Origin: Acidocella sp.
GTDB lineage: Bacteria > Pseudomonadota > Alphaproteobacteria > Acetobacterales > Acetobacteraceae
NCBI RefSeq assembly: GCF_028687955.1
Contig: NZ_JAQTZC010000017.1
Span: forward strand, 1 to 32,661
DNA: 32,661 nt
Direction: 5' to 3'
The notes under the pieces are model-generated. The model did not search any database. It saw only the letters and a program-made list of their open reading frames with translations, and had not been told where the DNA came from. Below are positions 1-32,661 of the stretch, piece by piece; positions within the stretch are counted from its first letter, which is position 1; each line of letters starts with the position of its first letter. The position numbers were made by a program, and so were the translations under genes.

Positions 1-3
1 TAT

Positions 4-636
4 ATGGGTAAAGTGATTGCGGTTGCACAGCAGAAAGGCGGTGCTGGCAAGACCATGCTGGCCACCCAGCTGGCAGTGGCCCTGGCAGAAGGCGCGCGCG
101 TGGCGGCGCTGGACATTGACCCGCAGGGCAGCCTGACCATCTGGGGTAAGCTGCGCGCCCATTCGCCCAAGGCGGCGCAGGCACTCACGCTTGCCACTAT
201 TTCCGGCTGGCGTCTGGCCAGCGAGGTGGAAAAACTGAAAGACTTGCATGATTACGTGCTGATCGACACGCCTCCCGTCATCGATTCTGACGCGCGGCGC
301 GCTATCCGTGGGGCCGATCTGGTGCTGATCCCGCTAAATCCAGCCCCGCCTGACCTCTGGGCCGCCGAGGGTACGTTGAAACTGGCGGCCGAGGAGAAGC
401 GGCGCACCGCGCTCATTTTTAACCGCGCGCCTGCCGCCTCGCGCCTGCGCAAGCGGCTGGAGGCGGAAATCGCGGCCCGCGGTCTTATCCTGCTGGATAC
501 TGCACTGGCGAATCGGGCGGGTTATGCAAATGCCTTCGCCGATGGGCTGGGCGTGACCGAAGCCGGCCCCTCCACCCAAGCGGCGGAGGAGATTCGTGCC
601 GTTGTTGCGGCCCTCAAAGCAGAGATTCACTTATAA
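4..636 (+). CDS. ParA/MinD-like P-loop ATPase
   Basis: N-terminal deviant Walker A KGGAGKT, then DIDPQG and YVLIDTPP motifs; 210 aa complete ORF. No ParB partner visible. Confidence 0.9.
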   Translation: MGKVIAVAQQKGGAGKTMLATQLAVALAEGARVAALDIDPQGSLTIWGKLRAHSPKAAQALTLATISGWRLASEVEKLKDLHDYVLIDTPPVIDSDARRAIRGADLVLIPLNPAPPDLWAAEGTLKLAAEEKRRTALIFNRAPAASRLRKRLEAEIAARGLILLDTALANRAGYANAFADGLGVTEAGPSTQAAEEIRAVVAALKAEIHL

Positions 637-639
637 AGT

Positions 640-846
640 ATGAAAGAAACTTCATGCTGCCTCCCTTGCTCAGGCAAGAAACCGCATAAAAGGGGTTGCA
701 TGGATGACATTTTTCCGCCACATAGCTTCTCGTGACGCTAAACGATGCCTAGCAGTATCAGGCCAGTGTCAGCCGCCAAGTTTAGGGAGCAACGAAATTC
801 GTACCAAAAAGGTACAGGCCGGTCGTCAACGACCGGCCTTTTTTAT
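640..846 (+). ncRNA. Candidate small RNA or long 3' UTR ending in an intrinsic terminator
   Basis: About 200 nt without a convincing ORF between parA-like and yciI. Contains hairpin TGCCT-cccttgctc-AGGCA and ends in two back-to-back hairpins plus a T-tract. No family recognised. Confidence 0.3.
801..845 (+). terminator. Rho-independent terminator with a small preceding hairpin
   Basis: GTACC-aaaaa-GGTAC (801-815), then AGGCCGGTCG-tcaa-CGACCGGCCT (816-839) followed by a T-run. Confidence 0.85.
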
Positions 847-901
847 GTCCGCGGCTCAGCCTGCCCGATGAATTATGCTGCACTGCAATAAAATGCGAAA
901 A

Positions 902-1192
902 CTACCCTCTGCGGCGGTGGAATCGCGTGATCGTGACCTCGCCCCAAACGCCCGCCCGGGTAAACGGATCAGCCGCCACAAACGCATCCACCGCGGCGCG
1001 GCTGGGTGCCTCGATCAGAAACAGCGATCCGGTCATCGTCTCGCCGTCGTCGGTTTGCAGGGGGCCCGAGAGTACGATCGTAATGCCGTAGTCAGAGTCT
1101 GTTTCCACAAACGCGCGATGGGCGCCATAGTGTTCCAGGCGGAGCGGGAGGGCGCCTGGCCGGTCAAGCGCATGGAAGGCGAACAGCGGCAT
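902..1192 (-). CDS. YciI family protein
   Basis: 96 aa; pattern LEHYGAHRAFVE...SGPLQTDDGETMTGSLFLIEAPSRAAVDAFVAADPF is typical of YciI-like proteins. Confidence 0.85.
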   Translation of the reverse strand: MPLFAFHALDRPGALPLRLEHYGAHRAFVETDSDYGITIVLSGPLQTDDGETMTGSLFLIEAPSRAAVDAFVAADPFTRAGVWGEVTITRFHRRRG

Positions 1193-1315
1193 CGTATTTA
1201 ACTCTCTTTCGTTAAGCCTCTATAGTTAGAATCAATTTGCCTGTTTGACATTGCCCATCTACGCCACCCTGCTCTGACTTTTGCGTGAAACCTGCGATGA
1301 TAAGGAATATTCAGG

Positions 1316-2161
1316 ATGAAGCTTCTCCGTTACGGTGACCCAAACCAGGAAAAATGGGGCATTCTCGATGCCGAGGGACATGTCCGCACGCTTGATGACG
1401 CGCTCGCCGGCGTCACGGGCGATGTTTTCAGCCCGGAGTGGCTGGCGCAGCTCGCCGCGTTGGACCCGGCGAAGCTGCCGAGCCTCAAAACCCCCCGCCG
1501 CATCGGCCCGGCAATTCCCCGGCCGCTCAATTTCGTCTGCATCGGCCTGAATTACGCCGACCATGCGGCCGAAACAGGGGGCAAGATTCCAAAGGAGCCG
1601 ATTCTCTTTCTCAAATCCCTCTCCGCCTTTTCCGGCCCGTATGATGACATCATCATCCCCCCCGGCGCGCGCAAAACCGACTGGGAGGTGGAGCTTGGCG
1701 TCGTCATCGGCACCAAGGCCGCGCATGTGGCCGAGGCTGACGCGCTGGATTATGTCGCCGGCTATTGCACCGTGAACGATGTCTCCGAGCGCGCCTACCA
1801 GACCGAGCGCGGCGGCACCTGGGACAAGGGCAAAGGCTGCGACAGCTTCGGCCCCGTCGGCCCCTACCTCGTCACCAAGGACGAAGTGCCGGACCCGCAA
1901 AATCTCAATCTCTGGGCTGAGGTGGATGGCGTGCGCATGCAGGATGGCAATACCAGAACTATGATTTTCGGCGTGAAATCCCTGGTCAGCTATGTCAGCC
2001 AGTTCATCACCCTTCACCCTGGTGACATCATCGCCACAGGCACCCCAGCCGGCGTCGGCGCGGGCAAAAAGCCGGAGCCCATCTTCCTGCGCCCCGGTCA
2101 GCAAGTCAAAATCGGCATCCAGGGCATGGGTGAACAAATTGCAAAAACAATCAGTGGTTAG
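1316..2161 (+). CDS. Fumarylacetoacetate hydrolase (FAH/FAHD) family protein
   Basis: 281 aa; CIGLNYADHAAE, DWEVELGVVIG, GYCTVNDVSER, KGCDSFGPVGPYLV, GDIIATGTPAGVG motifs. Confidence 0.93.
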   Translation: MKLLRYGDPNQEKWGILDAEGHVRTLDDALAGVTGDVFSPEWLAQLAALDPAKLPSLKTPRRIGPAIPRPLNFVCIGLNYADHAAETGGKIPKEPILFLKSLSAFSGPYDDIIIPPGARKTDWEVELGVVIGTKAAHVAEADALDYVAGYCTVNDVSERAYQTERGGTWDKGKGCDSFGPVGPYLVTKDEVPDPQNLNLWAEVDGVRMQDGNTRTMIFGVKSLVSYVSQFITLHPGDIIATGTPAGVGAGKKPEPIFLRPGQQVKIGIQGMGEQIAKTISG

Positions 2162-2165
2162 AAAC

Positions 2166-2456
2166 ATGGTCACGGAATTCGCTGAAATCGAAATCATCCC
2201 CGGCACCGAGGCGCAGTTCATCGCCGGGGTGGAGGCAAGCCGCGAAGCTTTCCTGCGCTCGCCCGGCTGCCACGGCCTGGAGCTGCACCGCAGCATCGAG
2301 AGTCCGCAGCATTTCGTGCTGCTGGTTAAATGGGAAACTGTGGCCCACCACATGGAAAAATTCCGCGGCGCGCCTGAGTTTGAGGTCTGGCGCGGCAATG
2401 TCGGCCAGTTTTTCGCGCAGGCTCCCAAAGTCTGGCACAGCAACACGGTGGCCTGA
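2166..2456 (+). CDS. Antibiotic biosynthesis monooxygenase (ABM) domain protein
   Basis: Internal ATG of the 1992..2456 ORF gives MVTEFAEIEIIPGTEAQFIAGV...SPGCHGLELHRSIESPQHFVLLVKWETVAHHM, an ABM-like dimeric alpha/beta barrel pattern. Confidence 0.8.
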   Translation: MVTEFAEIEIIPGTEAQFIAGVEASREAFLRSPGCHGLELHRSIESPQHFVLLVKWETVAHHMEKFRGAPEFEVWRGNVGQFFAQAPKVWHSNTVA

Positions 2457-2504
2457 CACCCAAGCCCGGTGGCGCGGGGCGGAGAATTTTGGTAGGGCCT
2501 GCCG

Positions 2505-4073
2505 ATGGACCAGGCCCTACCCATTTCCGAAACCGGTGCGAAGATCCCGCCCCGGCGCACCTTCGCCATCATCTCCCATCCGGACGCCGGTAAAACCACG
2601 CTGACGGAGAAGCTGCTGCTCTTTGGCGGCGCCATCCGCGAGGCCGGCATGGTGAAAGCGCGGCAGGACCGCCGCCAAACCCGTTCGGACTGGATGAAGA
2701 TCGAGCGTCAGCGCGGCATTTCGGTTACCTCCTCGGTGATGACCTTTGAGTTCGGCGGCGCCGTGTTCAACCTGCTCGACACGCCTGGCCATGAGGATTT
2801 CTCCGAGGACACCTACCGCACCCTCACCGCTGTGGACTCGGCGGTGATGGTGATCGACGCGGCCAAGGGCATCGAGCTGCAAACCAAAAAGCTCTTCGAG
2901 GTCTGCCGCCTGCGCAACATCCCGATCACCACCTTCATCAACAAGGTGGACCGCGAGGGCGAGAATCCGTTCGAGCTGTTGGACGAAATCGCCAACACCC
3001 TGGCGCTGGACATCACGCCGATGGTCTGGCCCATCGGCACCGGCGGGCTGTTCCGCGGCTGTTTCGATCTGCGCTCAAACCGCCTGGTCTCCGCCGTGAA
3101 ACCCGGCCAGGACCCCGCGGGGGTGAAATTTGACATTCCCGCCAACCAGCAGGCGCAGCTGGAGGAGGATGTGGAGCTGATCCGCGCCGCCTACCCTGAG
3201 TTTGACCAGCAGGCCTTCTCGGAAGGGCATTTGACCCCGGTGTATTTCGGCTCGGCGCTGAAGGATTATTCGGTGCGCGAGCTGCTGGAAGGCTTGGTCG
3301 CCAACGCCCCCGCGCCGCAACCGCGCGCGGCCGATACGCGGGTGGTGGAACCCGCCGAGACCCCGGTCACCGGCTTTGTCTTCAAGGTGCAGGCCAATAT
3401 GGACCCCCAGCACCGCGACCGCATCGCCTTCACCCGCATCTGCTCCGGCAAATTCGTGCGCGGCATGAAGCTGATCCACTCGCGCACGCTCAAGCCCATG
3501 GCCATCCAGGCGCCGATCTTCTTCTTCGCGCAGGACCGCTCATTGGCCGAGGAAGCCTATCCGGGTGACATCATCGGCATCCCCAACCACGGCACGCTGC
3601 GCGTGGGCGACACGCTGACCGAAGGCGAGAAGCTGCGCTTCACCGGCATCCCGGACTTCGCGCCGGAAATCCTGCGCCGCGTGCGCCTGTCAGACCCGAT
3701 GAAGGCCAAGCAGATGCGCAAGGCGCTGGAGGATCTGGCGGAGGAGGGCGTCACCCAGGTATTCCGCCCGATGACAGGCGCGGAATGGATTGTCGGCGTC
3801 GTCGGCGCGTTGCAGCTTGATGTCCTCTCAAGCCGCATCGAGCAGGAATATTCCGTGCCCGTCGCCTTCGAGGCCGCGCCGTATGACACCGCCCGCTGGA
3901 TCTTCTCCGAGGATCAGGCACGTCTGAAAACCTTCATCGAGCAGAACAAATCGGCCATGAGCGAAGACCGCGAAGGTGCGCCTGTCTATCTGGTGCGCAA
4001 CAGCTGGGAGCTTAACCGCATGAAGGATAATTTCCCCGAAATCACCTTCTCCGCAACCCGCGAGCGGCGCTGA
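2505..4073 (+). CDS. prfC: Peptide chain release factor 3
   Basis: 522 aa translational GTPase: SHPDAGKTTLTEKLL, RGISVTSSVM, DTPGHEDFSEDTYRTLTAVD, FINKVDR; RF3-type C-terminal region. Confidence 0.96.
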   Translation: MDQALPISETGAKIPPRRTFAIISHPDAGKTTLTEKLLLFGGAIREAGMVKARQDRRQTRSDWMKIERQRGISVTSSVMTFEFGGAVFNLLDTPGHEDFSEDTYRTLTAVDSAVMVIDAAKGIELQTKKLFEVCRLRNIPITTFINKVDREGENPFELLDEIANTLALDITPMVWPIGTGGLFRGCFDLRSNRLVSAVKPGQDPAGVKFDIPANQQAQLEEDVELIRAAYPEFDQQAFSEGHLTPVYFGSALKDYSVRELLEGLVANAPAPQPRAADTRVVEPAETPVTGFVFKVQANMDPQHRDRIAFTRICSGKFVRGMKLIHSRTLKPMAIQAPIFFFAQDRSLAEEAYPGDIIGIPNHGTLRVGDTLTEGEKLRFTGIPDFAPEILRRVRLSDPMKAKQMRKALEDLAEEGVTQVFRPMTGAEWIVGVVGALQLDVLSSRIEQEYSVPVAFEAAPYDTARWIFSEDQARLKTFIEQNKSAMSEDREGAPVYLVRNSWELNRMKDNFPEITFSATRERR

Positions 4074-4161
4074 GCCCGCGAGATGTGTTGACGGTATGTT
4101 CTGAAATGTTATGAATGCTTTCGGCCGGGCGCGGCGCGCGGAACACCGGCCGGGGAGGCCC

Positions 4162-4536
4162 CTACGCAACCATGGCTTTTTGATTCACAATTTCATCAAG
4201 CGCCAGCAAGCGGTTTACCAGCAGGGTGAAGCGCTGCATCATCGCGGTCTCCAGCCGGCTCGCGTGCGCCATATCCGCGCCACGCGCCTGCACCGCGGCT
4301 ATCGAGTCGTCGTGGAAAATTTCGTGATGCTGGCCAATCTCCCCCCACAGCCTGGTTGCCTCCGGGAGCTTCATCGCTTCGATCATTGCGCTGCCGTCGC
4401 TATCGTACCATTTGCCGAACAGGCAACTGTGATGATCGCAGCAGAGGGAATGCTCAGGCCCTTGTTCCAGGCAGCGCCGGACCATTTTTAGATAATTCAC
4501 ATGCTGCGTGACCGCACGTAATATCTGAATTGCCAC
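4162..4536 (-). CDS. Stand-alone chemoreceptor zinc-binding (CZB)-like protein
   Basis: 124 aa with H-x-x-Y-x-K (HVNYLKMV), C-x-x-G-K-W-Y (CLFGKWYDSD) and HHEIFH motifs of CZB domains; no receptor or GGDEF domain attached. Confidence 0.7.
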   Translation of the reverse strand: MAIQILRAVTQHVNYLKMVRRCLEQGPEHSLCCDHHSCLFGKWYDSDGSAMIEAMKLPEATRLWGEIGQHHEIFHDDSIAAVQARGADMAHASRLETAMMQRFTLLVNRLLALDEIVNQKAMVA

Positions 4537-4677
4537 ATTCCCCTCCAGATTTTATCTGCAACCAATCGTATCAGCTGAAAAAAATAAAATCTACCTTAAA
4601 TGGTAAGAAACTCACGATTCCGTGAATTTTCCATTATTCCGGCTGTGCCCAAATCCGGCCCGGGTCTGATCGTTCTA

Positions 4678-4728
4678 ATACCAGCCCGCCAAGAGCTTGA
4701 CTCTCTTGGTTTGGTGGCGGGCTGGTAT
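4678..4728. repeat. Inverted repeat related to the palindromic element
   Basis: Arms ATACCAGCCCGCC (4678-4690) and GGCGGGCTGGTAT (4716-4728), with an inner CCAAGAG/CTCTTGG pairing. Confidence 0.8.
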
Positions 4729-4764
4729 AAGCTTTTAATTTTTCGCGCGGCCGCCCCACCAGCC

Positions 4765-4810
4765 CCGCACTTATACCAGTCAGCCTTAAGGCTGACTGGT
4801 ATAAGTGCGG
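4765..4810. repeat. 46-bp perfect palindrome, copy 1 (core ATACCAGTCAGCCTTAAGGCTGACTGGTAT)
   Basis: CCGCACTTATACCAGTCAGCCTTAAGGCTGACTGGTATAAGTGCGG is its own reverse complement. Confidence 0.95.
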
Positions 4811-4832
4811 CCGTGCTCGAATCATTGCCTGT

Positions 4833-4862
4833 TTCAGGCTGGCTCACCTGAGCGAGCCTGAA
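4833..4862. repeat. Hairpin related to the 28.8 kb tandem repeat hairpins
   Basis: TTCAGGCTGGCTC-acct-GAGCGAGCCTGAA, 13-position stem with one mismatch. The inner 22 nt match 19/22 with GGCTCGCTCGCCTGGGCGAGCC of the tandem repeat. Confidence 0.6.
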
Positions 4863-4960
4863 GACGGTTGCGTTCCAGGCCGCCGCGGAGAGCCTGCGGG
4901 TCTTTATCTTGGGGGTGGGCTTTCATTCTCCGGCGAGGTTTGCTAGAGGGTGCGCGCGGC

Positions 4961-5036
4961 GGGTGCTTAGCTCAGTTGGTAGAGCAGCTGACTCTTAATC
5001 AGCTTGTCGTAGGTTCGATCCCTACAGCACCCACCA
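4961..5036 (+). tRNA. tRNA-Lys (anticodon CTT), CCA encoded
   Basis: GGGTGCT acceptor paired with AGCACCC, TAGCTCAGTTGGTAGAGCA D-arm, GCTGA-CTCTTAA-TCAGC anticodon arm, GTAGGTTCGATCCCTAC T-arm, ACCA end. Confidence 0.97.
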
Positions 5037-5976
5037 ATCCCATTTCTTCGTCTGTTTGCGGCGGATGCTTCCCCGGCTTCTCGGTGGCGAAAAGTTTCAG
5101 TTGTTCAACAAACCAGCGTCCAGCCGGTCCTGGTGGCGTATCGGCGCGGTAGGCGGCCGACATCGGCATAATTTCCCGCCCGTCAGGCTCATCCTCTACC
5201 CGTATTTCACACAGCGCCCCCTCGGCGATGTCGCGCGCAACCATCGCCAGCGGCATGCCGCCCCATCCGAGTCCGGCCAGCAGAAACGCATGTTTCGCGC
5301 CCAGATCCGCCAGGCGCCAGTTGCGCGGCGACATCACGCGGAACTCTCGCCCGCGGGAAAGCTCCGTGCGGTCGGTCAGCACCAGTTGCACATGCCGGGC
5401 CAGCTCGCATTGGGGCACCGGCCCGCTGATTTGCGCCAGCGGGTGCGCCGGCGCCGCGACAAATACAATCTTAACCCCCAACAGCCGCTCGCTCACCAGC
5501 TCTGGCACATTCAACGGCAGTGTGCCGATCACGCCCAGTTGGCACTGGCCATCCAGCACCGCCTTGGCCACCCCACCCAGTGCTTCCACATAAATGCGCA
5601 GCGGCGTTGCGGGGAATCGCTCGCCAAACGAGGCCGCCGCCTGTGTCAGCACCGCCATTGGGAACATCACGTCGATTGCGACGGAGAGTTCGGGTTCCAC
5701 GCCCGAGGCCATGCTTCTGGCGCGGGCTTTCAGGGCGTTGAGCGTGTTCATCACCACTCTTGCGTCGGCCAGCAGCAGGCGCCCGGCCTCGGTCAACGCC
5801 GGGTAGCGTCCAGAGCGCTCAAACAGCGCCACACCCACCTGCGCCTCCAAATTGGCGATGGTCTGGCTGATGACCGATTGCGCGCGGTTCAGCCGCCGCC
5901 CAGCGGCTGAAAAGCTGCCATCCTCCGCGGCGGCGATGAAGCAGCGCAATTGATCGAAGGAAACGCCGTCCAGCAT
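4999..5976 (-). CDS. LysR family transcriptional regulator
   Basis: N-terminal LTTR wHTH ([48 protein letters not shown]) and effector domain. The C-terminal [11 protein letters not shown] is the antisense translation of tRNA-Lys. Confidence 0.92.
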
Positions 5977-5992
5977 CTGGCTTGTCCAATCT

Positions 5993-6007
5993 ATCGCTAA
6001 TAACGAT
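5993..6007. promoter_or_regulatory. Candidate LysR operator (T-N11-A dyad)
   Basis: ATCGCTAATAACGAT: 4-bp dyad ATCG/CGAT with T-N11-A spacing, in the divergent LysR/azoR intergenic region. Confidence 0.45.
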
Positions 6008-6091
6008 GGTATCTATTATAATATATACAGTTTTTATATTTTTTTGAAGAGTCTATATCCGCGCCATCGAATCACTTTGAAAGATTTCGTC

Positions 6092-6703
6092 ATGAAGCTT
6101 TTGCATATCGACTCCAGCGTCCTCGGCGGCAATTCCGTCTCGCGCGGCCTCACCGCTGATATCGTCGCGCAGCAGAAATCCCTCTACCCTGGGCTGGAAG
6201 TCACCTATCTGGACCTGGCGCAGCAGCCGTTGCAACATCTCTCGCCCGCGCATATCGGCGCCATGTTCGGCCACCCGCCGGTTGATGCCAGCGTGCAGGC
6301 CGATATCGCCACCGGCGCCGCATATCTGGACGCGCTGTTCGCCGCCGACATCATCGTCATCGGCGCGCCGATGTACAACTTCAGCCTGCCCACGCAGTTG
6401 AAGAGCTGGATCGACCGCATGCTCGTGGCCGGCAAAACCTTCAAATATAACGAGGCCGGGGTTCCTGTCGGGCTGGTTCCCGCCGGCAAGAAGGTTTTCA
6501 TCGCCTCCTCGCGCGGCGGCGTGCACAGCGCCGGTTCGCCGACCGCCTTCCTTGACCATCAGGAAACCCTCCTGAAAGCCACGCTCGGCTTCATCGGTCT
6601 GAGCGATGTCACCATCATCCGCGCCGAGGGTGTCGCCGTACCGGAGCTAAAACCCGCCGCCATCGCCGCCGCGCAAGCTCAAATCGCCGCCCTAGCCGCC
6701 TGA
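6092..6703 (+). CDS. azoR: FMN-dependent NADH-azoreductase
   Basis: [60 protein letters not shown]; start chosen at the internal ATG of the 6044 ORF. Confidence 0.92.
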
Positions 6704-6722
6704 ACCACGAAAGCTTACACAA

Positions 6723-7334
6723 ATGAACATTAAAACCCTGGCGCTCGGCGCGGCAATTCTCGCCGCTCCCGCCCTTGCTCACGCGCAGAACATCCCGCCG
6801 CTCAACACCAATCCCGCCGCCGTTCCCGCGGCAACTTACACCGTCGAGCCCACCCACACCCGCGTGCTGTTCGCGGTCTCGCACATGGGGTTCACCACCT
6901 GGTACGGCCAGTTCACCAATGTTTCGGGCACGCTGAACCTCAACCCGAAGGCGCTGTCCTCCAGCTCGTTTGACATCACCATCCCCGCCAACACCATCTC
7001 CACCAGCAACACCAAGCTGGATGGCGAGTTGAACAGCCCGGAATGGTTCAACACGGCGAAGTATCCGATCATCGAGTTCAAATCGGAAAAGATTGTCCGC
7101 ACCGGGCGCGACACCGCCAAGGTGACCGGCGAGCTGACCTTCCACGGCGTCACCCGGCCCGAAACCTTGGACGTGACCTTCAACGCCTCGGGCGTGAACA
7201 TACTGAGCAAGCAATACACCGTGGGCTTCAACGCCACCGGCCATATCAAGCGCAGCGACTTCAACCAGAAAACCTACATTCCGCTGATCGGCGATGATGT
7301 CACGCTCATCATCAGTGTGGCGTTCGTCAAGTGA
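6723..7334 (+). CDS. YceI family periplasmic protein
   Basis: Signal peptide MNIKTLALGAAILAAPALAHA; YTVEPTHTRVLFAVSHMGFTTWYGQF; GFNATGHIKRSDF. Confidence 0.93.
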   Translation: MNIKTLALGAAILAAPALAHAQNIPPLNTNPAAVPAATYTVEPTHTRVLFAVSHMGFTTWYGQFTNVSGTLNLNPKALSSSSFDITIPANTISTSNTKLDGELNSPEWFNTAKYPIIEFKSEKIVRTGRDTAKVTGELTFHGVTRPETLDVTFNASGVNILSKQYTVGFNATGHIKRSDFNQKTYIPLIGDDVTLIISVAFVK

Positions 7335-7369
7335 TACCAGTCAGCCTTAAGGCTGACTGGTATCACTTG
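7328..7369. repeat. 42-bp perfect palindrome, copy 2 (same 30-bp core)
   Basis: CAAGTGATACCAGTCAGCCTTAAGGCTGACTGGTATCACTTG; core identical to 4773-4802; contains the YceI stop codon. Confidence 0.95.
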
Positions 7370-7505
7370 CAATCAGGCCGTGGCCAAGGGGCAGAGCACG
7401 CTCAAGCGTTCCGATTATGGCGTCAGCCAGGGCAGTTGGGCCACCGGCGACTGAGTGGCGCTCAACGCCGGGGTCAATTTCACCCTGGTGGCGAACAAAA
7501 ACTAA
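7365..7505 (+). pseudogene. YceI C-terminal fragment (decayed second copy)
   Basis: Frame at 7365 reads TCNQAVAKGQSTLKRSDYGVSQGSWATGD*VALNAGVNFTLVANKN*; matches a YceI C-terminus with an in-frame TGA at 7452 and no 5' part. Confidence 0.8.
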
Positions 7506-8746
7506 ACCGCCTGCCGCACCTCCACCGTGAGGTGCGAGAGTGCGCGGAAACGCTGTAGGCGGAGACGATAATACTCCGCATCGCGGCCCAGGCTGGTGGT
7601 CACCGCCACAATGGCGCCCAAATGCCCCGGCCCCAGGCGCCAGAGGTGCAGATCAGTCAGCTCGTCGCCGCCCTCCTCGATGGTCTGGCGCATGGTTTGC
7701 GCCATGTCCCGGTCGGGGTTCATGTCGAGTAGAATGCCCCCCGTGTCGCGCACCAGCCCCACCGCCCAGCTCGCGATAACACAGGCGCCCACGATACCGG
7801 CCAGCGGGTCCATCCACATCAGGCCAAACAGCTTCGCGGTGAACAGGCCGATGATCACCAGCACCGAGACGGCGGCATCAGCCATCACATGCACCAGCGC
7901 CGCGCGCATGTTGTTGTCGCGCCCGGTTTTCTCAAGCACATGCTGGTGTTCGGCGTAGAAGACCGTGTGGCTCTCGTCGTTGATATACGCGGTGGCGCTG
8001 AACTCATGCGGCTCGGGGATCTCCCCGGCTGACTCCAGATAGCCGCCGCGCGAAAGCATGGCGAAGGTTTCAGCACGGCCATCGGGGCGCAAAATCTCGA
8101 TCCGCGCGCTCGCGGGCAGGGGGGCCGTGCCGGCATACAGCCGGAAGCAAGGCGGCACCCCCTCCTCGAAAATCTCCAGACTCAGCGAGCCGTTTTGCGT
8201 ATCCAGGCGGCGCACCTCATCATGCGCGTGGTCATGCCCGTGTCCGTGGTCATGCCCATGGCTATGCCCATGATCATGTCCATGACCGTGCCCCCCGCTC
8301 AGCAGCCAGGCGCTGACCACGTTGACAACCAGCCCCAGCGCGGCAATCGGGATCGCCTGATTAAAATGAATCGGCACCGGCGCGAAAAACCGGCGCACCG
8401 CCTCAAAGCCGATCAACAGCGCGATCATGCCGAGGATGATCGCGGAGGTGAACCCGGCAAGATCGCCGAACTTGCCGGTACCAAACGAAAATCGCGGGTC
8501 ATGCGCATGCTTGCGGGCAAAGGTATAGGCCAGGGCCGCCAGCAACAGCGCGCCCGCATGGGTGCTCATGTGCAACCCATCAGCCACCAGCGCGATTGAG
8601 CCGAACCACCACCCGCCCGCGATCTCCAGCACCATCATGGCGGCGCAGAGCCAGATCACGATCCATGTGCGGCGCTCGTTCTGCGCATGGGTGCCGCCAA
8701 GAAACACATGGTCATGGACGGCGGCGTTCGGGCGGCTCTCGGTCAT
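7502..8746 (-). CDS. dmeF: Cation diffusion facilitator, Co/Ni DmeF-like, with His-rich loop and inserted domain
   Basis: CDF membrane helices (LVADGLHMSTHAGALLLAALAY; HVMADAAVSVLVIIGLF), HGHGHDHGHSHGHDHGHGHDHAHDE loop, adjacent CsoR/RcnR-type gene. Confidence 0.85.
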   Translation of the reverse strand: MTESRPNAAVHDHVFLGGTHAQNERRTWIVIWLCAAMMVLEIAGGWWFGSIALVADGLHMSTHAGALLLAALAYTFARKHAHDPRFSFGTGKFGDLAGFTSAIILGMIALLIGFEAVRRFFAPVPIHFNQAIPIAALGLVVNVVSAWLLSGGHGHGHDHGHSHGHDHGHGHDHAHDEVRRLDTQNGSLSLEIFEEGVPPCFRLYAGTAPLPASARIEILRPDGRAETFAMLSRGGYLESAGEIPEPHEFSATAYINDESHTVFYAEHQHVLEKTGRDNNMRAALVHVMADAAVSVLVIIGLFTAKLFGLMWMDPLAGIVGACVIASWAVGLVRDTGGILLDMNPDRDMAQTMRQTIEEGGDELTDLHLWRLGPGHLGAIVAVTTSLGRDAEYYRLRLQRFRALSHLTVEVRQAV

Positions 8747-8753
8747 GGCAATC

Positions 8754-9032
8754 TCATTTCAGATAGGTTCGGATCACGTCGAGCAATTGCTCAGCGCCTT
8801 CGGTGTTCAGTGCGCCGGGGTGTTTTTCAGGGTCCACCAGATGTGTCAGCACATGCTCCTCCACCACCTCGGCCATCAGCCCGGCGATGGCCCCGCGCAC
8901 CGCCGCGATCAGATGCATCACCTGCTCGCAGCCGGCCTCGGCTTCCAGCGTGCGTTCAATGGCCTCAACCTGGCCTTTGATCCTGCGCACGCGCGCCAGG
9001 AGTTTTTGTTTGCCGCGTACGGTATGGGTCAT
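8754..9032 (-). CDS. dmeR: CsoR/RcnR family metal-sensing repressor (DmeR-like)
   Basis: MTHTVRGKQKLLARVRRIKGQVEAIERTLEAEAGCEQVMHLIAAVRGAIAGLMAEVVEEHVLTHL; family-typical H/C/H ligand spacing; start set at MTHT with AGGCGG upstream. Confidence 0.88.
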   Translation of the reverse strand: MTHTVRGKQKLLARVRRIKGQVEAIERTLEAEAGCEQVMHLIAAVRGAIAGLMAEVVEEHVLTHLVDPEKHPGALNTEGAEQLLDVIRTYLK

Positions 9033-9045
9033 GCCGCCTGATAAC

Positions 9046-9062
9046 ATACCCCCCCACCCTAT
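9046..9062. promoter_or_regulatory. Candidate G-tract operator for the RcnR/DmeR-type repressor
   Basis: Minus strand ATAGGGTGGGGGGGTAT immediately upstream of the regulator start; resembles the AT-flanked G-tract operators of RcnR/DmeR-type regulators. Confidence 0.55.
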
Positions 9063-9086
9063 AAAAGGGGGCGGCCGGCGGCAAAC

Positions 9087-11015
9087 TTACAAGCGCGATG
9101 TTTGCCGGGCGGTTGCACCGGCCACGCCAAGATTGAACGTGCGGGCAAAGGCGGCGCCATTCATGGGGCGGCCAAAATAATAACCCTGGCCCTCATCGCA
9201 GCCTTCCCGCACCAGGGCGAGGGCCTGTGCCTTGGATTCAATTCCCTCCGCGATTACCTTCAGCTGCAACGAGCGGGCCAGCGCGAGCACGGCATGAATC
9301 ACGGCGGCTTCCGCCTGGTTGTCGCAGATGGAGTGTGTAAAACTGCGGTCGATCTTCAGCCGCGATACGGGGAAACGCGTGAGCATGCTGAGCGAGGCAA
9401 AGCCCGTACCATAATCATCAAACGCAACGCCCACCCCCAGCTCGCGCAATTCCTGCAATGGAGCGATGATATCATCCTCATGCCGCAGGATGATGTTTTC
9501 GGTAATTTCGAGTTCCAGCGCCTCCGGAGGGAGTCCGGCGGCTGCGCAGGTGCGCACCACCCAGTCCACCAGATTGCCGGAACGAAACTGCGCGCCAAAA
9601 ATATTCACCCCGATCCGAAAGTCAGCCGCTCCCTGAGTCCGCCAGAGTGCCGCCTGGCGGCAGGCGGTCTCGATCACCCAGGCGCCGACGCGGGCCGAGA
9701 GCAGCCCGCCTTCCAGCGCACTCAGGAAATGCTCCGGGGTGAGCAGGCCCAGCTCGGGATGGCGCCAGCGCAGCAGCGCTTCCGCCCCGGTCAATGCGCC
9801 ATCGGCCAGGCGAACTTGCGGCTGGTAGAACATCTCAAACTCGCCGCGTTCCAGCGCCAGGCGCAGCTCGGTGTCGCGCAGCACCTTGCCTTGGGCCTGG
9901 GCGCGTAAGCCCGCATGGTAGATGCGTGCGCAATGCCGGCCTTCCGCCTTGGCCTGGTAAAGTGCCAGATCGGCATTGGCGAAGAGTTGTTCGGGGTCTT
10001 CGCCATGCAGCGGGTGGATGGCGATGCCGATGCTGGCGCCGATGTTGATTGGCTGGCCATCTAGCATGACCGGCTGCGAAATCTCCGTAATCAGCAGATC
10101 GGCCCTGGCCACCACCGAGACCGGGTCGCTCACGCCGGGCAGCAGCAGCGCGAATTCATCCCCGCCGAGCCGCGCCGCAGTGTCCGGCGGCTGCGCGGCG
10201 CGTTGAATCCGCTCGGAAATCTCGCACAGAACCCGGTCCCCGGCGGAATGGCCCAGCGTGTCGTTGACATATTTGAAACCGTCAAGGTCGATCAGCAGAA
10301 GCGCCCCGGTGCTGCGGATATTGCGGGCGAGTTGCGCCCGCAGCGCGTTGCGGTTCAATAGCCCGGTCAGCGCGTCCTGCTGCGTGAGCAGGAGCAGCCG
10401 TTCCTCATTGGCGTCGCGCTCGGCGACGTAGCGTTGCACCGCCACAATTTCAGCCGCTTTATTACGACTCCATCGCTGCCAGATCTGCCCGACGCTTGTA
10501 ACCAGAAACAGGACGGAGGCGAGCAGGCTCAGAAGAACCGGCAGGGAAGGACCTTCATGCCGTGACAAGGTATCGAACGGCAGTAAGCAGAAATAGATAA
10601 GATAAGGAAAAACCATGGCTTGAAACGCCGCCAGGCAGCCAATGGTGATCAATACGGAGTTTAGAATCGTGCCGCAGAGCAAAAACGCAGCGGTCACATC
10701 GCCCCAGCTTCCCAGTTTTTGGCCAAGGAGCATGGTCGAAGCGCCGAAGAAGACCGAACTCAGTGCGATGATCGTCAGGGCGATGGCATGCTCGCGGCCT
10801 TTATAGGGCGCGATATCGCGTTTCACGGCCGAAAAATAGAAAACTTCTACCCCCTGGAGGCTGATATATGCCGTCATCAGGGGAATGCTCCAGGTCCAGC
10901 CAAGCAGCAGGCCGCCACAGACCATTTGGGTAAGCCCCGCGGCCAGCCGGGTGCTCAGCTGCCTGCGCCGGTCACGCATCACCTCGGCAAGCGAAATTTG
11001 CGCTGTATTCAGCAT
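9087..11015 (-). CDS. Membrane-anchored GGDEF-EAL protein (c-di-GMP turnover)
   Basis: N-terminal hydrophobic helices, ARLGGDEFALLLPG, GAEALLRWRHPELG, FDDYGTGFASLSML; internal ATG start preferred over the 11087 ORF start. Confidence 0.92.
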   Translation of the reverse strand: MLNTAQISLAEVMRDRRRQLSTRLAAGLTQMVCGGLLLGWTWSIPLMTAYISLQGVEVFYFSAVKRDIAPYKGREHAIALTIIALSSVFFGASTMLLGQKLGSWGDVTAAFLLCGTILNSVLITIGCLAAFQAMVFPYLIYFCLLPFDTLSRHEGPSLPVLLSLLASVLFLVTSVGQIWQRWSRNKAAEIVAVQRYVAERDANEERLLLLTQQDALTGLLNRNALRAQLARNIRSTGALLLIDLDGFKYVNDTLGHSAGDRVLCEISERIQRAAQPPDTAARLGGDEFALLLPGVSDPVSVVARADLLITEISQPVMLDGQPINIGASIGIAIHPLHGEDPEQLFANADLALYQAKAEGRHCARIYHAGLRAQAQGKVLRDTELRLALERGEFEMFYQPQVRLADGALTGAEALLRWRHPELGLLTPEHFLSALEGGLLSARVGAWVIETACRQAALWRTQGAADFRIGVNIFGAQFRSGNLVDWVVRTCAAAGLPPEALELEITENIILRHEDDIIAPLQELRELGVGVAFDDYGTGFASLSMLTRFPVSRLKIDRSFTHSICDNQAEAAVIHAVLALARSLQLKVIAEGIESKAQALALVREGCDEGQGYYFGRPMNGAAFARTFNLGVAGATARQTSRL

Positions 11016-11332
11016 TGCACCGGCTCCCGGCGCCCGCGCGTGAGGCCGTGCGTTAAGGGCGAACACAACCAGCCGGTTAAATTGCACCGCAATTCAGCCG
11101 GGCACGATCTGCAACGGATGGCATTTTTTTGCGGTTTCAAAAATCCCCACGGTTTTTCTATCGAAACAGTTACACAGTTCATATGCCTTCGCAATATAAA
11201 CGGGGTTTTGGTTAACTCTTCATAACCACCAGCGGGGCCAGAGGTTGGACAAGCCCCCCGGGAAGTTGAACCTTTCCGGGCCGCGTGCTTATTCAGAATG
11301 GATTTTCCGCTCATTTCGCCGCAGGGACAAGC

Positions 11333-12025
11333 ATGAACATCGCGATCATCGTTGCTGCCGGCCGTGGTTACCGCCTTGGCGGGCCGCTGCCCAAGCAATA
11401 TCTGCCGCTGGCCGGGCAGCCCATCCTGCGCCACACCATCCAGGCCCTGGCCGCGCATCCGCGCATCGGCGCCGTGCAAGTGCTCATCCACCCGGATGAT
11501 ACGGCGCTCTACACCACCGCCACCGCGGGGCTGAACATCCGCCCGCCGCTGTTCGGCGGCGCCGCGCGGCAAGATTCGGTGCGCCTGGGGCTGGAGGGGG
11601 TCGCCGCGCTGAACCCCGCGAATGTGTTGATCCACGACGCGGTGCGCCCCTTCATCACCCATGCCACCATTTCCGCCGTGCTGGATGCGCTGCAACACTC
11701 CCCCTGCGCGCTGGCCGGCGTACCCCTGGCCGATACACTCAAGCGCGTTGAAAACGGCCGCGTCATCGCCACGGTGGACCGCGCCAATCTCTACCGCGCG
11801 CAAACGCCCCAGGGCTTTGGTTTTGCCGCCATCCTCAAGGCGCACCGCCAGGTGCAAGGGCTGGGGATCGAGTTCACCGACGATTGCATGATCGCCGAGC
11901 ATCTGGGCATGCCGGTTGAAATGGTCCTGGGCTCGGAAGACAATTTCAAGATCACCACCGCGCAAGATCTGCAACGCGCCGAGATTTTCCTAAAAACCAA
12001 GCTTCAGGAAGGAGCCTCACCATGA
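11333..12025 (+). CDS. ispD: 2-C-methyl-D-erythritol 4-phosphate cytidylyltransferase
   Basis: [60 protein letters not shown]; internal ATG of the 11285 ORF. Confidence 0.93.
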
Positions 12026-12795
12026 GCTATGAGACCATCATCGTCGAACAGAAGGGCCGCGTCGGCCAAATCACGCTGAACCGCCCGCAGGCGTTGAACG
12101 CGCTGAACAGCCAGTTGATGAACGAGCTGGTCACCGCCGCCGAGGCGTTTGACCGCTCAAACGAGACCGGCGCCATCCTCATCACCGGCTCGGCCAAGGC
12201 CTTCGCCGCCGGGGCGGACATCAAGGAGATGCAGAGCAAGACTTATATGAAGGCCTATCTGAGCGATTTCTTCTCCACCTGGGATCGGCTGACAGCCCTG
12301 CGCACCCCGCTCATCGCGGCGGTGGCCGGTTTCGCGCTGGGGGGCGGCTGCGAGTTGGCGATGATGTGCGACATTCTGCTGGCGGCCGACACCGCCAAAT
12401 TCGGCCAGCCCGAGATCAAGCTCGGCATCATGCCCGGCATGGGCGGTTCGCAGCGGCTCACCCGCGCCGTCGGCAAGGCCAAGGCGATGGATATGTGCCT
12501 CACCGGGCGCATGATGGGCGCCGAGGAAGCCGAGCGCGCCGGCCTCGTGGCGCGCATCATCCCTGCGGATCAGCTCCTGGAAGAGGCGCTGAAGACCGCC
12601 AGCACCATTGCCGCCATGTCAAAACCGATCGCGATGATGACCAAGGAAACCGTTTCGCGCGCGTTTGAGTCTTCATTGCATGAAGGCATCTTTTTTGAGC
12701 GCCGCTTGTTCCATTCGCAATTTGCCACCAACGATCAGAAGGAAGGCATGGCCGCCTTCATCGAGAAGCGCCCGGCGCATTTCACGCATTCCTGA
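12022..12795 (+). CDS. Enoyl-CoA hydratase
   Basis: [84 protein letters not shown] overlap with ispD. Confidence 0.95.
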
Positions 12796-12804
12796 TGCGG
12801 GCAG

Positions 12805-12827
12805 GGCAGGGGCCGCATGCCCCTGCC
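12805..12827. terminator. Hairpin between convergent genes (possible bidirectional terminator)
   Basis: GGCAGGGG-ccgcatg-CCCCTGCC between the enoyl-CoA hydratase and phnA stops; no T-tract. Confidence 0.4.
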
Positions 12828-12830
12828 GTC

Positions 12831-13178
12831 TCACACCTTGCGTAGGTAGCAGGCTTTCAGCATGAAATTACCGGCATCCATCTTGCAGTCCACCTCATGG
12901 TCCCCGCCCACAAGCCGGATGCTCTTCACCTTGGTGCCGACTTTCAGAGTGGTGGACGAACCCTTCACCTTCAAATCCTTGATCAGCACCACGGAATCAC
13001 CATCGGCCAGTACGTTGCCGTTGGAATCCTTCACCACATCGCCGGCATCGGCGCTGGCATCCGCTCCGGCAGCCTCTTGCATCGGCCATTCATAGCCGCA
13101 GTCGGCGCAAACGTAATTCGCCCCGTCGGGGTAGGTGTTTTCCATGGAGCATTGCGGGCAGGGGGTATTTGTTGACAT
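12831..13178 (-). CDS. phnA: PhnA/YjdM zinc-ribbon protein
   Basis: PCPQCSMENTYPDGANYVCADCGYEW followed by VVKDSNGNVLADGDSVVLIKDLKVKGSSTTLKVGTKVKSIRLVGGDHEVDC. Confidence 0.93.
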   Translation of the reverse strand: MSTNTPCPQCSMENTYPDGANYVCADCGYEWPMQEAAGADASADAGDVVKDSNGNVLADGDSVVLIKDLKVKGSSTTLKVGTKVKSIRLVGGDHEVDCKMDAGNFMLKACYLRKV

Positions 13179-13227
13179 GCCCGCCTTATACCAAGTTCCG
13201 CCGGGAATGACACTTGGCCTGCAAGAA

Positions 13228-14544
13228 TTATTTCTTCACGGCTTTCACCGTCTTGCCCGCCCTTGCGGTTTTCACGGCTTTCTCCGTTTTCGCTTGCGGA
13301 GGCAACAGTGTCTTGCCGGTGATCTCCTCGATATACGCGCGGTAGCGCGCGAGATAATCCTTCATGTCGAGGTGTTTTTCCGCAAAGGCCCGCGCCCCGG
13401 CCCGCAATCGCGCGGCTTTTTTGGTGTCCTGCAAAATATGCAGCACTGTCGCGGCCAGAGCGCCATGGTCCAGTGTGGGCACCACCAGCCCGTTTTCCTC
13501 ATGCTTCACAAATTCGGTCACCGTCTCGGTATCGCCGCCCACAACGACGCAACCCACCGCCATCGCCTCGCGCAACGACCATGATGCCACGAACGGATAA
13601 GACAGATACACATGCGCGTCCGAGCGCTGCAACAGCGTCAGATGGTCCTCGTAGGGTACCTTGCCCATGAAATGCACACGGCTAAGGTCTATTTTTTCGC
13701 CCAGTTCGCGCATCATCACCTCGCGCCAGGTGCCCGCCGGCGCTGGCGCGCCATAGCTGATCTCATCGCCACCCACGATGGAAACAACCACATCCGGCCG
13801 CGCCGCCAAAATAGCCGGTAACGCGCGCATGAAAGTATGGAAGCCGCGATAGGGCTCCAGATTGCGCGCGACATAGGTGATGAGCTTCTGCTTCGGCGTT
13901 ACGCTCAGTTTGCCAACCGTAACGGTTTTTTTGCGTAACGCCGGGTTGGCTTTGCAGATGTCGAGATTAACACCCTCCTCGATCAGGCGGATCTGTTTGC
14001 GCGCCCATTCCGGGTAGGTACTGAGCTGCCATTGCGTTGGCGCCTGGCCATATTGCTCCAGCGCGAGCGCCAGCAGGTTCACGGCATTTTTGCCCCGCAC
14101 GGCTGAAAACCGTGCCTCCGCCATCGGAAATTCTGGATCGAAATTCACATCCGTACCAAGGACACGGTAGTAGAATTCGAAATAGCCAAGGATCGGCGCG
14201 CCGGGGAACACATCCACCAGGTTGAGCATTTCCCCCCAGCCGTGATGACCGATGATGATATCCGGCTTGAAGCCGAGCGCCTTGATCTGCAACGCTCCTT
14301 GATAAGCCGCCTGCCCCCGGCGGGTCGCCATCTCGAACTCGCGCGCATCCAGATGCACGTTGGCAGAAATGGCCGGGGGCTTTGAATACGTGACCTTGCT
14401 TACCCCCGTCATGTTGTTGAGATTCGGTTCGGTCATGAACAGAATCTGGTGCGTGCCCTCACATGCCTCGTTATCGGCGATCAGGCTGCGCACGAGGTGC
14501 AGATACTGGCCAGGAAAATTCTGATGGACGAAGAGAAAGTTCAC
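13228..14544 (-). CDS. GT4-type glycosyltransferase with Lys/Ala-rich C-terminal tail
   Basis: MNFLFVHQNFPGQYLHL..., YVARNLEPYRGFHTFMRALP, VHFMGKVPYEDHLTLLQRSDAHVYLSYPFVASWSLREAMAVGC; tail KTEKAVKTARAGKTVKAVKK. Confidence 0.9.
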   Translation of the reverse strand: MNFLFVHQNFPGQYLHLVRSLIADNEACEGTHQILFMTEPNLNNMTGVSKVTYSKPPAISANVHLDAREFEMATRRGQAAYQGALQIKALGFKPDIIIGHHGWGEMLNLVDVFPGAPILGYFEFYYRVLGTDVNFDPEFPMAEARFSAVRGKNAVNLLALALEQYGQAPTQWQLSTYPEWARKQIRLIEEGVNLDICKANPALRKKTVTVGKLSVTPKQKLITYVARNLEPYRGFHTFMRALPAILAARPDVVVSIVGGDEISYGAPAPAGTWREVMMRELGEKIDLSRVHFMGKVPYEDHLTLLQRSDAHVYLSYPFVASWSLREAMAVGCVVVGGDTETVTEFVKHEENGLVVPTLDHGALAATVLHILQDTKKAARLRAGARAFAEKHLDMKDYLARYRAYIEEITGKTLLPPQAKTEKAVKTARAGKTVKAVKK

Positions 14545-14551
14545 GGTGAGG

Positions 14552-15448
14552 TCAGCGTTTTGTCTTGCCTCCCCGGCGGGTGCGCGGGGTCAGGGTAATC
14601 TGGAAAGCCTCCAGCGGCGCCAGGGTATCGCCCTCGCAGGTCTCATCATTACCGGCAGGCCCCGCGCTGGTGCCGCCGACGAAGCTGGCCGAGCAGCTCA
14701 CCTCATAATTCTCCGCAGCCTCGCCGCTCAGGCGGATGCGCAGGCCGAGCAGCGGCAGGGCCATCCCTCGCGAGCCGCAATACTGCCCGGCTTCCACCCA
14801 GGGGGAGAGCCAGCCGCGGCCAAGCACGGCCTGGTATGATAGATCCGCCGGGTTGATCCCTTGCGGCGCATTGAGCGCAAACCCCTCGATCCAATTTTGG
14901 CTGCCACGCTCGCCCATCCATGTGCCAAACTTCGCGCCGACATCGCCGCGCGTCTGAATATGGGCCATCATGTCCATGACCTCAGGCGCGGCCGCCGCGG
15001 CGGGCGCCGGTGCGGCGGCGGGGGCATTGGCGGGGGCCACCGGCATGTCGGCGGCGGTGAGCAGCTGGCGCACCTGTAGTTTAGGCGCCGCATCAGGCAT
15101 GTTGGGCAGTTGATACACGGTCACAAGCACCTGCGCCGGTCCCTTGCGGATGCGCACCAGCGCCGCATCGCCGCCGGCGTTCATCCAGCCATCAGCGCGA
15201 AAGCCCGAGATTTCCACATCCTGCCCCCCGGCTGGCGGCGGCGAGATGCGCACGCCGGGCATGCCGTTGTTCTGGCTGGCGGCGGGATTTACCTCATTAA
15301 CGATACAAAACAACCCAGCGGGCAAGGTCATCAGATGCCCCGAAACCTTGAGCTCCTGTACAGTTGTCTGGTTGTTGCCGGCAGCAGGTTCCGCAGCTGG
15401 TTGCGGCGAAGATTCTGCGGGTTTTTGTGCTTGTTTTACCTGAGCCAT
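14552..15448 (-). CDS. Uncharacterised protein with ChW (clostridial hydrophobic W)-like region
   Basis: 298 aa; WIEGFALNAPQGINPADLSYQAVLGRGWLSPWVEAGQYCGSRGMALPLLGLRIRLSG resembles ChW repeats; Ala/Pro-rich linker; no obvious signal peptide. Confidence 0.6.
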   Translation of the reverse strand: MAQVKQAQKPAESSPQPAAEPAAGNNQTTVQELKVSGHLMTLPAGLFCIVNEVNPAASQNNGMPGVRISPPPAGGQDVEISGFRADGWMNAGGDAALVRIRKGPAQVLVTVYQLPNMPDAAPKLQVRQLLTAADMPVAPANAPAAAPAPAAAAAPEVMDMMAHIQTRGDVGAKFGTWMGERGSQNWIEGFALNAPQGINPADLSYQAVLGRGWLSPWVEAGQYCGSRGMALPLLGLRIRLSGEAAENYEVSCSASFVGGTSAGPAGNDETCEGDTLAPLEAFQITLTPRTRRGGKTKR

Positions 15449-15552
15449 CTAAAGTCCTTAAATCTGCAGCCGTTGTAATAAGAGCTTAAATACCTGTCGT
15501 TTCTTTCGCAGTATAGCCACAAGATGTCACTTTCGATTTAAAAAAAGCGCCA

Positions 15553-18330
15553 TTATCCGTGGGTTGGCATCCAGTTCAGCAAAATATCATTAATCCGTTG
15601 CACCGGCAGGCCAAGCGGCAAAGTCAGGCCCCGCCCGCTCGCGCGCAGCCGCTCGGCCTGGGCGCCAAGGTCGAACGTCACGGCGTAGAGTCCGGCGCGC
15701 CAAGCTTCCCCGAGTGCGAAACACCAGGTTTCCGGCCAGATCGAGGGTAAAAATGCGAGGTCCGGCGCAAATCCGGCGATCAAGCTTTGCGCCTCGCCCT
15801 CCTGATAATGCCCGGTGACGAAAATGCGCCCCGTGGCGAGCAGCCGCTCGTCATCGGCGCTGCCCCCCGCGACGATGAATTCCAGCGCCAGGCCCCGTGC
15901 CGCCGCATCCTCGGCGCAGGCTGTCAGCAGCTCAAAGCCCTTGGCCGGGCCTATGCCGCCAATCACGATGATGCGCCGTGCCCCGGTGCCGGGCGGGCGC
16001 GGCCGGGCGGGCAGGGAGTCATCCTCCCAGGGAACAACCCGCGCCACGACGCCGGGAAAATGCCGCGCGATCCGCTTCGCGGCATCGGCGGAGGGGACCG
16101 TGATCCGCGCCGCCCCGGCGAACTCGGCGGCCGAGCGTTTGAGCAGGGCAGGGACGCCGCGCGCCTCGTAAATGCCGGTGGGGTCGCGCGCGCAGCACGT
16201 GATGCAGCCGCGCACGTCCGGTTCGCCGCAATAACGCGGCGGGGCATCGGGTTCCGGGCGGGTGAGCAGGTTCACGCGCGGGCAGAAGCTGGCGTAATCA
16301 TGCACCACGATCTCCTGCGGCACGCTCAGCGCCTTGGCCAGCGTGCGCACTCCCGGGTGGTGTCCAAGCGTGTGGTGCAGAATAACCCTTTGCACGCCTA
16401 AGGTTTTTAACAGGCGCAACAGCGCCGGGCGCTCTCGCGGCAGGGCGTAGGCGAGGTTGGGCGTATCCTTTGGGCTGCCCTCGCTCAGCAGCGCGGGCCA
16501 GGGATAGGGCGTGTTCAGCGGATCATTGGGAAATTGCGTGAGCAGCAGCAACGGGCGCAGGCCTTGCGCGCGCCGCGCCGCCATATCGGCCTCCACCTGC
16601 CGGGCCACGCCCCCGCCATGGCTGTGCGAGATCAGCAGCACGCTCTCGCGCCCCGCCTCCGCGCGCAGCCGGGCGGCATCCAGCTTTGCCCTCGCCGGGC
16701 GTAGCGGATCAGCGGCGATGAAACACCTCACCAGCTCATGATACCCCGGATACAGCCGCTCCAATATGCCAAGGTTGCGCAACGTCAGCCCATGCGCGGC
16801 GGCGCGGAAGGAAACCCCGCCCGCATGTGCCACATACGCCCCCAGCGCGGCCTGGTGCCTGAACCCTTTGTGGCGCGCGCGCAGGCACCAGTCATTTTCC
16901 TCGCCATAGCCCTGCGCGAAAATCCCGGGCCGCAACCCGCCCACCGTCCGCAGGCAGTCGTGCCGCAGATACATGCAGAACCCGACCCCGGTGGGAATTT
17001 CCAGGCTCCGGCTCCCGTTGCTCCGCCGCGCCAGCGCGTCCAGCGCCACCGCGTCCGCGAGGCTGGGCATCGGGTTGCCGCCGCGCGGGTCCGGGTAGCT
17101 TAAAATTGACGCCTCATTGGCAAAGGGTGTCACCGAGCCGGTGGCGGCATCGGCATAGGCCACCGCACGCATGGTTTTCACAGCACCCGGGGGGAGCAAA
17201 ATGTCGCTGTTGAGCAGCAGCACGTCATCCCCGGCGGCGGTGGCCAACCCGGTGTTCACCGCGGCGGGAAAGCCCTGGTTGGTTTCGTGGCGGCGTAAAA
17301 CAACGCGCCCCGCCGCCGCCAGCCCGTCCAGCCAGGCGGCCAGTTCTGGCTCGGGCGAGGCGTCATCCACCACGATGACCCGTGCCAGTCCCGCCACGGC
17401 GAACACGCTCTCCAAACAGGCTTTGGTCTCTTCCAGCCCGCGATAGGCCGGGATCACCGCGCTGATTTCCCGGCGCGCGGGCAGTCGGGCGCGCCCCCGG
17501 CCGCGCTGTGCCGCCGGGCGGGGGGTAATGGCGGCGAGCGCGCCTGGGTCCAGCGGGCTGCCCGCTATATGGCTCCCATCAGGACCGCTGAGCGTGAACG
17601 GCGGGGTCAGCCCCGCCAGCGTGCGCGGCGCGATTTTGAAGCCATGGCGCGGCAGCAGCGGCACATCGTCATCGGCGGGCAGAATTTTACCGAATTTCAC
17701 CGCGCGGCGATGCCCGGCCGCATCGCGCAATGTGAGCCGTGGCGGCGACTCCGGCGCGGCCGGGCGGAAGGCCCAGCCGCTGATTCCCCCATCGCCAGCC
17801 AGCGCCGCCAACCCTTCAACACGCATAAGCGCCGCCTGGTCCAGCGGCGCGCCGAGCAACCGGCCTTCGCCCAGGCCGTGCAGTTCACCTTCTGCGTCCA
17901 ACCCGCAAAAACCATCATACCCGGCGGCGGCGGCAATCTGCCCGGCAAGGGCGGCAAATCCTGGTTCATCGGGCAGGCAATGGCGTGCCAGCAGGCAATT
18001 CAGCGCCGCCGCCGCGCCGCGCGCGTCGCCTTGCCTGAGCTTGGCCATGGCCAGCCCAAGCCAGGCGGCCGCTGAGTCGTAACGCTGCGCGACACGTTCA
18101 AAATCCACCTCGGCGGCTGCAATATCCCTCGCGCCGCCGCTCAGGCGCAGCCGTGCAAGGTCTAGCGTGATCCGCGGGTCACCCGGCGCCAGCCGGGCGG
18201 CGCGTTCCAGCCAGGGGATGCTGGCCTCGTCCAGCCCGCGCTTCCACGCCGCCGCCGCGTCACTCCGTGGCGGAGGCTTCAGCTTCAACTTCAGCTTCAA
18301 CTTCAGCGCTGGCTTCCTGCGCCGCTTCAC
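15553..18330 (-). CDS. Large bifunctional glycosyltransferase (N-terminal TPR-like, GT2, C-terminal GT4)
   Basis: SAVIPAYRGLEETKACLESVF, VIVVDDASPEPEL, NQGFPAAVNTGL, LLLNSDILLPPGAV (GT2); RIIVIGGIGPAKGFELL and WPETWCFALGEAWRAGL (GT4). GTG start. Confidence 0.88.
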   Translation of the reverse strand: MKRRRKPALKLKLKLKLKPPPRSDAAAAWKRGLDEASIPWLERAARLAPGDPRITLDLARLRLSGGARDIAAAEVDFERVAQRYDSAAAWLGLAMAKLRQGDARGAAAALNCLLARHCLPDEPGFAALAGQIAAAAGYDGFCGLDAEGELHGLGEGRLLGAPLDQAALMRVEGLAALAGDGGISGWAFRPAAPESPPRLTLRDAAGHRRAVKFGKILPADDDVPLLPRHGFKIAPRTLAGLTPPFTLSGPDGSHIAGSPLDPGALAAITPRPAAQRGRGRARLPARREISAVIPAYRGLEETKACLESVFAVAGLARVIVVDDASPEPELAAWLDGLAAAGRVVLRRHETNQGFPAAVNTGLATAAGDDVLLLNSDILLPPGAVKTMRAVAYADAATGSVTPFANEASILSYPDPRGGNPMPSLADAVALDALARRSNGSRSLEIPTGVGFCMYLRHDCLRTVGGLRPGIFAQGYGEENDWCLRARHKGFRHQAALGAYVAHAGGVSFRAAAHGLTLRNLGILERLYPGYHELVRCFIAADPLRPARAKLDAARLRAEAGRESVLLISHSHGGGVARQVEADMAARRAQGLRPLLLLTQFPNDPLNTPYPWPALLSEGSPKDTPNLAYALPRERPALLRLLKTLGVQRVILHHTLGHHPGVRTLAKALSVPQEIVVHDYASFCPRVNLLTRPEPDAPPRYCGEPDVRGCITCCARDPTGIYEARGVPALLKRSAAEFAGAARITVPSADAAKRIARHFPGVVARVVPWEDDSLPARPRPPGTGARRIIVIGGIGPAKGFELLTACAEDAAARGLALEFIVAGGSADDERLLATGRIFVTGHYQEGEAQSLIAGFAPDLAFLPSIWPETWCFALGEAWRAGLYAVTFDLGAQAERLRASGRGLTLPLGLPVQRINDILLNWMPTHG

Positions 18331-20095
18331 TGGCCGGCGGCGTCAGCGCGTCAAGATCGCCCCGCGCCTCGGCGATGCCACCGTTCAGCGCCTCGGTGAA
18401 CCAGTGTCTGGCTGCGTCCAGATCAACCTCGGTGGCGATGCCCCGCGCCAGATAGCGGCCCAGCATGAGGCAGGCCAGCGGATGCCCGCGTCCGGCGGCG
18501 GCGCGGTAACAGGCGAGCGAGAGCGCGCGGTCGGTGGGGATGTCGTGCCCGCCGCCATACATGGCGCCCAGCGCGAACATGCCCCTGGCATCACCCCGGT
18601 TGGCGGCACGCTCATAGAGTTGCCGCCCGGCCTCGTGGTCGCGCGGCCCGCCGGCACCCGTCAGGCACATATCAGCCAGGGCGATCAGCCCGTCCGGCAA
18701 CTCGACATCGGCGCATTTCTGTAGCCAGACCCGTGCTTCCTCTGGGTTGGCATCCACCCCAAGGCCTTGCGCGAGCATAATGCCGTACCAGTATTGCGCG
18801 TTCAGCACGCTCTCGGCGGCGCGGCGCATCCACTTGGCAGCGCGGACTTCATCGCGCTCCATCCCCACGCCCTGGGCCAGGCAAACCGCGTAGTTGAACG
18901 CGGCGATCAAATCGCCCGCTTCGGCCGCCTGCTCAAACCATTCATGCACCGGCGCCGGTTCGGTCAGCTTCGGGCTGGTCTGGCCGCTGAGCAGTAGGGA
19001 GGCAAGGTCGGCCTTCGCGGTCTCGTCGCCCGCCTCGGCGGCGCGGCGGAACCAGATGGCGGCTTCATCCGGGTTGCGCGGCACGCCGGTGCCGGTGAGG
19101 TAGAGCAGCCCCAACGCCCTGGCGCTGGGGCGATGCCCTAGTTCGGCGGCCGTGCGGAACCATGTGGCGGCTTCGGCGTAGTTGGGCGGCAACTTGCCGT
19201 CGCCGCGCGCGTATATCTCGGCGACCAGCGCGGCCGCCTCCGGGTCCCCCGCCAACCCGGCGCGGCGCAGCCAGGATTCCCCCTCAACCTGGTTGGCCTT
19301 GATGCCGATGCCGTTGAACAGCATGTAGCCGTATTTCGCCTGCGCGTTGGAGAGATTGGCCTTGGCGGCGACCCCGTAATGCTGCGCCGCCAGCGCCGGG
19401 TCGGCCGGCAGGTTAACCCCCATGTCATAGAGCAGGGCGAGGTAATAATGCGCGGCGGGCAGTTCCGCTTCGGCTGCCTGGCGAATATGTGCGATGGCTT
19501 CCTCAGGCGCACCGCCCGCGGCATGGCGCAATAGTGTAATCCCGAGGCCCAGATGCCCCTGCGGCGCCCCAGCCTGCGCGGCTTTCTCAAACCAGGGCAG
19601 CGCCTTGGCATCATCGCGCTGCGGCCATTTCGGGTTGGAATAGATGAACCCGGCCATCAGCTGCGCGTCGGTGTCGCCAGCCTCGGCGGCGGGCAGTGCC
19701 CAGCGCAAGGCGGTGCTGAAATCGGGCTCCTGGTCTTCAGCTTCCGCAGCCGCCGCCTGCGTGAACAGCAAGGCCCCGGTGAGCGCCGCGGCATCCTCGC
19801 GCATGCCGAACATATACAGCCCGGCCAGATTCCGGCAGGCCGCCATGTCACCCTTTTCCGCCGCGCGCAGAAACCAGCGCGCCGCCTCCACGGCATTGCG
19901 CCGAACCCCTTCGCCGGTCAGGTAATGCCGGCCAACCTCGCGTTCGGCCTCCGCGATTCCCGCCTGCGCCGCGACGTTGAACAGTTTGAGAGCCCGTTCA
20001 AATTTCCGCTCCGCATACAGCGCATGCGCGCGCGTGAGCGCGCTTTGCGGCTTGCGCGCGGCCATACGGTCCGCAATATCATCTTTGATGCTCAT
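18260..20095 (-). CDS. SEL1-like (TPR-type) repeat protein
   Basis: Many SEL1 units, e.g. AAEAGDETAKADLASLLLSGQ, YARGDGKLPPNYAEAATWFRTAAELGHRPSARALGLLYLTGTGVPRNPDEAAIWFRRAAEAGD. Confidence 0.93.
   Translation of the reverse strand: MSIKDDIADRMAARKPQSALTRAHALYAERKFERALKLFNVAAQAGIAEAEREVGRHYLTGEGVRRNAVEAARWFLRAAEKGDMAACRNLAGLYMFGMREDAAALTGALLFTQAAAAEAEDQEPDFSTALRWALPAAEAGDTDAQLMAGFIYSNPKWPQRDDAKALPWFEKAAQAGAPQGHLGLGITLLRHAAGGAPEEAIAHIRQAAEAELPAAHYYLALLYDMGVNLPADPALAAQHYGVAAKANLSNAQAKYGYMLFNGIGIKANQVEGESWLRRAGLAGDPEAAALVAEIYARGDGKLPPNYAEAATWFRTAAELGHRPSARALGLLYLTGTGVPRNPDEAAIWFRRAAEAGDETAKADLASLLLSGQTSPKLTEPAPVHEWFEQAAEAGDLIAAFNYAVCLAQGVGMERDEVRAAKWMRRAAESVLNAQYWYGIMLAQGLGVDANPEEARVWLQKCADVELPDGLIALADMCLTGAGGPRDHEAGRQLYERAANRGDARGMFALGAMYGGGHDIPTDRALSLACYRAAAGRGHPLACLMLGRYLARGIATEVDLDAARHWFTEALNGGIAEARGDLDALTPPASEAAQEASAEVEAEVEAEASATE
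18275..18307. repeat. 12-bp tandem repeat (AGCTTCAACTTC) coding in two frames
   Basis: Two exact units 18281-18304 plus partials; minus strand encodes EVEAEVEAEA (SEL1 C-terminus) and LKLKLKLK (GT N-terminus). Confidence 0.85.
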
Positions 20096-20101
20096 GGCGT
20101 C

Positions 20102-21529
20102 TTATGGCTCATGCATGCTCTGGTAGACCACGGGCAGTATCTGCCGCATGAAATAGGCAAGCATCGTGCGCTGCCCAACCTTCACATCCGCCTCCACCGG
20201 CATGCCCGGCATCAGGTGGAAGCCCGGCGGAACATTATGCAGGTTCAGCACGTCGATCGAAATCTGTGCCCTGTAGAACAAATCATGCGGGGCGTTGGGC
20301 AACGGCACGCCGTTCACCCCATAGGCCTGCTGATCGAGCGGGTTGATGCTCTGCGGGCTGATGGAGGTCACCGTGCCGAACATCTGGCCATATTGCAGAT
20401 ACGGGAGCGTGTCGAGCTTGATGGCAACCGGATTTCCGACCGAGACATAACCCGATTGCGACCCGTCGATATCGACCTCGACGCTGAGCGGCGCATTCAC
20501 CGGGGTCAGGTCCATGAAGCTCTGCCCGCTTTGTAGCTGGCTACCCACCGAGACAGGCGCAATCGACTGCACAATGGAATCCTGCGGCGCGGTCAGCACC
20601 ACCAGCGAGTTGTTCAGCTTCGCCTTGGCCAGCGCCTGCTGCGCCTGCGCCAGATTGTTGAGCGCGGTGGCCAGCTGCTGCGAGATATTGGCCTTCCACT
20701 GCTGGATCGAGCTGTCGCGCTGGGCGGTTACCGAGGCAATCTGCTTTTCCGCCGCCTTGGCGGAAGAAATCGCGCTTTCGAGCGACGCCTGCATGCCGAC
20801 CCTGTCATCCGTGGCGGCCAGAGTGGCCAGTTTGCTGCCCACCTGCAACTGCTGCAAATCCTTGCGCATGGCCTCCACATTCGTGGCAATGCCGAGCCGT
20901 TGACGATAATAGGCCGCCTGTTGGTTATATCCTTTAATCTGAGTCTGCAGCTGGTTTATCTGCTGGTCGTAATACTCCACCGTGGAGTTATACTGGCCGA
21001 TCTGCTGGTTATAGGTCTGCAACGCCAGTGTGGCGGCCGGGTTGTTGGGGTCGCCGTAATAGGGCTGGCCGTTTTCCTGGGCCTGCAACTGCGCCACCTG
21101 CGCGGCGTAGCTTTGCTGCTGCTGGGTCAGCGATGTCAGATCGGCCTCGGCATAGGTCGGGTTCAGCGTCGCCAGTACCTGCCCCTTGGCGACGAACTGC
21201 CCCTCATGCACGTTGATGCTCTTGAGGATGGAGGCCGTCGAATCAGCGGCAAACGCCTGCACCACCGTATCGGGATCGGCGGAGACCAGCGTGCCGCTGG
21301 AGGTGACGAGCTTGTCAACCGGCATCACGCCCGAGGCGGTGAGGCCCGAGAGCACAAGCGCGCTGACGAACCAGTTGATATAGCGCCCCGTGAACGGCAC
21401 CGGCGTGGCGATGACAGCCGCGGTCGGCGACTGAAACTCCAGCACCGCCAGCGGCAGCGTCTCGGCCTTGGCCAAGGCGTTGGCCGGAGCAAACGTCTTA
21501 GGCAATAGTCGGCTTAGGCGCAGCAGCAT
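20102..21529 (-). CDS. HlyD family type I secretion periplasmic adaptor
   Basis: MLLRLSRLLPKTFAPANALAKAE..., one TM, VDKLVTSSGTLVSADPDTVVQAF, ILKSINVHEGQFVAKGQVLATLNPTYAEADLTSL, coiled-coil, GMPVEADVKVGQRTMLAYFMRQILPV. Confidence 0.93.
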   Translation of the reverse strand: MLLRLSRLLPKTFAPANALAKAETLPLAVLEFQSPTAAVIATPVPFTGRYINWFVSALVLSGLTASGVMPVDKLVTSSGTLVSADPDTVVQAFAADSTASILKSINVHEGQFVAKGQVLATLNPTYAEADLTSLTQQQQSYAAQVAQLQAQENGQPYYGDPNNPAATLALQTYNQQIGQYNSTVEYYDQQINQLQTQIKGYNQQAAYYRQRLGIATNVEAMRKDLQQLQVGSKLATLAATDDRVGMQASLESAISSAKAAEKQIASVTAQRDSSIQQWKANISQQLATALNNLAQAQQALAKAKLNNSLVVLTAPQDSIVQSIAPVSVGSQLQSGQSFMDLTPVNAPLSVEVDIDGSQSGYVSVGNPVAIKLDTLPYLQYGQMFGTVTSISPQSINPLDQQAYGVNGVPLPNAPHDLFYRAQISIDVLNLHNVPPGFHLMPGMPVEADVKVGQRTMLAYFMRQILPVVYQSMHEP

Positions 21530-23780
21530 GGGCGTTTCCTTGTGGGTCGAGATGGCGGTTCTGTTGCAGCCACAAATGGCGATAAATGGCACAACGCTCC
21601 ACGAGTTCGTGATGCGTGCCGATATCCACGGTGCGGCCGCGATCCAGGACCATGATGAGGTCGCAATCAATCAGCGAGGACAGCCGGTGCGAGACGATCA
21701 CCATGGTCCGCCCCTGCGCGATTCGCAGCATGTTGGCGTTCACCAGCGCCTCGCTCTCGGGGTCCAGAGCGGAGGTCGCCTCATCGAGGATCAGCACCTT
21801 CGGGTCGGAGATCACCGCGCGCGCAATCGCCAAACGCTGCTTCTGCCCGCCCGAGAGGTTGGGCGAACCTTCCTGGATGAATGTGTCATAGCCCTGCGGC
21901 AGGCGCTCGATGAATTCCTCCGCCCCGGCCAGCCGCGCGGCCCGCACCGCGTCCTCAAAGGAGAGCCCCGGCCGCCCGGCGATGATATTATCCTTCACCG
22001 AGCCGCGGAAGAGGAAGTTGTCTTGCAGCACCATGCCAAAACTCTTGCGCAGATGCCGCAGATTTATCTCGCGCATATCCGTGCCGTCGATCTTGATGGC
22101 GCCCGAATAGTCGCGGTTGATCCCTTGCAGCAGCCGCGTGACGGTTGATTTCCCCGAGCCCGAGCGCCCCACCAGCCCCAGCATGGTTCCCGCCGGGATC
22201 TTGAAGCTCATCTTGTCCAGCGCGGGCGTCTTGGAGCCTTCATAGCTGAAGGTTACATCGTCGAACTCAACCGCGCCCTCAAAACGCGGCCGCAGCCCGT
22301 GGGTCAGCGCGCGCTTCTCATTCGGCCGGTTCAAAATCGAGCCAACCTGCCAGATCGCGGCCTGCGCCCTCTGCACGTCCTGCATCACCGTCGCCAGGCT
22401 CACCAGCGGTCCCGCCACCCGTCCGCCGAGCAGCATGTAGCCGGTGAGCGCGCCAATATCGAGCGGGTTGTTGGAGTTCATGGCGATATAGGTGCCAAAG
22501 ATCATCACCCCGTACTGGCTGTAACGCTGCAGGGGCATCACCAGCATGGCCGGCCAGTTCGCCAGCTGGCCCATCTCCATGCCCAGATTGGCCGAGGTGG
22601 CAACCTTGCGGTCCCAGTCAGCCGCCCGGGTCGGCTCCAGCGCCAGCGCCTTCACCGTGCGGATGCCGTAAATGGTCTCGACCAGCACCGAGCCCTTGGC
22701 CGATTCCGCGGCGATCAGCTTGCCGGTCATGATCCCCAGCGGACGCAGGAAGATGCCGATGATCACCGCGATCAACGCCGCGGCGATCAGCACGGTCCAA
22801 GCCATCGGGGCGCTCATATAAAACAGGATCGGCAGCAGCAGCGCCACCATGAACACATCGATGAAGGTGTTCATCAGCCGCCCGGTTAAAAACTCGCGGA
22901 CCTGATAAATCTGCTGCACCTTATAGGTGAGCACGCCTGCCTGTTCACGTTCGAAAAACTCAATGGGCAGCGAGACCAGCCGGTCAAAAATCCGCAGGTT
23001 GAGCCGCGCGTCGAGCTTGGTGGCGATCATCACCTCCAGCAGCTTGCGCCCGAAAGTCAGGATCATCTCAAAGCCGGTGGAGAGAATGATCAGCACCGTC
23101 ACCAGCGCCAGCGTGTTCCAGCTATGGTACTGGATGACCGTGCCGATAACCCGCATCACCATAAAGATCGGGATGATGCTGAGCACGGTGATGGTGATGG
23201 ACGCGATGCCGATATCGCGCAGTAGCGCCCGGTCTGACCATACCAGCCGGGCCAGCATGGTAAAATTGAAAGCCTCGTCGTCCGGACTGCCCTCGCGCGT
23301 GGCGCGTACGAGCAGGGTGGCGCCGCTCCAAAGCTGTTTCAGCCGCAACTCATCCACCGGCATCGCCGGGTCGCTCACCCGCCCGCGCGGGTCACGTAGC
23401 AGCAACACCTGGTTCTCCGGGTCACGCCCGGTCACCAGCGCCGCGCCGCCATCGTCGAGCAGCAGGATGATCGGCGCGGCATCCTCAATTCGCATCAGCT
23501 GGCGGAAGGTCATCGGCGTCCCGCGCGCCCACAGCCCGGCGTCCTTCAGCCAGTCAAGCAGAACCAGCGGGGAGGGCGCGGCGTCATCGGGCTGCAGCCG
23601 CAGGTTTTCAGGGTTCAGTTCAACGCCATGGTAGCGCGCCACATTCATCACCGCGGTCAGCCGGGCCTGCACCAGGGGGCTGACGTTGATCTCGGCATCC
23701 ATCAGCGCCGCCATGTCCAGGTTGGGCGCGCCATGGTCCGCGGCGGAATTCGCGCCCGGATCGCGCTGCGTATCGTTCAT
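21498..23780 (-). CDS. Type I secretion ABC transporter (C39-like + TM + ATPase)
   Basis: GLVGRSGSGKSTVTRLLQG, SGGQKQRLAIARAVISDPKVLILDEATSALDPESE, IVSHRLSSL; N-terminal ~130 aa C39-like region lacking Cys. Confidence 0.94.
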   Translation of the reverse strand: MNDTQRDPGANSAADHGAPNLDMAALMDAEINVSPLVQARLTAVMNVARYHGVELNPENLRLQPDDAAPSPLVLLDWLKDAGLWARGTPMTFRQLMRIEDAAPIILLLDDGGAALVTGRDPENQVLLLRDPRGRVSDPAMPVDELRLKQLWSGATLLVRATREGSPDDEAFNFTMLARLVWSDRALLRDIGIASITITVLSIIPIFMVMRVIGTVIQYHSWNTLALVTVLIILSTGFEMILTFGRKLLEVMIATKLDARLNLRIFDRLVSLPIEFFEREQAGVLTYKVQQIYQVREFLTGRLMNTFIDVFMVALLLPILFYMSAPMAWTVLIAAALIAVIIGIFLRPLGIMTGKLIAAESAKGSVLVETIYGIRTVKALALEPTRAADWDRKVATSANLGMEMGQLANWPAMLVMPLQRYSQYGVMIFGTYIAMNSNNPLDIGALTGYMLLGGRVAGPLVSLATVMQDVQRAQAAIWQVGSILNRPNEKRALTHGLRPRFEGAVEFDDVTFSYEGSKTPALDKMSFKIPAGTMLGLVGRSGSGKSTVTRLLQGINRDYSGAIKIDGTDMREINLRHLRKSFGMVLQDNFLFRGSVKDNIIAGRPGLSFEDAVRAARLAGAEEFIERLPQGYDTFIQEGSPNLSGGQKQRLAIARAVISDPKVLILDEATSALDPESEALVNANMLRIAQGRTMVIVSHRLSSLIDCDLIMVLDRGRTVDIGTHHELVERCAIYRHLWLQQNRHLDPQGNAHAAAPKPTIA

Positions 23781-24014
23781 GCGGTATCAACCTTCTCTGC
23801 ACAGCTACTTTACCTCGGTGACCCGAGGGGGTGTAGGCGGCTTATGCCCGAATTGCGCTTGTGAATACAACGCCATTCGATCAACTTATCATTAAGGTTG
23901 TGTTTGGTCAGGTTGTGATTTTCCCAAAATGCCACCCGCCGAGCGCCGGTGCGCTGTTCAATATTGCCGGAATCTGCAAATTTAACCCATCAAATGGGGG
24001 GATCATCGTCTCGT

Positions 24015-24506
24015 ATGGAAATCTTGAACGCAACTGAAGCGGACCTGCCTGACATCCAGTCGATCTACGCGCATCATGTGCTTGCCGGCACCGGCACTTT
24101 TGAGGAAGCGCCGCCCTCGCTTGAGGAGTTTCAGGCCCGCCACCGCGCCGGCGTGGCCGCTGGTCATGCCTGGCTGGTGGCGCGTGATGCTTCCGGCTGC
24201 CTGGGTTTTGGCTATTACGGCGCGTTTCGCCCGCGCGCATCCTACCGCTTCACGGTGGAGGACAGCGTGTATGTTCGCGAAAACGTGCATGGCCAGGGCG
24301 TAGGCAAGGCCATCGTGGCGGCGCTGCTGGCCCACGCGGCAGCCGCTGGGTTCAAGCAGATGCTGGCGCTGATCGGTGACTCCGAGAACGTCGCCTCAAT
24401 CGGCGTGCATGCGAGCCTGGGCTTCCAACCCGTCGGCACCATGCGCAAGGTCGGCCATAAATTCGGCCGCTGGCTGGATGTCGTGATTATGCAAAAGGGG
24501 CTCTGA
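24015..24506 (+). CDS. GNAT N-acetyltransferase, phosphinothricin acetyltransferase-like
   Basis: MEILNATEADLPDIQSIYAHHVLAGTGTFEEAPPSLEEF, ENVHGQGVGKAIVAALL, NVASIGVHASLGFQPVGTMRKVGHKFGRWLDVVIMQ. Confidence 0.92.
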   Translation: MEILNATEADLPDIQSIYAHHVLAGTGTFEEAPPSLEEFQARHRAGVAAGHAWLVARDASGCLGFGYYGAFRPRASYRFTVEDSVYVRENVHGQGVGKAIVAALLAHAAAAGFKQMLALIGDSENVASIGVHASLGFQPVGTMRKVGHKFGRWLDVVIMQKGL

Positions 24507-24512
24507 GCCAGC

Positions 24513-24541
24513 CCGGGCCAAGGGGCAATCCCCTGGCCCGG
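24513..24541. terminator. Hairpin between convergent genes
   Basis: CCGGGCC-a-AGGGG-caat-CCCCT-GGCCCGG; strong stem, no T-tract. Confidence 0.5.
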
Positions 24542-24548
24542 CAGTCCG

Positions 24549-25721
24549 TTACGCGCCCAGCCCCTCCAGGGAGCCCTTCATCGCCGCCACGAGAATCCGC
24601 TTCATATCAGCGGCGGTGGCGGGGCGGGGGTTGTCGGGCGTGTTGGGGTCGAGGAAGGCTTCCTGCGCCAACCCGTCCAGCGCATCCTCCGTCACCTTCA
24701 AATCCACGATGGTGTGCGGAATTTTCAGCGCCGCGCGCATTTCCAGCACCCAGGCCATAAACCCGTCGAATCCGCCCTCAAGCCCGAGGCAGCGCGCCAG
24801 CACCGCCATCCGCTCCTCGATCACCGGCCGGTTATAGGCCAGCACATAAGGCATCAGCACCGCGTTGGTCAGCCCGTGATGCGCGTGGAAGCGCGCGCCG
24901 ATCGGGTGGCTGAGCGAGTGGATCGCCCCCAGCGCCTTCTGGAAGGCGGTTGCCCCCATCGAGGCGGCGGCCAGCATGTTCATGCGCGCATTCGCGTTGC
25001 GCGGCTCGTTCACGGCGGTGATGAGGTTTTCCTTCACCAGCAGCATCCCCTGAATGGCGATGCCATCGGCGATGGGATGGTAGAACGGCCCGTAATAAGC
25101 CTCCAGGCAATGCGCCAGCGCGTCCATGCCGGTCCAGGCGGTGATGCTGGCGGGCAGCCCGTAGGTCAGCTCGGGGTCCAGGATCACCAGCCGCGGCAGC
25201 ATCTGCGCGTGCAGCAGAATCAACTTGCGGCCAATGCTCGTGTCGGTCACCACGCTGGCGCGGCCCACTTCGGAGCCTGTCCCCGCCGTGGTCGGCACCG
25301 CGAAAATCGGCGGCAGCGGGCGCTCCAGCTCCGGCCCGGCCCGTGTGATCTCAAAATCCCACAGCGGGCGCGAGGTCGATACCGCGAGCGCGATGGTCTT
25401 GCCGCAATCCAGCCCCGAGCCGCCGCCAATGGCGATCACCGCCTCCGCCCCATGCGCTTTATAAACCTCAGCCCCCGCTGCCACGTTGGCGGCAATCGGG
25501 TTGGGGTTCACATCATGGAACACGGCCGGCGCAATGCCCTCTGCCTCCAGCCCCGCCACGATGGCCGCGAAAAACGGCAACCCGGCAACGCCGGGGTCGG
25601 TCACAACCAGCACGCGCTTGAGCCCAAGCGCCTTCACCCGGCCCGGCAGTTCGCCAATGCGCCCCGCCCCGGCCAGAATCTCAGTCGGGATACGCCAGGT
25701 GCCGCGCAATTCGATCGTCAT
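24549..25721 (-). CDS. Iron-containing (group III) alcohol dehydrogenase
   Basis: MTIELRGTWRIPTEILAGAGRIGELP, AVIAIGGGSGLDCGKTIAL, VPTTAGTGSEVGRASVVTD, GMDALAHCLEAYYGPFYHPIADGIA, HPIGARFHAHHG; start set at the internal ATG adjacent to the GS stop. Confidence 0.92.
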   Translation of the reverse strand: MTIELRGTWRIPTEILAGAGRIGELPGRVKALGLKRVLVVTDPGVAGLPFFAAIVAGLEAEGIAPAVFHDVNPNPIAANVAAGAEVYKAHGAEAVIAIGGGSGLDCGKTIALAVSTSRPLWDFEITRAGPELERPLPPIFAVPTTAGTGSEVGRASVVTDTSIGRKLILLHAQMLPRLVILDPELTYGLPASITAWTGMDALAHCLEAYYGPFYHPIADGIAIQGMLLVKENLITAVNEPRNANARMNMLAAASMGATAFQKALGAIHSLSHPIGARFHAHHGLTNAVLMPYVLAYNRPVIEERMAVLARCLGLEGGFDGFMAWVLEMRAALKIPHTIVDLKVTEDALDGLAQEAFLDPNTPDNPRPATAADMKRILVAAMKGSLEGLGA

Positions 25722-25722
25722 C

Positions 25723-27084
25723 TCACATCCTCTCAAATGACCGGAAACGTTCCCAGTCGGTAACAGCCGCGTTGAACGCGTCCAACTCAACCTTCGCCAT
25801 ATTGGCGTAATGCGCCACCACCTCGGCGCCGAAGGCAGCCTTGTTGAATTCGCTCTCGCCAAACAATTTCGCTGCTTCCGCCAGCGTGCCTGGCACGCGC
25901 GGCAACCCGGAAACATAGGCATTGCCTGTAAACATCGGCACCGGCGGGAGATCGCTCTCTACCCCGTCCAGCCCGGCGGCGAGCATGGCGGCCAGTACCA
26001 GATACGGATTCACATCGCCGCCCGGTAACCGGTTCTCCACCCGCAGCGATTTGCCATGCCCCAGGATACGCAACGCGCAGGTGCGGTTGTCCATGCCCCA
26101 GGCCAGCGCGGTAGGCGCGAAGCTGCCGGCCGCAAAGCGCTTGTAGGAGTTGATGTTGGGCGCGAAGAAGAATGTCAGCTCCGGCGCGTGCTTCAGCAAA
26201 CCCGCCAGAAACTGCAGGAAGAACTTGGAGGGGCTATGCCCGTCCTCGCCCAGGAACACCGCCTTGCCGTTGCTGTCGCGCAAGGAGAGATGCGTATGGC
26301 AGGAGTTGCCCTCGCGCTCGTTGAACTTGGCCATGAAGGTGATGGCATGACCCATCGACGCGGCGATCTCCTTCGCCGCTTCCTTATATATAACATGCGC
26401 GTCGCAGGTGGTCACCGCGTCGCTGTAGGCGAAGTTGATCTCATGCTGCCCGAGATTGCATTCGCCCTTGGAATTTTCGACCTGGATTCCCGCTGCCTCC
26501 ATCGCGTTGCGAATCGCCCGGATCACCGTCTCCACCCGCGCGGTGCCGAGGATGGAATAATCATTGTTATACTGGTTCGCCGGGGTCAGCCCGCGATAAG
26601 CGCGGTTCCAGGCATCCTCGTAGGTATTCTTGAAGAGAATGAACTCAAGCTCGGTGGCGGCAAACGCGCTCAGCCCGTGCGCCGCCAGGCGCGCCAGCTG
26701 CTTCTTCAGCATGGTGCGTGGCGCGACGTTGGCCGGGCGGTGGCCTTTCAGCTCGATGTCGCACAAAATAATCGCAGCCCCCGGCTGCCAGGGGGCAAGA
26801 CGCAGGGTTGAGAGGTCGGGCGCGAAGATGAAATCCCCATAGCCTTTTTCCCAGGAAGTAAGATCGTACCCAGGAACCGGCGCGCATTCGATGTCGGTGG
26901 CGAGCAGGTAGGAGCACCCCTCGGCAGCCTCGGAGGTCACTGAGTCGAAGAAGAATTTCGGCATCACCCGCTTGCCCTGTAGCCGCCCCTGCATATCCGG
27001 CGCGGCCATGATAATCGTATCAATCTGGCCGCGTTCACACATCTCACGCAGCGCCGGCAGGGTCAGTTTCGGTTCGTCAGCCAT
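25723..27084 (-). CDS. Glutamine synthetase family protein (possible gamma-glutamyl-amine ligase)
   Basis: ELEFILFKNTYEDAW, GECNLGQHEINFAYSDAV, FMAKFNEREGNSCHTHLSL, NSYKRFAAGSFAPTALAWGMDNRTCALRI, VENRLPGGDVNPYLVLAAMLAAG. Confidence 0.9.
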   Translation of the reverse strand: MADEPKLTLPALREMCERGQIDTIIMAAPDMQGRLQGKRVMPKFFFDSVTSEAAEGCSYLLATDIECAPVPGYDLTSWEKGYGDFIFAPDLSTLRLAPWQPGAAIILCDIELKGHRPANVAPRTMLKKQLARLAAHGLSAFAATELEFILFKNTYEDAWNRAYRGLTPANQYNNDYSILGTARVETVIRAIRNAMEAAGIQVENSKGECNLGQHEINFAYSDAVTTCDAHVIYKEAAKEIAASMGHAITFMAKFNEREGNSCHTHLSLRDSNGKAVFLGEDGHSPSKFFLQFLAGLLKHAPELTFFFAPNINSYKRFAAGSFAPTALAWGMDNRTCALRILGHGKSLRVENRLPGGDVNPYLVLAAMLAAGLDGVESDLPPVPMFTGNAYVSGLPRVPGTLAEAAKLFGESEFNKAAFGAEVVAHYANMAKVELDAFNAAVTDWERFRSFERM

Positions 27085-27263
27085 GGGTGCCTCCCTCTAT
27101 TTTTCTGATATAAGCACAGCTTTGGCGGCGCGAGAATGACAGCGCAACACACCAGCTCCCGCGTGAAATGACAGGGCATTAAGTTTCGCTTGAAGAATGT
27201 GGGCGCTTCTGCCTAGACTGCTTCAATCGTTAATGGTGGGTGAACCACCCGAGGGGGTTAAAA

Positions 27264-28808
27264 ATGGCGGACCAGACGGAACAACAAATTCTCGCGGCCG
27301 ATGCCGCGACCCTGCACAAAATGGGCTACGCGCAGGAACTTTCCAGGCGCATGCATGGGTTTTCAAATTTTGCCGTATCATTCTCCATCATCTGCATCCT
27401 GGCTGGCGGCATCACCTCCTTTCAGGTCGGCTTCTCCACCGGCGGCGGGCTCACCGCCATTGTCGGCTGGATCGCGGGCTGCACTTTCGCGCTCATCGTC
27501 GGCCTCTCCATGGCGCAGATCGCCTCGGCTTACCCCACCGCGGGCGGCCTCTACCACTGGTCTTCCATTCTCGGCGGGCGCGCCTGGGGGTGGATCACCG
27601 CCTGGTTCAACCTGCTGGGCCTCATCTTCGTCATCTCCTCGGTGAACGTCGGGGTCTACAACCTCGGCGTCGGGCTGATCCTCAATAATATTTTCGGCAT
27701 CAACACCTCCGCCTGGGGTTTTGAGCAGCAGACCCTCGCAGTCGTCTGCATCACCCTGGCCCAGGGGCTGCTCAATCATTTTGGCATCCGCACCACGACC
27801 AAGCTGATTGACTTCTCCGGCGTGCTCATTCTGGTCATCGCCGTGTTGCTGACCGGTGTGATGCTCTTCGGCGTCCAGCATTTTGATTTCTCACGCCTCG
27901 TCACCTTCACCAACTACTCAGGCGATGCCGGCGGCGGCGTGGTGCCGCATGCCTCCAGCCCGTTCTACCTGTTCCTGCTGGCGCTGCTCTATCCGCTCTA
28001 CACCGTCACCGGGTTTGACGGTTCAGCCCACACCTCGGAAGAAACCGTTGACGCCCGCCGCAACGTGCCGCGCGGCATCCTCAATGCCATCATCTGGTCG
28101 GCCGTGTTCGGCTTGGCGATGGCCGGCGCCTTCGTCCTGGCGATGCCCGACCAGGCAAAAGCCGCGGCCGCCGGCGGCAACGTCATCTTCAACCTGATGG
28201 CCTCGCTCACGGTTCCCAACTGGATCAAGGATATTCTCTATGTTGGCATCGTGCTGGCCAATTTCCTCTGCGCCCTGGCGGGCGTCACCTCCACTTCGCG
28301 CATGGTCTATGCCTTCTCGCGTGACGGCGGCCTGCCCGGCAGCAAATGGCTCAAGCAGGTGAATGAGACGCATCGTTCGCCGGTCTACGCCATCTGGTTC
28401 ACCGTGGTGCTCTCCATCGCCTCCACGCTGTACTCCCCGGCCTTCGCGGCTCTGGCCGCCGGCTGCGCGATGTTCCTCTACATCTCCTACGCCATGCCGA
28501 TCCTTGCCGGGCTGTTCGCCGAGGGCAAAACCTGGACCGAGTTCGGCCCCTTCCGTCTGGGCGCCTTCTCCAAACCGCTGGCGCTCATCACCAGCGTCGG
28601 CGGCATTGTCATCATCTACATCGGCACCCGCCCCCCTAACAACATTCTGGACAGCTACTTCATCGGTCTGCTCGGGATCATGGCAATCATCTGGTTCGGC
28701 ATCGCCCGCACCCGCTTCCCCGGCCCGCCGATCGGCGCCGCCGCGGTTGCCGCCCGCGCTGCTGAAATCGCCGCCGAGGAAGCCGCCCTGCGCGCTTCGT
28801 CTGACTAG
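27264..28808 (+). CDS. APC family amino acid/amine permease
   Basis: MADQTEQQILAADAATLHKMGYAQELSRRMHGFSNFAVSFSIICILAGGITSF... multi-TM; GFDGSAHTSEETVDARRNVPRGILNAI. Confidence 0.92.
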   Translation: MADQTEQQILAADAATLHKMGYAQELSRRMHGFSNFAVSFSIICILAGGITSFQVGFSTGGGLTAIVGWIAGCTFALIVGLSMAQIASAYPTAGGLYHWSSILGGRAWGWITAWFNLLGLIFVISSVNVGVYNLGVGLILNNIFGINTSAWGFEQQTLAVVCITLAQGLLNHFGIRTTTKLIDFSGVLILVIAVLLTGVMLFGVQHFDFSRLVTFTNYSGDAGGGVVPHASSPFYLFLLALLYPLYTVTGFDGSAHTSEETVDARRNVPRGILNAIIWSAVFGLAMAGAFVLAMPDQAKAAAAGGNVIFNLMASLTVPNWIKDILYVGIVLANFLCALAGVTSTSRMVYAFSRDGGLPGSKWLKQVNETHRSPVYAIWFTVVLSIASTLYSPAFAALAAGCAMFLYISYAMPILAGLFAEGKTWTEFGPFRLGAFSKPLALITSVGGIVIIYIGTRPPNNILDSYFIGLLGIMAIIWFGIARTRFPGPPIGAAAVAARAAEIAAEEAALRASSD

Positions 28809-29004
28809 AGCGCGATCGTTTGAGGCTCGCTCGCCTGGGCGAGCCGAAAGCGTGAATCGCCCTCGGAAAAATGGCCAGAGCGCGATCGTTTGAGGCTCGC
28901 CCGCCTGGGCGAGCCGAAAGCGTGAATCGCCCTCGGAAAAATGGCCAGCGCGCGATCGTTTGAGGCTCGTTCGCCTGGGCGAGCCGAAAGCGTGAATCGC
29001 CCTC
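28807..29004. repeat. Tandem repeat, about 3 x 70 bp, each unit with a hairpin
   Basis: GCGCGATCGTTTGAGGCTCGYYCGCCTGGGCGAGCCGAAAGCGTGAATCGCCCTC recurs with cgcgatcgtt at 28811, 28881 and 28951 (exact 70-bp period). Confidence 0.95.
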
Positions 29005-29033
29005 AAAAAAACGGCGCCGTAAGGCGCCGTTTT
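29004..29033. terminator. Bidirectional intrinsic terminator
   Basis: caaaaaaaCGGCGCC-gtaa-GGCGCCGttttc: A-tract and T-tract flank a 7-bp GC stem between convergent genes. Confidence 0.88.
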
Positions 29034-29057
29034 CATTTAAGGTTGAAGCCGCAAGCC

Positions 29058-29537
29058 TCAACTGGTTTCTAATGTCGCCTCTGGTGACGCCAGGGATTTC
29101 ATCAGGTCGAACATGCGCTTGCGCATCGCTGGGTCGGCAATGCGGTAATAGGCGCGCACCAGTTCCAGTGTTTCGCGCTTGGTCAAATGGTCATCCACCC
29201 CGGCGGCGAAAGGCTCCTGTGCCTCGGCGAAACCATGCATGCGCCCGCGCGGGCCTGAGACGGGGCTCTCCGACATGCCCTCAGGCATATCATCAAAAAA
29301 ATAGCTGATCGGCACATCCAGCACGCGGGAAATATCAAACAGCCGCGATGCGCCAACCCGGTTCACGCCGCGCTCATACTTCTGCACTTGCTGGAAGGTC
29401 AGGCCCAGCGCATCGCCCAGCCGCTCCTGAGACATGCCAAGCAATGTCCGGCGCAGCCGCACGCGTGAACCAACATGGATGTCGATTGGGCTCGGGCGGC
29501 TTTCGCGCTCCGGGCGGTCGGCGTTCTCTTCGGCCAT
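29058..29537 (-). CDS. XRE family helix-turn-helix regulator
   Basis: VGSRVRLRRTLLGMSQERLGDALGLTFQQVQKYERGVNRVGASRLFDISRVLDVPISYFFDDMPEG. Confidence 0.93.
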   Translation of the reverse strand: MAEENADRPERESRPSPIDIHVGSRVRLRRTLLGMSQERLGDALGLTFQQVQKYERGVNRVGASRLFDISRVLDVPISYFFDDMPEGMSESPVSGPRGRMHGFAEAQEPFAAGVDDHLTKRETLELVRAYYRIADPAMRKRMFDLMKSLASPEATLETS

Positions 29538-29744
29538 TTAACTCAACATCTCCAACAATAGGAGCGGCTATCCGCGCTTCCCGGCACGCTTGGCAGCCCC
29601 AGCACTCCCGCCGCCCATCACCACCCAGGGTAAAGTGCAGCATGGCTATGATGATTACCAGAGGTTAGCGAACATGACAATACAAAAAATACAAATAAAG
29701 AATTATTAAAGAGACGACGCGGCTGAAGAAACATAAATATTAGG

Positions 29745-31229
29745 TTATGTCAGGATGGAAATTAGCACGCCGGAAACCGTTGCCATAAAAGCGAGCATAG
29801 CAGGGATTACAAGCCCGACCCTAGCAAAAAGCGGCGGCGGTAGCTTTCCTGGCAAAGATGTAACCAACACCCCCTGGCTATTTAAGGGCAGATAGGCCTC
29901 GACATGGCCAAAAGCATTAAACATCGCGGTGATGCCGGAATTCGCGTCGCGCGCGAGTGGCAGCCCTTCCTCCACGGCGCGCAGCCGCGCGTCGGCAAAA
30001 TGCTGGCGCGGCCCAGCCGAGTTGCCAAACCAGGCGTCGTCGGTCACATTCACCAGCCAGTCCGGGCGGTCATGTTCATCCACAATCTGCCCGGAAAAAA
30101 TGGCCTCATAACAGATCAACGGCCCCACCGGCGGCAGGCCGGGAATGTGCAGCGTCTTGGGCCCGGGGCCGGGGGTGAAGCCGCCGCCCAGCATGTCGGG
30201 GATTATTTTCAGCGGAATCCATTTTGGCGTATATTCGCCAAAGGGCACCAGCTTCCATTTGTCATAGATTGCAACCGCCGGCAGCGGTCCGTCGGTCACG
30301 ACCAAAGAGTTGCGGAAATCGGTCGCGCTCACCCGGCGCAGCGAGCCTGCCAGCACCGGCGCCGTCCCCGTCACCGCGGCAAGTTCCTGGCGCGCCACCG
30401 CGTCGCTATCCAGCAGCCATGGCGAGGCCGCTTCAGGCCAGACCACCGCCGTGGCGCCGTTGCTCAGCCCGGCCTGGCTCATGGCCAGCAGCTGCTGCCA
30501 GCGCGCCAGCAGCGCCGCGCGGTCGTAGGAGCCGGGCACCGGAAAATCGGGCTGCACCAGCGCAAGGGTGACATTCGTTCCGGTAACCGGCGTTTGCAGC
30601 CGGTGCCAGCCATACCCGGCCCACACGAGCAACACCGCCACCAGCACCGCCAACCCCCGGCGCCCGAACATCGGCAGCCCGGCCAGCAGTACCGTCAGCA
30701 GCGTCATGCCCTGCACGCCCATCAGCGCGGCCGGCTGGATCAACACATCGCCCACGGTGCCGGGAATCGTCCAATCCGTACCCCATAAGTTCCATGGAAA
30801 ACCCGAGAAGGCGAATTGCTGGACCAGATTCGCAGCACTCCAGGCCCCGGCGAACACCAGCAGGCGGCCAAACCCCGGTTTCACCGCGCGCGCCGCCAAC
30901 GCCGGAATAATTGAATAGAATGCCACCGCCGCGGCCAGCAAAGGCGCGGCGAAGGGCACCAGCCACCAGAAGGTCGCAAGCTCTGTCAGAATCGGTTCGG
31001 TGATCCAATACAGCCCCGCCAGCCCAAGGCCAAAGCCGAACAGCCAGCCTGTCAGCGCCACCTGCTTCCAGCTTTTCGCGGCCCCGATCAGCCGTATAAA
31101 CGCCGGTATGCTGAACAGCAGCACCGGCAGCAGATGCACCGGCGGCAGGCCGAGCGCTGAGGCCATGCCCCATAAAAAAGCCCGCACCAGCGGGCGGGCG
31201 GCCAACCAGGCGCCTGCTCGTTTAAGCAC
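29745..31229 (-). CDS. lnt: Apolipoprotein N-acyltransferase
   Basis: Multi-TM N-terminus; nitrilase-like domain with VVWPEAASPW, YDKWKLVPFGEYTPKWIPL, GPLICYEAIFSGQIV, NVTDDAWFGNSAGPRQHFADARLRAVEEGLPLARDANSG; GTG start overlapping the mtnC stop by 8 bp. Confidence 0.93.
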   Translation of the reverse strand: MLKRAGAWLAARPLVRAFLWGMASALGLPPVHLLPVLLFSIPAFIRLIGAAKSWKQVALTGWLFGFGLGLAGLYWITEPILTELATFWWLVPFAAPLLAAAVAFYSIIPALAARAVKPGFGRLLVFAGAWSAANLVQQFAFSGFPWNLWGTDWTIPGTVGDVLIQPAALMGVQGMTLLTVLLAGLPMFGRRGLAVLVAVLLVWAGYGWHRLQTPVTGTNVTLALVQPDFPVPGSYDRAALLARWQQLLAMSQAGLSNGATAVVWPEAASPWLLDSDAVARQELAAVTGTAPVLAGSLRRVSATDFRNSLVVTDGPLPAVAIYDKWKLVPFGEYTPKWIPLKIIPDMLGGGFTPGPGPKTLHIPGLPPVGPLICYEAIFSGQIVDEHDRPDWLVNVTDDAWFGNSAGPRQHFADARLRAVEEGLPLARDANSGITAMFNAFGHVEAYLPLNSQGVLVTSLPGKLPPPLFARVGLVIPAMLAFMATVSGVLISILT

Positions 31230-31878
31230 GCGGCAGGCCAAATTTCTGCGCCACCTCGGCAAAATCCGCCGCGGTTTCGTGCCGCGCCGATGCCTGCGTT
31301 CCATCCTGCGCGCGCACCAGCTGGCAGGTGCGCAAGCCCGCCGCGCGCGCCGCATCCAGCTCCGCTTCCATGTCCGAGAGAAACAGCACTTCACCCGCCG
31401 GAAGCCCAATGCCGCGCGTAATCGCGCCATAGCTCGCGGCCTCGCGCTTCGGCCCGGCCTTGGTGTCGAAATACGCCTGGAACAGCGGCGTCAGGTCGCC
31501 CGCGCCGCTATGGCCGAACAGCAGCTTCTGCGCTGGCACGGAGCCGGAGGAATACACATAAAGCCTCACCCCCCCGCGCGCCCAGCGGCGCAGGGTAGGG
31601 GCCACATCCGCGTAGATTTCCGCCTTCAGCTCCCCCGCCGCATAGCCTTCCTCCCAGAGCATCCCCTGGATGGCCTTCAGCATCGGGTCTTTCTCGTCGC
31701 GGTCCATCTGCGCGTACAGCACCTCCAGCGGCGGCACCGCTACGCCGCCCACCTGCGCATGCGCCGCGCAAAACGCCGCGAGCCGCGCCCGCGCATAGGG
31801 AAACAGCACCCGGTGCACAAAGGCGATGGGCGTGGTTGTGCCCTCAATATCCGTGAGGACGGCGGCAGGCGGCAGCAT
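31222..31878 (-). CDS. mtnC: Acireductone synthase / enolase-phosphatase E1
   Basis: AVLTDIEGTTTPIAFVHRVLFPYARARL, LYVYSSGSVPAQKLLFGHS, YFDTKAGPKREAASYGAI, LFLSDMEAELDAARAAGLRTCQLVR. Confidence 0.95.
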   Translation of the reverse strand: MLPPAAVLTDIEGTTTPIAFVHRVLFPYARARLAAFCAAHAQVGGVAVPPLEVLYAQMDRDEKDPMLKAIQGMLWEEGYAAGELKAEIYADVAPTLRRWARGGVRLYVYSSGSVPAQKLLFGHSGAGDLTPLFQAYFDTKAGPKREAASYGAITRGIGLPAGEVLFLSDMEAELDAARAAGLRTCQLVRAQDGTQASARHETAADFAEVAQKFGLPRA

Positions 31879-32417
31879 CAGGCGACCGGGAAGCGGCTGG
31901 AAATATCGTCCCCGGTGAACTGCGCGACCCAGCCGGAGGTGTCGGTGAATACCCGCAGCGCCGTGAATAAAGGTTTTTTCCCCGCATCGAACCAGTGCTT
32001 CGCGTTGGCGGGCACGCGCAGCAGGTCGCCTTGCTCGCAGAACGCATCATACACCCGCCCGTTTTCATGGATCACGAAATGCCCGCTCCCCTTGACGAAA
32101 AAACGGATTTCATCCTCGCTGTGCGTGTGTTCCTTCAGGAATTTCTCGCGCAATGCCGGGGCCGCGGGATTATCAGGCGTCATTTTGATGACATCGGCCG
32201 AACCAGCCCCCGTGGCGCCCATCAGCGCATCGAGATACGGCCGGTAGGCGGCCAGAATCTCCTCCGCCGGCTCCTCGCCGCTCAGCTTCACCGGGCTCTC
32301 CCAGCGCGCGAAGTCAACGCCGATCTGGCTCAGCTCCGCCGCCACCGCACCCGCATCCTCCGCGCAGAACACCGCTGCGCCGGGCGTGTGGTCCTCATAG
32401 ATCGTCAAACGGCTCAT
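31878..32417 (-). CDS. mtnD: Acireductone dioxygenase
   Basis: FLKEHTHSEDEIRFFVKGSGHFVIH, DLLRVPANAKHWFDAG, FTALRVFTDTSGWVAQFTGDDIS. Confidence 0.95.
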   Translation of the reverse strand: MSRLTIYEDHTPGAAVFCAEDAGAVAAELSQIGVDFARWESPVKLSGEEPAEEILAAYRPYLDALMGATGAGSADVIKMTPDNPAAPALREKFLKEHTHSEDEIRFFVKGSGHFVIHENGRVYDAFCEQGDLLRVPANAKHWFDAGKKPLFTALRVFTDTSGWVAQFTGDDISSRFPVA

Positions 32418-32661
32418 TTCATTCGTCTCCGTTCCAACTCACATTGCAGCAGAAATTCCAGCGCCTCCAGCCGCCAGTAGGCATGCTCCACGCTGGTTCC
32501 CCAGGCATAAACGCCATGCCCGGCGATGACATAGCCAATCGGCGGGTCGCGCAGCAGCAACGGCTCGATATAGGCGGCCAGCCGGCCGATGTCCTGGTCA
32601 TTGGCGTATACCGGCAGCACCACGTCCATCTCATGCGTGGCAAAGCCAAAGGCCTTCAAAA
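32414..32661 (-). CDS. mtnB: Methylthioribulose-1-phosphate dehydratase (5' end truncated by window edge)
   Basis: C-terminal 81 aa: PPIGYVIAGHGVYAWGTSVEHAYWRLEALEFLLQCE; ATGA overlap with mtnD. Confidence 0.88.
   Translation of the reverse strand, partial: LKAFGFATHEMDVVLPVYANDQDIGRLAAYIEPLLLRDPPIGYVIAGHGVYAWGTSVEHAYWRLEALEFLLQCELERRRMK

Follow-up and report, generated by a model that had tools for sequence, protein, structure and literature searches.

A tandem repeat inside a probably ordinary out-of-frame overlap of a Sel1-repeat gene and a glycosyltransferase gene in Acidocella

Overlapping and coupled genes described so far

Unidirectional phase-1 overlaps are formed by adjacent genes on the same strand whose reading frames differ by +1. 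They arise when a stop or a start codon shifts into the neighbouring gene (Fonseca et al. 2013, PMC3887535; Huber et al. 2023, PMC10666635). The junction considered here, between a Sel1-repeat gene and a glycosyltransferase (GT) gene of Acidocella sp., shares the strand, the adjacency and the phase with these overlaps, and the lengths of -29, -41 and -71 that can be assigned to it all belong to the expected -8, -11, -14... series. It differs from them in harboring a short tandem repeat that is present in different copy numbers in sister species.

Two other kinds of junction are also relevant. Termination-reinitiation pairs are characterized by GTGA or ATGA junctions (PMC6728339, PMC10666635). 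The same two genes meet in such a junction in four relatives (loci L010, L011, L012 and L014), whereas the start in the window and its clade is most likely a TTG located 29–41 bp before the stop. Finally, long overlaps can result from start misprediction (category i of PMC2478687). All of the 715 co-directional overlaps of more than 60 bp examined in that study corresponded to categories of error, with 409 (57%) being 5' extensions of the downstream gene, and weak start codons were over-represented. The longest version of the present overlap has the same profile, with more than 60 bp, a weak start and a downstream alternative giving a product of orthologue length, but here an overlap of 29–41 bp persists even with the better start.

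Gene layout and distribution of the junction

The window, i.e. the whole stretch of 32,661 nucleotides that was analysed, carries a tightly packed cluster in which an ABC transporter gene comes first, followed by genes for an HlyD-family protein, the Sel1-repeat protein and the GT. No relevant description of an ABC-HlyD-Sel1-GT system turned up in a literature search. The junction was compared in a table of 69 loci, mostly from Acetobacteraceae, with the Sel1-GT pair being syntenic in about 65 of them. In these relatives, the genes are usually separated by a short gap or share a GTGA/ATGA overlap of 4 bp, and a repeat-bearing forced overlap is found only in L001–L004, corresponding to the window species, G010, G022 and Acidocella aquatica (G008). 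The main features are as follows.

21498..23780, minus strand: type I secretion-type ABC transporter gene (Pfam ABC_tran and ABC_membrane)
20102..21529, minus strand: HlyD-family type I secretion adaptor gene, likely ATG start at 21529 (TIGR01843, E=2.9e-90, above cutoff)
18260..20095, minus strand: Sel1-repeat (SLR) gene, 611 aa (ORF; Pfam Sel1, E=1.7e-74)
15553..18300, minus strand: GT gene as read from TTG 18300, the favoured start (GGAAG-N12-TTG shared by the four overlap species)
18328..18330, minus strand: GTG, longest-ORF start of the GT gene, judged unlikely (TTG in L003, absent in L004, no Shine-Dalgarno)
18313..18318, minus strand: AGGAAG, weak Shine-Dalgarno-like element within the Sel1 gene
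18277..18307, minus strand: 12-bp tandem repeat GAAGTTGAAGCT (minus-strand reading), 2.6 exact copies (TRF, 100% match, score 62)
18298..18300, minus strand: TTG, candidate GT start giving a 41-bp overlap (anti-SD dG -4.3; SD-like AGGAAG 12 nt upstream)
18286..18288, minus strand: TTG, candidate GT start giving a 29-bp overlap, product (M)KLKPPPRSDAAAAWKRG (nearest to the orthologues in length)
18260..18262, minus strand: TGA, stop codon of the Sel1 gene (GAG TGA)

The HlyD gene is located directly upstream of the Sel1 gene, with a 6-bp gap before the Sel1 start. The best NCBIfam match of the ABC transporter product is TIGR01846, but it scores under the cutoff of this model. The GT product is composed of an N-terminal repeat-like region, a GT2 domain and a GT4-like domain. 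Downstream of the GT gene, a gene at 14552–15448 (minus strand) has a match to Pfam ChW (Clostridial hydrophobic W; E=4e-7), which is unexpected for an alphaproteobacterium. Elsewhere in the window, a 70-bp repeat that contains a palindrome (GGCTCGCTCGCCTGGGCGAGCC core) occurs in three tandem copies at 28807–29015 (plus strand), which are followed by a terminator-like hairpin. With about 49 matches scattered across the 2.1-Mb genome, this repeat resembles a dispersed family of the REP/BIME type.

In a tree of the GT proteins, the four overlap species group together, along with G015, whose Sel1-GT junction is cut by contig ends and was not assembled. The next branch is G032, where an ATG is located 36 bp after the Sel1 stop. 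The relative frame of the two genes varies among relatives, being +1 in the window, +2 in L010–L012 and L014, and 0 with a stop in L005 and L020. Another junction of the same cluster provides a measure of what is usual. In 20 of 33 relatives, an ATG is located 26–41 bp inside the ABC transporter gene at the ABC-HlyD junction; overlaps of about 30–40 bp are therefore normal in this cluster. In the window, the probable HlyD start, ATG 21529, lies 32 bp inside the ABC gene (21498–21529), a conserved arrangement, while the longest HlyD ORF, starting at a TTG, gives 173 bp, so that this overlap is overcalled in the same manner as the one discussed below.

Two open frames and a 12-bp repeat

The GT frame is open from the GTG at 18330 across the 3' end of the Sel1 gene, in +1 relative to the Sel1 frame. 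Both frames are jointly open over 83 bp, the GT frame being open from -83 relative to the Sel1 stop. The two genes thus lie on the same strand, out of frame and with shared bases, in more than one genome, these being four sister species only. The in-frame GT starts are GTG 18330, TTG 18300 and TTG 18288, followed by GTG 18108 and ATG 18048; beyond the Sel1 stop, GTG 18108 is thus the first available ATG, GTG or TTG. Since GTG 18108 and ATG 18048 fall inside the conserved N-terminal domain of the GT, some overlap is forced.

The 12-bp array is exact over 31 bp, i.e. 44% of the 71 bp counted from GTG 18330, so the original prediction was right about the repeat, but not in describing the overlap as made of it. 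The array is the sole match in the genome, even when three mismatches are allowed. Its lag-12 exact run covers 19 bases, against a maximum of 13 in 60 first-order simulations, and 8 exact arrays of such length with a 12-bp period were counted in 280 kb of the window genome: it is non-random yet not unusual. G010 carries exactly one unit more than the window, and both of its reading frames are longer by four residues, whereas A. aquatica and G022 harbor degenerate versions. This comparison supports the prediction of slippage by a single 12-bp unit with both frames preserved. No relevant publication came up in a literature search for overlapping genes whose tandem repeats are coding in either frame.

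Codon adaptation and log-odds analyses gave no clear coding frame in the overlap (CAI of 0.55 vs 0.56, both at about the 14th percentile), and the predicted mRNA structure across the junction is not special (z -1.14). The distal part of the overlap differs in both frames between the window and G022. Over the last 29 bp, the codon changes between the window and A. aquatica are 4 synonymous and 1 nonsynonymous when read in the GT frame, and 0 synonymous and 3 nonsynonymous in the Sel1 frame, all being very small counts. Tiny as these numbers are, they suggest that the GT leader beside the domain is constrained and that the Sel1 tail is not.

The start codon of the glycosyltransferase gene

The GT most likely starts at a TTG within the repeat, either 18300 or 18288, rather than at GTG 18330. 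TTG 18300 is preceded by AGGAAG (dG -4.3), a better SD-like site than those of the other two in-frame candidates, although this element is weak and its spacing to the TTG is long. The GGAAG-N12-TTG arrangement is homologous in L002, L003, L004 and the window, hence in 4/4 overlap species. With TTG 18288, the product comes nearest to the length of orthologues such as MKLKPGSAVEAWTKG. In the protein alignment, the starts of the orthologous GTs fall on codon 18282, which corresponds to the final Leu of the KLK run and lies two codons downstream of TTG 18288; this codon is CTG in the window and TTG in A. aquatica. When the four species are aligned from the Sel1 stop, no TTG column is common to all of them, the TTG being at -29 in three and at -23 in A. 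aquatica. Both TTGs are located inside the 12-bp repeat, and either may serve as the start.

The alternative, a start at GTG 18330, would give a true 71-bp overlap and a longer basic leader, but it appears unlikely. The frame is indeed open from -83, and this column holds a start codon in three of the four species, as GTG in the window and G010 and as TTG in G022. However, it is not a start in A. aquatica, it lacks Shine-Dalgarno pairing (dG -1.7), and the resulting N-terminus (MKRRRKPALK...) extends 14 or more residues beyond those of the orthologues in the protein alignment, whereas the downstream starts TTG 18288 or 18300 give an orthologue-like length. Comparable far-upstream starts also arise by chance, as potential starts at least 60 bp inside the Sel1 gene were counted from the junction table in 16 of 61 other orthologous pairs, and overlaps of more than 60 bp are usually start mispredictions (PMC2478687). 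The original prediction had taken GTG 18330 as the start and was probably mistaken on this point. The out-of-frame overlap that it described is real, but its 71 bp are counted from the first in-frame start and the overlap likely covers about 30–40 bp. The junction is therefore probably an ordinary same-strand phase-1 (+1) overlap of consecutive genes, of about 29–41 bp.

Opposite charges of the two readings

The Sel1 frame of the overlap reads ...EVEAEVEAEASATE* with a net charge of -8, and the GT frame reads VKRRRKPALKLKLKLKLKPPPRS... with a net charge of +11. The acidic and basic readings proposed earlier are thus real, but they follow from the genetic code: a GAR codon (Glu) followed by a G-initial codon is read as AAG or AGG in +1, and 64/64 codings of EVEA yield K or R at alternate +1 positions. 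Other Glu-rich stretches from the same genomes behave alike, with 98% of 107 windows (15 proteins) reaching +3 or more. As the opposite charges result from reading GAR-GNN DNA in the +1 frame, they carry no information on pairing.

It could nevertheless be imagined that the Sel1 tail, which is acidic, pairs electrostatically with the basic leader of the GT, the overlap keeping their lengths matched and the repeat acting as a co-evolving docking device. Both tails are one unit longer in G010, and the last ~26 codons of the Sel1 gene are Glu-rich, with residues 586–611 predicted to be disordered (pLDDT < 50, AlphaFold2) at the end of an otherwise confident solenoid that extends to residue ~585. 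In PMC10666635, very short overlaps are reported to be generally enriched for subunits of heteromeric complexes. Against this, the complementarity is forced by the code, also in unrelated Glu-rich stretches; around 60 orthologous pairs are syntenic without tails; and the distal tail is unconserved in either frame between the window and G022. The lack of complementary tails in orthologues had been named beforehand as one observation that would refute the proposal, and such tails are indeed absent outside the four-species clade. Electrostatic pairing is thus left unsupported, the K/R residues being unavoidable in +1 for (EVEA)n, and such a docking device seems very improbable. The same holds for the bolder proposal that a slippage-prone repeat within an overlap lengthens two interacting proteins in step, their opposite charges being ensured by the code and a single mutation adjusting both halves of a docking interface together with the position of the downstream start; we give it hardly any credence.

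Two further explanations can be dismissed. A +1 ribosomal frameshift in the repeat producing a Sel1-GT fusion protein was rejected as exceedingly unlikely, since, despite the two frames being open together over 83 bp, their relative frame differs among relatives, no conserved slippery site is present and no fused homologue was seen among the tabulated loci. An assembly or sequencing artefact within the repeat, conceivable in a genome fragmented into 122 contigs, is almost certainly not involved and was rejected because three further assembled genomes, among them that of the isolate A. aquatica NBRC 112502, share the junction with its relative frame.

Probable origin of the overlap and possible translational coupling

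In the preferred scenario, the ancestral GTGA/ATGA junction would have been lost in the four-species clade through a nearby indel that altered the relative frame. The Sel1 gene would then have been read past the old GT start and into the GT leader, and a TTG would have been taken up as the GT start, the direction of these events being deduced. Gain of repeat units may finally have lengthened the Glu-rich tail in step with the basic GT leader, which presumably had an ancestral tip of the MKxK type.

Translational coupling of the two genes is plausible, by analogy with several relatives that have the classical coupled GTGA/ATGA arrangement and because no strong Shine-Dalgarno site exists at the GT junction. 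Initiation of the GT would probably be aided by ribosomes that have only just translated the Sel1 gene or terminated on it. The distance range for termination-reinitiation (-8 to +10 nt) accommodates the junctions of L010, L011, L012, L014 and L009, while that of the window (-29 to -41, or -71) lies outside it. The strong distance dependence described in the consulted parts of PMC10666635 applies to gaps, and the reporters described there were at short distances, not in a 29–41 bp overlap.

Meaning of the junction

The junction is thus probably an ordinary unidirectional overlap that carries a small in-step repeat, and its striking features are explained by the choice of start codon and by the genetic code. 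It serves as a caution in two respects: overlaps derived from longest ORFs frequently arise by chance when a genome is GC-rich, dual-frame repeats of opposite charge follow from the genetic code, and neither should be over-read. It also offers a tidy example of how a longer overlap and an internal repeat arise, in a single clade whose outgroups retain the likely ancestral 4-bp junction.
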